52,832 nt of DNA from Bacteroidales bacterium. Its GTDB lineage: Bacteria > Bacteroidota > Bacteroidia > Bacteroidales > UBA932. Shown one piece after another: positions 1 through 52,832 of the stretch. The position numbers were made by a program, and so were the translations under genes. Below the pieces are notes generated by a model. The model was not told the origin of the DNA. It did no database searches and saw nothing but the letters and a program-made list of their open reading frames with translations. Numbering within the stretch: the first letter of the stretch is position 1; each line of letters opens with the position of its first letter. The stretch covers positions 1-52,832 of the forward strand of contig JAFUMO010000049.1 in NCBI GenBank assembly GCA_017482565.1, written 5' to 3'.

Positions 1-1
1 A

Positions 2-3000
2 CAGGGTACAAATAACGGTACTTCAACTGACATTGATGGTAATTATGTTATTGAAGTTCCCGCAGATGCAACCCTGATCTATTCATCAATCGGCTACACT
101 ACACAGTCTGTAGCTGTAAACGGCAGGGCCCAGCTGGATATTATGCTTAAAGCTGACGCTGTTCAGTTGGACGAGACAATCGTGGTAGCTTACGGTACCG
201 CAAAGAAAGGTACCTATACAGGTGCGGCTTCTGTGCTGAAATCGGATGCAATTGCCGATGTTCCTACTACATCATTTGAGAATGCATTGAACGGTAAGAT
301 TGCAGGTCTCCAGATTACCCAGTCTTCAGGCCAGGCAGGTTCTACTTCAGAGATCCGTATCCGCGGTATCGGTTCAATGAACGCATCAAACGAGCCTTTG
401 TATGTTATTGACGGTGTTCCTGTATCTTCAGGTAATACAGGCCAGATGAGTGATTACACTTACTCTACCAACAATATCATGAACACCTTGAATCCAAGTG
501 ACATTGAGAGCATTACAGTATTGAAGGATGCTGCTGCATCTTCACTTTACGGTTCACGTGCCGCTAACGGAGTTATCATGATTACTACCAAGAAGGGTAA
601 GATAGGCAAGCCTACCATCACCTTCAAGGCTTCTGTTGCAGTTTCTCCAGACTGGGCAACCGACAACTATGAGGCTGCAAGCACAGAGGAGAACATTGAG
701 ATGTTGTATGAGATTTTCCATGACTATAGGACAAGGGCCGGATATACAGAGCAGGCCGCTATGGAGTATGCATTGAGTTCGTGGAACAGCTCCAACAGGT
801 TGAATGGCCATGGATGGCAGATGAGCGTTTCTGACAGCAGTGTTTACCCAAAGATTACCATTACCCCTCTCACAGGTGACGGCATCAAGGATCCAAGGAC
901 CGCAGGCAAATACTTTGATTGGGAGGATGCTTACTTCGGTACAGCAGTTTATCAGTCTTATGACCTCTCAGTAAGCGGCGGTACAGAGAATACCAATTAC
1001 TACTCTTCTTTTGCATACACAAAAGATAAAGGTAGGATTGCAATCAACCAGTTTGACCGTATCACCGGTAGGGTAAACCTTAACCAGAAAATTGGAAAAT
1101 ATGTTGAGCTGGCATCAAGCGTGAACGTTGCCCATACTGACAAGACAGGTTTCAACGATACACGTAACCTTGGCTCAAACTACTACCTCCAGACAAGGAA
1201 CTTGTTGTGGGGCTTCTATTATCCTACTGACTACAAGACAGGCGAGCCTTATACAACCAGATATGCAAGTTATGCCTACAACCAGCTTTACCACCAGAAA
1301 GAGTGGGAGAACTCTTCAAAGACTTTGAAGATTCAGGCAAGCGAGGCATTGACAATCCATCTTATGGAGGGTCTGGATCTCAGGAGCGTATTCTCTTATG
1401 ACAATTCGGAAACAAAAGACCACATCTACTACAGCAAGAACCACTACAACGGTTCAGCCAACGACGGTACAGTAACTGAAATGTCTACAAAATACACTAC
1501 AATAGTATCATCTACAACCTTGAACTGGAACAAGACCTTTGGTGAGAAACATACAGTAGGTGTTCTTGCAGGTTTTGAGGCTGAGGATAAGGAGACTGTT
1601 TATCAGAGGACAAGCGGTGAGAATATGGCAACTGATGCCTTGACAACCCCTTCAACAGCCGGTACAATTACCGGTACAGGTTACAGCTGGGGCAACTCAA
1701 TGGCTTCAATCCTTTCTAGAGTAGAATACAACTATGACGGAAGATACTATGTTTCAGGTTCATTCAGACGTGACGGTTCATCTAAATTGTCACCTGATGC
1801 ACGCTGGGGTAACTTCTGGTCGGTTGCAGGTTCATGGAAAGCCAACAATGAGAGCTTCCTCAGAGATGTTGAGTGGCTGTCTAACTTGCGTATAAGGGGA
1901 TCATTCGGTATCAACGGTACCCTTCCTTCAGACAACTACGGATGGAGGGCCCTCACAAGCTACACATACAAATATAACAATGAGCCTGGTGCTGCCATTA
2001 CAAATGTATTGAACAGCGACCTTTCATGGGAGACTTCATATACAACAAACATCGCTTTGGAGTTCGGTATATTTGACCAGAGATTGTCAGGTACAATTGA
2101 GTACTTCAACAGAGACTCCAAAGATTTGTTGCAGAACGTTCCAATTTCAACAATTACAGGTTTCAGCTCTACACTCCGCAACGTTGGAGAGATCAACAAC
2201 AAGGGTATTGAGGTTGAGTTGAGCGGTGACATCATCAGAAAGAGGGACCTTACTTGGGATGCTACAGTTACAGCTTCATTCATTGATTCAAAAGTTACAA
2301 AACTATATGATGGCCAGGATATCATCTGGAGCGACCCTACCGGCGGTGACGCACGCTGTAACTTCATTTACAGGGAGGGTGAATCAACTCTTGCATATTA
2401 TGGTTATGAATGGGCAGGTGTAAACCCTGAGAACGGTCTTAACATGTGGTATGTAAACAACCCTGAGAAAGAGGCTGACATGCTGGCAAGCGGCGAGGCC
2501 TTCAAGCACTACAAGAACGGAAGGGCTGTTGTAGAGGGTGACAACTACAGCAAGACAAACAGGATCATCTTTGGTGATGCAAACCCTACAGTATATGGTG
2601 GTATCAATACAAACGTTACTTGGAAAGGCATCAGCCTCGGCTTGAACTTCATCTACAAATTGGGAGCAAAATTGTATGACGGCGCTGAGGAGGATGTAAA
2701 TGATGACGGTTACTACTGGAACAGGATCAGGTCTAAATATGTTTATGATAACAGATGGAAAAAACCTGGTGACATAACAAATGTTCCTAAACTTCTCGGT
2801 AACGACCCTGTATCTGCAATGCAGGTAAGTTCAAGACACTTGTACAACGGCAATTTCTTGAGGCTTAAGAATATCACATTGTCTTACAGCTTCCCTAAGG
2901 AACTGGTGAAGAAGGCAGGACTTGGATCTGCAAGGGTATATTTCAACGGTTCAAACCTTTTGACTTTTGCAGCTCATGACCTGGTAGATCCAGAAGTAAA

Positions 3001-3073
3001 TGCATATGGTACAAGAGGTTGGGAGACTCCAATCCTCAAGACTTATACATTCGGACTAGAGTTCTCATTCTAA
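2..3073 (+). CDS. SusC/RagA-like TonB-dependent outer-membrane transporter, 5' truncated
   Basis: The reading frame is open from base 2, so the window begins inside this gene; about 1023 residues are visible. The first ~45 residues are the end of a carboxypeptidase-regulatory-like beta-sandwich (DGNYVIEVP, then IGYTTQSV). LDETIVVAYGT and the SusC-type plug follow, with RIRGIGSMNASNEPLYVIDG and SITVLKDAAASSLYGSRAAN. The rest is a beta-barrel ending in aromatic-rich TYTFGLEFSF. The family forms a TonB-powered outer-membrane pore that imports glycans or peptides together with a SusD lid, and the next gene encodes that lid 7 bases downstream. Signal peptide and any regulator lie outside the window. 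The substrate cannot be told, since no glycoside hydrolase or sensor gene lies on the visible side. Family call is firm. Confidence 0.95.
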   Translation, partial: QGTNNGTSTDIDGNYVIEVPADATLIYSSIGYTTQSVAVNGRAQLDIMLKADAVQLDETIVVAYGTAKKGTYTGAASVLKSDAIADVPTTSFENALNGKIAGLQITQSSGQAGSTSEIRIRGIGSMNASNEPLYVIDGVPVSSGNTGQMSDYTYSTNNIMNTLNPSDIESITVLKDAAASSLYGSRAANGVIMITTKKGKIGKPTITFKASVAVSPDWATDNYEAASTEENIEMLYEIFHDYRTRAGYTEQAAMEYALSSWNSSNRLNGHGWQMSVSDSSVYPKITITPLTGDGIKDPRTAGKYFDWEDAYFGTAVYQSYDLSVSGGTENTNYYSSFAYTKDKGRIAINQFDRITGRVNLNQKIGKYVELASSVNVAHTDKTGFNDTRNLGSNYYLQTRNLLWGFYYPTDYKTGEPYTTRYASYAYNQLYHQKEWENSSKTLKIQASEALTIHLMEGLDLRSVFSYDNSETKDHIYYSKNHYNGSANDGTVTEMSTKYTTIVSSTTLNWNKTFGEKHTVGVLAGFEAEDKETVYQRTSGENMATDALTTPSTAGTITGTGYSWGNSMASILSRVEYNYDGRYYVSGSFRRDGSSKLSPDARWGNFWSVAGSWKANNESFLRDVEWLSNLRIRGSFGINGTLPSDNYGWRALTSYTYKYNNEPGAAITNVLNSDLSWETSYTTNIALEFGIFDQRLSGTIEYFNRDSKDLLQNVPISTITGFSSTLRNVGEINNKGIEVELSGDIIRKRDLTWDATVTASFIDSKVTKLYDGQDIIWSDPTGGDARCNFIYREGESTLAYYGYEWAGVNPENGLNMWYVNNPEKEADMLASGEAFKHYKNGRAVVEGDNYSKTNRIIFGDANPTVYGGINTNVTWKGISLGLNFIYKLGAKLYDGAEEDVNDDGYYWNRIRSKYVYDNRWKKPGDITNVPKLLGNDPVSAMQVSSRHLYNGNFLRLKNITLSYSFPKELVKKAGLGSARVYFNGSNLLTFAAHDLVDPEVNAYGTRGWETPILKTYTFGLEFSF

Positions 3074-3080
3074 TTAAAAA

Positions 3081-4556
3081 ATGAATACTACAATGAAAAA
3101 TATTAAAATAATACTTATTGCAGTTCTTGGAATCTTCGCCATCTCTTCTTGCGAAGACTTCCTGGACAAGAAGCCTACCAATGCTGCAGATTCTGCGGAG
3201 GCAATCAAATCAGTAGATGACGCTGAGCTGTTCATGAAAGCCATCAGCAGCAAGATGTTGTCAACTTCATATTTGGGGCAGCAGATGCATCTTTATGCAG
3301 ATGCAAAGGGCGGAGACCTTACCATCCAGTCTGCGGGCCGTGGCTATGACGCCCTATATTCTTTCAACCATACAGTTTCTTCTGGCACATACAGTTCCTT
3401 CTGGACACAAGGATTCAACATCATTCTCCAGTTGAACACTCTGCTTACCAACATTGAGACATTGGAAGCTGCAGGTACAACCGAGGATTTTGACAATGTG
3501 AAGGGACAGGTACTTACCCTCAGAGGTATGCTATACTTTGATCTTGTACGTCTGTATGGCGAGCCTTACAATGAGGACAAGAGCGCATGGGGTGTTCCAA
3601 ACATCACTACAGTACTGAGTGCAGATGCAAGGGAGCTCAGAGCTACAGTTCAGGAGAACTATACACAGATTTTGACTGACCTTAAGGCTGGCGAGCCGCT
3701 CCTTACCAAAAACGTAACCCATGGTTTTGTAAACTACTGGGCAAACAAGGCCTTGCAGGCAAGGGTTTATCTCCATATGGATGATTTTGACAATGCTCTG
3801 GCTGCTGCCAAGGATGTTATCGAGAACGGACCATACGATTTGTATGAGAATGATGAGTGGGTTGCTTCTTGGGCTACCAAGACAGGTAAAGAGAGCATCT
3901 TCCAGCTGACTGTTCTTGCTACAGAGGGTGGCGGAAGCACGGCTTTGGGTGGAATCTACTCAAGAAGGGCACACTACTCAAGCTCTATCGGAGGATACTA
4001 CATGGCAAGTGAGTATTTCCTTGAGAGACTCGGAGAGGATCCTGATGATGTACGCTGGGGTATCATGACTCATGACGAGACCAGCGAGGACCGCTTGGGA
4101 TGCTGCTATAAATATCTTGGCAGCGTAGACATGAGCGGTGACGGAGAGGCAGATGCAGCTGCTTGTAACGTTAAGGTTATAAGACTTTCTGAGATGTACC
4201 TCATCGCTTCTGAGGCAGCATTGAGAAAATCTTCAGCAGACGAGGCTGCAGCAGCAGATTACCTCAACGCAATCCGCAAGAGGTCTCCAAACCTTGCGCC
4301 TGCAACTGAGGCAACTATAACTCTCGACATGATTCTAGACGAGAAATCTAAAGAATTCCTCTGCGAGGGCCAGAGATTCTGGGATCTTATCCGTTGCAAC
4401 AAGACTATTGAGTTCAACGATGACTGGCAAGGTGTTCCTATCCAGAGAAGGGGCAAGACCATTGACAGGACTTCTCACCTGACAATACTTCCTATCTTCC
4501 AGTCTGAGATCAACGCTAATCCTGACATCGCGGCACAGCAGAACCCTGGTTACTAA
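3081..4556 (+). CDS. SusD/RagB-family nutrient-binding outer-membrane lipoprotein
   Basis: A 491-residue surface lipoprotein that should cap the SusC-like pore and capture its ligand. The signal peptide ends in a lipobox ISSC with the lipidated Cys at residue 24, followed by EDFLDKKP, typical of the family. SusD hallmarks are the TPR-like helical body, FLCEGQRFWDLIRCNK near the C terminus, and the closing IFQSEINANPDIAAQQNPGY. ATG codons at residues 1 and 5 are both possible starts; the second gives a more standard signal peptide (MKNIKIILIAV). It sits 7 bases after the SusC stop and is followed by a strong terminator, so it closes the operon. The ligand is unknown. Confidence 0.95.
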   Translation: MNTTMKNIKIILIAVLGIFAISSCEDFLDKKPTNAADSAEAIKSVDDAELFMKAISSKMLSTSYLGQQMHLYADAKGGDLTIQSAGRGYDALYSFNHTVSSGTYSSFWTQGFNIILQLNTLLTNIETLEAAGTTEDFDNVKGQVLTLRGMLYFDLVRLYGEPYNEDKSAWGVPNITTVLSADARELRATVQENYTQILTDLKAGEPLLTKNVTHGFVNYWANKALQARVYLHMDDFDNALAAAKDVIENGPYDLYENDEWVASWATKTGKESIFQLTVLATEGGGSTALGGIYSRRAHYSSSIGGYYMASEYFLERLGEDPDDVRWGIMTHDETSEDRLGCCYKYLGSVDMSGDGEADAAACNVKVIRLSEMYLIASEAALRKSSADEAAAADYLNAIRKRSPNLAPATEATITLDMILDEKSKEFLCEGQRFWDLIRCNKTIEFNDDWQGVPIQRRGKTIDRTSHLTILPIFQSEINANPDIAAQQNPGY

Positions 4557-4574
4557 CAGGTAATGGCATAAATT

Positions 4575-4608
4575 AAAAAACGGGCTCAATCACTAGCCCG
4601 TTTTTTTT
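4575..4608. terminator. Bidirectional intrinsic terminator between the SusD-like gene and the OstA-like gene
   Basis: A stem CGGGCT/AGCCCG (4581-4586 with 4595-4600) is flanked by six A on the left and eight T on the right. It can therefore end transcription of the plus-strand susCD pair and of the convergent minus-strand operon that stops at 4633. Confidence 0.85.
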
Positions 4609-4632
4609 ATCCCTTAAACCATGTGGAATCAA

Positions 4633-6612
4633 TTATCTTACTATTGAAATATCCCTGTAACCTATGATAGAATCATACAGCTCCGGGAAGTATTTAAACG
4701 TGTATCTGAAACCCGGAAGCGGCCTTGAAACCATCTCCTTCCTGAGGCTCGGCTTTATCTTGCGGTCCGTAATCTCAAACCTTGAGAGCGGCCTTTCAGC
4801 CCCCCTCCATTCGAAGCCCCTCAGGCGCTGCTTCTCAATAGGGAGATTATAAACAGGAAAAACATTCTGCTTTATTTCACCAATGGACCTCGTACGTTGC
4901 ACCTGGTTGTCCTTAATCTTTACAGTCATCATCTTGCACTCCTCCTGATCCATGAGGGTGATTGTACTGTCCTCCTCTATGTAGAATACAGCAGATACAC
5001 CTCCGAGGGCATCAAACCTGAACAGCTCATTATTGCTGAAATAAGCCGCCATCTCTGTGCTCTTTATCTGGTTGAAGTGTACAGAATCCTCCTGGGTGGT
5101 AATGAAAGCCTCTGAAAGTAGGTTTATCTTATGGAGCTGCCCGTCCTTAAGATGGGCCTGTATGCTGTCTGCGGCAAACTGGTTAACCCCGTCATACCAC
5201 ATCACAGGCCTTGTATAGAAACGGGCCATGGAATCCAGCCCGGTATATACAAGGCTGTCACACGTCCCCTGCACATCACTCCTGTAGAACTTCACATTAT
5301 GGAAAATGTCTACAAATATAACCTCTGTTGTATCCTTCTCCTGTACTGCAGGCACAGCTGCCGGCAATGTTGAATCCATCTGCTTCCCTATAGTATCCGG
5401 CACAGCCTCCACCTTATTTTCAAGCCCAGGGCCTTCAAGCAGGGCCTTCTCTCCCATCTTCCCCTTAATTGGGGCAACCTGCTGCAATCCTCCCCCAGAG
5501 CGGGCTTTTCTGCGCTCCTGGTCATGTATTGCAATGGGATCAACCGCCGAAAGGGAAAGCCTCTCATTTGCCAATTTTATGGCCGAGCTGTCAACTTCAT
5601 ACATCCTCCTTGTAGAATACAGTATCCTGTCCCCCCTGAGGAAGAGCGTATCCGGAACGTCATTCTCAACTGAATAGAGCGCCACCGCCGGCTTATCCGT
5701 AAGCTCTATAAGCATGGGATCAGGACGGTATGTCACCTTATCCGCAAGGCAGATTGATGTCTGTACTGTATCAAGTATCTGCACGTTGTCATAAAGTTCT
5801 GCATAGCCGGTATTTCTGGAGTATTTCAAAAGATCTGCCCACAGCTCCTGCTCACGGGTAAGGACATAGCCGTCACGGTCAAATGTGAACAGGTTGCTCC
5901 TTCTGTTGAAATTACCGGAGTTTGCATACAGCATGTTGTCATCCTTCCATGCCACTGTCTGGGAGTTGAAGACAGCCACATCAGTATCTGTATGGTAATC
6001 AACCCTGCTTGAGACAATGAACACGGAATCGGTGAACATCTGCACACTGTCCCGGAATGTAAAGAGCTTGTCTTTGGCGTAATACATCCCGTTTATGCTC
6101 TCTATAAGGTTGCCGTCATTGTTCCTGAGTGCCGCACCCGCGTGGAATGAGGCTATTGAATCCTTCGTATTGTAATCAAGATGGTTTGTATTCAGCACAT
6201 TTCCATCTCTGTCAAGCAGCTGTACAAGCGAACCGCGGAACTTGGCCAGGTTCTCTGCCACCACATACTCAATACGGTCACTTGTGAGCAGGGTGTTTTC
6301 CTGGATTATCTGCACATTTCCCACCGCATCTATGATATTGGTATTTACATTCCATAATGCCGTGTCACACTTGAGGTATGTGTCATTATGGAGAAATGTT
6401 GCAGGCCCCACCACTTTCCTGTATGAAATGCTGTCAATTTCTATCAGATGAGCAGAAACCGCCTCTACAAGACGCACCAAAGAATCAGCACCCCCCTTTT
6501 CCTGGGCGAAGCCCACAAAAGGAAAGTGCATGAGTACAACCAAAATGATTGCAAGATATTTACTTGATCCAGCCTTCACGCTCAAAATTACAGTCTTTGA
6601 ACAATTCATCAA
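4633..6612 (-). CDS. OstA/LptA-like outer-membrane biogenesis protein
   Basis: A 659-residue exported protein. Its N terminus holds a hydrophobic signal (KYLAIILVVLMHFPFVGFAQ, about residues 18-37). Repeated beta-strand units typical of the OstA/LptA beta-jellyroll follow (for example LKCDTALWNVNTNIIDAVGN, then LLTSDRIEYVVAENLAKFRG). LptA-type proteins bridge the periplasm and carry LPS to the outer membrane. This large form, with LptA-like repeats but no LptD barrel apparent, is common in Bacteroidota, and its exact role is less settled. The start (6612 or 6609) lies inside the 3' end of the SurA-like gene, a 53-base overlap, which indicates translational coupling. It is the last gene of the minus-strand run. 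Pairing with two SurA-like genes fits outer-membrane assembly. Confidence 0.8.
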   Translation of the reverse strand: MMNCSKTVILSVKAGSSKYLAIILVVLMHFPFVGFAQEKGGADSLVRLVEAVSAHLIEIDSISYRKVVGPATFLHNDTYLKCDTALWNVNTNIIDAVGNVQIIQENTLLTSDRIEYVVAENLAKFRGSLVQLLDRDGNVLNTNHLDYNTKDSIASFHAGAALRNNDGNLIESINGMYYAKDKLFTFRDSVQMFTDSVFIVSSRVDYHTDTDVAVFNSQTVAWKDDNMLYANSGNFNRRSNLFTFDRDGYVLTREQELWADLLKYSRNTGYAELYDNVQILDTVQTSICLADKVTYRPDPMLIELTDKPAVALYSVENDVPDTLFLRGDRILYSTRRMYEVDSSAIKLANERLSLSAVDPIAIHDQERRKARSGGGLQQVAPIKGKMGEKALLEGPGLENKVEAVPDTIGKQMDSTLPAAVPAVQEKDTTEVIFVDIFHNVKFYRSDVQGTCDSLVYTGLDSMARFYTRPVMWYDGVNQFAADSIQAHLKDGQLHKINLLSEAFITTQEDSVHFNQIKSTEMAAYFSNNELFRFDALGGVSAVFYIEEDSTITLMDQEECKMMTVKIKDNQVQRTRSIGEIKQNVFPVYNLPIEKQRLRGFEWRGAERPLSRFEITDRKIKPSLRKEMVSRPLPGFRYTFKYFPELYDSIIGYRDISIVR

Positions 6613-7924
6613 GCTTTATGTAGGTTATGGACTGTTTTTCTTTAATGAACTTGTCTATTGCATTCTGCTGCCTTTCGTTGTTTGCGATGTTCTGTATTAT
6701 CACAAAATCATCCTTGTAGGTTGCAGTGTGCGAAGGGAGCACCTTCTCAAGCTTCAATATCTTGTAGATGGTGTTGCCGCTGCGGCCCTCATTGTCAACA
6801 GACTCAAAAGGAACTGAAATCTGCCCCACTTCAAGATCCTTGATGATGGCATAATCTGCCGGTTTGAGCAAATCTTTCTCAAATAATGTGGAACCGGTGT
6901 TCTCATCTGCCATAAGGCCTCCGCTGAGGGACGATTTGGGATCCTGTGAATAGATTCTTGCAGCAAGGTCGAAAGTTATGCTGTCTGCCTCTATCTGGGT
7001 CTTCAGGCTGTCCAGTTTCCCGAATGCCTTTACCCTGTCTTCTGACGTATATTTGGGCTTCAGGAGGATATGTCTTGCATTGAACATCTCCCCGTCTTTC
7101 TCAATCATCTGTATAAGATGGAATCCATCTGGAGTCTCAACAATCTGAGAAATCTGCCCCTCCTTAAGTGCCATGGCAGCATCTGAGAACTGTGGCCAGA
7201 ATATGTTCTTTGAGGCCATACCAAGCTCTCCTCCCTTGATTGCACTTCCAGGATCCTCAGAGTATAGGGTTGCCAGTGTACTGAACTTCTCTCCTTTTAG
7301 GATTCTCTCCCTGAAGCCTATCAGCCTCTCCTTTACTGCCAGCTTTGCCTTCTCCTGATCCGGATAAAGAACTATCTGACTTATCCTGTATTGTGTAGAA
7401 ATGATAGGGAGATCACTCTCATCAGCTTTCTTGTAATAGGTCTCAACTTCAGCTGGAGTTGCAGTACCTGCATCTCCCATCACTGTCTGCTGCATCTTCT
7501 GTATGAGGCTCTGCTCCCTGAGCATAACCCTCCACTCCTCCTTGAGCTTGTGCATCGGCTTCTTGAAGTACTCCTCAACCTGCTTCTCCCCACCAAGCTG
7601 TGTCATTATGGTACTTATCCTCTGCTGGAGATCCATTTCAACATTGTCTTCGTTTGCCGTAAGGCTGTCGAGCCTGGCCTGGTTGAGGAACAGCTTGTGT
7701 ACCATCATATTCTCAAGGGTCTGGCATCTTGTGTTCATGTCTACTCCCATTCCCTGGGCAGACATCATCTGTATTTCAGATTCCAGTTGTGAAAGGAATA
7801 TGGCCTCATTTCCTATAAGTACAATTATCTTATCCGCCAAACCGTTCTCATACTTCTGGGCCGCCAAAGATACGGGGAGAATAAGAAGAACCACCGCCAA
7901 AACCTTACTTAGAAACCTTCTCAT
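6560..7924 (-). CDS. SurA-like periplasmic peptidyl-prolyl isomerase/chaperone
   Basis: A 454-residue protein with a cleavable signal (MRRFLSKVLAVVLLILPVSLAAQ), an N-terminal SurA chaperone region and two parvulin-type rotamase domains. The first is about residues 175-275 (FSTLATLYSEDPGS, GGELGM, then GFHLIQM). The second is about 285-390 (NARHILLKP, FDLAARIYSQDP, SGGLMADENTG). SurA proteins escort unfolded outer-membrane proteins and isomerise Xaa-Pro bonds. It overlaps the upstream lipoprotein gene by 20 bases and the downstream OstA-like gene by 53, so the three are probably translated together. The Bacteroidota paralogue naming is uncertain, so no symbol is given. Confidence 0.9.
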   Translation of the reverse strand: MRRFLSKVLAVVLLILPVSLAAQKYENGLADKIIVLIGNEAIFLSQLESEIQMMSAQGMGVDMNTRCQTLENMMVHKLFLNQARLDSLTANEDNVEMDLQQRISTIMTQLGGEKQVEEYFKKPMHKLKEEWRVMLREQSLIQKMQQTVMGDAGTATPAEVETYYKKADESDLPIISTQYRISQIVLYPDQEKAKLAVKERLIGFRERILKGEKFSTLATLYSEDPGSAIKGGELGMASKNIFWPQFSDAAMALKEGQISQIVETPDGFHLIQMIEKDGEMFNARHILLKPKYTSEDRVKAFGKLDSLKTQIEADSITFDLAARIYSQDPKSSLSGGLMADENTGSTLFEKDLLKPADYAIIKDLEVGQISVPFESVDNEGRSGNTIYKILKLEKVLPSHTATYKDDFVIIQNIANNERQQNAIDKFIKEKQSITYIKLDELFKDCNFEREGWIK

Positions 7925-8777
7925 CGTCTTCTGTTATTTTTAGTTTGTTGTTGTTCATTGCATCGTTCAGGATATCCCTCTGCAGGTTTGAGAGGAGTTC
8001 CTTCTTTCTTCTGCTTATAATGATTTCCTTAATTCTTTCATTGTTATAATCAAAGGGGGTCACTTCCCCTGGTGGAACATACTCCAGAATCTGAAGTACA
8101 TTTGTGTATACGGTATCCTTCACCTCCGCCACAAGCTTCTCCTTCCTGAGGAGTTCCTGCAGCTCATCCAGCTGTATACCCGCCTCCTTGGCAACCACAT
8201 TCAGATCCACCCAGTCATTGTTGTAGTTGCTGTATCTGTAGGCAAAATTGTTTGCAAGCTGTTCAAGGGCCTCAAGCTCCTCTATTTCACGGCTTTTGAC
8301 CAAACTCCTCACATCCTGCAGGTTAGGGGAGCTGTTCTGCATCTTCACAAGCCTTCCCCTGAACACACCATTTTCCCCCACAAAGGTACCCATATGGGCA
8401 TTATAATACTCCTCACGCTCTCTCAGGGATACAATTGTATCCAGCCTCTCCTCCACAAACTTGTTCTCATAACGGAAGACCAGCAGCTGTATCCTGTAAT
8501 CCTCCAATAGTTGTGCCACATCCTTCTCTTCCTTGGGCAGCTGCTCCTCCGCCTTCTGCAGCATGAGCTGTCTTATTGCCCATGAATTTATATATTGCCT
8601 GGCAAGCATGGCACTGTCCGCAGGGGTTGTCCCCTTTGGAATAACCTTCTCCAAATCTGCCTTATATAGTACAGCCCTCCCGGTCTGAGCTACCTTTTCC
8701 CCTTTGGTGACAGAGTCATAAAGGGTACAGGAACACACCAGAAGAGCTGCAGCTATTATACAAACAAATCTGTTCAT
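7905..8777 (-). CDS. SurA-N-like lipoprotein, putative chaperone/PPIase partner
   Basis: A 290-residue lipoprotein. The signal MNRFVCIIAAALLVCSC gives a lipobox VCSC with the lipidated Cys at residue 17. The body is mostly helical and charged (for example PKEEKDVAQLLEDYRIQLLV), resembling the chaperone domain of SurA/PpiD-like proteins, but I see no clear rotamase domain. It sits upstream of, and overlaps, the SurA-like gene. That position suggests it works on the same outer-membrane protein clients. The function rests on context and weak resemblance; the lipoprotein call is firm. Confidence 0.7.
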   Translation of the reverse strand: MNRFVCIIAAALLVCSCTLYDSVTKGEKVAQTGRAVLYKADLEKVIPKGTTPADSAMLARQYINSWAIRQLMLQKAEEQLPKEEKDVAQLLEDYRIQLLVFRYENKFVEERLDTIVSLREREEYYNAHMGTFVGENGVFRGRLVKMQNSSPNLQDVRSLVKSREIEELEALEQLANNFAYRYSNYNNDWVDLNVVAKEAGIQLDELQELLRKEKLVAEVKDTVYTNVLQILEYVPPGEVTPFDYNNERIKEIIISRRKKELLSNLQRDILNDAMNNNKLKITEDDEKVSK

Positions 8778-8792
8778 CCGGAAAATGCCGGG

Positions 8793-9065
8793 TTATTTGT
8801 TAAGGGCGCTCAATCTTACAAACAAAGCGTCAATCCCCTCAAGAAGTTTCTGGTTCAGAGCCTTGAAATGCTTCTTGGCATCATCCTTAGGATAATGGTT
8901 GATCTGCTCAAATATGTTGTCACCAAGCTCAACTGCATCAGCAACAATCTTCTTTGCCTCATCAAGATTCTTCTCCCCATTGATGTACATATAAACCCAA
9001 CAATCAGAGATTACCTCATTTACAAGAAAAATAACGTCTTTTTTAATTACTCTTAAGTTTGCCAT
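8793..9065 (-). CDS. Small conserved protein of unknown function (90 aa)
   Basis: A short helical, charged protein without signal peptide or membrane segment (begins MANLRVIKKDVIFLVNEVIS). It resembles, from memory, a small uncharacterised family of Bacteroidota with the pattern KKDVIFLVNEVISDCW. It is 15 bases upstream of the lipoprotein gene and 22 bases downstream of the epimerase gene, all on the minus strand, so it is probably co-transcribed. No function can be assigned. Confidence 0.75.
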   Translation of the reverse strand: MANLRVIKKDVIFLVNEVISDCWVYMYINGEKNLDEAKKIVADAVELGDNIFEQINHYPKDDAKKHFKALNQKLLEGIDALFVRLSALNK

Positions 9066-9087
9066 CTTATGTTATTTTAAATCTGTT

Positions 9088-10248
9088 CTACAAAATTGGT
9101 TTCCCTACAACCTCAAGTCCGAGACCAGGTGCATCGTGTAGGGTAATCTTGCCGTCTACGATTGTCATACCCTTATAGCAGTCATTTGCAATGAGGAGGT
9201 TACCGTCAAGGTCCGCCCACTCTGTCTTAGGTGCAATCTGTGCCCCTGCCGTAATTGCACATGATGTCTCTGTCATACAGCCCACCATAAGCTTCATGTT
9301 CAATGACTCTGCAAGGCTGATCATCTCCCTTGCCTCCCTGAGGCCTGTACATTTCATCAGCTTTATGTTGATACCTGTATACGCACCGTGCAGCTTCTTG
9401 ATGTCCACAAGTCTCTGGCATGCCTCATCTGCAATGATTGGAAGTGGGGAATGTTCTGTAAGCCAAGCAGTCTCATCCAGCGCATATTTGCTCATAGGCT
9501 GCTCAATCATATTCACATTACGCTCGTTAAGCCAATTGATCATGTCCAAGGCATAATGTTTGTCTTTCCACCCCTGGTTCGCATCCACACAGATGACCGT
9601 ATCAGTTACGGAGCGGATAGTATTGATCATCATCTTGTCCTCAGCTTCTGTCCTTCCAAGCTTAACCTTGATAACCTTGTACGGAGATGCCTCCTTTGTC
9701 TTCTCCCTTACAACATCCTCGGTATCCAAACCTACTGTAAATGATGTATTAGGACATTTTGCAGGATCAAATCCCCATATCTTCCACCAAGGCTGTCCCA
9801 TCATCTTTCCTACAAGATCATGGAGGGCAATGTCAATTGCAGCCTTTGCTGCACAGTTGTTTATTGCTATTGAATCAACGTATTTCATGATATCCTCAAT
9901 GAGGAAAGGGGAGGCGAACTTGCCCAGGTCTACCTTCTTGAGGAAGTCCATTACAGATGCCTGTGTCTCACCCAGATATGGAGGCATTGCAGCCTCTCCG
10001 TAACCTACATAGCCATCCCAGGTGATTTTTGTAAGCACTATAGGGGTGGTGGTCCTTGAAGAGTTTGCAATTGTGAACACGTGTTTCATCTGGGCATCAT
10101 ATGGAACCCATGTAAGCTCCATTTTTTTGCTTCCCGATGATTTTCTGCCTCTCTCAGCCTGTGCAAAGATAGTTGCAGGATTAAGGACAGCAGCTGCTGC
10201 GGTAAGCAGGCCCGCTGATTTTAAGAAGGAACGTCTGTCTGTTTTCAT
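9088..10248 (-). CDS. Dipeptide epimerase (L-Ala-D/L-Glu type), enolase superfamily, with Tat-like signal
   Basis: A 386-residue enolase-superfamily enzyme of the muconate-lactonizing/dipeptide epimerase branch. The catalytic set is visible in order: KVKLGR (KxK base, about residue 196), CVDANQGW (metal Asp, ~220), MIEQP (metal Glu, ~246), IADEA (metal Asp, ~271) and NIKLMKCTG (second base Lys, ~296). The family inverts L-Ala-D-Glu to L-Ala-L-Glu in murein peptide recycling. The N terminus TDRRSFLKSAG followed by a hydrophobic stretch is a twin-arginine-type export signal, so this copy probably works outside the cytoplasm. The gene directly upstream encodes the peptidase that would supply its substrate. 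Exact dipeptide specificity is inferred. Confidence 0.88.
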   Translation of the reverse strand: MKTDRRSFLKSAGLLTAAAAVLNPATIFAQAERGRKSSGSKKMELTWVPYDAQMKHVFTIANSSRTTTPIVLTKITWDGYVGYGEAAMPPYLGETQASVMDFLKKVDLGKFASPFLIEDIMKYVDSIAINNCAAKAAIDIALHDLVGKMMGQPWWKIWGFDPAKCPNTSFTVGLDTEDVVREKTKEASPYKVIKVKLGRTEAEDKMMINTIRSVTDTVICVDANQGWKDKHYALDMINWLNERNVNMIEQPMSKYALDETAWLTEHSPLPIIADEACQRLVDIKKLHGAYTGINIKLMKCTGLREAREMISLAESLNMKLMVGCMTETSCAITAGAQIAPKTEWADLDGNLLIANDCYKGMTIVDGKITLHDAPGLGLEVVGKPIL

Positions 10249-10272
10249 ATAGCTATTCTTGTGTTTTCAATA

Positions 10273-11493
10273 TTAATACAATGTCTTGATTGACCAGATG
10301 TCTTTGCCCGCATCCACGTTGCCGAGTATACGCTGCGCCCTTACAAGACGTTTTGAACCGTCATAGTAGTTTGCATCTGTAGGGATAAGGCTGTTTATCC
10401 TCACCTTTGTTGCTGAGTGGATGAATATACCGTCTCCAATATAGATGCCCACGTGGGTGATGCGCTCCTTCTTCTCAGGGGTTGCCTTTGTACCGAAGAA
10501 GATGAGGTCACCTTTCTTCAGGTTTGCAAGAGCCTCTTTGGTGTACTCGCCGTCATTTACATATTTTGAGATGTCAACGCCGTCTCCGGTAAGGCACTGC
10601 TGGGAAGCATCCCTTGCAAGAACTATACCATTGAGGAAGTATGTTGATTTGCAGAAGCCGCTGCAGTCAACTGCCTTGATTGATGTACCGCCCCACATAT
10701 AAGGGACACCAATGAACTGTTTTGCAGTTTCAATGATGTTGTCTGCGGTAGGGTTGCGGCTGCTGAGCCATTTGTTGAAGTCCATTACATCCCTCTGTGG
10801 AATGTAGCCTTCCCTTCCGTCTGAAATTGCAACTTTCCTCCAGTAAATGCCGGCATTGCCAAGATCAATGAGAATGTTTCCCCATACGGCATCGCTTACC
10901 ATCTGGCTCTTTTCGCTGTTGTCCTCATAGATAGTGGTATATTTTGAAGTTACAATAACCTTGTCCTTAGCCTGGTATGCATCAAACTCCGCCTTGTCCA
11001 TGTATGTGATGCTGCCTGAAGTCACCCATGAAATGTAGCCCTCAGGGGTGATTGCCCTTGTCCAGCCCCCCTTCTTTTCAAGAATCTGAAGTGGAGTACC
11101 CATAAGGACCTGGGTTGCAGACTCTGCACTGTACTTGCCTGATGTGCGGAAGTTGATTACAGACTGGTTTGACACTCCGTAAACCTTGCCCTCAAGTGCT
11201 TTGTCGGGAAGGACCTTTATGCTGTCCATAACTGATATTCCCTTGTCCTGGAATGCCTGCACGTATGCTGCCTTTGCCTCAGGCTGGTTTGTAACGCCTT
11301 TGAGTGCATATCCGTTATCTGTCTTCTCCAGCTTCACCTCAAGGGTCTTGCTCCTGCCGTCCGGAGCGTACTGGCTTTTCATCTCCTTTGATATTGTCTC
11401 AAATGCAGCAGCTTCCTTTGTAACTTTTTCGCCGCCACAGCATCCGTAAAGGGCAACTATAGGCAATGTTGCCAACAGAATCAGTTTTTTCAT
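10273..11493 (-). CDS. NlpC/P60 gamma-D-glutamyl-diamino acid peptidase lipoprotein with SH3 domains
   Basis: A 406-residue protein: lipoprotein signal with lipobox LYGC (Cys 18), SH3b-like domains over roughly residues 95-235, then an NlpC/P60 domain (~255-400). The catalytic Cys lies in DCSGF and the His in THVGIYIGDG, with a further conserved IHSA. This architecture matches YkfC-type enzymes that cut L-Ala-gamma-D-Glu from diamino acid in murein peptides. It is followed after 24 bases by the dipeptide epimerase, the same pair as in the B. subtilis ykf operon. A -7 element upstream (11529-11536) suggests that it heads the six-gene minus-strand run. Confidence 0.9.
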   Translation of the reverse strand: MKKLILLATLPIVALYGCCGGEKVTKEAAAFETISKEMKSQYAPDGRSKTLEVKLEKTDNGYALKGVTNQPEAKAAYVQAFQDKGISVMDSIKVLPDKALEGKVYGVSNQSVINFRTSGKYSAESATQVLMGTPLQILEKKGGWTRAITPEGYISWVTSGSITYMDKAEFDAYQAKDKVIVTSKYTTIYEDNSEKSQMVSDAVWGNILIDLGNAGIYWRKVAISDGREGYIPQRDVMDFNKWLSSRNPTADNIIETAKQFIGVPYMWGGTSIKAVDCSGFCKSTYFLNGIVLARDASQQCLTGDGVDISKYVNDGEYTKEALANLKKGDLIFFGTKATPEKKERITHVGIYIGDGIFIHSATKVRINSLIPTDANYYDGSKRLVRAQRILGNVDAGKDIWSIKTLY

Positions 11494-11528
11494 AAGTAAA
11501 ACGGTGTTAGTATTCTAAATATAAGTTA

Positions 11529-11536
11529 CAAATATA
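11529..11536 (-). promoter_or_regulatory. -7 promoter element for the NlpC/P60-epimerase-SurA-OstA run
   Basis: The minus strand reads TATATTTG, a perfect TAnnTTTG Bacteroidales -7 element, 36 bases upstream of the ATG at 11493. No good -33 element is seen at the usual spacing. The upstream guaB terminator ends just behind it, so a fresh promoter is needed here. Confidence 0.55.
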
Positions 11537-11551
11537 GTAAAAAAACGGAAC

Positions 11552-11583
11552 AAAAAAAGGGAAGCCGCCATGAGCCTCCCTTT
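11552..11583 (-). terminator. Intrinsic terminator of guaB
   Basis: On the minus strand the stem AAGGGAGGC/GCTTCCCTT (one G-T pair) closes an 8-base loop and is followed by seven T. It lies 22 bases after the guaB stop. Confidence 0.85.
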
Positions 11584-11605
11584 CATTATCCTTGTCCCCG
11601 CAGGA

Positions 11606-13102
11606 TTATTTGTCCTTGAGGATTACATCATGCGCACCGCCCTCTACAATTGAGGTTGAAGACACAAGCGTAATCTTTGCGTTCTTCTGGAAATCAGGAA
11701 TGGTGATTGAACCGCAGCTGCACATTGTAGAGACAATCTTGCCAAGGGTAACCTCAAGGTTATCCTTCATCTTGCCGGCGTATGGCACGTAGCTGTCTAC
11801 TCCCTCCTCAAACTTCATTCCGCCACCTTTGCCGCCCATATCATAGCGCTGCCAGTTGCGGGCGCGGCTTGACCCCTCGCCCCAGTACTCCTTCACATAG
11901 TTACCGTTAAGGTAGAGCTTCTTGGTAGGAGACTCATCAAAACGTGCAAAGTAACGGCCCATCATAAGGAAATCCGCTCCCATTGCAAGCGCAAGGGACA
12001 TGTGGTAGTCGTGTACAAGACCTCCGTCACTGCATATTGGGACATATATTCCTGTCTTCTGGTAGTACTCGTCCCTTGCTGCAGCCACATCAAGGATTGC
12101 GGTTGCCTGTCCGCGGCCTATGCCCTTCTGCTCACGTGTAATGCAGATTGAACCGCCTCCAATGCCAACCTTTATGAAGTCTGCACCTGCCTCCACAAGG
12201 TAATCAAAACCTTCCTTGTCAACGATATTTCCGGCACCTACAAGCACCTTGCCATTGTATTTCTCCTTTATCCAGCCGATTGTCTCCTTCTGCCACTCGG
12301 AGAAGCCGTCTGACGAATCTATACACACCACATCAACTCCGGCTTCAACCAATGCAGGAACACGCTCCTTGTAATCCCTGCTGTTTATTCCGGCACCTAC
12401 AAGAAGTTCCTTGGTGTTTGGATCCAACAGCTCGTTAGGGTTCTCCCTATGTGAATCGTAGTCCTTGCGGAACACAAAATATACAAGGTTCTGGTTGTCA
12501 TCAATGATTGGAAGGGCATTCAGCTTGTGGTCCCAGATAAGCTGGTTTGCCTCTGAGAGGGTAATTCCAAGCTTGCCTACGGTAAGCTTCTCAAATGGGG
12601 TCATGAAATCCTTCACCTGGGAATCACGGCCGTCATGGTCTAACCTATAGTCCCTGCTGGTAAGCATTCCAAGAAGCTTTCCGTTAGGGGTGCCATCATG
12701 GGTAACTCCCATTGTGGTATGTCCTGTAGCCTCAATTATAGCCTCAACATCTGCAAGTGTTGCATCAGGGCGCACATTTGAATCACTTGGCACAAATCCT
12801 GCCTTGAACTTCTTCACTTTCCTTACCATCTCAGCCTGGCTCTCAATTGACTGCGAGCCGAAGATGAACGAAAGGCCGCCGTTACGTGCGAGTGCGATTG
12901 CCAGGCCATGGTCTGAAACCGACTGCATGATTGCAGAAACGAACGGGATATTAAGTGAAATCTTTGGTTCCTCTCCTTTCCTGTACTTCACAAGCGGGGT
13001 TTTCAATGATACATTCTGTGGTGTACACTCCTTTGTTGTAAGCCCGGGTATCAGCAGATACTCACCGAAAGTGCGGGAAACCTTCTCTATAATCTGAGCC
13101 AT
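11606..13102 (-). CDS. guaB: IMP dehydrogenase, protist/clostridial-like subtype
   Basis: Catalyses NAD-dependent oxidation of IMP to XMP, the committed step to GMP. The 498-residue form starts at the ATG giving MAQIIEKV; an in-frame ATG 15 bases upstream is possible. The TIM barrel is interrupted by two CBS domains (about residues 100-225, with [12 protein letters not shown] and ALPIID). The active-site loop [12 protein letters not shown] carries the catalytic Cys, and the flap and mobile region [17 protein letters not shown] follows. The N terminus ([14 protein letters not shown]) and the extended flap differ from the usual 490-aa form starting with a LTFDDVLL-type motif. They resemble, from memory, clostridial and Tritrichomonas enzymes. 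Own promoter and terminator, so probably monocistronic. Confidence 0.95.
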
Positions 13103-13133
13103 ATATATTTTCTCCAATTTTTAAAAAGTTTTG

Positions 13134-13164
13134 CAAATGTACTACTTTCTAAAATTTAGTACAA
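13134..13164 (-). promoter_or_regulatory. guaB promoter
   Basis: The minus strand has a -33 TTG, 20 bases of spacer and a perfect -7 TACATTTG (13141-13134), about 32 bases upstream of the MAQIIEKV start. Its place supports the shorter start. Confidence 0.75.
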
Positions 13165-13177
13165 CAAAAAATAATCA

Positions 13178-13185
13178 TATCTTTG
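13178..13185 (+). promoter_or_regulatory. -7 promoter element for the YhcH-family gene
   Basis: TATCTTTG matches TAnnTTTG and lies 39 bases before the ATG at 13224, divergent from the guaB promoter. The -33 region is weak (TTTAG at about 18 bases spacing). Confidence 0.6.
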
Positions 13186-13223
13186 CCGTACATTAGCAAA
13201 CAAATGGTTTTATAGATTTTATT

Positions 13224-13694
13224 ATGATACTTGATTCACTTAAAAGCTTTGAGAAATACCAGACCCTGCAGGAGGGTTTTGAGAAGGTTTACCAGTTCAT
13301 AAGGAAGAATGACCTATACTCGCTTGAGACAGGGAAATATGAGATTGACGGCAGGAAGGTATATTGCACAATTTCTGAGGGTGAACTCAGGGATGTGGAG
13401 GATGCCAAGCTGGAGATCCACGATTCATACATAGACATCCATGTGCTCCTTGACGGTTCGGAGACTATCGGGATTAAGGACAGGAGCAAATGCAATACAG
13501 ACAACACAAAGTATCAGGAGGCTGATGACATTGCCTTTGTGGATGACGAGCCTGAGAATTATGTAGTGCTTGGTGTTGGGAACATTGCAATTGTTTATCC
13601 TGCCGATGCACATGCACCGCTCCTTGGCACAGGCAATTTCAAGAAGGCCGTGTTCAAGGTACATGTGGGGAACAACAGGTCCAAACTGAACTAA
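13224..13694 (+). CDS. YhcH/YjgK/YiaL (EbgC-like) family protein
   Basis: A 156-residue cupin-like cytoplasmic protein of the DUF386 family, close to full family length (~150). Conserved features are the IHDSYIDIHVLLDG stretch, with acidic and His residues that bind metal in family structures, and the PADAHAPLLG motif near the end. Members act on or process sugars, including sialic-acid and galactoside metabolism, but the substrate of most is unknown. It is followed after 6 bases by the radical SAM gene, so the two are likely co-transcribed. No sugar operon surrounds it, so no specific substrate is offered. Confidence 0.88.
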   Translation: MILDSLKSFEKYQTLQEGFEKVYQFIRKNDLYSLETGKYEIDGRKVYCTISEGELRDVEDAKLEIHDSYIDIHVLLDGSETIGIKDRSKCNTDNTKYQEADDIAFVDDEPENYVVLGVGNIAIVYPADAHAPLLGTGNFKKAVFKVHVGNNRSKLN

Positions 13695-13700
13695 GCTGCC

Positions 13701-14630
13701 GTGGAGAAGCGGTACAATTCGTTTGTAGGGTATTTCCGGGAGAAGTATGGCCGCCGCCTGCAGAAGATTGTGGTGGATGCGGGTTTCACTTGCCCCAATA
13801 GGGACGGCAGTGTGGGGTTGGGAGGATGCACATACTGCAACAATGATGCATTCCATCCCAATTATTCCACTCCCGACAAACCCATCCTGCAGCAGCTGGA
13901 GGAGGGGATACAGTTCCATCTGAACAGGTACCGTACAACAGAGGACTACCTCGCCTATTTCCAGTCATATTCCAACACATACGCCCCCCTGGAGGAGCTG
14001 AAGGGGCTGTATGCCCAGGCTCTGGCACACCCTAAAGTAAAGGGAATAGTGATTGGTACCCGCCCCGATTGTGTTGATGAGGAAAAGCTGGATTACCTGG
14101 CAGAGCTTTCCAGGAAAACCATAGTGATTATAGAATACGGGATTGAATCCTGCTATGACAAGACCCTGCGGAGGATAAACCGTGGGCACGATTATGCCAC
14201 CGCAGTAAGGGCCGTGGAGGCCACCGCCGCAAGAGGGATACACCAGGGGGCACATTTCATCTTCGGGCTCCCGGGGGAGAGCAGGGAGGAACTGATGGGG
14301 ATGGCAGGGATGATAAGCCGCCTCCCGATAAATTCCGTAAAGTTCCACCAGCTTCAAATCATAAAGGGGACAGCCATGGAAGCCGAGTTTGCCCGCTGCC
14401 CTGAAGATTTCGTGCAGTTTGGACTGGAGGAGTACCTTGATTTCTTTGTGGATTTTCTTGAGCTGCTCAGGCCGGACCTCTACATAGAGCGTTTCGCCGG
14501 AGAGGTTCCGCCCCGCTTCGTGAACTCCACCCCTTGGGGCAAAGTGAGGAATGTGGAGCTGCTGAGGATGCTTGAGAAGAGGCTCCAGGAACGCAATACA
14601 TACCAAGGGGCAAGATATTCCGGAGAATGA
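13701..14630 (+). CDS. YhcC-like (TIGR01212-type) radical SAM protein
   Basis: A 309-residue radical SAM enzyme. The cluster ligands lie in CPNRDGSVGLGGCTYC (Cys at about residues 31, 43 and 46), which is the wide CX11CX2C spacing of the YhcC family rather than CX3CX2C. A GxxxG-like region (TRPDCVDEEKL), EYGIESCYDKTLRRINRGH and HFIFGLPGES follow the family order. Function is unknown; E. coli YhcC has been linked to RNA modification or redox roles without firm assignment. The start is GTG at 13701, 6 bases after the previous stop; no better ATG exists before the Cys motif. Confidence 0.88.
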   Translation: MEKRYNSFVGYFREKYGRRLQKIVVDAGFTCPNRDGSVGLGGCTYCNNDAFHPNYSTPDKPILQQLEEGIQFHLNRYRTTEDYLAYFQSYSNTYAPLEELKGLYAQALAHPKVKGIVIGTRPDCVDEEKLDYLAELSRKTIVIIEYGIESCYDKTLRRINRGHDYATAVRAVEATAARGIHQGAHFIFGLPGESREELMGMAGMISRLPINSVKFHQLQIIKGTAMEAEFARCPEDFVQFGLEEYLDFFVDFLELLRPDLYIERFAGEVPPRFVNSTPWGKVRNVELLRMLEKRLQERNTYQGARYSGE

Positions 14631-14698
14631 GTTGCCCCGTCCTGCACCCCTTATGCCCCTCCTGCCGGATATGGCATGAAGCTGTAGGGAATAGTGCC

Positions 14699-15358
14699 TT
14701 ATCTTTTCAGCTTGTAGCCCAGCATGGCCCCATCATAACTGTCAATCACTGCAGAAACAGCCGAGAGACTTGCCTTGCCGGTAAGTGAGCTGGCCAAGGA
14801 GGCAACTTTCTTGAAGAAGTTCATCAGCTGGGTAGCATCAAACATCAAGGCAAGCGATGTGCCTGTATTGGCATAGATGGCACTCACCCTACCCAAACCA
14901 ACCGTATTGTATTTGAATGTGATTGTGTTGTTCTCCTTGTCAAGAGTATATGTCCCCTTGAGGGTCTTTAACGATTTCCCTATCTTTACTGAATGAGAGA
15001 ATGTTGAATCTGCATTGAATGTGTATGAAAGTGACTCGTTCATGCCTATCTTGCCATACAGGCCATACAGCTTGTCCTCAATCTTGCCGGTGGCTGCCGC
15101 ACCTCCTGCCTGTGAAAGGAGATTGTCACTCTTGAACTGCACTTCAGGTTCCGAATATTTCCATGTACCTTCAATGGAGAGGTCCAGTTTTGAGACTGCA
15201 CCGCCTACCACATTCTCAAGAATTGATGTAACTGTACTCTTTGAGGCATCAGAACCAAGAATCTGGTTCAAAACAGACTGCACACCTGCCTGGGCGTTTG
15301 CCGCCGATACTGCAAGGCACATCACCGCCGCTGCAAATAGTTTCTTCATACTGCTCAT
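14699..15358 (-). CDS. Secreted DUF4923-like protein
   Basis: A 219-residue protein with a cleavable signal (MKKLFAAAVMCLAVSAANAQ, from the second Met; the first Met is 3 residues earlier). It has a helical N-terminal part and a beta-rich lipocalin-like part (LSIEGTWKYSEPEVQFKSD, then GTYTLDKENNTITFKYN). It resembles, from memory, the DUF4923 family of Bacteroidales, thought periplasmic and of unknown function. It is convergent with the radical SAM gene and divergent from rpsO; it appears to be a single-gene unit. Confidence 0.75.
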   Translation of the reverse strand: MSSMKKLFAAAVMCLAVSAANAQAGVQSVLNQILGSDASKSTVTSILENVVGGAVSKLDLSIEGTWKYSEPEVQFKSDNLLSQAGGAAATGKIEDKLYGLYGKIGMNESLSYTFNADSTFSHSVKIGKSLKTLKGTYTLDKENNTITFKYNTVGLGRVSAIYANTGTSLALMFDATQLMNFFKKVASLASSLTGKASLSAVSAVIDSYDGAMLGYKLKR

Positions 15359-15422
15359 GTTTTTAAATCTTCCGCAAATTTTAGTTCAAATTTGATGAAA
15401 TAGTTTAAAACTTCAAAAACAT

Positions 15423-15453
15423 TTTGCAGAAATGGAAATTATTCATACTTTTG
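15423..15453 (+). promoter_or_regulatory. rpsO promoter
   Basis: TTTG (15423-15426), 19 bases, then TACTTTTG (15446-15453): both elements of the Bacteroidales housekeeping promoter at ideal spacing. Expected transcription start is about 15460, giving a leader of ~34 bases. Confidence 0.8.
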
Positions 15454-15456
15454 CGC

Positions 15457-15470
15457 TCCCAATATTGGGA
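15457..15470 (+). promoter_or_regulatory. Perfect palindrome at the start of the rpsO leader
   Basis: TCCCAATATTGGGA is a perfect 14-base palindrome placed at the predicted transcription start of rpsO. It could be an operator or a small leader hairpin, perhaps tied to S15 autogenous control; nothing more can be shown. Confidence 0.4.
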
Positions 15471-15493
15471 CAAAACATTAAAAATCATTTGCA

Positions 15494-15769
15494 ATGGCTG
15501 AGTATTTGACATCAGACAAGAAAGCAGAGATTTTCGGCAAATACGGAAAGTCTAATACAGACACTGGTTCAGTTGAGAGTCAAGTTGCTTTATTTTCCTA
15601 CCGTATCGCTCACCTTACACAGCACATGAAGGAGAACCATAAGGATTATGGTACCCAGAGGTCTCTCCTCAGACTTGTCGGTAAGAGACGTAAACTTTTG
15701 GATTATCTGAAAGCTAGGGACATTGAGAGATACAGAGAGCTTATCAAGGCATTGGGTCTTAGAAAATAA
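15494..15769 (+). CDS. rpsO: 30S ribosomal protein S15
   Basis: A 91-residue basic protein that binds 16S rRNA and helps assemble the small-subunit platform. S15 signatures are visible: GSVESQVALFSYRIAHLTQH, then KDYGTQRSLLRLVGKRRKLL and RYRELIKALGLRK at the C terminus. Length fits the family (about 89). It is preceded by a strong promoter and followed by a terminator, so it is monocistronic here. In many bacteria rpsO lies just upstream of pnp on the same strand; here pnp is nearby but convergent. Confidence 0.98.
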   Translation: MAEYLTSDKKAEIFGKYGKSNTDTGSVESQVALFSYRIAHLTQHMKENHKDYGTQRSLLRLVGKRRKLLDYLKARDIERYRELIKALGLRK

Positions 15770-15787
15770 TCTCTCCACAAGGAATAC

Positions 15788-15820
15788 AAAAAGGGTTGCT
15801 GCCGCAACCCTTTTTCTTTT
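15788..15820 (+). terminator. rpsO terminator
   Basis: Stem GGGTTGC/GCAACCC (15793-15799 with 15804-15810), preceded by an A-run and followed by TTTTTCTTTT. The A-run makes it usable in both directions. Confidence 0.9.
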
Positions 15821-15831
15821 AGGCATAAAAA

Positions 15832-16132
15832 CTATTTCTTTTCTCCTATAAACAGTATTGTTCCGGTACTGAGTTCCCTGATAAGGAAGATGAACGGACG
15901 GTCTGCAATGAATTTCACCGGCCCCTGTGAATCTGCACCCGGCCCGGCACTTTCTCCAACCCCAACACCTGCCTTATCTGGTCCTGAGTCTCCCCCCGGG
16001 TCCCTGTTGCAAGCATGCTTTTTTACGTTGTCCTTTTGTGCAACAGCTTGTGTAACAAGCAAATAAAATCAGAATTGCAGGCAAAACCGCCGCGATTCTG
16101 ATTTTATTTATCTGAATACCAGAAAGTTGCAT
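15832..16132 (-). pseudogene. Serpin relic: signal peptide joined to a serpin C-terminal tail, internally deleted
   Basis: Reading the minus strand, an ATG at 16132 starts a lipoprotein-like signal (KIRIAAVLPAILILFAC). After a frame change the sequence GPVKFIADRPFIFLIREL then STGTILFIG ends at the stop at 15832. The latter is the serpin C-terminal signature: strands 4B/5B after the reactive-centre loop, F-x-A-D-x-P-F-x-F-x-I-R...TG-x-I-L-F-x-G. Nearly the whole ~350-residue serpin core is missing, and signal and tail are in different frames. It is therefore a decayed gene, not a working inhibitor. The tail identification is good; that the upstream signal belonged to the same gene is inference. 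The 5' part coincides with a nested palindrome. Confidence 0.6.
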
Positions 16133-16155
16133 AAAAGGACAACGTAAAAAAAGCA
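16016..16155. repeat. 140-bp nested inverted-repeat structure
   Basis: Outer arms 16016-16044 and 16126-16155 are inverted copies of about 29 bases differing by one base and one A/T-run indel (core ACGTTGTCCTTTT). Inside them, 16061-16075 and 16095-16109 form a second, perfect 15-base inverted pair (AAATAAAATCAGAAT). A small hairpin GCTTGT/ACAAGC sits at 16046-16060. It lies between the pnp terminator and the serpin tail. It could be a MITE-like remnant, a degenerate invertible segment, or a palindrome created by template switching. Confidence 0.75.
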
Positions 16156-16161
16156 AGGTAC

Positions 16162-16197
16162 AAAAAAACTCCCCTGCAATATAATGCAGAGGAGCTT
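16162..16197 (-). terminator. pnp terminator
   Basis: On the minus strand CTCCTCTGCA/TGCAGGGGAG (16194-16169, one G-T pair, 6-base loop) is followed by seven T. It lies 22 bases past the pnp stop. Confidence 0.9.
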
Positions 16198-16218
16198 TAT
16201 CAGTTGTCGGGAAGGGGA

Positions 16219-18486
16219 TTACTCACCTTTTGGAGCGTTGTGCTCCTTGTGGTCTCTTGGGCCGTTGCCCTCCCTTCTCTTGTTGCCGAAGTCTTTCCTT
16301 GGGCCTCTGTTGTCCCTGCCGCCCTCCGGTCTTGGGCGTCTTACCGGCTCAACATATCCCTCAGGCTTCTCAAGAAGCACTTTGCGTGAAAGCCTCATCT
16401 TGCCGGTCTTGGCATCAATCTCAAGGAGTTTCACCTCAACCTCATCGCCTACGTTGAGCACATCCTCAGTCTTCTCAACCTTCTTCCAGTCGAGCTCTGA
16501 AATGTGAAGCAAGCCCTCCTTGCCAGGAAGAATCTCTACAAACGCACCGAACTCAAGGATTGAGACAACCTTTCCGTTGTATACTGTTCCAACCTCAGGA
16601 ACGGTTACGATACCTTTAACCCATGCCAAGGCTGCATCCATGCTCTCCTTGTTCTCGCCGAAGATATCCACTACGCCGAATGTCTCGTTGCCCTCCTTAA
16701 CCTCAGTGATGGTAACTGTTGTACCGGTCTCCTTCTGGATCTTCTGGATAACCTCACCGCCTTTGCCTATAATTGCACCGATGAACTCACCCGGTACCTT
16801 AATCTGGACGATTCTTGGAGTATGAGGCTTGAGCTCAGGCCTTGGCTCGCTGATGGTCTTCATCATCTCGCCCATGATGTGCATCCTGCCCTGACGTGCC
16901 TGCTCGAGAGCCTTCTCAAGAACCTCGTATGAAAGGCCGTCAACCTTGATATCCATCTGGGTTGCAGTGATACCGTCAACTGTACCTGTCACCTTGAAGT
17001 CCATATCTCCCAAGTGGTCCTCGTCACCAAGGATATCTGAAAGCACTGCGTATCTGCCGGTCTTTGAATCTGAGATAAGACCCATTGCAATACCTGAAAC
17101 AGGTTTCTTGATCTTCACACCTGCATCCATAAGTGCCAATGTACCTGCACAAACGGTAGCCATTGAAGATGAGCCGTTAGACTCAAGGATATCTGAAACC
17201 ACGCGTACTGCGTATGGGTTCTCCTCCCCTACCGGCACCATTGGCTTCAAGGCCCTGAATGCCAAGTTTCCGTGTCCTATCTCCCTACGTCCGATACCTC
17301 TCTGTGCTTTAGCCTCACCTGTAGAGAATGGAGGGAAGTTGTAGTGAAGTACAAATGGTTCTGTGCTCTGTACAAGAACCTCATCCATCTCCTTCATATC
17401 CATCTTTGTACCAAGGGTTACAGTTGTAAGAGACTGGGTCTCTCCCCTTGTAAAGATTGCCGAACCGTGTGCGCATGGAAGGTAATCCACCTCACACCAG
17501 ATAGGACGTATCTGTGTGGTGGTTCTGCCGTCAAGACGGATACCCTCATCAAGGATCATATTTCTCATGGCCTCTTTCTCAACATCGTGGAAATAGCGGC
17601 CTACCATAAATGCCTTCTCGTCCCTCTCCTCTTCAGGAATTGTCTCAAGGAACTCCTGGTGTACAGCCTCAAACGCCTCACCCCTCTCATGTTTGCTTGT
17701 ACCGCTCTTTGCAATCTCGTAGCATTTGTTGTAGCAGTACTCGCGGCAAGCTGCCCTCAGTGCCTCATCGTTGGTCTCGTGGCAGTACTCCCTCTTTTGG
17801 GTCTTGCCTACAGCCTCCATAAGCTCAAGCTGTGCCTGGCACTGTTTCTTTATCTCCTCGTGTGCATATTTGATTGCACCCAACATTACAGCCTCGCTAA
17901 CCTCCTTCATCTCACCCTCAACCATCATGATGTTGTCAATGGTTGCAGCTACCATAATGTCAAGGTCTGCATCTGCCATCTGGCTGAAGTTAGGGTTGAT
18001 GCAATACTCACCGTTGATCCTTGCAACCCTCACCTCTGAAATAGGGCCGTTGAAAGGAATGTCACTCACCGCAATTGCTGCAGAAGCTGCCAGACCTGCA
18101 AGTGCATCAGGCTGGATATCCTTCTCTGCTGAAATGAGGTTTACGGTAACAAAAACCTCTGCGTGGAAATCATCCGGGAAAAGAGGTCTGAGTGCACGGT
18201 CAATAAGACGGGCAACAAGAATCTCTGAATCAGAAGCCTTGCCCTCACGTTTCATGAACCCGCCAGGGAATCTTCCTGCAGATGCAAACTTCTCTTTGTA
18301 ATCTACCTGCAAAGGCATGAAGTCAACATCATCTTTTGCATCTTTAGCACAGGTTACGGCTGCAAGAAGCATAGTCTTGCCCATTTTTACCACTACAGAA
18401 CCCTCAGCCTGTTTGGCCAATTTACCTGTTTCAATCTCAATTGTTCTGCCATCACTAAGCTGGATGGTCTTTTTAACTACATTCAT
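16219..18486 (-). CDS. pnp: Polyribonucleotide nucleotidyltransferase (PNPase)
   Basis: A 755-residue 3'-5' phosphorolytic exoribonuclease that degrades mRNA and tails RNA. Two RNase PH domains are present: the first at the N terminus ([20 protein letters not shown]), the second at about 320-550 ([42 protein letters not shown]). A KH domain ([17 protein letters not shown], ~575-625) and an S1 domain ([19 protein letters not shown], ~635-705) follow. The C-terminal ~45 residues are an R/G/N-rich disordered tail. It has its own promoter, a leader of about 137 bases and its own terminator. Long pnp leaders are autoregulatory in E. coli; the same is possible here. Confidence 0.98.
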
Positions 18487-18550
18487 TATTTTTAAAACAT
18501 CTCTTGCAGCCCGCCTCTCCCTATGAGAGTTGAATTAAACCTTTACAGCA

Positions 18551-18589
18551 CCTTCATCTGCCGCGGGCCACATTTGTTGACAGATGAGG
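18551..18589 (-). promoter_or_regulatory. Possible regulatory hairpin in the pnp leader
   Basis: CCTTCATCTG (18551-18560) and CAGATGAGG (18581-18589) form an inverted pair with one bulge, inside the predicted untranslated leader of pnp. A double-stranded leader element is the target of PNPase/RNase III autoregulation in E. coli; the analogy is inference. Confidence 0.35.
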
Positions 18590-18629
18590 TATTTATCTGA
18601 TTAAATAAACTTATTTGCAAAATATCGCG

Positions 18630-18659
18630 CAAAGATATAAATAAATTGCTCTCAATCAA
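18630..18659 (-). promoter_or_regulatory. pnp promoter
   Basis: The minus strand shows TTG, 19 bases, then TATCTTTG (18637-18630). The predicted start near 18623 gives a ~137-base leader before the ATG at 18486. Confidence 0.75.
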
Positions 18660-18691
18660 CAAATAATATCTTCTTCCCGACAGAAAAACAG

Positions 18692-18723
18692 AAAAAAGGA
18701 GCCCCGCCGCACACGGAACTCCT
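18692..18723 (-). terminator. Terminator of the Rpn-family nuclease gene
   Basis: Minus strand AGGAGTTCC/GGGGCTCCT (two G-T pairs) followed by a run of T, 26 bases after the stop. Confidence 0.75.
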
Positions 18724-18749
18724 CCCTGTAATATTGGATTTGCCTTAAT

Positions 18750-19730
18750 CTACAAATTCTCAATCTCTTCAACTGAAAGCCCCGTACATCCGGCAATCAA
18801 TGAAGCCTCAAGGCCTTTCTCTTTCATGGATTTTGCAATCTCAAGACTACGCTCAGCTTTTCCTTCAGCTTTTCCTTCAGCCTTCCCATCAGCATGGCCA
18901 CTGGTGTATCCTTCGCTAATACCCTCCTTCTTCGCAAACCTTATACAGCCCATAGTGTCCATATAGTTCTTGAGATTAGATTCATATCTCATCTGTTCTT
19001 CCTCAGATAGTGATGCCACTTCAGCGGTGTCAAGAACGCCATAGAACATTTCCTTCATCTCTTCCGGCAACCTGGTCTCGGCCACCTCTTTCTTGAGTTC
19101 ATCTATCGTTTTCATACCATCATGCATTTGTTGTAGCAAATATAACAAATATTCATAGTACTTGTTACATTCCCCTATCTTCATCCCCCTCATGCAAGGC
19201 ATCTGTATGAGAATGATATTCAGCTTGTCTGAGAATATCTTTCTGGTATTCACATCACACAACTGGATGTCCCTCCTCAGTACAGGATCCTTTTCATAGT
19301 TGAAATTCATGATGCAGATGGAATATACCTTCTTTATATCCTGGTAATCCCACTCAGAACCTCTCCTGCCCATCCTGTCAACCAGCCTGCAGGTGTAGTA
19401 GATGATTCTCTCGCGCATATTCTCAATGGGCCTGTTCTGTACCTCTATAAGATACTGCTCTCCATTCTTGTCCTTGCATATGAGGTCAAATATGCACTCC
19501 TTCATCTCCTCTGATTCCGGCAATGACTCATTGTTCATGAACTCCACATCCACAATAGGCGATTCCGGCATCAGCATCAGATTAAGGAATCCAATCAGAT
19601 TGGGTTTGTTCTCTTCTGTCCCGAAGAGGAATTTGAAACTCCAATCCATAAAGGGTCTCAACACCTCTCCATCTCTTCGCATCTTGTTGTTCCTGTTGCC
19701 ACAATAGCTGCAAATACTCTTCTTCTCCAT
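18750..19730 (-). CDS. Rpn-family recombination-promoting nuclease (PD-(D/E)XK)
   Basis: A 326-residue protein of the Rpn/YhgA-like (PDDEXK_2) family, once called putative transposases. It is now known to contain DNA endonucleases that promote RecA-independent recombination. The family opening DWSFKFLFGTEENKPNLIGF is at ~29-48. The nuclease core shows FDLICKDKNGEQYLIEVQN (catalytic Asp and the E-x-Q pair, ~84-102). The C-terminal part ends in charged HADGKAEGKAEGKAE repeats encoded by 12-base tandem units. An N-terminal CSYCGNRNNK patch is unusual. No terminal inverted repeats or partner genes were seen, so it is a solitary accessory gene. Confidence 0.88.
   Translation of the reverse strand: MEKKSICSYCGNRNNKMRRDGEVLRPFMDWSFKFLFGTEENKPNLIGFLNLMLMPESPIVDVEFMNNESLPESEEMKECIFDLICKDKNGEQYLIEVQNRPIENMRERIIYYTCRLVDRMGRRGSEWDYQDIKKVYSICIMNFNYEKDPVLRRDIQLCDVNTRKIFSDKLNIILIQMPCMRGMKIGECNKYYEYLLYLLQQMHDGMKTIDELKKEVAETRLPEEMKEMFYGVLDTAEVASLSEEEQMRYESNLKNYMDTMGCIRFAKKEGISEGYTSGHADGKAEGKAEGKAERSLEIAKSMKEKGLEASLIAGCTGLSVEEIENL
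18854..18889. repeat. 12-bp tandem repeat within the Rpn gene
   Basis: Two identical copies of CAGCTTTTCCTT and a diverged third (CAGCCTTCCCAT) encode the G-K-A-E repeats. The unit is a multiple of three, so copy-number change would keep frame. Confidence 0.7.
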
Positions 19731-19987
19731 GTCACAAAGTTTTAAAAGTTAACGGGAGCAAACCTATGTAAGTAAAATGAGAGAACGCAACAGATTCGTA
19801 AAAACTTAGCGTAAAAAATTGCTGAAAAAGAAAAACTTTCACCTCGCAAAATACAATTGCTGTTTCTGCAATTTCTTTTCTTGGAATTGAACCACTATAC
19901 CAGCCATATCTGTAGCATTGTTTCACGCCCAATATATCATTGGGACAGATCTATCTCGTTATAAAAAACGCCATCAGTATGGAATAA
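19731..19987. other. Gene-poor stretch upstream of the Rpn nuclease
   Basis: No reading frame here looks like a protein; the longest minus-strand frame has no recognisable features. The stretch presumably holds the promoter of the nuclease gene, but no convincing -33/-7 pair was found. Confidence 0.5.
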
Positions 19988-20092
19988 ACTTCTGCTAAAA
20001 AAGTGAGGGCTGCGGCACAGGAGAGCCCTTACGCAGGAATATCACTGGAGCAGATCAATTCCATTATAGAGGAGGCCAGAAATGGAGAATAA
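19988..20092 (+). pseudogene. Possible C-terminal relic of a small antitoxin-like protein
   Basis: After a stop at 19985 the frame encodes KKVRAAAQESPYAGISLEQI then NSIIEEARNGE and a stop at 20090-20092. The pattern of a short helix, then SPYAGISLEQIN, then a charged E-x-x-R tail resembles the C termini of small antitoxins and other short chromosomal proteins. No start codon with a ribosome-binding site and no toxin partner are present, so it is at most a remnant. The family assignment is from memory of the pattern only. Confidence 0.35.
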
Positions 20093-20120
20093 GATAACTA
20101 TGTATATACCCTTATATTGA

Positions 20121-20160
20121 AGAAAAAACTCCCCGCCAGGACATTCTAGCGGGGAGTTAT
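20121..20160 (-). terminator. Terminator of the fimbria-like operon
   Basis: Perfect 10-base stem AACTCCCCGC/GCGGGGAGTT (20127-20136 with 20149-20158), followed on the minus strand by a run of T. It lies 39 bases after the fimbrillin-like stop codon. Confidence 0.9.
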
Positions 20161-20199
20161 ACTTAGGGTTGCGAACACCCTTAAGCCAGTTAAACGCAA

Positions 20200-22302
20200 T
20201 TACTCTTCAGTAACAGTCCAGACGTCTGATGCTTCAGTTGAAGTATATCCCTCAGGAACAAAATCCGTACCCTCACCCTCCGCGGTATTATTAGCAGGAT
20301 TGAAGTTCTTGAAAGATCCTCCGGTAACAATAACTTTTGCTTTTCCGGCGTCATACGCATCATCAATGCAATTTATCAGGTAATTCCCATTATAAACAGA
20401 TGTATCCTCAAAATATCCGCCCTTGATATTTGCAGTACCTTTAATTACATTCACCGCCGTAACTGAAGCTTTATATTCACCATCAAGGATAGTTACAGTA
20501 CTACCACCCCTTACTTCTACGGCATAGTCATTATGTTGAGATGCATCAATTTTACCTTCTCCAGATATTGTCACATTTGCACCCCCCTGTACATTAATAA
20601 GAGCTGTTACAACATTCGGTTTGTAAACACCTTTAGTTGTTGATAATTTTTTGCCGTTCAAATGAAGAACAAGATCCTTGTTTGCCACAATTGCCTCATC
20701 AAATGCCATATCTGCAGCAAGGGCAACCTCACCTCCATTCTCAATAGCCGATTTCAATTCATCTACAGTAGATACTGCAACAGCCTTAACTACCTTGTAG
20801 GTATTCTCAGCCACTTTTACAGAAACATAACCGTCTGCCACAAATCCGTTTGGATGAGTCGCATTCCAGTCTGCAGGCTCAGTTCCTGGATTTGCAGGAT
20901 CAAAGTTGATGAATGTACCTCCATATACATTGATAGTTCCCTTATTATCATATACATTCAATGCAGTGTAAACACCTTCTGTCTTGTTTTCAAAGCTTTT
21001 CTTGTCTGCAACCTTTGCCTCATATACACCGCCATAAATATTGACAACGCCATTGCCGCTTGCATAAATTGCAGAAGAGTTGCCATCCAGCGAACCAATA
21101 TAGTTTCCACCATAAATATTTACCTCTGCACCAGTATCTCCTCTTGCCCAAATTACACGGGTAGGGGCCTGTACTGTACCTTCTCCTTTAATTGTAAGCT
21201 TGCCATATACAATAATGCCATCACCAACCTCGTAATCTGTATTCTCTGAATTATTGACAAAATTATTGCCATTCAGATTAATGATAGCCTCATCACCGGC
21301 TGCAACAACAAATGTCTTGTCAACCTCCAAATCAGAATAAAGGTCAACAACACCGCTGAGGAGCTGGTAATGTCCGTCAAAAGCTGGAGTAATTTCCACG
21401 TTGTAGTTGAAAGTACTTGCATACAAATCACCATAGATGTTTGTACGGTAATTCCTCTGAACCGGCACGTTAGCAAAAGTTCTTGAATAAGATTCATTAC
21501 CATCTGTACCTGCTGCAATATCCATGACAACCTCCACGAGATGCTTCTCTGCTCCTGCGAGGACATAGTTCATTGACAGATAATCATAATCACCAGCCAC
21601 TGGAAAATCTGTATCTGTAAGTGAAATCTCACTATATCCGTAGGTTACAGTATTTTTTGTAGCATCATCACTAATTTCTGTCGCTCCTGTTTCCAGATTC
21701 ATTGAAGTAGGGACACCTTTTACAATAACCTTTGCATACTTATACTGTACTCCACCTTTATACTCACCAAGCTCATCCAAATCACCTTTAGTTGTTGCAA
21801 TATTCAACTGCGCAAACGGACGGTACATTTTTACTGTCTCAGTTTTATTGCCGGTAACAGTGAACTCTGGAACGTAAGCATAAAATGCATCATACGCTTC
21901 CTGATTGGCAACCTCAGGACTATATGTCATTGTTTTATTATCCCATGCAATCTCACATGCAGAATTACTGCTCTCTGCCCAGAACAATATGCTGTATTTC
22001 TGGCCATTCAACAATTGGATTGGTACATTTGCCTGAGAGTTCTCATCCATCTTATCAGGATTAACATCTTCTCCATGAATGAGTGAAACTGCATCAACGA
22101 TTTTGCCGCTAGCATCATATACGGCATAGTAAAGTTCTTGAGCAGTTTTACCGTCACCCAAAGCCTTTGTTGCCAAATCAGATGTTGAAAGGCTGAAAGT
22201 TACGATTGACTCTTCGCCATTGGTTTGCCCTGGAGTTTCCTCTTTTGAGCAGGATGCGAGCAGCGTAACGGCTGCCAACATTGTCATAAATAATTTTTTC
22301 AT
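20200..22302 (-). CDS. Fimbrillin-like lipoprotein with two beta-helix modules (putative adhesin)
   Basis: A 700-residue surface lipoprotein. Signal and lipobox are MKKLFMTMLAAVTLLASC (Cys 18). The N-terminal ~310 residues look like the Bacteroidales fimbrillin/DUF6562-type fold (VTFSLSTSDLATKA, then VPVQRNYRTNIYGDLY). The C-terminal ~390 residues consist of two related right-handed beta-helix modules (about 315-505 and 507-700). Each is rich in I-x-G-G-x-Y/F turns, and they end similarly (GGTFINFDPANPGTEP; GGSFKNFNPANNTAEG). Beta-helix tips on fimbriae usually bind host or dietary ligands; that role is inferred. It is last of three genes and followed by a strong terminator. Confidence 0.8.
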   Translation of the reverse strand: MKKLFMTMLAAVTLLASCSKEETPGQTNGEESIVTFSLSTSDLATKALGDGKTAQELYYAVYDASGKIVDAVSLIHGEDVNPDKMDENSQANVPIQLLNGQKYSILFWAESSNSACEIAWDNKTMTYSPEVANQEAYDAFYAYVPEFTVTGNKTETVKMYRPFAQLNIATTKGDLDELGEYKGGVQYKYAKVIVKGVPTSMNLETGATEISDDATKNTVTYGYSEISLTDTDFPVAGDYDYLSMNYVLAGAEKHLVEVVMDIAAGTDGNESYSRTFANVPVQRNYRTNIYGDLYASTFNYNVEITPAFDGHYQLLSGVVDLYSDLEVDKTFVVAAGDEAIINLNGNNFVNNSENTDYEVGDGIIVYGKLTIKGEGTVQAPTRVIWARGDTGAEVNIYGGNYIGSLDGNSSAIYASGNGVVNIYGGVYEAKVADKKSFENKTEGVYTALNVYDNKGTINVYGGTFINFDPANPGTEPADWNATHPNGFVADGYVSVKVAENTYKVVKAVAVSTVDELKSAIENGGEVALAADMAFDEAIVANKDLVLHLNGKKLSTTKGVYKPNVVTALINVQGGANVTISGEGKIDASQHNDYAVEVRGGSTVTILDGEYKASVTAVNVIKGTANIKGGYFEDTSVYNGNYLINCIDDAYDAGKAKVIVTGGSFKNFNPANNTAEGEGTDFVPEGYTSTEASDVWTVTEE

Positions 22303-22333
22303 ACGAATGTTATTTAAAAGTTATTGATATTTG

Positions 22334-23404
22334 TCAGTATTTGATTTCATAATTATAGGAACCATCAAAGTCCGGCACTATGCCAACTCCGCCCTGGGTG
22401 TCTATGGTGAGGAAGCTGCCCCGCATTATTGAATGCATGCCCCTCTGCACAGGCACTTCTATAGGATTTGTCTCAAACAGAGATTTGCCGGCCGTATCAT
22501 ACATGGCCATAATCATGCTCACAGTGGATTGGATACCGTTTATAAATACATAGTCAAATCCCATGGATACCTCACCGTTATCCAGTTTGGAGAGTTTTGT
22601 TTCAAATGTCACCCCTGTCCTGGCATCATTGGGCTTGTTGGTGAACATGTCAAATGCACATGGCATGAATCCAGTGTAGCTGAACTTTACGGTATATTCC
22701 TGCAGCACATTTGAGACAAGGCTGTCTGCCTGGGAAACATTCAGGTCATCACCCAGTTTTGTATTGTATACCTTCTCAACAAATTCTGCCAGATCGGTAG
22801 CCCTGAATTCAAATTTTGCCAGAGGCCTGTCCATTTCCACATTCAGTATCCTGGCATTTTCAACGGTATCCCTGCTGGCACGGAATGATGCTGTTCCCCT
22901 GTAGGCGTCCCTCATGTCCGTATTGGCCTTATGGGAAGAATGTATTATGATCTCACTGAAATTGTCGGGATTATAAAAATGATGGGATGCTGTTCCTGCA
23001 AGGACAAAATCGGCCCATACGTGGATTACATATTCTCCATCCGGCAGGTCCATCTCCACCTGGGTTTCAACATTGTACATTCCTTTTTCAACCGGAGAGG
23101 TAAAGACATGCTCCCATACATGTTCCCTTGATACTGTTGCGGAAGAATTCTGCCAGGATACGGGAAATACCCTGAGCGTATAGCGCATATCGTACTGTCC
23201 GGTATGGTCAGATATTTTTGTATATGTATAATCCTGCTCCCTTATACCGGTATCAAATTCCAGATTTATGGAATATACCGGCAGTTCCTCACCCTCTGCA
23301 GGAAACTCATGTACATCACATCCTGCCAGCATTGCGCTGCCAAAGAATCCTGCTGTTACGGCAATGAAAGCCAAAAGTCTATATATGTAATTCCCTCTTG
23401 TCAT
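22334..23404 (-). CDS. Fimbrial-locus lipoprotein (VHEFP type), putative FimB/Mfa2-like anchor or minor subunit
   Basis: A 356-residue lipoprotein: hydrophobic segment AFIAVTAGFFGSAMLAGC, lipidation at about Cys 29, then DVHEFPAEGEELPVYSINLE. That opening is shared, from memory, by lipoproteins encoded next to fimbrillins and DUF3575 proteins in gut Bacteroidales. Two beta-rich domains follow, with the pattern RPLAKFEFRATDL, as found in fimbrillin-type folds. The gene overlaps the upstream DUF3575 gene by 4 bases and is 31 bases before the fimbrillin-like gene, so it is part of the same operon. The anchor or minor-subunit role is inferred from position. Confidence 0.7.
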   Translation of the reverse strand: MTRGNYIYRLLAFIAVTAGFFGSAMLAGCDVHEFPAEGEELPVYSINLEFDTGIREQDYTYTKISDHTGQYDMRYTLRVFPVSWQNSSATVSREHVWEHVFTSPVEKGMYNVETQVEMDLPDGEYVIHVWADFVLAGTASHHFYNPDNFSEIIIHSSHKANTDMRDAYRGTASFRASRDTVENARILNVEMDRPLAKFEFRATDLAEFVEKVYNTKLGDDLNVSQADSLVSNVLQEYTVKFSYTGFMPCAFDMFTNKPNDARTGVTFETKLSKLDNGEVSMGFDYVFINGIQSTVSMIMAMYDTAGKSLFETNPIEVPVQRGMHSIMRGSFLTIDTQGGVGIVPDFDGSYNYEIKY

Positions 23405-24138
23405 TTCCTGAACTTATATACCAAGTTTACAGCCAGCTGGTCTATGCCAAAATATGTCTCCTTCCTTGTGCTTTCAAGAGCTCCATCCTTTTCGTTATAA
23501 AACCTGTCATAGTGTAATGGATATACCCCGGCGCCCACTGCAAATTCCACAAACCAGCGCGGGTTTTCCTTCTGTAGGGGCAGCCTGTAGCCCGCAGAAA
23601 CACCTCCTCCTATTGTTGGAGTTTTGCCGTCCTTGTCCTGAATGCGCCATTTGCCGTCAGTAAAGTTGTACCAGCCAAGTCCTGCATGGGCTGCAGCATA
23701 GAATGATGTATATTCCCCGTTGAACCAGTAACGGAGTTCAGGCTGTAGAGTAAAGGTCCTGTATTTGGATGTCTCCCCAAAATAATCAACTGCACTGTAA
23801 TATACCGGCAAGGCAAATGAGAAGCCCCTGCCCAGATCCACCTCGGCATGAATATTTGCAATAAGGAATCCTAATCCCCACAGATTTGTCTTCAGATACC
23901 AGCACCTGCGGGATGGCAAAGGGAGAAGCTCTGCATGGAGCAGATAATTCCAGTCTTCATTTAGGTTGGTAACCTTAATCTGATGGTCTGCACATATCAG
24001 GTGCTTGTGAATATGCTCAGTACTGCTGTTCCACTGAGAACTTCCCTTAGGGAAAAAGACTTCTACAGCCACCTCCTTATGCTGTGACATTGCAGGGGTG
24101 CCTACATGACACATCAGTATGCAAAGAAGCCATGCCAA
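23401..24138 (-). CDS. DUF3575 outer-membrane beta-barrel protein of a fimbrial locus
   Basis: A 245-residue exported protein with signal MAWLLCILMCHVGTPAMSQ. A short periplasmic part is followed by an eight-strand-like barrel starting at YLKTNLWGLGFLIANIHAEV, the usual opening of DUF3575. It contains FTLQPELRYWFNGEY and AAHAGLGWYNF, and ends ...AVNLVYKFRK. Such proteins recur in Bacteroidales Mfa/Fim-type fimbrial operons, where they may help assembly. It is the first gene of the operon. Upstream lies the candidate invertible promoter segment, so expression may be ON/OFF. Confidence 0.82.
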   Translation of the reverse strand: MAWLLCILMCHVGTPAMSQHKEVAVEVFFPKGSSQWNSSTEHIHKHLICADHQIKVTNLNEDWNYLLHAELLPLPSRRCWYLKTNLWGLGFLIANIHAEVDLGRGFSFALPVYYSAVDYFGETSKYRTFTLQPELRYWFNGEYTSFYAAAHAGLGWYNFTDGKWRIQDKDGKTPTIGGGVSAGYRLPLQKENPRWFVEFAVGAGVYPLHYDRFYNEKDGALESTRKETYFGIDQLAVNLVYKFRK

Positions 24139-24167
24139 TACAAACCGGCATGCTGGGGCAATATTTC

Positions 24168-24281
24168 TGTATGAAAAAACGGTGGTTTATTTTTACAGTT
24201 TCTGTTATGATTCTATGCAAATTTTATTTATCTTTGGGGGTACTTTATGAGTGGATGTTTATATGACCGTTTTTCCAAACA
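24168..24281. promoter_or_regulatory. Candidate invertible promoter segment (phase switch) of the fimbria-like operon
   Basis: Inverted arms TGTATGAAAAAACGGT (24168-24183) and ACCGTTTTTCCAAACA (24266-24281) match at 14 of 16 positions and bound an 82-base AT-rich segment. The segment holds TATCTTTG (24229-24236, plus strand), a perfect Bacteroidales -7 element. It points away from the minus-strand operon, toward the 3' end of the recombinase gene. Inversion would place it at about 24213-24220 facing the operon, ~75 bases before the first ATG. A gene for an Mpi-type DNA invertase starts 11 bases beyond the right arm (its 3' end). The arms are short and imperfect, so the switch is a strong hypothesis, not proven. 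Confidence 0.6.
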
Positions 24282-24291
24282 TCCCTATTTT

Positions 24292-24900
24292 TCATTCCCC
24301 CGGTTCATCTGCACGGCCTTTAAGATATCTGTAGAAGGTGTCCCTTGAGACTTCCATTTTCCGGCACACTTCACTTATTGAGTTCCCATCATGGAGCATC
24401 TTGTCTATATCATCACTATGCTCACTTAAGTAATTGAGTTTTGGAGATGAGCCTTTTCTCCTGCCCAACCGGATGCCCTTTGCCTTCTTGGCCGCCAATG
24501 CCTCTTTTGTACGCATGGAGATAAGGTTCCTCTCTATTTCTGCCACCAGCCCAAATGCAAAACAGAGCACCTTGCTGTTTATTGAGTCATCAAAGGTATA
24601 CTTCTCCTTGGTGGTGTAGATTTTTATCCCCTTTTTCAGGCATATTCCCATTATGGACATTATATCAGTAAGCGTCCTGCTCAACCTGGAAATCTCCGTT
24701 ACAATAAGGGTGTCATCCTTCTTCATTCTCCGCAGGATATATCCCAACCTCCTCTCGCTGTTTGCAGTCTTGCCGCTTACCGTTTCCGTGACCCATTTAT
24801 CCACAATGATATTCTTCTGGCTTGTGAAACGTTTGATTTCATCCATCTGGTTATCCGGGTTCTGCCGTCCTGTACTCACTCTAAGATATGCTATTACCAT
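24292..24900 (-). CDS. Mpi-like serine site-specific recombinase (DNA invertase)
   Basis: A 202-residue serine recombinase of the resolvase/invertase type. The catalytic opening is VIAYLRVSTGRQNPDNQ (nucleophile Ser at residue 9), with conserved SRLSRTLTDIMSIM and the helix-E region CFAFGLVAEIERNLISMRTK. The C-terminal DNA-binding part is a Hin-like helix-turn-helix (SISEVCRKMEVSRDTFYRYL). It strongly resembles, from memory, the master DNA invertase Mpi of Bacteroides fragilis, which flips promoters of capsule loci. It lies next to a candidate invertible promoter ahead of a fimbrial operon, so it may act locally, in trans, or both. Length matches the family (~200). No phage or transposon genes accompany it. 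Confidence 0.92.
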   Translation of the reverse strand: MVIAYLRVSTGRQNPDNQMDEIKRFTSQKNIIVDKWVTETVSGKTANSERRLGYILRRMKKDDTLIVTEISRLSRTLTDIMSIMGICLKKGIKIYTTKEKYTFDDSINSKVLCFAFGLVAEIERNLISMRTKEALAAKKAKGIRLGRRKGSSPKLNYLSEHSDDIDKMLHDGNSISEVCRKMEVSRDTFYRYLKGRADEPGE

Positions 24901-24956
24901 CTTATGTATCCATTTTTATTGTTTAACAACCAAAAGATAGAGTTTATCCATTCAGG

Positions 24957-24991
24957 CAAAAAAAGACAGGCAACGGACCGTTGCCTGTCTT
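24957..24991 (-). terminator. glyA terminator
   Basis: Perfect 12-base stem GACAGGCAACGG/CCGTTGCCTGTC with a one-base centre as written, followed on the minus strand by seven T. It sits 25 bases past the glyA stop. Confidence 0.9.
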
Positions 24992-25014
24992 GTGTGATGT
25001 ATGTTTATCCTATC

Positions 25015-26295
25015 CTACCATGCATTGAGCGGGCGGCCGGCCATCAGCTGGTGTGCTGCAGCCTTAACTTCCTCCCTTGTCTTCTCGCACTCAGGGTTAC
25101 TGAGCACTTTGTCAACAAGCTCAACAATCAGCGGCATGTCTTTCTCCACCAGGCCTCTTGAAGTGATTGCAGGTGTACCTACACGGATACCTGATGTCTG
25201 GAACGGTGAACGGCTGTCAAACGGAACCATATTCTTGTTTACTGTAATGTCCGCTGCCACGAGAGCCTTCTCTGCAACCTTTCCTGTAAGTTCAGGGAAT
25301 TTGGTCCTGAGGTCAATAAGAAGGAGATGGTTGTCTGTACCGCCTGAAACCACTTTGTAGCCTTTTGCCATGAACGCCTCTCCCATAGCTGCAGCATTCT
25401 TCTTAACCTGCATCTGGTACTCCTTGAACTCAGGCTGCATCATCTCATAGAACGAAACGGCCTTTGCTGCAATACAGTGCTCAAGCGGACCGCCCTGGAT
25501 ACCTGGGAACACGCTTGAATTGAGGACTGCAGACATCATCTTAACAGCCCCCTTAGGAGTCTTGATGCCCCATGGGTTCTCAAAGTCCTTGCCCATAAGG
25601 ATGATACCTCCACGAGGTCCCCTGAGGGTCTTGTGAGTTGTTGATGTTACAATGTGTGCATATTTTACAGGGTTCTTCAGAAGGCCTGCTGCAATGAGTC
25701 CTGCAGGATGTGCCATATCCACCCAGAAGATTGCGCCAACTTTGTCTGCTATTGCACGCATCCTCTCCCAATCCCACTCTCTTGAGTAGGCAGAAGCACC
25801 TCCTATGATGAGTTTAGGCTTGTGCTCAAGAGCCTTCTTCTCCATCTCGTCATAATCAACAAGGCCGGTCTCCTCGTTCAGGCCGTAAGCAACTGCGTTA
25901 TAAAGGATACCTGAAATGTTTACAGGGGAACCGTGGGTAAGATGCCCTCCCATTGAGAGGTCGAGACCCATGAAAGTCTCACCTGGCTTGATACATGCTG
26001 TCATTACAGCCATGTTTGCCTGCGCACCTGAGTGTGGCTGTACGTTTGCGTACTCTGCCTCAAAAATCTCTTTCAGGCGGTCAATTGCAAGCTGCTCAAT
26101 CTGGTCAACCACCTCGCAGCCGCCATAATACCTTGCGCCAGGGTAACCCTCTGCATATTTGTTTGTACAAACTGAACCCAATGCCTCAAGTACCTGGTTT
26201 GAGACAAAGTTCTCAGAGGCAATAAGCTCAATACCGTTAAGCTGTCTGTTCTCCTCTTTCTTGATAAGGTCTAGAATCTGAAGATCTTTTTTCAT
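25015..26295 (-). CDS. glyA: Serine hydroxymethyltransferase
   Basis: A PLP enzyme that interconverts serine and glycine while charging tetrahydrofolate with a one-carbon unit. The 426-residue form starts at [11 protein letters not shown]; the reading frame extends 20 codons further upstream, but that part covers the promoter and is not conserved. Motifs: [27 protein letters not shown], then the PLP-lysine loop [13 protein letters not shown], and [14 protein letters not shown] near the C terminus. It is a single-gene unit with its own promoter and terminator, divergent from the SpoU-type methyltransferase. Confidence 0.97.
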
Positions 26296-26352
26296 ATTGT
26301 TATAAGTGTTTGAATCTGTTAGCTGTTGATGCACTCTAAAGCACACCAAAGA

Positions 26353-26360
26353 CAAATATA
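26353..26360 (-). promoter_or_regulatory. -7 promoter element of glyA
   Basis: The minus strand reads TATATTTG, 58 bases upstream of the glyA ATG at 26295. The -33 region is poor. It lies where the over-long reading frame begins, which favours the shorter start. Confidence 0.55.
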
Positions 26361-26394
26361 GTTATTTTAGCTTACATTCCTTAATTTTTATTGC

Positions 26395-26425
26395 TTTGTC
26401 AATTGCTCTTTTTTACACATCTTTG
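26395..26425 (+). promoter_or_regulatory. Promoter of the SpoU-type methyltransferase
   Basis: TTTG (26395-26398), 19 bases, CATCTTTG (26418-26425): one mismatch to TAnnTTTG. Expected start is about 26432, 25 bases before the ATG at 26457. Confidence 0.55.
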
Positions 26426-26456
26426 CAGGAAGTATCCCCAAAGCAGTTTTTTGCAT

Positions 26457-27026
26457 ATGCACAGAAAATTGAAGAATAATGAACTGGGAAGGTTGTCCCA
26501 GGAAGAGTTCAAGGCAGCCGGAAAGATCAGGGTCACCGTTGTGCTTGACAACATCCGCAGCCAGCACAATATAGGTGCTGCCTTCAGGACATCAGATTCC
26601 TTCCTTATTGAGAAAATCATCCTTTGCGGCTGTTGCGCCACCCCGCCTACCGCGGAAATCCACAAGTCTGCCCTGGGGGCAGAGTTCTCAGTAGACTGGG
26701 AATATGTAAAGGAGACCACAGATGCAGTGGCAGCCCTGAAGGGAGAGGGATACACAATTGTGGGAATTGAGCAGGCAGAGAACTCAATAAAGCTTCAGGA
26801 TATAGAAAGGTATCTTCATCCCGACAACCCTTCTGAAGATATATCGGGAAGAAAATATGCACTTGTGTTCGGCAACGAGGTGAAGGGGGTACAGCAGGAG
26901 GTGATTGACATGAGTGACGCTGTAATTGAGATTCCCCAGTTCGGGACAAAACATTCCCTCAACATTTCAGTTTCTCTGGGAATTGTACTGTGGGAATTCT
27001 GCAAGGCTCTGAAGATAAACGTATAA
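26457..27026 (+). CDS. SpoU/TrmH-family RNA 2'-O-methyltransferase
   Basis: A 189-residue SPOUT methyltransferase that transfers methyl from SAM to a ribose 2'-OH in tRNA or rRNA. The three family motifs are present: VVLDNIRSQHNIGAAFRTSD (motif 1, with the conserved Asn and Arg), KYALVFGNEVKGVQ (motif 2) and IEIPQFGTKHSLNISVSLGI (motif 3, trefoil-knot cofactor pocket). The start at 26457 (MHRKLKNNELGR) is chosen because a longer frame with a TTG start would overlap the promoter. The target nucleotide is not evident. Confidence 0.93.
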   Translation: MHRKLKNNELGRLSQEEFKAAGKIRVTVVLDNIRSQHNIGAAFRTSDSFLIEKIILCGCCATPPTAEIHKSALGAEFSVDWEYVKETTDAVAALKGEGYTIVGIEQAENSIKLQDIERYLHPDNPSEDISGRKYALVFGNEVKGVQQEVIDMSDAVIEIPQFGTKHSLNISVSLGIVLWEFCKALKINV

Positions 27027-27030
27027 CAAT

Positions 27031-27062
27031 AATAAAGGGAGCCTTGAGCTCCCTTTATTATT
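27031..27062. terminator. Bidirectional terminator between the methyltransferase and the Rnf operon
   Basis: Perfect 12-base stem AATAAAGGGAGC/GCTCCCTTTATT (27031-27042 with 27048-27059), loop of 5. It serves the plus-strand methyltransferase and the convergent minus-strand TPR/Rnf operon. Confidence 0.88.
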
Positions 27063-27072
27063 TGTTGTATCT

Positions 27073-27372
27073 CTACGGGTTCATCAGGTCTGTATTCCTG
27101 AAGTTGAGGATTTCATAGATGGATTCTATTGCAACTGCCGCAGGCCCGTCGGGATCTATCATCTTTGCCTTGTTGTAGGCATTGATTGCCTCCCCCCACA
27201 ATTGTTGTCTGCGATATATACCACCAAGCAGATACCAGCCGTAGGCATTTTTGGGTTCACTCTCCAAAAGCGCATTCAGCTGTGAGTATGCTTCCTCAAT
27301 CTTACCTTCCCTGAGCAGCGCCTCTATCTCAAGCGTTGTGAGGATTTGTGATATTGCTTTCCTTTTCTCCAT
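27073..27372 (-). CDS. Small TPR-repeat protein
   Basis: A 99-residue protein without signal. It contains about two tetratricopeptide helices pairs (EAYSQLNALLESEPKNAYGW, then YLLGGIYRRQQLWGEAINAY), which usually mediate protein-protein contact. It follows rnfA by 21 bases and precedes the terminator, so it is the last gene of the Rnf transcription unit. Its role is unknown. Confidence 0.75.
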   Translation of the reverse strand: MEKRKAISQILTTLEIEALLREGKIEEAYSQLNALLESEPKNAYGWYLLGGIYRRQQLWGEAINAYNKAKMIDPDGPAAVAIESIYEILNFRNTDLMNP

Positions 27373-27393
27373 AAATACAGAACCGTATGGGGT

Positions 27394-27993
27394 TTATACC
27401 AATCCTGAGAATCCCATGAATGCCATAGCGAGGATACCAGCAGTAATGAGTGCGATTGGATTGCCCTTCATTGCTTTAGGAACATTGTTGAGGTCCAATT
27501 GTTCTCTCAATCCTGCAAAAAGTGTCATTGCAAGGCCAAAGCCGAGGGCACTTGCTATTGCATATACCACAGAACCTGCAAGGTTTAGCATATGGGGCTC
27601 ACCTCCGAATGTGAACTCTTTTGACACTACAAGGATAGCCACACCAAGTACGGCACAGTTTGTAGTAATAAGAGGGAGGAAAATACCCAATGCCTGGTAG
27701 AGTGACGGGCTGATCTTCTTGAGGATGATCTCCACCATCTGTACCAGTGCTGCAATCACCAGGATGAAGGTGATTGTCTGCATAAACTCAATTCCAAGCG
27801 GAACAAGCATGTAGTACTGTACAAGGTATGTCACCAAAGTGGCAACTGCCATTACAAAGCAAACAGCACCGCTCATACCTACAGCTGTAGAAACTTTGTT
27901 TGATACACCCAGGAACGGACAGCATCCGAGGAACTGTGCCAGAAGGATGTTATTTACAAATACAGCCGAAATTATAATCAATATATATTCCAT
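27394..27993 (-). CDS. rnfA: Rnf/Rsx electron-transport complex subunit A
   Basis: A 199-residue polytopic membrane protein with about six transmembrane helices (opens [20 protein letters not shown]). Conserved GCCPFLGVS holds one of the Cys ligands of the membrane [2Fe-2S] cluster shared with RnfE. The other is in [10 protein letters not shown]. The Rnf complex couples electron flow between ferredoxin and NAD to sodium or proton pumping. It comes after rnfE with 22 bases between. Confidence 0.95.
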
Positions 27994-28015
27994 ATCTATA
28001 TTCTTTTGAGGTTAA

Positions 28016-28597
28016 TTATTTTGCTTTTGCCTTGTTGAACAGCATCATGAGGTAACCGAGCACAAGGAATGCACCAGGAGCCAGCACGAATGCAAGCATA
28101 CCGTCACCATCACAAAGCTTGTAGCCGAAGATTGCCATACCGCCCAAAAGCTCCCTTACAACGCCAATCACACCAAGTGAAAGGGTAAAGCCGAGACCGA
28201 TACCCAAACCGTCGCATGCCGAATCAATGACGGTGTTCTTGCATGCGTATGCCTCAGCACGGCCGAGAACGATACAGTTCACAACGATAAGCGGGATGAA
28301 CAGTCCTAAAGTCTCATAGAGAGCAGGGACATATGCCTGCATCACAAACTGGAGTACTGTTACAAGTGATGCAATGATAACAATGTAGCAAGGGATCTTA
28401 ACCTTTGAAGGAATAATAGAAGCTACTGCAGAAATGAGCATGTTTGAGAGTACAAGCACAAACGTTGTTGCCAGACCCATACCCACTCCGTTTATTGCAG
28501 AAGTGGTGGTTCCCAAAGTAGGACACATACCCAGCACCAATGCAAAGGTTGGATTATCTTTAATGAAACCTTTTGTAATTAAACTAAGCTTACTCAT
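28016..28597 (-). CDS. rnfE: Rnf/Rsx electron-transport complex subunit E
   Basis: A 193-residue membrane subunit with about six helices, homologous to RnfA. The motifs are VLGMCPTLGTTTSA and LIVVNCIVLGRAEA, each with the Cys ligand. ATG at 28597 (MSKLSLITKGF) is chosen: it starts 1 base after the rnfG stop, whereas the longer frame would run into rnfG. Part of the rnfBCDGEA order typical of the complex. Confidence 0.95.
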   Translation of the reverse strand: MSKLSLITKGFIKDNPTFALVLGMCPTLGTTTSAINGVGMGLATTFVLVLSNMLISAVASIIPSKVKIPCYIVIIASLVTVLQFVMQAYVPALYETLGLFIPLIVVNCIVLGRAEAYACKNTVIDSACDGLGIGLGFTLSLGVIGVVRELLGGMAIFGYKLCDGDGMLAFVLAPGAFLVLGYLMMLFNKAKAK

Positions 28598-28598
28598 A

Positions 28599-29198
28599 TT
28601 AATTCTGTTGAGCCTCCCCACTCTTGTTTATGTTAAGGAAAGCGTTGTACGCATTGTTCAGGACATCTATATATGCCCTTGATGTGATTGTTGAAGCAGT
28701 AATTGCATCAAAGCTTCCGCCATCTTTCTTAACGGCGAACTTGAAGTTAGGGTCGCCTGGGTTTGTACCCTGGAACTGTGTTACAAAGTGGCTGCCGCTA
28801 TCAGTAATCTTTGCTCCCAAGCCTGGAGTCTCTGCATGTGAGATTACTGATGTGTTCACGATAGAGCCGTCGGGAGCAAAACCCACCATAAGGGTGATGT
28901 TGCCGCCGAATCCCGCCGATGAAGATGCCTCAATTGCATAACCTACAACCTCACCACCCTTCTTTGCAGGATAAACTTTGGATTTCTTGCCATTTGCCTC
29001 AACCTCAAAAAGCTCAGAAGAAGGGGCATTGTCAAACTCCGGAACCACGCCACCGATTGCAGCATTGATTTTTGCCATCTGCGCAGCCTCAATAGGCTCT
29101 TTTGTAAGAGCATATAAACCGCCCAATAATGCAGCAGACACAAGACATACTGCAAATAGGACCAATACCATATTTTTTAGTGAAGATTCTGCTGCCAT
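28599..29198 (-). CDS. rnfG: Rnf/Rsx electron-transport complex subunit G (covalent flavoprotein)
   Basis: A 199-residue protein with one N-terminal transmembrane helix (LVLFAVCLVSAALLGGLYAL) and a periplasmic FMN domain. DAITASTITSRAY near the C terminus is the flavinylation motif, where a Thr takes FMN from ApbE. It passes electrons within the Rnf chain. It overlaps the rnfD stop by one base. No apbE gene lies in the window. Confidence 0.93.
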   Translation of the reverse strand: MAAESSLKNMVLVLFAVCLVSAALLGGLYALTKEPIEAAQMAKINAAIGGVVPEFDNAPSSELFEVEANGKKSKVYPAKKGGEVVGYAIEASSSAGFGGNITLMVGFAPDGSIVNTSVISHAETPGLGAKITDSGSHFVTQFQGTNPGDPNFKFAVKKDGGSFDAITASTITSRAYIDVLNNAYNAFLNINKSGEAQQN

Positions 29199-30190
29199 TA
29201 TTTTGCCTCCTTTCCAAATCTTTTAGGTTTACAGAACATGTTGATTAGAGGAACTGTAGCATTCATGATAAGAATTGCAAACGAGATTCCCTCAGGATAT
29301 GCACCGAACTCACGGATGAGGATTGTGATGATACCAATTCCCATACCAAAGATTATCATTCCCTTAGGCTCCATAGGAGAGGTGACGTAATCTGTTGCCA
29401 TGAAGATTGAACCCAGCAGCATACCACCGGTGAGCAGGTTGAAGATAGGATCTGTGAACTGCTCAGGATTGCACAACCACATGATACCTGAGAATACTAT
29501 TACAGTACCCCAGATTGAAAGGGTGATATGAGGTCTGATTACCCTTCTTACAAGGAGATATACAAAACCTATAAGAAGTGCAATTGCAGAGATCTCACCG
29601 GCCGATCCTATTCTTGTGAACAGCATCTCAGCATATGAGAAATTATGCTCAGCATAAATCTGGCTGAGTGTCATACCCTGCGCCAAGCCCTCTTTTACTA
29701 TACCCAGTGGAGTTGCACCTGATACACCATCAAACTCAAAGCCGAAGGTTGAAGCAGGAGTGCTCCAGTCTGTCATTATTACAGGGAATGAGATGAGCAG
29801 GAACACACGGCCTACCAATGCAGGGTTGAAGAGGTTCTGGCCAAGGCCACCGAATGTCATCTTTGCAACACCAATGGCAACGATTGAACCTATTACAAGA
29901 ACCCACCAAGGAGTGTTGATAGGGACGTTGAGTGCCAATAGGAGACCTGTAATCACTGCTGAATAGTCACAAACTGTAACTTTGGTCTTAAGCATATATT
30001 TAGCTATAACATACTCAACTGCAACGCAGGCAAGTACACCAACCAAGGCAAGTTTTAACGCAGACAGGCCAAAGCAATATATTGAAACCGCTACAGTAGG
30101 GAGCAGTGCAATAACCACGTCCCTCATCAAGTTTCTGGTATTTTCCTTCCCGTGGATATGTGGAGAAGGTGATACAAGCAGTTTTTTCAT
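29198..30190 (-). CDS. rnfD: Rnf/Rsx electron-transport complex subunit D (covalent flavoprotein)
   Basis: A 330-residue NqrB/RnfD family membrane protein with about nine helices. It opens with KKLLVSPSPHIHGKENTRN, as RnfD proteins do. The covalent FMN site is in DGVSGATPLG, about residue 185. NPALVGRVFLL and GGMLLGSIFMATDYVTSP are conserved. It forms the ion-pumping core with the other Rnf subunits. It follows rnfC by 28 bases. Confidence 0.96.
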   Translation of the reverse strand: MKKLLVSPSPHIHGKENTRNLMRDVVIALLPTVAVSIYCFGLSALKLALVGVLACVAVEYVIAKYMLKTKVTVCDYSAVITGLLLALNVPINTPWWVLVIGSIVAIGVAKMTFGGLGQNLFNPALVGRVFLLISFPVIMTDWSTPASTFGFEFDGVSGATPLGIVKEGLAQGMTLSQIYAEHNFSYAEMLFTRIGSAGEISAIALLIGFVYLLVRRVIRPHITLSIWGTVIVFSGIMWLCNPEQFTDPIFNLLTGGMLLGSIFMATDYVTSPMEPKGMIIFGMGIGIITILIREFGAYPEGISFAILIMNATVPLINMFCKPKRFGKEAK

Positions 30191-30218
30191 TTTATCTGTT
30201 AGTTTTTAGTTGTCTGAA

Positions 30219-31550
30219 TTATTTTTTAGGACGGCTACGCATAATCTTCATTACATCAGCCTTAGCCAGTCTGATTGTACCCAATAGAGGGATATATGCA
30301 GGACAGGTGAACTGGCAGCAGCCGCACTCTATACAGTCATATATCTTGTTTGCCTCAAGGTCATCCATACGGCGTGCTTTAGCCAGCTTGTTGAGAAGAT
30401 ATGGCTCAAGTCCCATAGGACATGCCTCAATACATTTTCCGCACCTTATACAGTTGCTCTCCTCCTTTCTCTTTGTCTGCTCCTCAGTGAGGAAGAGGAT
30501 TGATGAAGAGCCCTTGAGTGTAGGGGCATCGAGGTTAGAGATGGCCTTACCCATCATAGGACCGCCGCTGATAACTTTTGCAGCTGCCTCAGGAAGGCCG
30601 CCAACAGCCTCAATCATCTTTGAGAGCGGAGTGCCTACCCTGTGCCTGTAGTTCTTCTGCTGAGGAGAACACTCACCTGTGATTGTCATGATACCCTCAA
30701 ACAAAGGCTTGTTCTTCTGTACAGCCTCATAAACTGCAAGGGCAGTACCTACGTTCTGTACAACCGCACCGGTATCAATTGGAAGGCCCATTGAAGGGAC
30801 TTTCCTCCCGACAACAGCATCAATAAGCTGCTTCTCACCGCCCTGCGGATATTTCTTCTTGAGTTTCACAATCTTGATCTGAGGATAGCCCGCCGCCTTC
30901 TCAGTCATCACCCTGATAGCCTCAGGCTTGTTCTCCTCTATACCGATAAAGCCCTGTGTCACATTAAGGGCCTTCATCATGATTGCAGCACCTATGAGAA
31001 CCTGCTCAGGCATCTCAATGAGAACCCTGTAGTCTGATGTAAGATAAGGCTCACACTCGGCACCATTTATGATAAGGAACTCAGCCTTCTTGCCTGGAGG
31101 AGGTGAAAGCTTAACATTAGTAGGGAATGTTGCACCACCCAAACCTACAATACCGCATTCCTTGATCTTCTCTATGATCTCTTTGGAATCCAGTTTGATC
31201 TCTTTCTCAATTTTCTCGGAGCGGTCAATTGTCTCAACCCACTCGTCACCTTCAACATTGATGACTACGGCCTTGCATGGATTGCCTGCCAGATCAAAGA
31301 TAGTCTCAATGCCCTTCACTGTTCCTGATACGCTTGAATGTACAGGAGCAGAGATGAACCCGTTTGCATTTGCAATCAGCTGGCCCACCTTAACCTTGTC
31401 TCCAGGAGCAACAATAGGCTCTGCAGGAGCACCAAGATGCTGCCCCATTGAAATGTAGGCAACTTCAGGAATCGGGAAGCTCTCAATTGCAGCATTTGCA
31501 GATATTTTACTGTCGTGTGGATGAACTCCACCTATTGAAAACGTCTTCAT
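30219..31550 (-). CDS. rnfC: Rnf/Rsx electron-transport complex subunit C
   Basis: A 443-residue peripheral subunit that oxidises or reduces NAD(H). It contains an FMN/NADH-binding region (LGGATFPTNVKL, INGAECEPYLTSDYRV) and, at the C terminus, two [4Fe-4S] motifs (CIRCGKCIEACPMGLEPY; CIECGCCQFTCPAYIPL). The ATG giving MKTFSIGGVHPHDSK is chosen, as it begins 10 bases after the rnfB stop. The longer frame would overlap rnfB. Confidence 0.96.
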   Translation of the reverse strand: MKTFSIGGVHPHDSKISANAAIESFPIPEVAYISMGQHLGAPAEPIVAPGDKVKVGQLIANANGFISAPVHSSVSGTVKGIETIFDLAGNPCKAVVINVEGDEWVETIDRSEKIEKEIKLDSKEIIEKIKECGIVGLGGATFPTNVKLSPPPGKKAEFLIINGAECEPYLTSDYRVLIEMPEQVLIGAAIMMKALNVTQGFIGIEENKPEAIRVMTEKAAGYPQIKIVKLKKKYPQGGEKQLIDAVVGRKVPSMGLPIDTGAVVQNVGTALAVYEAVQKNKPLFEGIMTITGECSPQQKNYRHRVGTPLSKMIEAVGGLPEAAAKVISGGPMMGKAISNLDAPTLKGSSSILFLTEEQTKRKEESNCIRCGKCIEACPMGLEPYLLNKLAKARRMDDLEANKIYDCIECGCCQFTCPAYIPLLGTIRLAKADVMKIMRSRPKK

Positions 31551-31560
31551 ATCTGAATCT

Positions 31561-32457
31561 CTATTTTTCCTGGTTATTATTATTTTCAACTGGTTTCTCC
31601 GCTGCTGGGGCCGGTGCTGGGGCCGGTGCCGCCGGCTTTGGAGGGAAATTTACCTTATGGATTGCACCTGTAGGGCATTCGTCCACACATTTTGTACAGA
31701 GCTTGCACTTGTTGAAATCAATGTAGGCAACATTGTTCTCCACTGTGATAGCATCAAATTTGCAGACTTTTGCACATTTTCCGCAACCGATACATGCAGC
31801 CTTACAGGCTTTTCTTGCAACTGCACCCTTATCCTTGCTGACACATGAGACAAACACCCTCCTGTTCTTAGGGCCCTTGTTCCTGAGCTCAATGATTCCT
31901 TTCGGACAAGCCTTGGTACATGCACCGCAGGCGGTACATTTCTCCTCATCAACAACAGGAAGACCTGTATGCGGATCCATTGACAAAGCTCCGAAGTTAC
32001 ATACTGCAACACAATCGCCACAGCCTACACAGCCATAGCGGCAGCCTGTATCACCCGAATAAAGCGCACTCTTGGCGGCACAAGTGGCTACGCCGTCATA
32101 GATATTGGTTTTAGGGCGGTTCTCACATGTTCCGTTGCAACGTACAACAGCAACCATGGGAGCCTTCTCTGCAACCTGGAAGCCAAGTGCATCAGCAACC
32201 TTCTTCATTGTTGCATTACCACCCACTGGGCAGAACAAGCTATCCAGATTATCGGCTTTGGTACATGCCTCTGCAAAAGCTCTACAGCCCGCCTGTCCGC
32301 AACCACCACAGTTGGCGCCGGGCATGATAGCTTCTACAATGTCGATACGCGGATCTTCTTCTACCTTGAATTTTTGTGCCACAAAATAAAGCACAACAGC
32401 CAGCAAGAGACCTAAAATGCTCAAACTGGCTACGGTAAAGATAATAGTAGTACTCAT
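31561..32457 (-). CDS. rnfB: Rnf/Rsx electron-transport complex subunit B (ferredoxin-like)
   Basis: A 298-residue subunit: N-terminal membrane anchor (about residues 5-27), then the RnfB cluster motif ANCGGCGQAGCRAFAEAC. Several CxxCxxCxxxCP ferredoxin motifs follow (CVGCGDCVAVC, CTACGACTKACP, CIGCGKCAKVC, CKLCTKCVDECP). It is the likely ferredoxin docking subunit. The tail is Pro/Ala rich (KPAAPAPAPAPAAEKP). It begins right after rseC, with adjacent stop and start codons. Confidence 0.96.
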   Translation of the reverse strand: MSTTIIFTVASLSILGLLLAVVLYFVAQKFKVEEDPRIDIVEAIMPGANCGGCGQAGCRAFAEACTKADNLDSLFCPVGGNATMKKVADALGFQVAEKAPMVAVVRCNGTCENRPKTNIYDGVATCAAKSALYSGDTGCRYGCVGCGDCVAVCNFGALSMDPHTGLPVVDEEKCTACGACTKACPKGIIELRNKGPKNRRVFVSCVSKDKGAVARKACKAACIGCGKCAKVCKFDAITVENNVAYIDFNKCKLCTKCVDECPTGAIHKVNFPPKPAAPAPAPAPAAEKPVENNNNQEK

Positions 32458-32886
32458 TTATATATTGTTTTTAGCTATTGTAAACACAAACTTGTCGGCC
32501 AATTTATCCCTAAAAAGGTAAACCACAAGGTAATACACGCAAAGAGCCAGGACTGAAGCCAGTCCTGCCTGCAGTTCCCCAAGGCCTAAGCCCTGCAAAG
32601 TTAGTAAAAAAATCATTAAGATAATCAACGGAATGACATATGAAATCCAAACCGCCTTGAAACCCATAGAACGCTTCATCACCACGGATACAGCATCTCC
32701 CACCGAATATTCACCATTGCTGAAATACGGCACATCTATCACCTTCTCCTTGGAATCACCGGTAGTGCAGAACCCCTTCGCATGGCATGCCGCACACATG
32801 GACTTGTTCACAATCTCCACCTCGATGTTATTCTCCGTAATCCCAATAATGATACCTTTATGCTCAACAGACTTGTCCTTGCTCAT
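32458..32886 (-). CDS. rseC: RseC/MucC-family protein
   Basis: A 142-residue membrane protein. The N-terminal soluble part has a Cys set (MCAACHAKGFCTTGD), and two transmembrane helices follow (VWISYVIPLIILMIFLLTL; LASVLALCVYYLVVYLF). In gammaproteobacteria RseC works with the Rsx complex in reducing SoxR. In Bacteroidota it heads the rnf operon, where it probably helps assembly or redox control of Rnf. It directly abuts rnfB. Confidence 0.9.
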   Translation of the reverse strand: MSKDKSVEHKGIIIGITENNIEVEIVNKSMCAACHAKGFCTTGDSKEKVIDVPYFSNGEYSVGDAVSVVMKRSMGFKAVWISYVIPLIILMIFLLTLQGLGLGELQAGLASVLALCVYYLVVYLFRDKLADKFVFTIAKNNI

Positions 32887-32891
32887 TTTTA

Positions 32892-33692
32892 CTATTTGAT
32901 TTTACTGGTCATAGGACCTTTAAGATTCTTCCAACCAATCAGACGTCCCTGCACCTTGCCCACTATTATGGGCGACTCTATAAGCAGCGGCACCAGATTC
33001 TCATCATCCGTAACCCATATGTGCATGTCATCCTTGCCGGTAAACACGCTGCCGGCAACGAGCCTGACTGCAAACTTGAGGGTCCTGAATGTCCCCAACC
33101 CCTTTATCTTCTTTACCTCCTTGCCCAAATAGATGTAGTAGAAATTATACACATCATCATCTATGACAAAAGAGATTGGATTCTTCACCCCCACCTGTAT
33201 GCTGTCAAAATCCACGCACCTCACCTTATAGAAGAGCGCAGGGATATCAAACGTATGCCCGGTCCCCTGAAGGAGCGTATCCTTTGGGGTCCTGTCATAC
33301 TTCTGTATCTCGGCATCTATTGTATTGTCCTCATTGAAGCTGAATGTGTTCTTTATCCTGTACTTGCCCTCCTGGGTATTGCGGTAAAACCAGTGCGGCC
33401 TGAACGGATCCACACGGAACTTGCTCTCAAAGTGCTCCCTCACCCTGAAGATCATGTCATAGAACCTGTATGTCTTGCCGGTGATTACGCTATGGAACAG
33501 GCTGTCAGACCAGGTAAGGCTCGTGACCGCCTCCCCCACATCCGTATCCACAGACCCCCATTTATACTTCACCACATACGTGAGGCTCTCCCCATCCACA
33601 TAGGGCAGATCCTTTGGCTGCGCCGTAAGTGCACCTTTCCCCACAACAAGCAGGAACACCGCGGCTGCTATACAGACAAGGACCTTCTTCAT
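32892..33692 (-). CDS. DUF3108 domain exported protein
   Basis: A 266-residue protein with a cleavable signal (MKKVLVCIAAAVFLLVVGKG, ending near TAQ). Its beta-rich body shows DUF3108 features: GESLTYVVKYKWGSVDTDVG near the start and WVTDDENLVPLLIESPIIVG near the end. Members are periplasmic and of unknown function. It lies between dnaB (11 bases) and rseC (5 bases), so it is co-transcribed with both. Confidence 0.85.
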   Translation of the reverse strand: MKKVLVCIAAAVFLLVVGKGALTAQPKDLPYVDGESLTYVVKYKWGSVDTDVGEAVTSLTWSDSLFHSVITGKTYRFYDMIFRVREHFESKFRVDPFRPHWFYRNTQEGKYRIKNTFSFNEDNTIDAEIQKYDRTPKDTLLQGTGHTFDIPALFYKVRCVDFDSIQVGVKNPISFVIDDDVYNFYYIYLGKEVKKIKGLGTFRTLKFAVRLVAGSVFTGKDDMHIWVTDDENLVPLLIESPIIVGKVQGRLIGWKNLKGPMTSKIK

Positions 33693-33703
33693 ATACAGAA
33701 CCT

Positions 33704-35248
33704 TTAAAAATCACTGTTGTTACCAAATTCATCCACTGCAGGAGCCCCTCCAAAATCCCCCGCATATCCTCCTCCCGACAAGTCATTCTGAGGATACTTT
33801 GATTCGTATACCCCCTGTGCAGCATCACCCGGCATATCCAGAGCAGGGTCTGTGACATCCACAAAACGCACCTCCGAATTGCGGAACTTCATCTGCACGT
33901 CACACACCGAACCGTTACGGTGCTTGGCTATTATTATCTCCGTAAGTCCGGCCTGCGAAGGGTCCTCTGTCATCCCATAGTAATCAGGCCTGTGGATGAA
34001 CATTACAATATCAGCATCCTGTTCAATTGCACCTGACTCCCTCAGGTCACTTAACTGAGGCCTCTTTGCACCTCCCCTTGTCTCAACTGCACGGCTCAGC
34101 TGTGAGAGTGCAATTATAGGGATATTGAGCTCCTTGGCAATGGCCTTGAGCGAACGGGAGATTGAAGAAACCTCCTGTTCCCTCATTCCCTTCAGCTCCG
34201 GAGGCCCGGTCATCAGCTGAAGGTAATCTATCACTATCAGCTTCACCCCCGCATTGGCCACGAGCCGCCTGGCCTTGGAGCGGAACTCATATATGGAAAG
34301 GGAAGGTGTATCATCTATATATAACGGAGCCTGGGACAACTGGTTCAACCTGCTGTTCAACTGCTCCCACTCATACGGTTCAAGCTTCTTTCCACCCCTG
34401 ATCTTCTCTGCTGAGAGGCCGGTCTCGCTCACCATAAGACGCTTTACAAGCTGCACAGACGACATCTCCAATGAGAACACCGCCACAGGCACCTTGTGTT
34501 CCACCGCCATATTTCTGGCCATCGTAAGTACAAATGCAGTCTTACCCATTGCTGGACGGGCAGCTATGATGATAAGGTCAGACGCCTGCCATCCGTATGT
34601 TACACGGTCTATTCCTGTATACCCGCTCGGCACGCCGCTGAGCCCGTCTGTCCTCTCCTGAACAGACTGCAGCTCATCAATGGCCTCGTTTAGGATATCC
34701 TTCACCTGCTGAGTCTCCTTCTTCATGTTCTTTTCAGCCAGGTTGAAAAGCTTCTGCTGTGTAGAATCAAGCAGATCATCCACAGTTATTGTATCATCAT
34801 ACGATTTTTTCTGCACCTCATAGGAGATGGAGATCATCTCCCTCTGTATATATTTCTGCAGAAGCACCTTTGTATGGAAATCCAGGTGTGCCGCAGCACC
34901 TATCCTCATGCTCAGCTGGCTGAGATAATACGGACCTCCTGCCACCTCCAGGTCATCTGTCTTGGCAAGTTCCTGGGCTACCGTAAAGATATCTATGGGT
35001 GCATGCTTGGCTGCAAGGGATGAAATTGCCTTGTATATCTTCCTGTTTGCCTCCTTGTAGAAGCACTCAGGATTGAGCATGTCCAGGACATCAGCCACTG
35101 AATTGGGCTCAAGCAGAAGCGCACCCAACACAGCCTCCTCAATATCCAGGGCCTGAGGCGGTTTCTTGCCGCTCTCCAGTCCTATCAGTTCAAGATTCTT
35201 TATCTGATTGGAGCCTTGCGCCCCCCTGTTTCCAAAGCTTTTTGCCAT
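33704..35248 (-). CDS. dnaB: Replicative DNA helicase DnaB
   Basis: The hexameric helicase that unwinds the fork and recruits primase. The 514-residue form starts at MAKSFGNRGAQGSN; the frame is open 34 codons further upstream but runs into the preceding terminator. N-terminal domain PQALDIEEAVLGALLLEP, linker, then the RecA-like motor with Walker A ARPAMGKTAFVL, Walker B LIVIDYLQLM, and IIALSQLSRAVETR. The acidic Gly-rich tail (GGGYAGDFGGAPAVDEFGN) is usual for Bacteroidota. No intein. It heads a transcript running into DUF3108 and Rnf genes. Confidence 0.97.
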   Translation of the reverse strand: MAKSFGNRGAQGSNQIKNLELIGLESGKKPPQALDIEEAVLGALLLEPNSVADVLDMLNPECFYKEANRKIYKAISSLAAKHAPIDIFTVAQELAKTDDLEVAGGPYYLSQLSMRIGAAAHLDFHTKVLLQKYIQREMISISYEVQKKSYDDTITVDDLLDSTQQKLFNLAEKNMKKETQQVKDILNEAIDELQSVQERTDGLSGVPSGYTGIDRVTYGWQASDLIIIAARPAMGKTAFVLTMARNMAVEHKVPVAVFSLEMSSVQLVKRLMVSETGLSAEKIRGGKKLEPYEWEQLNSRLNQLSQAPLYIDDTPSLSIYEFRSKARRLVANAGVKLIVIDYLQLMTGPPELKGMREQEVSSISRSLKAIAKELNIPIIALSQLSRAVETRGGAKRPQLSDLRESGAIEQDADIVMFIHRPDYYGMTEDPSQAGLTEIIIAKHRNGSVCDVQMKFRNSEVRFVDVTDPALDMPGDAAQGVYESKYPQNDLSGGGYAGDFGGAPAVDEFGNNSDF

Positions 35249-35311
35249 AATTACCCGTTGAACCGGTAAATTTAAAATGTTTTTTAATTTGTTGCAATCT
35301 TCATACCATAC

Positions 35312-35359
35312 AAAAAACATCCTCTGCCTGCGGATATTTCCGTAAGACAAGAGGATGTT
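35312..35359 (-). terminator. Terminator of the zinc-ribbon gene unit
   Basis: Minus strand AACATCCTCT/AGAGGATGTT (35359-35350 with 35325-35316), perfect 10-base stem with a long loop that has a smaller internal hairpin, followed by a run of T. It separates the envelope/MerR/Nif3 operon from dnaB. Confidence 0.75.
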
Positions 35360-35384
35360 GTGCTATGAATGCAGAAAAGCTCCG

Positions 35385-36206
35385 TTACTCGTTCTCAAAC
35401 TCCGGGCTGATAAGTATCCTGCCGCAATACTCACAAACAATAATCTTCTTGCTCAGGGCAATGTCAAGCTGCCTCTGAGGCGGTATCTTGTTGAAGCATC
35501 CGCCACACGCATCCCTCTTTACAGTTACAACCGCCAGTTTGTTCCTCAGATTTGAACGCACTTTCTTGTATGCATTGAGCATTCTCGGCTCAATCTGCTC
35601 CTGAAGCTCTTCAGACTGCTTGAGCAGCGCCTCCTCCTCCTTCTGTGTCTCCTCCACAATTGTCTCAAGCTCCTTCTTCTTGTTTTCAAGGTCAATCTCC
35701 CTTCCCTCCAAAGTTGAAGATGCAGTTGCAAGTGCCTCCTTCTTCTCAACGAGGGCCTTGCCTGTATCGTTTATCTTCTTCTCGGCAAGTTCTATCTCAA
35801 GCGTCTGGTACTCAATCTCTTTTGAGAGCGAATCATACTCCCTGTTATTCTTCACGTTGTTTCTCTGCGCCTCATACTTCTCTATCAGGGCCCTGCTGCC
35901 TGTTATATCCTGCTTCTTCTGGGCAACAAAAGCCTCGCCGTCACTGATCTCCTTCTCAAGATTTGCAATCCTGGTCTTCAGGCCCTCAATTGAATCCTCA
36001 AGGTCCTGAACCTCCAATGGAAGCTCTCCCCTCAAAAGGTAGATCTTGTCAATTTTGGTATCAGTCTGCTGCAATTTGTACAACAGGCGGAGCTTTGTCT
36101 CCATGCTTACATCTGTTCCCAGGTCTTTGGCAATCTGCAAAGATGTAAAAGTCTCTCCCTCAACCACTGGGGGAACAATTGTGCTGTTTTTCTTACTTGT
36201 AGCCAT
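35385..36206 (-). CDS. Coiled-coil C4-type zinc-ribbon protein
   Basis: A 273-residue cytoplasmic protein. A long antiparallel coiled coil spans about residues 40-210 (EKKINDTGKALVEKKEALAT and similar). A C-terminal zinc ribbon follows with two CxxC knuckles (ACGGCFNK ... VCEYCGRI). This matches the CT398/zf-RING_7 family, for which nucleic-acid binding or secretion-related roles have been proposed without firm proof. It follows the Nif3-like gene by 9 bases, a neighbourhood often conserved in Bacteroidota. Confidence 0.85.
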   Translation of the reverse strand: MATSKKNSTIVPPVVEGETFTSLQIAKDLGTDVSMETKLRLLYKLQQTDTKIDKIYLLRGELPLEVQDLEDSIEGLKTRIANLEKEISDGEAFVAQKKQDITGSRALIEKYEAQRNNVKNNREYDSLSKEIEYQTLEIELAEKKINDTGKALVEKKEALATASSTLEGREIDLENKKKELETIVEETQKEEEALLKQSEELQEQIEPRMLNAYKKVRSNLRNKLAVVTVKRDACGGCFNKIPPQRQLDIALSKKIIVCEYCGRILISPEFENE

Positions 36207-36215
36207 ATTTGAGCT

Positions 36216-36983
36216 TTAATAGTAGTATATAGGATTATTATTTTTTGTACTTTTTGAAACTGCAAAGTTAGGAAAATTTTTGGAAAGAATATTTGCAAAT
36301 ACATCAACAATGCCATATTCACTATAATAATGCCCTATATCAAGAACCATGAATCCCTCCTCACAATGGAATTCATGATATGGGACATCTCCGGTTATGT
36401 ATGCCTGCACCCCCTGGGCAATGGCATCTGTAATGAAGCCCTTGCCGCTGCCGCTGCTCACCGCCACCCTTGAAATTTTCCCTTCCGGAAGTGCGGATGT
36501 CCTCACCACATCAGCCCCGAACGCCTCCTTCACCTTCCTTACCAGTTCAGCCGGCTCAAGTTCCTGTGGCAGCATGCCGGTTATTCCAAGATTGTCGGGA
36601 GTAATGGGAGACCTCTCCACCAGCCCCATCTTGTCCGCCATAAGGGTATTTACCCCACCTTGGGCCTTGTCCATATTTGTATGGGCGGCATATATTGCTA
36701 TATCATTCCTGATTGCCTTGCAGATTATCCTTCCAAGCCTGTTTACAGGAGATATCTTCTTCACTCCGCCAAAAATGAGGGGATGATGGGTTATGATTAT
36801 GTCCGCCCCCATTTCCACTGCCTCATCCATCACCTCTTCTGTACAATCCAGGGCAAGGAGAGCCCTTGACACCTCACTATATGGATTGCCTACTGAAAAT
36901 CCGCAGTTGTCCCATTTCTCCTGATCACGCAGGGGGGCCAGCTCCTCTATGGGCCTTACCAGCTCAATTGCCTTCATTTCCAC
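36216..36983 (-). CDS. Nif3-like (YbgI/YqfO) dinuclear metal centre protein
   Basis: A 255-residue protein that forms a toroid hexamer with two-metal sites. Metal ligands appear in DIIITHHPLIFGG (two His), IAIYAAHTNMDKA (His and Asp) and the C-terminal GDVPYHEFHCEEG plus IGHYYSEYG region (His, Glu). It is the short form, lacking the central insert of YqfO-type proteins. GTP cyclohydrolase-like activity has been suggested for some members; the role is unknown. The start (36983, or the second ATG at 36977) overlaps the MerR-like gene by up to 20 bases. Confidence 0.92.
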   Translation of the reverse strand: MEMKAIELVRPIEELAPLRDQEKWDNCGFSVGNPYSEVSRALLALDCTEEVMDEAVEMGADIIITHHPLIFGGVKKISPVNRLGRIICKAIRNDIAIYAAHTNMDKAQGGVNTLMADKMGLVERSPITPDNLGITGMLPQELEPAELVRKVKEAFGADVVRTSALPEGKISRVAVSSGSGKGFITDAIAQGVQAYITGDVPYHEFHCEEGFMVLDIGHYYSEYGIVDVFANILSKNFPNFAVSKSTKNNNPIYYY

Positions 36984-37338
36984 CCTCCTTTCCCTTTGAA
37001 TCCAAAGCCGCAGAAATCCCCTGAAGCCTCTCCTTTATTGCTGTGAGCATGCTTATGACCTCAACCCTCTTGTCCTCCCCCGTAAGGTTATCCTTCATTC
37101 TCCTTGCAGCACCGTCCAGAGTCATCCCACGCTCCTTTACAAGATAATATATAACCTTGAAGTTGGCCATATCCTTTGCCGTAAAGAGGCGGTTCCCCTT
37201 CTTGTTCCTGGCAGGCTTTATGAAATCAGGGAACTTACCTGCCCAGAAACGGACAAGTGAAGGATTCACATCAAGTTCCTCCGAAACCTCCCCTATGGTA
37301 TAGTAGAGCTTTTCTATTGGCTTCTCCTTATATGGCAT
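36964..37338 (-). CDS. MerR-family transcriptional regulator
   Basis: A 124-residue regulator with an N-terminal MerR winged helix (KLYYTIGEVSEELDVNPSLV, then RFWAGKFPDFIKPARN and GNRLFTAKDM) and a short C-terminal helix for dimerisation. No effector-binding domain or Cys ligands are visible. Its targets are unknown. It lies in an operon between M23 peptidases (18 bases upstream) and the Nif3-like gene (overlapping). Confidence 0.9.
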   Translation of the reverse strand: MPYKEKPIEKLYYTIGEVSEELDVNPSLVRFWAGKFPDFIKPARNKKGNRLFTAKDMANFKVIYYLVKERGMTLDGAARRMKDNLTGEDKRVEVISMLTAIKERLQGISAALDSKGKEGGNEGN

Positions 37339-37356
37339 AACTTCAAGTTTTTGTTT

Positions 37357-38310
37357 CTAGTCCAGTGACTGTCCGGTATTTGCTACAATAATGGCCATAT
37401 CCCGGTACATCTGCGGGGTAAGGCTTGCAAAAAAATAGTTCATGGGGTCCATCACGGCACCATTGTGCCACACCTCATAGTGAAGGTGCGGTGCAAAAGA
37501 CATTCCGGACATCCCTATGGTGCCTATCACATCCCCCTGTTTCACCTTCTGCCTGCTCCTCACTTTCAATGAGCCCAGATTGTTGTATTTTGTAACATAC
37601 CCGTTCCCATGGTCAATCACTATGCTGTTGCCGTCCTTTTTCCCCATCCTGGTTGCAGTTTCAACAACACCGTCTGCAGCAGCAAGCACCTCTGTGCCGG
37701 AAGCTGCCAGCAGATCCATTCCAGTATGCATTGCAACTGTCTTGTAGAAAGGGTTCACCTTCCCACCTATGGATGCTCCGGACTGCCTGATAGTAAAGTC
37801 CCTTACTGGAACTATTGACGGGATTGACATCACCTGGGGCCCCAATGCCGCAAGGGCATCATTTATCTCCACAATTGAACTGTCCACCCTCAACATCCCC
37901 TCCTCAATTACCGACAGCCTCAGCTTGGAATCCTTCACTATGGCCTCCATCCTGGTTGTGTCTATCCCCTCAAAAAGGTTATAGTCCCCGGTGGTGGAAT
38001 ATACCGGCGGCTCCGCATTGAAAATGCTCCTGTATATCTCCTTATCCCTGTACTGGAGATTCTTGATTGTATTGTCAAGCACAACTATCCTCTCCTGCAG
38101 CTTCCAGTACTCCTCCTCCAGGATAGCCGTCTCACGGGCCAGCGCCCTCTCCTCCTCAGTGCTCACAAACAGGGAGAAGATTATATAATAAAGGATGGCA
38201 AGGAGTATGCTTATTATAAAATACCTGAATACTGCCTTTATCCACCCCTTAATGCCTCTCTTCTCTTCTACGAACTCGAGCTTTTCCCTATTGAACCTGT
38301 ATTTGCCCAT
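37357..38310 (-). CDS. Membrane-anchored M23-family (LytM-like) protein
   Basis: A 317-residue protein: cytoplasmic N tail, one transmembrane helix (FRYFIISILLAILYYIIFSL, ~29-50), a coiled-coil segment, then a C-terminal M23 domain. Zinc ligands are all present: H in TVAMHTGMDL, D in the same motif, and HLH in FAPHLHYEVWH. It is therefore a plausible active endopeptidase on peptidoglycan cross-links. It starts at the stop codon of the upstream M23 gene (one-base overlap). The pair presumably acts in cell-wall remodelling. Confidence 0.92.
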   Translation of the reverse strand: MGKYRFNREKLEFVEEKRGIKGWIKAVFRYFIISILLAILYYIIFSLFVSTEEERALARETAILEEEYWKLQERIVVLDNTIKNLQYRDKEIYRSIFNAEPPVYSTTGDYNLFEGIDTTRMEAIVKDSKLRLSVIEEGMLRVDSSIVEINDALAALGPQVMSIPSIVPVRDFTIRQSGASIGGKVNPFYKTVAMHTGMDLLAASGTEVLAAADGVVETATRMGKKDGNSIVIDHGNGYVTKYNNLGSLKVRSRQKVKQGDVIGTIGMSGMSFAPHLHYEVWHNGAVMDPMNYFFASLTPQMYRDMAIIVANTGQSLD

Positions 38311-39290
38311 CAGATAACGGATGTATGTTCACCATTCACACGAGGCCTCACCATGGCCATATATTCATCACCCTTTATATCCTGATTGTAGTAATTGAGC
38401 GGATTCACCCTGCGGTCCCTGTAAATCACCTCATAATGGAGATGCACACCTTTTGACTTGCCTGTGTTTCCCATAGTTGCAATCTGCTCTCCCCTCTCCA
38501 CAACATCGCCAACCTTCACCAGCATCTTCTGCAGATGGGCATATCTTGTCTTATAGCCGAAACCATGGTCAACCACAATCTCCCTGCCATATCCGAAGAA
38601 ACTGCTCCTCACCTCAACCACAGTGCCATTGCCTGCAGCATATATAGGCTCTCCCTTGTTTCCCGACAAATCTATTCCCTGATGCATCCTCAAGGCCCCT
38701 GAGAAAGGGTCCTTCCTGTATCCGAAAAGGCTTGAGAGACGTGCATTGTCCAGCGCCACAGGAGGGATAGCCGGAACACACTGCGCCATCTCATCCGCCC
38801 TCTTTGCCAGAAGCCCCACCTCATCATACGAACGGGACTGTACAAATGCCTTCTTGTAAATGACATCCATCCTCTTCACCGCATCCAGAAGGGCCGGCGA
38901 ATTGGATACCATCTCCAGATGGGCATATCTGTTCACCCCCCCGAAACCGGCCTCCCTCACATCCTGAGAAAGCTCCTCCATTCCAAATATGGGGCGATAG
39001 ATATTGTTGTCCCTCATCTGCAGTTCCTCCAGGGCCTGGTTGCTCTGCCCGAACTTTCTCTCCAGAAGCTCATATTTGGAGTTAAGCTCCACATATTTCT
39101 GCTTGAGGAGGATGGTCTTTGGGGCTTCAAGCCCGAAGTATTGGGTAAAGAGAAGATAGTAGCATGCAAACGCAGCCACGCTGAAGAGGAACAGCACGAA
39201 ACCCCTGGAAAACCTCGTTGCCAAAGGTGTCCTGTGCAGCTCATATGCGAGCGTCTGCTCATTCAATTCATATCTTTTCTTTCTGAACAT
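38310..39290 (-). CDS. Membrane-anchored M23-family (LytM-like) protein, first of a pair
   Basis: A 326-residue protein built like its neighbour: transmembrane helix (GFVLFLFSVAAFACYYLLF, ~30-50), coiled coil, then an M23 domain with LRMHQGIDLSGN and KGVHLHYEVIY holding the zinc ligands. Sequence similarity between the two suggests an old duplication. It heads the minus-strand operon M23-M23-MerR-Nif3-zinc ribbon, with a -7 element upstream, divergent from alaS. Confidence 0.92.
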   Translation of the reverse strand: MFRKKRYELNEQTLAYELHRTPLATRFSRGFVLFLFSVAAFACYYLLFTQYFGLEAPKTILLKQKYVELNSKYELLERKFGQSNQALEELQMRDNNIYRPIFGMEELSQDVREAGFGGVNRYAHLEMVSNSPALLDAVKRMDVIYKKAFVQSRSYDEVGLLAKRADEMAQCVPAIPPVALDNARLSSLFGYRKDPFSGALRMHQGIDLSGNKGEPIYAAGNGTVVEVRSSFFGYGREIVVDHGFGYKTRYAHLQKMLVKVGDVVERGEQIATMGNTGKSKGVHLHYEVIYRDRRVNPLNYYNQDIKGDEYMAMVRPRVNGEHTSVI

Positions 39291-39317
39291 CAGATAAAAA
39301 CCCTATTTTAACGGTTG

Positions 39318-39325
39318 CAAATATA
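39318..39325 (-). promoter_or_regulatory. -7 promoter element of the M23-MerR-Nif3 operon
   Basis: The minus strand reads TATATTTG, 27 bases upstream of the ATG at 39290. No good -33 element is visible in the AT-rich upstream sequence. Confidence 0.55.
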
Positions 39326-39345
39326 AAAAATAAAATTAAAAAGAT

Positions 39346-39353
39346 TATTTTTG
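39346..39353 (+). promoter_or_regulatory. -7 promoter element of alaS
   Basis: TATTTTTG matches TAnnTTTG, 16 bases before the first ATG (39370) and 22 before the second. The -33 element is not clear. Confidence 0.55.
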
Positions 39354-39369
39354 CACTCAATTTAATTGT

Positions 39370-41991
39370 ATGATTATGACATCAAACCAGATAAGAGAGT
39401 GTTTCTTGGAATTCTTCCGCTCTAAAAATCATACCATAGTTCCATCTGCACCTATGGTTGTGAAGAATGACCCTACCCTTATGTTTACAAACGCCGGCAT
39501 GAACCAGTTCAAAGACTGGTTCCTTGGCAACAGCGAGGTGAAATACCACAGGGTTGCCGATTCCCAGAAATGCCTCAGGGTAAGCGGCAAGCACAATGAC
39601 CTTGAAGAGGTGGGGCATGACACATACCACCACACCATGTTTGAAATGTTAGGCAACTGGAGTTTTGGTGACTACTTCAAGACTGAGGCCATAGACTGGG
39701 CTTGGGAACTCCTTACAGAAGTGTACAAGCTGGATAAGGAGAGGCTCTACGCAACAGTGTTTGAGGGATGTGAGCAGGACGGCGTGGCCATGGACCAGGA
39801 GGCGAAGGATGCATGGCTGAAACACCTTCCTGAAGAGCGCATCATTCTGGGCAACAGGAAAGACAATTTCTGGGAGATGGGTGAGACAGGACCTTGCGGC
39901 CCATGCAGCGAGATACACATTGACCTCAGGAGTGATGAAGAGAGGGCAAAGGTTCCGGGAGTTGAACTTGTAAACAAGAGCCACCACCTTGTTATAGAAA
40001 TATGGAACCTTGTATTCATGCAGTACAACAGGAAGGCAAACGGCACACTGGAGCCGCTTCCTCAGAAACATGTTGATACCGGTATGGGACTTGAAAGGCT
40101 CTGCATGGCACTACAGGGAAAGAAGAGCAACTATGATACGGATGTGTTCACCAACATGATATCTGAAATCTCACGCCTTACAGGTGTGGAGTACAAGGCT
40201 GACGGTGATACCGGCGTGGCAATGAGGGTGATTGCAGACCACATCAGGGCAATCAGCTTCTCAATTGCAGACGGCCAGCTCCCTTCAAACGTGAAGGCAG
40301 GATACGTAATAAGGAGGATACTCAGGAGAGCTGTACGCTACGCATACACATTCCTCAAGATGGATGAGCCGCTCCTGTGCAGGCTTGTACCTGCCCTGGT
40401 GGCGCAGATGGGCGATGCATTCCCTGAACTGAAGGCACAGCAGCAGATAGTAGAGAAGGTGATCAAGGAAGAGGAGGAGGCTTTCCTCAGAACCCTTGAC
40501 AAGGGAATCAGGCTGATGGACAATATCATCAGGAACAATGTCCGGAGCAAGACCGTATCGGGAAAGGATGCATTCGTGCTTTATGACACTTTCGGCTTCC
40601 CGATAGACCTTACCGAACTCATTGCCAAAGAGCACGGATATACCGTTGACCTGAAGGGTTTTGAGCAGGAGCTGCAGCAGCAGAAGAACCGCAGCCGTAA
40701 TGCCACCGCTGTGGAAGAAGGAGACTGGGTGGAGGTAAACCCGTATGCTGCAACCGAGTTTACAGGCTATGACAGTTCAGTTGAGGAAAATGTAAGGCTT
40801 CTGAAATACAGGACTGTAAAGGCAAAGAACAAGGAGACTGTACAGCTTGTGTTTGACAAGAGCCCATTCTATGCCGAAAGCGGCGGACAGGTTGGCGACA
40901 GCGGCTGGCTTGAATATGGTGACGGCAGCAAGGTGGAGATAATCAACACCATAAAGGAAAACGGCCTCCCGGTTCACATTGCCACTTCCGTACCTGCTGA
41001 CCCTCAGGCGACATTCACTGCCCGTATCAATCAGGAGCGCAGGCAGTCGGTTACAAACAACCATACGGCAACCCACCTGCTCCACAGGGCACTCAGGGAA
41101 CTGCTCGGCACACACATTGAGCAGAAGGGCTCCTCAGTGACCCCTAACGGATTCCGCTTTGACTTCTCGCACTTTGAGAAGATTGACAACGCAACCCTAA
41201 GGGAAGTTGAAAAGCTCGTAAACAAATACATAAGGGAGAACAGTCCAAGGACAGAGTTCCGCAACCTCCCTATAGAGGAGGCCAAGGCAAAAGGGGCTAT
41301 GGCACTGTTTGGGGAGAAATACGGTGATACAGTACGTGTTATCCAGTATGGCGATTCAATCGAGCTGTGCGGAGGAACCCATGTGGATGCAACCGGAAAC
41401 ATAGGATTCTTCAAGATAATTTCTGAGGGAGCCGTAGCTGCCGGAATCCGCAGGATTGAGGCAACTACCGGCAAGAATGCCGAGGACCTGCTCTACGCGG
41501 CTGAAGACATGATTATGCAGATAAAGTCATTCTTCAACAACACCCCTAACCTTACAGGTTCAATCAAGAAGCTCATTGCAGACAATGACTCACTGAAGAA
41601 GGGGGCCGAGGAATTCATGAAGGAGAGGGCCGCATCAATGAAGGATACCCTCATAAAAAATGCACAGCAGATCAACGGGTACAATGTAATGGCCATCAAG
41701 GGCCCTTTCATGCCTGAGGTGATAAAGAATGCAGCATTCCTCATCAAACAGGAGTGTACGGAGACCATTCTGGTTGCGGCCACCTATTTTGAGGAGAAGC
41801 CTACCCTCACCCTAATGTTCACAGATGACCTCGTGGCAAAAGGGGCCAATGCAGGAAAGATCATCAGGGAAGCTGCCAAACTGATAAACGGCGGCGGCGG
41901 CGGACAGCCTGGCCTTGCAACTGCCGGTGGCAAGAATATTGAAGGGTTGAATGAGGCTTTCAACAAATTGATGGAAGAAGCCGTAAAATAA
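39370..41991 (+). CDS. alaS: Alanyl-tRNA synthetase
   Basis: Charges tRNA-Ala and edits mischarged Ser/Gly. Full length at 873 residues. Class II motifs near the N terminus (SAPMVVKNDPTLMFTNAGMN; FEMLGNWSFGDYFK). The editing domain has HTATHLLHRAL and CGGTHVDATG (zinc ligands), and the C-Ala domain ends in GGGGGQPGLATAGG. ATG at 39370 or 39376. It begins a plus-strand run with the LptF/G permease, fmt and thiamine pyrophosphokinase. Confidence 0.98.
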   Translation: MIMTSNQIRECFLEFFRSKNHTIVPSAPMVVKNDPTLMFTNAGMNQFKDWFLGNSEVKYHRVADSQKCLRVSGKHNDLEEVGHDTYHHTMFEMLGNWSFGDYFKTEAIDWAWELLTEVYKLDKERLYATVFEGCEQDGVAMDQEAKDAWLKHLPEERIILGNRKDNFWEMGETGPCGPCSEIHIDLRSDEERAKVPGVELVNKSHHLVIEIWNLVFMQYNRKANGTLEPLPQKHVDTGMGLERLCMALQGKKSNYDTDVFTNMISEISRLTGVEYKADGDTGVAMRVIADHIRAISFSIADGQLPSNVKAGYVIRRILRRAVRYAYTFLKMDEPLLCRLVPALVAQMGDAFPELKAQQQIVEKVIKEEEEAFLRTLDKGIRLMDNIIRNNVRSKTVSGKDAFVLYDTFGFPIDLTELIAKEHGYTVDLKGFEQELQQQKNRSRNATAVEEGDWVEVNPYAATEFTGYDSSVEENVRLLKYRTVKAKNKETVQLVFDKSPFYAESGGQVGDSGWLEYGDGSKVEIINTIKENGLPVHIATSVPADPQATFTARINQERRQSVTNNHTATHLLHRALRELLGTHIEQKGSSVTPNGFRFDFSHFEKIDNATLREVEKLVNKYIRENSPRTEFRNLPIEEAKAKGAMALFGEKYGDTVRVIQYGDSIELCGGTHVDATGNIGFFKIISEGAVAAGIRRIEATTGKNAEDLLYAAEDMIMQIKSFFNNTPNLTGSIKKLIADNDSLKKGAEEFMKERAASMKDTLIKNAQQINGYNVMAIKGPFMPEVIKNAAFLIKQECTETILVAATYFEEKPTLTLMFTDDLVAKGANAGKIIREAAKLINGGGGGQPGLATAGGKNIEGLNEAFNKLMEEAVK

Positions 41992-42004
41992 CAGGAGCAG
42001 AAAA

Positions 42005-43447
42005 TTGAAGAAGCTGGACCTTTTTGTACTCAAGTCCTTTCTCGGACCATTCATGATGACATTCCTCATCGTGCTGTTTGTCCTTATGCTGCAGTTTCTG
42101 TGGCTCTACATAGATGAACTTGTAGGGAAGGGACTGGGCTTGGGCGTGATATTTGAGTTCCTGGGTTGGGGAAGCGCAACATTGTTCCCGCTTGCCCTGC
42201 CCCTTGCAACCCTGCTCGCTTCCATCATGACAATGGGAAGCTTCGGTGAGAACAATGAGCTGCTTGCAATGAAGGCTGCCGGCATCCCTCTGCTGAGGAT
42301 ACTTGCCCCGCTCATGATACTTTCAGTATTCATAAGCATTGCCGCCTTCTTTGCATCCAATAACCTCATTCCTGTGGCTTACGAGAAGATCTACACCCTC
42401 AGGGATGATATAGGCAAGACCAAGGAGGAGATTAAGATACCTACAGGCATCTTCTACAACGGCATTGACGGCTATACCCTCAGGATTGTTGACAGGGACA
42501 ACGAAAGCGGAATGATGTATAACGTGATGGTCTATGACCACAGCAAGAATGAGGGAAACATAAGCCTTACCGTGGCAGATTCGGGAATGATACGGACAAG
42601 CCTGGACAAGACCAACCTCACTTTCACCCTCTTCCACGGCACCAATTACGAGGAGAGCAACCAGGTTAATGTGAAGGACAGCATATACACACTCCAGACA
42701 GTCTACTTTGACATGCAGGAGGTGGTGATTCCGCTAAAGAACTATGCCTTCCAGAAATCCGACAAGTCCAAATACAACAACGAGATAATGACCAAAGGGC
42801 TCGCCCAGCTGAAGGTTGACGAGGATTCGCTCAAGATACAGCTGGAGAAGACCTTGGGCCAGCTTGTAAGGCGTGCGACATATGCTGACAATCTGCAGTA
42901 CTCTTCCCAGCTGGACACTTCCGCCAGGATACAAGGCAAGTTCAAGGGGATGATAAGTGCCGATTCCCTCTTCAAATGGGAGAATACCAAGAGTGAGCAG
43001 GAAGCCCTCAGGAGGGCCATGAGCCAGCTGAACCAGCAGATTTCAAACACCAGGTACTACCCACAGGAATATGACCAGATAGCCTACCCGCTAAGGAAGA
43101 CCATCCAGGAGGGATTCAGAAAATTCACCCTCTCCATAGCCTGTATCATATTCTTTTTCATTGGAGCCCCTCTGGGGGCAATCATAAGGAAAGGCGGACT
43201 GGGAACCCCGGTAATTGTCTCCATGCTCTTCTTTGTGATATACTGGGTTGTGGACATAAGCGGAAAGAAACTGGCCAATGACGGAGCCATAACACCGTTC
43301 ATAGGGGCCTTCATCTCCACTTTTGTGCTGTTCCCCATGGGTGCTTTCCTCACATGGAAATCCACCAAGGATTCCGCACTGTTCAATGCAGATTCGTATC
43401 TTGCATTCTTCAAGAATTTTTTCAGCAAAATAAAGCGTAAAAGATGA
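42005..43447 (+). CDS. LptF/LptG-family LPS-export permease (first copy)
   Basis: A 480-residue YjgP/YjgQ-type inner-membrane protein with N-terminal helices (FLIVLFVLMLQFLWLYIDEL), a large periplasmic beta-jellyroll in the middle and C-terminal helices. LptF and LptG with LptB drive LPS from the inner membrane to the periplasmic bridge. The start is a TTG (MKKLDLFVLKSF) with AGGAG eleven bases before it; no nearby ATG fits. A second family member lies at 45150-46244 on the other strand; which is F and which is G is not decidable by eye. Confidence 0.92.
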   Translation: MKKLDLFVLKSFLGPFMMTFLIVLFVLMLQFLWLYIDELVGKGLGLGVIFEFLGWGSATLFPLALPLATLLASIMTMGSFGENNELLAMKAAGIPLLRILAPLMILSVFISIAAFFASNNLIPVAYEKIYTLRDDIGKTKEEIKIPTGIFYNGIDGYTLRIVDRDNESGMMYNVMVYDHSKNEGNISLTVADSGMIRTSLDKTNLTFTLFHGTNYEESNQVNVKDSIYTLQTVYFDMQEVVIPLKNYAFQKSDKSKYNNEIMTKGLAQLKVDEDSLKIQLEKTLGQLVRRATYADNLQYSSQLDTSARIQGKFKGMISADSLFKWENTKSEQEALRRAMSQLNQQISNTRYYPQEYDQIAYPLRKTIQEGFRKFTLSIACIIFFFIGAPLGAIIRKGGLGTPVIVSMLFFVIYWVVDISGKKLANDGAITPFIGAFISTFVLFPMGAFLTWKSTKDSALFNADSYLAFFKNFFSKIKRKR

Positions 43448-44448
43448 GCAACATATCACCCCGTATAGTATATATGGGAACCCCAGAATTTGCGGTGGCA
43501 CCGTTGGACCGCCTTGTAAAGGCCGGCTATGACATTGCAGGCATTGTAACTGTTCCCGACAAGCCGAGCGGCAGGGGACTGAAGATGAACAAGAGCGCAG
43601 TGAAGCTTTACACAGAAGAGCATCTCCTGGAGAAAGGGGTGAAGCTCATGCAGCCCGTATCCCTCAAGGATGAAGGATTCCTTGCGGAACTTAAGGAGAT
43701 TGGGGCAGACATATTCATTGTTGTGGCATTCAGGATGCTTCCGGAAGTTGTATGGTCTATGCCAAGGATGGGGACATTCAACCTGCACGGATCGCTGCTC
43801 CCTCTTTACAGGGGGGCTGCACCTATAAACTGGGCCATCATCAAGGGTGAAAAGAGGAGCGGTGTAACCACTTTCCTTATAGACAAGGAGATTGATACCG
43901 GAAATATCCTAATGCAGAGGGAGTGTCCTATAGAGGAAAGGGAGACCATAGGCACCCTGTACGACAAGCTTATGGAAATTGGCGCAGGGCTGGTTGTTGA
44001 GACAGTTGAAGGCCTGGCTGCTGGAGAGCTGTCGGCAAGGCCCCAGGAGGGAAGGATTACCGGAGCCCCCAAACTCAACCGTGAAAACTGCCGCATAAGG
44101 TGGGATGCTGAGGATGCCTACCAGCCGGGCAGCACATGTGCCCAGCTGACAGACAGGCTTGTAAGGGGCCTCTCTCCATATCCTGCAGCAACCACTGCTA
44201 TGACTGACGGACAGAAGAGCTTTGATTTCAAGATATTCGGCTGTACACCTGTAGACGGCGGCAAAGCCGGGATATCCTCCTCTCCTGCAGGGACAATAAA
44301 GAGTGACGGCAAAAGCTTCATTCATGTCTCTTGTGCTGACGGCTCTCTCCTATCACTGGATGAGATACAGATGGCAGGCAAGAAAAGGATGCCTGTAAAG
44401 GACTTCCTGCTTGGTTTCAGGGATATTGAAAACTTCAGATTCCTATAG
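43444..44448 (+). CDS. fmt: Methionyl-tRNA formyltransferase
   Basis: Formylates initiator Met-tRNA using 10-formyl-tetrahydrofolate. 334 residues. Family motifs: IVYMGTPEFAVAPLDRL at the N terminus, FNLHGSLLPLYRGAAPINWA with the catalytic region (N/H and SLLP loop), and the C-terminal tRNA-binding OB-like domain. It overlaps the permease stop by 4 bases (ATGA), indicating coupled translation. Confidence 0.96.
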   Translation: MSNISPRIVYMGTPEFAVAPLDRLVKAGYDIAGIVTVPDKPSGRGLKMNKSAVKLYTEEHLLEKGVKLMQPVSLKDEGFLAELKEIGADIFIVVAFRMLPEVVWSMPRMGTFNLHGSLLPLYRGAAPINWAIIKGEKRSGVTTFLIDKEIDTGNILMQRECPIEERETIGTLYDKLMEIGAGLVVETVEGLAAGELSARPQEGRITGAPKLNRENCRIRWDAEDAYQPGSTCAQLTDRLVRGLSPYPAATTAMTDGQKSFDFKIFGCTPVDGGKAGISSSPAGTIKSDGKSFIHVSCADGSLLSLDEIQMAGKKRMPVKDFLLGFRDIENFRFL

Positions 44449-44452
44449 AGGC

Positions 44453-45133
44453 ATGGCAGGCAAGAGGATATCAATAGCAATTCTGGCAGACGGCAATTAC
44501 CCCAAGGCTGAATATCCCCTTTCACTCCTTAAAGGGGCGGATATTGTAATCTGCTGTGATGCCTCAGTGCTCAAGCTTGAGGGGATTGATCCGGACTACA
44601 TCGTTGGCGATATGGATACCCTCGCACCCGAATATAAGGAGAAGTACAGGGACATAATCATATGCAGCAGCTGCCAGGAAACCAATGACCAGACAAAAGC
44701 ATTCAGCTTCGCCCTGGGACTTGTACCTCCAGGACAGGAAGCTGACATCCATATTCTGGGCAACACTGGAGGCCGGGAAGACCACACCCTGGGGAATATC
44801 TCCCTCCTGATGGAATATTACAAGAATACGGGAAATGAGGTGGAGCCGTTCGGGAATCTCATGCACAAGGGGATAAATGCCGACATCGTTACTGACAATG
44901 GCATTTTTACCGCACATTATGGTTCATTTGTACAGAAATGCCGCTCCGGGCAGCAGATATCCATATTCACATTTGACAATACGCTTAAGATAAAGTCTGA
45001 GGGACTCAGATACCCTACAGACAATGCATTTTTTGAGTTCTGGTGGAGGGGCACCCTCAACGAGGCCACCGGAAACGAATTCTCCCTTACCCTGAGCCAC
45101 AATGCCCCGGTACTGCTCTTTATGGTATTCTGA
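44453..45133 (+). CDS. Thiamine pyrophosphokinase
   Basis: A 226-residue enzyme that makes thiamine diphosphate from thiamine and ATP. N-terminal ILADGNYPKAEYPL and ICCDAS, then the metal/nucleotide motif YIVGDMDTLAPEY, QETNDQTKAFSFAL and ILGNTGGREDHTLGNI are those of the family. The C-terminal thiamine-binding beta domain ends ...NAPVLLFMVF. The start at 44453 (MAGKRISIAIL) lies 4 bases after the fmt stop; the longer frame would overlap fmt. Confidence 0.93.
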   Translation: MAGKRISIAILADGNYPKAEYPLSLLKGADIVICCDASVLKLEGIDPDYIVGDMDTLAPEYKEKYRDIIICSSCQETNDQTKAFSFALGLVPPGQEADIHILGNTGGREDHTLGNISLLMEYYKNTGNEVEPFGNLMHKGINADIVTDNGIFTAHYGSFVQKCRSGQQISIFTFDNTLKIKSEGLRYPTDNAFFEFWWRGTLNEATGNEFSLTLSHNAPVLLFMVF

Positions 45134-45149
45134 CAATAAAGGAGCCCTG

Positions 45150-46244
45150 CTATTTTGGAGCAATCCTGTACAGGAATACAGCCACAACCGCATATATTGC
45201 GTTTGGAAGCCACAAGGCTATGGCCGGCGGAAGTGCACCTGTATGTACAAACATCTGGCTGAATCTCAGGAAGAGGATGTACGAAAAGCTCAGTGCTATT
45301 CCAATTCCTATATTGAGGCCTATTCCTCCCCTGCGTTTCTGGGATGAAAGCGACACACCTATTACAGTAAGGATAAATGCAGAGAACGGGAGTGCAAAAC
45401 GGGTATGCTTTTCTATGAGGGCATATTTTACCATCTGGTCACCCCTCATCTCCTGAGTGTCTATAAGTTCGTTCAGCTGATAATAATTGAGTGTCTCAAC
45501 TGTCTTCTTCCTCCTGTAGAAGTCATCAATGGTTATCACAAGCGTTGTATCCAGATTGGTCCCCGACTTTATCACCTCGCTGTTGCCTATATACTCCCTC
45601 AGGTGATAGTTCCTGAGTTTCCAGCTCCCTGCTGTAGAGTCCCATCTTGCCGTTTCCGCACTGAGCTTGGACTTTATCCTATGCCCCTCCACACTTTCAA
45701 GCGTAAACTTGTAGGCAGTATTGTTCCATGTACTGAATGACTCTACATACATGAATGTTCCCGGTGATATCTGGTAATGCATGTTGCGTCCTGTATTCTC
45801 ATACTTTTTCTTTATGTATGACTGTTCAAAGTCTATCCTTCCCTTATTGGCGGAAGGTATCACAAACAGGTTGAGCAGAAGGCTGAACAATGCAATTGCA
45901 AATGCCGAAAGCATATAGGGGTACATCATCCTCTTGAAGCTGATTCCTCCTGCCAGAATGGCAATGATCTCAGAGTTGGCTGCAAGCTTGGATGTGAAGA
46001 ATATCACTGCAATGAACACGAACATTGGGCTGAACATGTTCATGTAATATGGGACAAAATTTGCGTAATAGTTGAACACTATCTCCTTGAGGGGAGCACT
46101 CTTGTCAACAAAATCATCAATCTTCTCCGAGATGTCAAAGATGATTACAATACCAATGATGAGGATAATTGCAAAGAAATAGGTTCCTATGAATTTCCTT
46201 ATAATGTATTTGTCTATTGTTGTTATGTTAAAGTTGTACTTCAT
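45150..46244 (-). CDS. LptF/LptG-family LPS-export permease (second copy)
   Basis: A 364-residue YjgP/YjgQ-type permease with helices at both ends (FFAIILIIGIVIIFDI; FSYILFLRFSQMF), coupling helices and a periplasmic domain. Standard family length (~360), shorter than the first copy. It follows tgt by 22 bases, so tgt and this gene probably form one transcript. It is convergent with the thiamine pyrophosphokinase gene; only 16 bases separate them. Confidence 0.93.
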   Translation of the reverse strand: MKYNFNITTIDKYIIRKFIGTYFFAIILIIGIVIIFDISEKIDDFVDKSAPLKEIVFNYYANFVPYYMNMFSPMFVFIAVIFFTSKLAANSEIIAILAGGISFKRMMYPYMLSAFAIALFSLLLNLFVIPSANKGRIDFEQSYIKKKYENTGRNMHYQISPGTFMYVESFSTWNNTAYKFTLESVEGHRIKSKLSAETARWDSTAGSWKLRNYHLREYIGNSEVIKSGTNLDTTLVITIDDFYRRKKTVETLNYYQLNELIDTQEMRGDQMVKYALIEKHTRFALPFSAFILTVIGVSLSSQKRRGGIGLNIGIGIALSFSYILFLRFSQMFVHTGALPPAIALWLPNAIYAVVAVFLYRIAPK

Positions 46245-46266
46245 CCAAAGGACGTTTCAGCTGTCA

Positions 46267-47397
46267 TCAAATCTTTGTTTCCAGTTTCTTTACGGCGGCA
46301 TCCTTCCACTGTGCGAAGTCACCTGCCTTGATATGTATCCTGGCCTGACGGACCACATCCAGGTAGAATGCCAGGTTGTGCTCGCTGGCAATCTGGGCAG
46401 CGAGCATCTCTCCTGCCACAAACAGATGCCTCAGATAGGCCTTTGTATAGATCTTGTCAACAAAAGATGTGCCCTGCGGATCCAGAGGAGAGAAATCGTC
46501 CGCCCATTTGCGGTTACGGATGTTTATCATACCCTCCCATGTGAAGAGCATGCCGTTGCGTCCGTTCCTTGTAGGCATCACACAATCAAACATGTCCACA
46601 CCCCTTGCTATCCCTTCAAGCAGGTTGGCAGGTGTCCCCACACCCATAAGGTATCTTGGCTTGTCCTTTGGAAGGATAGGGTTGAGCACCTCAAGCATCT
46701 CATACATCTTCTCTGTTGGCTCCCCTACAGACAATCCGCCTATGGCATATCCGTCCCTGTCAAGTGACACAGCATGTTCTGCCGCCATGCGGCGCAGATC
46801 CGGATATACACAGCCCTGAACTATCGGGAAGAAGAACTGGTCATATCCATACAGCGGTTCTGTCTCATCAAATCTCTTTATACACCTCTCCAGCCACCTC
46901 TGGGTTAGTTTGAGCGAGTTGAGGGCATACTGGCGTGTTGCATCCCCCGGTGTACACTCGTCAAGGGCCATTATGATGTCCGCACCAATCATACGCTGGG
47001 TATCAACGTTGTTTTCAGGGGTAAAGGTATGCTTTGAGCCGTCTATATGCGACCTGAATGTGCATCCCTCCTCCGTGAGCTTCCTGTTTGCCGCAAGGGA
47101 GAATACCTGGAAACCTCCGCTGTCTGTGAGCATGGGCTTGTCCCAGGAGATGAACTTGTGGAGTCCGCCTGCCCTGTTGATTATGTCCAGGCCGGGGCGG
47201 AGATACAGATGATATGTATTTCCCAATATTATCTGGGCATTGATGTCATTCCTCAAATCCCTGTGGTATACTCCTTTCACCGAGCCTACCGTACCTACAG
47301 GCATGAAGATTGGCGTCTCTATTACTCCGTGGTCTGTATATAAAAGCCCGCATCTTGCAGAAGAGTTGGGATCCTGTGCTATTCTCTCAAAATTCAT
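46267..47397 (-). CDS. tgt: tRNA-guanine transglycosylase
   Basis: Exchanges guanine 34 of GUN-anticodon tRNAs for preQ1, on the path to queuosine. The 376-residue form starts at MNFERIAQDPNSSARCGLLY. The frame is open ~188 codons further upstream, but that part lies antisense to a real gene and is not protein-like. Motifs: MPVGTVGSVKGV, NTYHLYLRPG, MLTDSGGFQVFSL (nucleophile/base-binding Asp), VGTPANLLEGIARGVDMFDC and the zinc Cys/His set near the C terminus (AYLRHLFVAGEMLA). Confidence 0.97.
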   Translation of the reverse strand: MNFERIAQDPNSSARCGLLYTDHGVIETPIFMPVGTVGSVKGVYHRDLRNDINAQIILGNTYHLYLRPGLDIINRAGGLHKFISWDKPMLTDSGGFQVFSLAANRKLTEEGCTFRSHIDGSKHTFTPENNVDTQRMIGADIIMALDECTPGDATRQYALNSLKLTQRWLERCIKRFDETEPLYGYDQFFFPIVQGCVYPDLRRMAAEHAVSLDRDGYAIGGLSVGEPTEKMYEMLEVLNPILPKDKPRYLMGVGTPANLLEGIARGVDMFDCVMPTRNGRNGMLFTWEGMINIRNRKWADDFSPLDPQGTSFVDKIYTKAYLRHLFVAGEMLAAQIASEHNLAFYLDVVRQARIHIKAGDFAQWKDAAVKKLETKI

Positions 47398-47424
47398 ATA
47401 TGCAATGTCATCTTCTATAAACGG

Positions 47425-47432
47425 CAAAAATA
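47425..47432 (-). promoter_or_regulatory. -7 promoter element of tgt
   Basis: The minus strand reads TATTTTTG, 27 bases upstream of the tgt ATG at 47397. It supports that start over the much longer open frame. Confidence 0.6.
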
Positions 47433-47470
47433 ATAAAAATAACTTAATGGGAGAAACACGGTTTTTTATG

Positions 47471-47478
47471 TATATTTG
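47471..47478 (+). promoter_or_regulatory. -7 promoter element of the bifunctional-nuclease-like gene
   Basis: TATATTTG, 22 bases before the ATG at 47501, divergent from the tgt promoter. Confidence 0.6.
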
Positions 47479-47500
47479 TGAGGATTGCACTTGAGATGTT

Positions 47501-48052
47501 ATGAAAAGGATCAGACTTGATATAGGGGCCCTTACAGCCTCTCCGGAAAATGGAGGAAGCTTCATGTTCTTCCTGTACAGGGAAGGGATGGACAAATGCC
47601 TTCCTGTAAAGCTCTCTCCTCCCGATATGCATGCCGTACTGGCCAACTTCAACCAGCAGCAGCCACATGAATCCACCGTGCATGGAGTATTCATCTCCAC
47701 CCTGAGGGAGTTCAGGATAGAATTACTGGAGGTTCTGGTGGTAAGGGAAAGCCAGGATGAACCGTTTGCATGCGAGCTGCTGCTGTTTGATGGGGAGAAG
47801 GAGGTGAAACAGAGAGCCGGCTTCATTGATGGTGTAATCCTAGCCAAGACTTTTGCGTGCCCCATATACATTGAGGAGGATGTAATGGAGAAATATGCAT
47901 CCACCATGGATCTGGTCTCTGAAAAGATAGTGAAGAAGGAGATCCACATACAGAAGCTCAAGGAGGAGCTTTCCGAGGCAATCGCATCTGAGGATTATGA
48001 GAAGGCCGCCCGGATAAGCAAGGCCATAGACAATCTCTCAAAAGAAAAATGA
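47501..48052 (+). CDS. Bifunctional nuclease (BFN/DUF151) domain protein with UVR motif
   Basis: A 183-residue cytoplasmic protein. The BFN domain covers about residues 1-130 (KCLPVKLSPPDMHAVLANFN, GVFISTLREFRIELLEVLVV, SQDEPFACELLL). A C-terminal UVR-type helix follows (LKEELSEAIASEDYEKAARI), as in UvrB/UvrC-interacting proteins. Nuclease activity on DNA and RNA is reported for plant members; the bacterial role is unclear. It is followed by the nucleoside transporter after 19 bases. Confidence 0.88.
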   Translation: MKRIRLDIGALTASPENGGSFMFFLYREGMDKCLPVKLSPPDMHAVLANFNQQQPHESTVHGVFISTLREFRIELLEVLVVRESQDEPFACELLLFDGEKEVKQRAGFIDGVILAKTFACPIYIEEDVMEKYASTMDLVSEKIVKKEIHIQKLKEELSEAIASEDYEKAARISKAIDNLSKEK

Positions 48053-48071
48053 ATATTTTACCTGCCCCACT

Positions 48072-49475
48072 ATGAGGAAATATTTGATTTCAGCCCTATT
48101 CATGCTGCTGTGCACAGCGGCAGCCGCACAGAATGCCGTTCCTGAAAGTCCCTACAAGGCTCTTCTCGTTGGACACACCTTTACATTCTCCATTGCCTCC
48201 CTCCTGAGAGGTATAATTGGCATGGGGGTAATAATAGCTGTATGCTGGTGCTTCAGCATCAACAGGAGGGGAATTAACTGGGGGACAGTGGGCAAGGCCC
48301 TGTTCCTGCAGTTTGCAATAGCTGTTTCCGTACTGCTATTTCCGGCCGTGCAGAGCGTGTTCGAATGGATGGGAGGATTGTTCGTGTCTGTCCTGGACTG
48401 GGCTAAGGCCGGTTCCAGTTTCCTGTTCGGTGGGCTTATGGATACATCCCGGTTCGGATTTGTGTTCGTCTTCCAGATTCTCCCTACAATAATCTTCTTC
48501 TCAGCCCTGATGAGCCTCTTCTTCTACCTCGGCATCATGCAGAAGATTGTACTGGCAATGGGATGGCTCCTTACAAAATTCATGAGGCTGTCGGGAGCTG
48601 AGTCACTCACCTGCGCGGGGAACATCTTCCTTGGGCAGTCGGAGGCCCCTCTGATGGTGAAGGAGTATATCCCCAAGATGACCAGGAGCGAGCTTGTACT
48701 TATCATGACAAGCGGCATGGCCACCATGTCGGGAGGTGTGCTTGCAGCATATATAGGAATGCTGGGTGGAGGTGACAGGATCCTTGAGATTGAATTTGCA
48801 AAGCATCTGCTCTCCGCCTCTGTGATGGCCGCTCCGGGGGCAATAGCCCTTTCAAAGATAATTGTGCCTCAGACTGAAGCCATTGACAATACACTGCAGG
48901 TATCCAGGGAGAGGATAGGGAAGAATATCCTGGACTCCATCTCCAACGGAACTGCAGACGGACTGAAGCTTGCCGCCAATGTTGCGGCCCTGCTCCTTGT
49001 ATTCTACGCCTTGATTGCCGGTGCAAATGAGCTGCTGGGCTGGGTAAGTTTCCCTGCCATGGACAGGTGGATTGGGGAATTGTCGGGAGGAAGATATACA
49101 GACCTTTCCCTGGAAGCCCTGCTGGCATTCATCTTCTATCCTGTAATATGGCTCATAGGTGTGCCTGGAGAGGATATAGGGTTGGTTGGAAGACTCCTGG
49201 GCGAAAAGCTCATCCTTACTGAGTTTGTGGGATACCAGAGCATGGCAGACATGCTGAGGGAGAATGCCTTCCACTCCGCAAAATCTGTTGTGATGGCCGC
49301 TTACGTGCTGTGCGGCTTTGCCAATTTTGCCTCCGTGGGAATCCTGATAGGGGCAGTTGGTGGTATAGCCCCAAACAAGAAGCACATACTTTCAGAATAT
49401 GGTCTGAGGGCTCTGCTGGGGTCTGCCCTGGTTGCCCTTATGTCTGCAGCCATGATTGGTATGTTCATACAATAA
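48072..49475 (+). CDS. Concentrative (CNT-family) nucleoside transporter
   Basis: A 467-residue inner-membrane symporter importing nucleosides with H+ or Na+. The hallmark AGNIFLGQSEAPLMVKEYIP (substrate-binding hairpin) and SELVLIMTSGMATMSGGVL are present, followed by the C-terminal helices (GFANFASVGILIGAVGGIAP). An N-terminal hydrophobic segment with a signal-like Ala cluster (TAAAAQN) precedes the core, a feature common in Bacteroidota copies. It follows the BFN-domain gene, so both may be transcribed together. Confidence 0.93.
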   Translation: MRKYLISALFMLLCTAAAAQNAVPESPYKALLVGHTFTFSIASLLRGIIGMGVIIAVCWCFSINRRGINWGTVGKALFLQFAIAVSVLLFPAVQSVFEWMGGLFVSVLDWAKAGSSFLFGGLMDTSRFGFVFVFQILPTIIFFSALMSLFFYLGIMQKIVLAMGWLLTKFMRLSGAESLTCAGNIFLGQSEAPLMVKEYIPKMTRSELVLIMTSGMATMSGGVLAAYIGMLGGGDRILEIEFAKHLLSASVMAAPGAIALSKIIVPQTEAIDNTLQVSRERIGKNILDSISNGTADGLKLAANVAALLLVFYALIAGANELLGWVSFPAMDRWIGELSGGRYTDLSLEALLAFIFYPVIWLIGVPGEDIGLVGRLLGEKLILTEFVGYQSMADMLRENAFHSAKSVVMAAYVLCGFANFASVGILIGAVGGIAPNKKHILSEYGLRALLGSALVALMSAAMIGMFIQ

Positions 49476-49479
49476 AGGA

Positions 49480-49503
49480 GAAGGACGGTGATGGCCGTCC
49501 TTC
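49480..49503. terminator. Hairpin between the nucleoside transporter and the rubredoxin gene
   Basis: Perfect stem GAAGGACGG/CCGTCCTTC with a 6-base loop, just past both convergent stop codons. The T-tracts on either side are weak, so termination strength is uncertain. Confidence 0.5.
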
Positions 49504-49508
49504 ATTCT

Positions 49509-49670
49509 CTATTTAACCTCCTCAAAATCCTCCTTTCCGGCGCCGCATGCAGGGCATATCCAGTTTGCCTCAAGCTGCTCGAACGGTGTTCCCGGAGGAA
49601 TGCCACCATCAGGATCTCCAAGGGCTGGATCATATATCCAGCCGCATGGCTTGCATAGATACTTTTTCAT
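49509..49670 (-). CDS. Rubredoxin
   Basis: A 53-residue iron protein carrying one electron through Fe(Cys)4. Both knuckles are intact: [20 protein letters not shown] (CxxCG) near the start and [14 protein letters not shown] (CPxCG) near the end, with the usual GIPPGTPFE between them. Frame checked codon by codon from ATG at 49668-49670 to TAG at 49509. It follows the GSCFA gene by 25 bases on the minus strand, so it may be co-transcribed with queG. Likely partners are rubrerythrin or oxygen/peroxide reductases, none of which lie in the window. Confidence 0.93.
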
Positions 49671-49695
49671 AATGTGCAATATTTAACGTTCATTC

Positions 49696-50571
49696 TTAGA
49701 GAGGCTGCTTCTGTATATGCCTCCCTGCCTTTGTTAAACGCATATTGCTCTCCATTTGTTTAAATTCAAGGGGTGAAATATGGGCATCCCTGAACTTTTC
49801 AAAGATATATTTTACTGCTACAGGGGACGGGTGCACCATGTCCTCCGCATAGAACCTGTAGTCCCTCAGCTCATCCATCATTATTTCATAGGAAGGGAAG
49901 TAGCTGCAGTTGCCGTGGCCTGCCACAACCTCCTCCACTGCCAGCAGGAGCATGGATTTGCTTATCTGGTTTCCGTGGGCTGTATCCTTGAGGTGCCTTA
50001 TGGGACTTACTGTAAAGATGATGTTTTTATCGGGAAGCGAGCCTGCAATCCCATGCAGGATAGATGTACATTCCTGTATAGTCAGGAGCCTCCTGCTGAA
50101 CTCCACTGCAAGCCTCTTGTGGCAGTTTGAGACAACTTGCCCCGTTGCTGCAAGGGAATACACCCAGGCCGTTCCCAATGTGATGATTATGGTATCAGCA
50201 CCCTTGAGGAAGCTGCCCGCCCTGGACAGTTCCCTGTTTGCATTCTCAAGAAACTCTTCTGCAGAACTGCGGGCAAATGAGCTGTGATGCCAGAAGCTGG
50301 CATATCGGGCAGCAGCATTGGTATCGGTAGGGTTTGTCTGTATAACCTCTTCATCCGTAAATGCTTTTCCGGAGAGGATCCTATCAATTGAAGATGCAAT
50401 GGAACACGGGTTATATAGTGTCCCTAAAGGATTCACCAGCACATTGAACCTGTAATCCTGCATCATATTGCCAATCTCAGTGCTGAAGCATGAGCCCAGG
50501 AGCATGATCCTGCTCCCATAATCCAATTTCCTGCCCCCATGGGGCACAACCACCTCCGTAGAAAATTTCAT
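49696..50571 (-). CDS. GSCFA-domain protein
   Basis: A 291-residue protein of the GSCFA family (SGNH-hydrolase-like). The name motif appears as LLGSCFSTEIGNMM near residue 20, and the body includes IIITLGTAWVYS and TVSPIRHLKD, ending with an SGNH-type catalytic D-x-x-H region (AEDMVHPSPVAVKYI). Substrate unknown. The start MKFSTEVVV is chosen since it lies one base after the queG stop; the open frame further upstream is antisense-like and overlaps queG. Confidence 0.9.
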   Translation of the reverse strand: MKFSTEVVVPHGGRKLDYGSRIMLLGSCFSTEIGNMMQDYRFNVLVNPLGTLYNPCSIASSIDRILSGKAFTDEEVIQTNPTDTNAAARYASFWHHSSFARSSAEEFLENANRELSRAGSFLKGADTIIITLGTAWVYSLAATGQVVSNCHKRLAVEFSRRLLTIQECTSILHGIAGSLPDKNIIFTVSPIRHLKDTAHGNQISKSMLLLAVEEVVAGHGNCSYFPSYEIMMDELRDYRFYAEDMVHPSPVAVKYIFEKFRDAHISPLEFKQMESNMRLTKAGRHIQKQPL

Positions 50572-50572
50572 A

Positions 50573-51523
50573 TCAGATATTCCTTTTATTCCACAATACA
50601 GACTCCCTAATATTCTCCAGACCGCCACGCAAAAGGGGTGAATCCTTGAAAATACGGCCAAACTCCTCCTGCGTGAGACTCTCCCACCATTGTGGTATCT
50701 TCCCCTGCAAAAGAGGATAATTTTCATGAAATTCCTCCCACCCCGGAAGGTTCCTGCCATTCCATGGGCATGCATCCAGGCATGAATCACAACCGAACAG
50801 CCTGCCATGAAAATCCGGTACATCTCCTTGCCGGATATCCGCAGCAAGGTTCCTGTTCTCAATCGTATGGTATGAGATACACCTGCGGGAATCCATGCAA
50901 TACTCCCCCTCCAACGCCCCCGAAGGGCATGCCTGCAGACATCTCGTACAATCTCCGCACCTCCCTGCAGCCATACGGAACTTCTCCGGCTCGGCATCTT
51001 TTGTTTCAGGTATATGAAGATTGCATATTATCACCCCTATAAAATTCTTTATCCCGCAACTTTTGCTTATCAGGAAATTGTTCTTCCCGACAAATCCCAG
51101 CCCGGCCCTCACCGCCCATTCCCTCTCAAGTACGGGAGCAGAATCAGTAAAGGCCCTTCCGCTGAAGCGGGGATACATTTCCCTGAGCCTTTCCATTATT
51201 TGGAACAGCTTTCCCTTTATCACCTGATGATAATCCCTGCCAAGGGCGTACTGGGCTATCCCGGCAGGTGCAGGGGAACTGTCGGGAAGAGAATAAGGGG
51301 CAAGGAATACGAGGATTGAGGCCGCCCCTTCCACCAGCAGCGCCGGGTTGAAACGCTTTTCCAGATTCCGTCCAAGGTATGCCATTCCGGCAAAACGGCC
51401 CTCTTCAAGTGCAGAAATATAGCGCTCCCTTACGTGCGCAGGCAACTGTTCTGCCGCAGCACATCCAAAATCGGCAAATCCCATTTCAGATGCCATCCCC
51501 TTTATAATGCCATATAATTCCAT
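50573..51523 (-). CDS. queG: Epoxyqueuosine reductase
   Basis: Cobalamin- and Fe-S-dependent enzyme that reduces epoxyqueuosine to queuosine in tRNA, the last step of the pathway. The 316-residue form starts at MELYGIIKGMASEMGF. Motifs: YALGRDYHQVIK, DSAPVLEREWAVRAGLGFVG, GKNNFLIS and two [4Fe-4S] sets (CGDCTRCLQACPSGAL; CDSCLDACPWN). Together with tgt it places two queuosine steps in this window. A longer open frame upstream overlaps the divergent promoter region and is rejected. Confidence 0.96.
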   Translation of the reverse strand: MELYGIIKGMASEMGFADFGCAAAEQLPAHVRERYISALEEGRFAGMAYLGRNLEKRFNPALLVEGAASILVFLAPYSLPDSSPAPAGIAQYALGRDYHQVIKGKLFQIMERLREMYPRFSGRAFTDSAPVLEREWAVRAGLGFVGKNNFLISKSCGIKNFIGVIICNLHIPETKDAEPEKFRMAAGRCGDCTRCLQACPSGALEGEYCMDSRRCISYHTIENRNLAADIRQGDVPDFHGRLFGCDSCLDACPWNGRNLPGWEEFHENYPLLQGKIPQWWESLTQEEFGRIFKDSPLLRGGLENIRESVLWNKRNI

Positions 51524-51540
51524 ATCTCTGACAGTGTGTG

Positions 51541-51548
51541 CAAAAATA
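51541..51548 (-). promoter_or_regulatory. -7 promoter element of the queG operon
   Basis: The minus strand reads TATTTTTG, 17 bases upstream of the queG ATG at 51523. A TTG lies about 23 bases further upstream, slightly too far. Confidence 0.55.
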
Positions 51549-51600
51549 AAGTTTTTAATAATAATTTGTTTCAATAAAGACAGCATATCCCTAAAATTAT

Positions 51601-51608
51601 TACATTTG
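51601..51608 (+). promoter_or_regulatory. -7 promoter element of the threonine dehydrogenase gene
   Basis: TACATTTG, a perfect TAnnTTTG, 37 bases before the ATG at 51646. No -33 element at standard spacing. Confidence 0.6.
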
Positions 51609-51645
51609 TATAGCAAACCGCTTAGAAATTCAAGATTACATATAA

Positions 51646-52608
51646 ATGAAAAAGATTTTGGTAGTTGGTGCCGGTGGCCAGATAGGTACGGAGCTGGTCC
51701 CCCACTTGCAGAAACATTATGGCTATGACAATGTCATTGCAGCAGACCTCAAGCCTGAGATAGTTGAAAGATTGGGCACGTTTTCAAGGGCTATCCCATT
51801 GAATGCCCTGGAGATGGAAGCATACGCCAGAGTTGTGAAAAAGGAGAATATTGATGCCATCTTCAATCTTGTCGCCCTCCTGTCTGCAACAGGAGAAAAG
51901 AACCCGCAGCTTGCATGGAACCTGAATATGGGAGCACTGCTTAACTCCCTGAATCTGGCAAAAGAGTACAACTGTTCAATATTTACCCCCAGTTCAATAG
52001 GTGCCTTCGGTGAGAATACCCCGCATGACATGACTCCTCAGGATACAGTGATGAGGCCCAATACCATTTACGGAGTATGCAAGGTTACAGGAGAACTTCT
52101 GGGTGACTACTACCACTCAAGATTTGGCGTTGATGCCAGAAGCGTCCGCTTCCCTGGCATCATTTCAAACGGAGCCCTCCCTGGAGGCGGCACAACAGAC
52201 TATGCCGTTGAAGTTTTCTATGAAGTGGCAAAACGTGGCAGATATACCTGCGAAGTTCCTAAGGATACCTATATGGACATGCTCTACATGCCGGACGCAC
52301 TTGAGGCTACAACACAGCTTATGGAGGCTGACCCTTCAAAGCTCATCCATAGGAACAGCTTCAACATCACTTCAATGAGCTTCACACCAGAGCAGCTGTT
52401 TGAGGCAATAAAAAAACGTGTCCCTTCATTCACTTGGGACTACAATGTAGATCCTGTAAAGGCACAGATTTCAGCTTCATGGCCAGACCGTATGGATGAT
52501 TCATGCGCAAGGAACGAGTGGGGATGGAATCCTAAATGGGGACTTGATGAGATGGTGGACGACATGCTTGCCGCATGCCGCAAGAAAGTTGAAAACGGAG
52601 AGTATTAA
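51646..52608 (+). CDS. SDR-type L-threonine 3-dehydrogenase (NAD-dependent epimerase family)
   Basis: A 320-residue extended short-chain dehydrogenase. Rossmann motif VVGAGGQIGTELVPHL at the N terminus, AADLKPE for the adenosine ribose, and catalytic SSIGAFG (Ser) plus YGVCK (Tyr, Lys). The stretch RSVRFPGIISNGALPGGGTT is typical of the threonine dehydrogenases of this superfamily. The product, 2-amino-3-oxobutyrate, is normally split to glycine and acetyl-CoA by Kbl; no kbl gene is in the window. Monocistronic with its own promoter and terminator. Substrate assignment is from family resemblance. Confidence 0.88.
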   Translation: MKKILVVGAGGQIGTELVPHLQKHYGYDNVIAADLKPEIVERLGTFSRAIPLNALEMEAYARVVKKENIDAIFNLVALLSATGEKNPQLAWNLNMGALLNSLNLAKEYNCSIFTPSSIGAFGENTPHDMTPQDTVMRPNTIYGVCKVTGELLGDYYHSRFGVDARSVRFPGIISNGALPGGGTTDYAVEVFYEVAKRGRYTCEVPKDTYMDMLYMPDALEATTQLMEADPSKLIHRNSFNITSMSFTPEQLFEAIKKRVPSFTWDYNVDPVKAQISASWPDRMDDSCARNEWGWNPKWGLDEMVDDMLAACRKKVENGEY

Positions 52609-52628
52609 TCTCTCACCTGAATACAAGG

Positions 52629-52657
52629 AAAGCCTGGGCTGTGACCCGGGCTTTTTT
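52629..52657 (+). terminator. Terminator of the threonine dehydrogenase gene
   Basis: Stem AGCCTGGG/CCCGGGCT (52631-52638 with 52645-52652, one T-G pair), followed by six T. Confidence 0.88.
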
Positions 52658-52726
52658 GCTACCTGCAGCTCAGAGGCCTTCGCCCAATTATTGTAAGCCT
52701 CCGGCAAAGTGCATCTTGCAAAGTTT

Positions 52727-52776
52727 ATAAAGTTAACCCGGCTTTGATCAAAGTGTCAAAGTCGGGTTAACTTTAT
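52727..52776. repeat. Long hairpin (20-bp inverted repeat)
   Basis: Arms ATAAAGTTAACCCGGCTTTG (52727-52746) and CAAAGTCGGGTTAACTTTAT (52757-52776) pair at 19 of 20 positions around a 10-base loop. No coding frame covers it, and no T-tract follows, so it is not an ordinary terminator. Confidence 0.8.
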
Positions 52777-52832
52777 TGAAGTCGATCGACTTTGTATGAA
52801 GTCGCTTAACGTCGATTGAAGTCCTTAGAGTC
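52777..52832. repeat. AAGTCG-rich repeat stretch cut by the window end
   Basis: The motif AAGTC(G) recurs at short intervals: a perfect palindrome AAGTCGATCGACTT at 52779-52792, TGAAGTCGCTTAACGTCG from 52797, then TTGAAGTCC. The stretch continues the hairpin to its left, whose right arm also carries AAAGTCGGG. Its full extent is unknown. Confidence 0.6.

Follow-up and report, generated by a model that had tools for sequence, protein, structure and literature searches.

A candidate phase-variable promoter, apparently in the OFF orientation, ahead of a fimbria-like DUF3575–DUF6562 operon in a Bacteroidales genome

In a 52,832-bp contig of a Bacteroidales bacterium, analysed over its full length and called the window here, a short inverted repeat encloses an 82-bp segment between a fimbria-like operon and the gene of a small serine recombinase (Table 1). 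Judged from its sequence, this segment is very probably an invertible promoter worked by the adjacent Mpi-like recombinase. An earlier note had proposed a phase-variable promoter lying in the OFF orientation; this stands as the best reading, supported by the gene order of a genome of the same genus (G008) and by an inversion between two further relatives (G081 and G168), where the neighbouring recombinase is of the tyrosine class. For the window, we infer the inversion of the segment, the recombinase responsible, the activity of the promoter, the use of the ATG and the argument on read-through.

We propose the following mechanism. The neighbouring Mpi-like serine recombinase would act in cis on the 82-bp segment and operate it as an invertible switch. 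As assembled, the promoter would be directed to the 3' end of the recombinase gene, away from the operon, and the first gene would be left without an ATG, which together would make the OFF state. Recombination at the two sites would reverse the segment and bring the promoter to 26 nt before an ATG that is in frame and carried by the segment itself; the DUF3575 protein would then begin with a longer signal peptide, MTVFSYRNIAPACRFVLAWLLCILMCHVGTPAMSQ, and the fimbria-like operon would be ON. For read-through mRNA, proper translation may also be restricted in the OFF state by the start-codon step, since transcription of the recombinase gene runs in the direction of the operon and only one weak terminator-like hairpin is called between the two (minus strand, 24152-24131, its T tail being poor).

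Promoter inversion of surface genes, fimbrial ones included, is well known in Bacteroidales. Two aspects would be new if true. First, the switch would also supply a start codon, curbing leaky translation from recombinase read-through. Second, one operon family would keep its inversion switch while the recombinase class and the sites change, which makes it natural material for studying the exchange of recombinases and of their sites. The full combination consists of a double gate (on the promoter and on the sole good start codon), an ATG within the inner half-site such that the recombination site encodes the start of the signal peptide, and a switch replaced across species, serine for tyrosine class, with unrelated sites at the same position; we put it forward tentatively, as falling just short of an even chance.

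Table 1. Features of the window around the candidate switch (positions in the window; interpretations are putative)
Feature	Position	Strand	Description
Third operon gene	20200..22302	-	700 aa; weak DUF6562 match; homologous to the Mfa2-matching G008 protein
DUF6562 protein, second operon gene	22334..23404	-	1.4e-78
DUF3575 protein, first operon gene	23401..24138	-	245 aa, counted from TTG
Left arm (gene side)	24168..24183	+	TGTATGAAAAAACGGT; 14/16 against right arm
Proposed left recombination site	24177..24188	+	AAACG-GT-GGTTT; 9/12 to AAACGTACGTTT, best match in the gap
Inner segment, proposed to invert	24184..24265	.	82 bp; both orientations read in silico
Bacteroidales-type -7 element TATCTTTG	24229..24236	+	consensus match; directed away from operon (OFF)
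Proposed right recombination site	24261..24272	-	AAACG-GT-CATAT; 8/12 to AAACGTACGTTT, same register
ATG beside right arm	24263..24265	+	in flipped orientation, in frame at head of DUF3575 gene
Right arm (invertase side)	24266..24281	-	TGTTTGGAAAAACGGT on minus strand
Serine recombinase, Mpi-like	24292..24900	-	202 aa; Resolvase + HTH_7
Terminator-like hairpin	24963..24991	-	after upstream serine hydroxymethyltransferase gene, before invertase

The candidate switch in the window

The arms of the repeat are 16 nt each, complementary at 14 of 16 positions and separated by 82 nt, and the right arm starts 11 nt from the stop codon of the invertase gene. The earlier note had described the repeat ahead of a minus-strand operon and an Mpi-type invertase gene 11 bases away, and both are present as it stated. 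When the 153-bp gap between the operon's TTG and the recombinase stop was shuffled with its dinucleotides preserved, a 14/16 repeat with 30-300 nt spacing arose in 6 of 2000 shuffles, and 23 of 2000 reached a looser repeat score of 10 or more. The repeat is short and imperfect, with A-rich arms. This composition and the looser score would suit a chance inverted repeat, with the recombinase acting elsewhere and the operon served by an ordinary promoter, as would the finding that among 49 recombinase loci scanned, several of them cut by contig ends, a repeat lying just downstream can be related to a switch in only three (L001, L005 and L040). We nonetheless hold a chance repeat to be decidedly unlikely: the same layout recurs in G008, the match to a recombination site is in register with both arms, and half of the examined homologous operons have a repeat ahead of them.

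Searches with the arms and the segment add detail. At zero or one mismatch, the arm pattern TGTWTGRAAAAACGGT matches only the two arms in the source genome, a MAG that is 89% complete and in which divergent sites could be missed; the arm search as a whole gave 4 and 4 hits against 12 and 9 for its reversed control, so matches at two mismatches are meaningless. No reversed copy of the segment was seen. Viral contigs gave no match to a single pattern designed to catch the left junction whichever way the segment lies, and our genome comparison set, with one genome per species, is hardly able to reveal a reversed copy.

TAnnTTTG is the consensus of the Bacteroidales -7 element, and TATCTTTG is its sole occurrence in the segment with both strands counted. 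The earlier note was right that the only perfect element faces away from the operon and that the -33 element is weak, there being no TTG 19-21 nt ahead of TATCTTTG. Taken alone, the -7 element is weak evidence for a promoter, because 24% of segment shuffles (1212 of 5000) have a TAnnTTTG on one strand or the other; the exact TATCTTTG appeared in 102 of another 5000. What the inverted repeats enclose is a segment bearing a putative promoter, which consists of a -7 match with a weak -33 element. A sigma-70 scan returned no promoter, the sigma-70 model being uninformative for this phylum.

The neighbouring enzyme has the architecture of a small serine recombinase, with a resolvase domain, a C-terminal HTH and Ser/Arg motifs, and both PF00239 and PF02796 score above their cutoffs. 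Its best solved relatives are the DNA-invertase chains 4m6f and 3uj3, aligned via the RVST and RL.R motifs, which we take to hold the catalytic Ser and Arg residues; 3uj3 has A in place of S in the motif equivalent to RVST. We call the enzyme only Mpi-like because its score of 264.2 bits (263.5 in a repeat run) against NF009949, the master DNA invertase Mpi family, lies below the 272-bit cutoff. A scan of genome contigs with the recombinase as query found one distant locus, and a DNA search of a phage collection returned two records, at 9% coverage, located under the recombinase. The same genome holds a second recombinase, 53% identical, which passes the NF009949 cutoff with 325.5 bits (G000:C52, L058); its 10546-bp contig is identical to its own reverse complement and is probably an assembly artefact.

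Mpi recognizes sites of the ARACGTWCGT type. The earlier note had found no clear match between the arms and the Mpi repeat core; it overlooked a resemblance to AAACGTACGTTT that becomes visible once the comparison is centred on the inner end of the arms. The right site's score of 8/12 is equalled at one other place in the gap, 12 of 52821 window positions score 9/12 to AAACGTACGTTT, and a pair of sites this good arose in 76 of 5000 shuffles. The G008 gap holds one 9/12 site and fails the same two-site test. By sequence, the window's recombination site is likely to be AAACG-GT-nnnnn, centred on the inner end of the 16-nt arms.

Divergence of these sites bears on another explanation, in which a former switch is now locked OFF by diverged arms or sites and the operon is either silent or fed by recombinase read-through. 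The arms do differ at 2 of 16 positions, the inner half-sites differ from each other, and the DUF3575 protein falls about 160 residues short of the 414-aa homologue in G008. However, the recombinase and operon genes are open frames and both arm differences fall outside the shared core AAAAACGGT, and we consider a locked switch unlikely.

Going by homology, it is reasonable to name the operon fimbria-like: its third protein shares 28% identity over 295 residues (2e-22) with the Mfa2-matching protein of G008. The three proteins of the window operon themselves gave no Mfa2 hit, and DUF6562 has no match among solved structures. The literature searched contains little on DUF3575 and nothing on DUF6562. 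The window's DUF3575 protein, at 245 aa against 414 aa in G008, is without the roughly 160 residues ahead of the shared C-terminal part. Behind the operon lies a gene for an Rpn/PDDEXK-family nuclease (18750-19730).

How the first gene is started depends on the orientation of the segment. As assembled, the DUF3575 frame extends upstream through the arm to a TAA inside the segment, and between that TAA and TTG 24138 there is no ATG, GTG or TTG. In the flipped orientation, an in-frame ATG comes to lie directly beside the arm, 26 nt after the -7 element, and opens MTVFSYRNIAPACRFVLAWLLCILMCHVGTPAMSQ; a further in-frame GTG lies four codons upstream of it. The earlier note had placed the flipped promoter about 75 bases before the first gene, which is accurate if translation starts at TTG 24138 and inaccurate if it starts at the ATG brought by the flip. 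The putative signal peptide has 19 residues and no K or R if begun at the TTG; begun at the ATG, it has 35 residues and a positive charge from two K or R. The signal peptides of relatives, compared by eye, start upstream of the position equivalent to the TTG, where the window in its OFF state has no in-frame ATG, GTG or TTG. Of 5000 shuffles, 667 (13%) place an in-frame ATG at that exact codon and 1819 (36%) have one somewhere in the segment; because of the former count, the case for the start codon is built on the signal peptide and the absent alternative start, not on rarity. That inversion supplies the start codon of the DUF3575 gene is, on this evidence, an evenly balanced proposition.

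The segment might instead invert as a switch of the promoter only, with translation beginning at TTG 24138 or another fixed start and the ATG present by chance. The two shuffle counts speak for this possibility, and so do relatives: the arm of G008 carries an in-frame stop, which puts the start outside the segment and sets G008 apart from the ATG-bringing type, and in G038 and G073 the ATG that opens a good signal peptide is outside the arms. It sits poorly with a TTG-started signal peptide that has no K or R, and with relatives whose signal peptides begin, by eye, upstream of the TTG, where the OFF frame offers no ATG, GTG or TTG. We regard a promoter-only switch as a serious possibility, though one we lean against.

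Homologous operons in related genomes

Homologues of the window's DUF6562 protein occur at 21 places in 20 of 398 family genomes. Eighteen places could be examined; in the other three (G018, G221 and G133), the contig stops short of the region of interest. Among the 18, only the window and G008 have a window-type serine recombinase beside the operon. The G008 order is recombinase, inverted repeat, DUF3575, DUF6562 and the Mfa2-matching gene; its repeat is an exact 13-bp one, 99 bp apart, with a score reached in 6 of 2000 shuffles of its gap, and its TATATTTG is likewise directed away from the operon. In G325, a related repeat with the core CGTTGGAT overlaps the end of its recombinase, and the 9-kb contig has no DUF3575 or DUF6562 match.

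An inverted repeat stands ahead of DUF3575 at nine of the 18 places: the window, G008, G038, G016, G081, G168 (C15), G053, G073 and G033. Six of these (G038, G016, G081, G168, G053 and G073) have arms of the TCTCTT-n-AAGAGA type, with small variation. No repeat was counted at G011, G041, G055, G360, G342, G260, G246, G069 and G168 C21, where the uncounted ones were a single TCTCTT-type palindrome with an AT-rich 22/26 repeat farther up in G041 and repeats of 10-11 nt in G260 and G168 C21.

Comparison of G081 with G168 provides direct evidence that this operon family is switched by inversion. On either side the two are collinear, at 91.8% over 3042 bp and at 91.6% over 5611 bp, whereas the 157-bp repeat-bounded block between these flanks is 98.7% identical on the opposite strand. 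The block lies ahead of homologous DUF3575–DUF6562 operons in both (L111 5030-5184 in G081:C22, and L112 in G168:C15), and the promoter-like TAATTTTA, which matches TAnnTTTG at 7 of 8 positions, faces the gene in G168 and the opposite way in G081. A tyrosine recombinase, with Pfam Phage_integrase and SAM-like domains above cutoff, is encoded just upstream of the repeat in G081, G168, G053 and G016. G011 has one too, but with another gene between and no repeat, and the gene upstream in G038 encodes a Dabb-domain protein, not a recombinase. Because the observed inversion adjoins a tyrosine recombinase and has unrelated TCTCTT-AAGAGA arms, it shows the habit of the operon and not the action of the window's enzyme.

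The remaining repeat, in G033 (L096 5271-5437, G033:C12), matches at 16 of 17 positions (CGATAAATCGTTCATTT), has its arms 133 bp apart and lies between two divergent DUF3575 genes. It encloses TATCTTTG, facing away from the DUF6562 operon, and the serine orthologue of this genome is on another contig. Recombinase and DUF6562 occur together in nine genomes against about 1.9 expected from 37/398 and 20/398, a comparison drawn by eye that assumes the same 398 genomes. We considered, and set aside, action of the recombinase in trans on DUF6562 operons to which it is not linked: three of the nine genomes (G053, G081 and G168) have a tyrosine recombinase beside the operon, and the co-occurrence count is confounded by kinship. 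G033, with its unlinked orthologue and AAACGAACG-like arms, is the one case that fits action in trans.

Comparison with known invertible promoters

The Mpi-controlled capsule promoters of Bacteroides fragilis share with the window an Mpi-type serine recombinase, a promoter enclosed by inverted repeats and a surface-structure operon downstream. Mpi inverts at least thirteen scattered regions (PMC5903667). In the window, by contrast, recombinase and switch are adjacent, with no third copy of the arms at zero or one mismatch in the source genome; the recombinase scores below the NCBI cutoff for Mpi, and the segment seems to bring a start codon. The Tsr19/BF2766 type of tyrosine-recombinase promoters in Bacteroides is alike in inverting promoters for surface genes, and one Bacteroides tyrosine recombinase has a near and a distant site (PMC4747536). 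A tyrosine recombinase precedes repeat and homologous operon in G081, G168, G053 and G016, whereas the recombinase in that place of the window is an unrelated one, of the serine class, and the arms are unrelated too.

The E. coli fim switch uses FimB and FimE, which are of the tyrosine type. Its invertible element measures 314 bp (PMC5903667). As a small invertible fimbrial promoter, the window switch would work like it, and we claim no homology between the two.

Invertons that intersect a gene are termed partial intergenic. Of 1837 invertons, 952 are reported to intersect a CDS (PMC11892184). The window resembles these in that inversion would change a coding sequence; it differs in that it is predicted to gain a start codon, and 16 further residues of signal peptide, together with a promoter. 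Phase-variable Bacteroidota fimbriae are already in print: the FimB/Mfa2 gene family is reported to be upregulated through invertons when cultures are surface-attached, and the portions of that article available here make no mention of DUF3575/DUF6562 operons, of recombinase exchange or of a start codon brought by inversion (PMC11892184). Neither an operon of the window type nor a start codon brought by promoter inversion is described in the available portions of PMC11892184, PMC4747536, PMC5903667, PMC11868660, PMC3090145 and PMC10994844. In the literature searched, which for this purpose means titles and abstracts and supports no claim of wider absence, we recognized no report of a start codon brought by inversion.

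Serine recombinase orthologues and their sites

Orthologous serine invertases of about 65% identity occur in a third genus, g22, where they lie 8.8-12.0 kb from clusters of AAACGTACGTTT-like sites. Eight regions were fetched and six scanned; five of the six (L150, L151, L153, L154 and L155) have at least two sites with TAnnTTTG between them, and L152 has one weak site. The cluster is located between two divergent DUF3575 genes in L150, L151, L153 and L155, and in L154 only the right-hand gene was detected. The promoter between the sites falls at 10702-10898 in L150, 7968-8192 in L153 and 12655-12865 in L155, and inversion there would select one or the other of two surface operons. In all five regions the promoter faces the operon farther from the recombinase, so no inversion by the serine orthologues is visible among them. 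A wider g22 search (13 of 250 genomes) found such sites in 5 of 14 scanned loci, from four genomes, and none within 900 bp in the other nine. The contig G280:C34 starts one base before a AAACGTACGTTT-like site, as an assembly broken at a switch would.

Within the family, some contigs also end close to the orthologous recombinase. In 9 of 24 loci (L034, L038, L045, L046, L049, L050, L051, L052 and L056, among L033-L056), the contig ends less than 500 bp after the recombinase, as if the assembly broke at something repeated or invertible. Two g5 genomes, at loci L038 and L051, carry 25-nt inverted repeats at similar positions. The repeat of L038 spans 161-281 nt after the recombinase stop, with 71 nt between its arms, and that of L051 spans 200-319 nt, with 70 nt.
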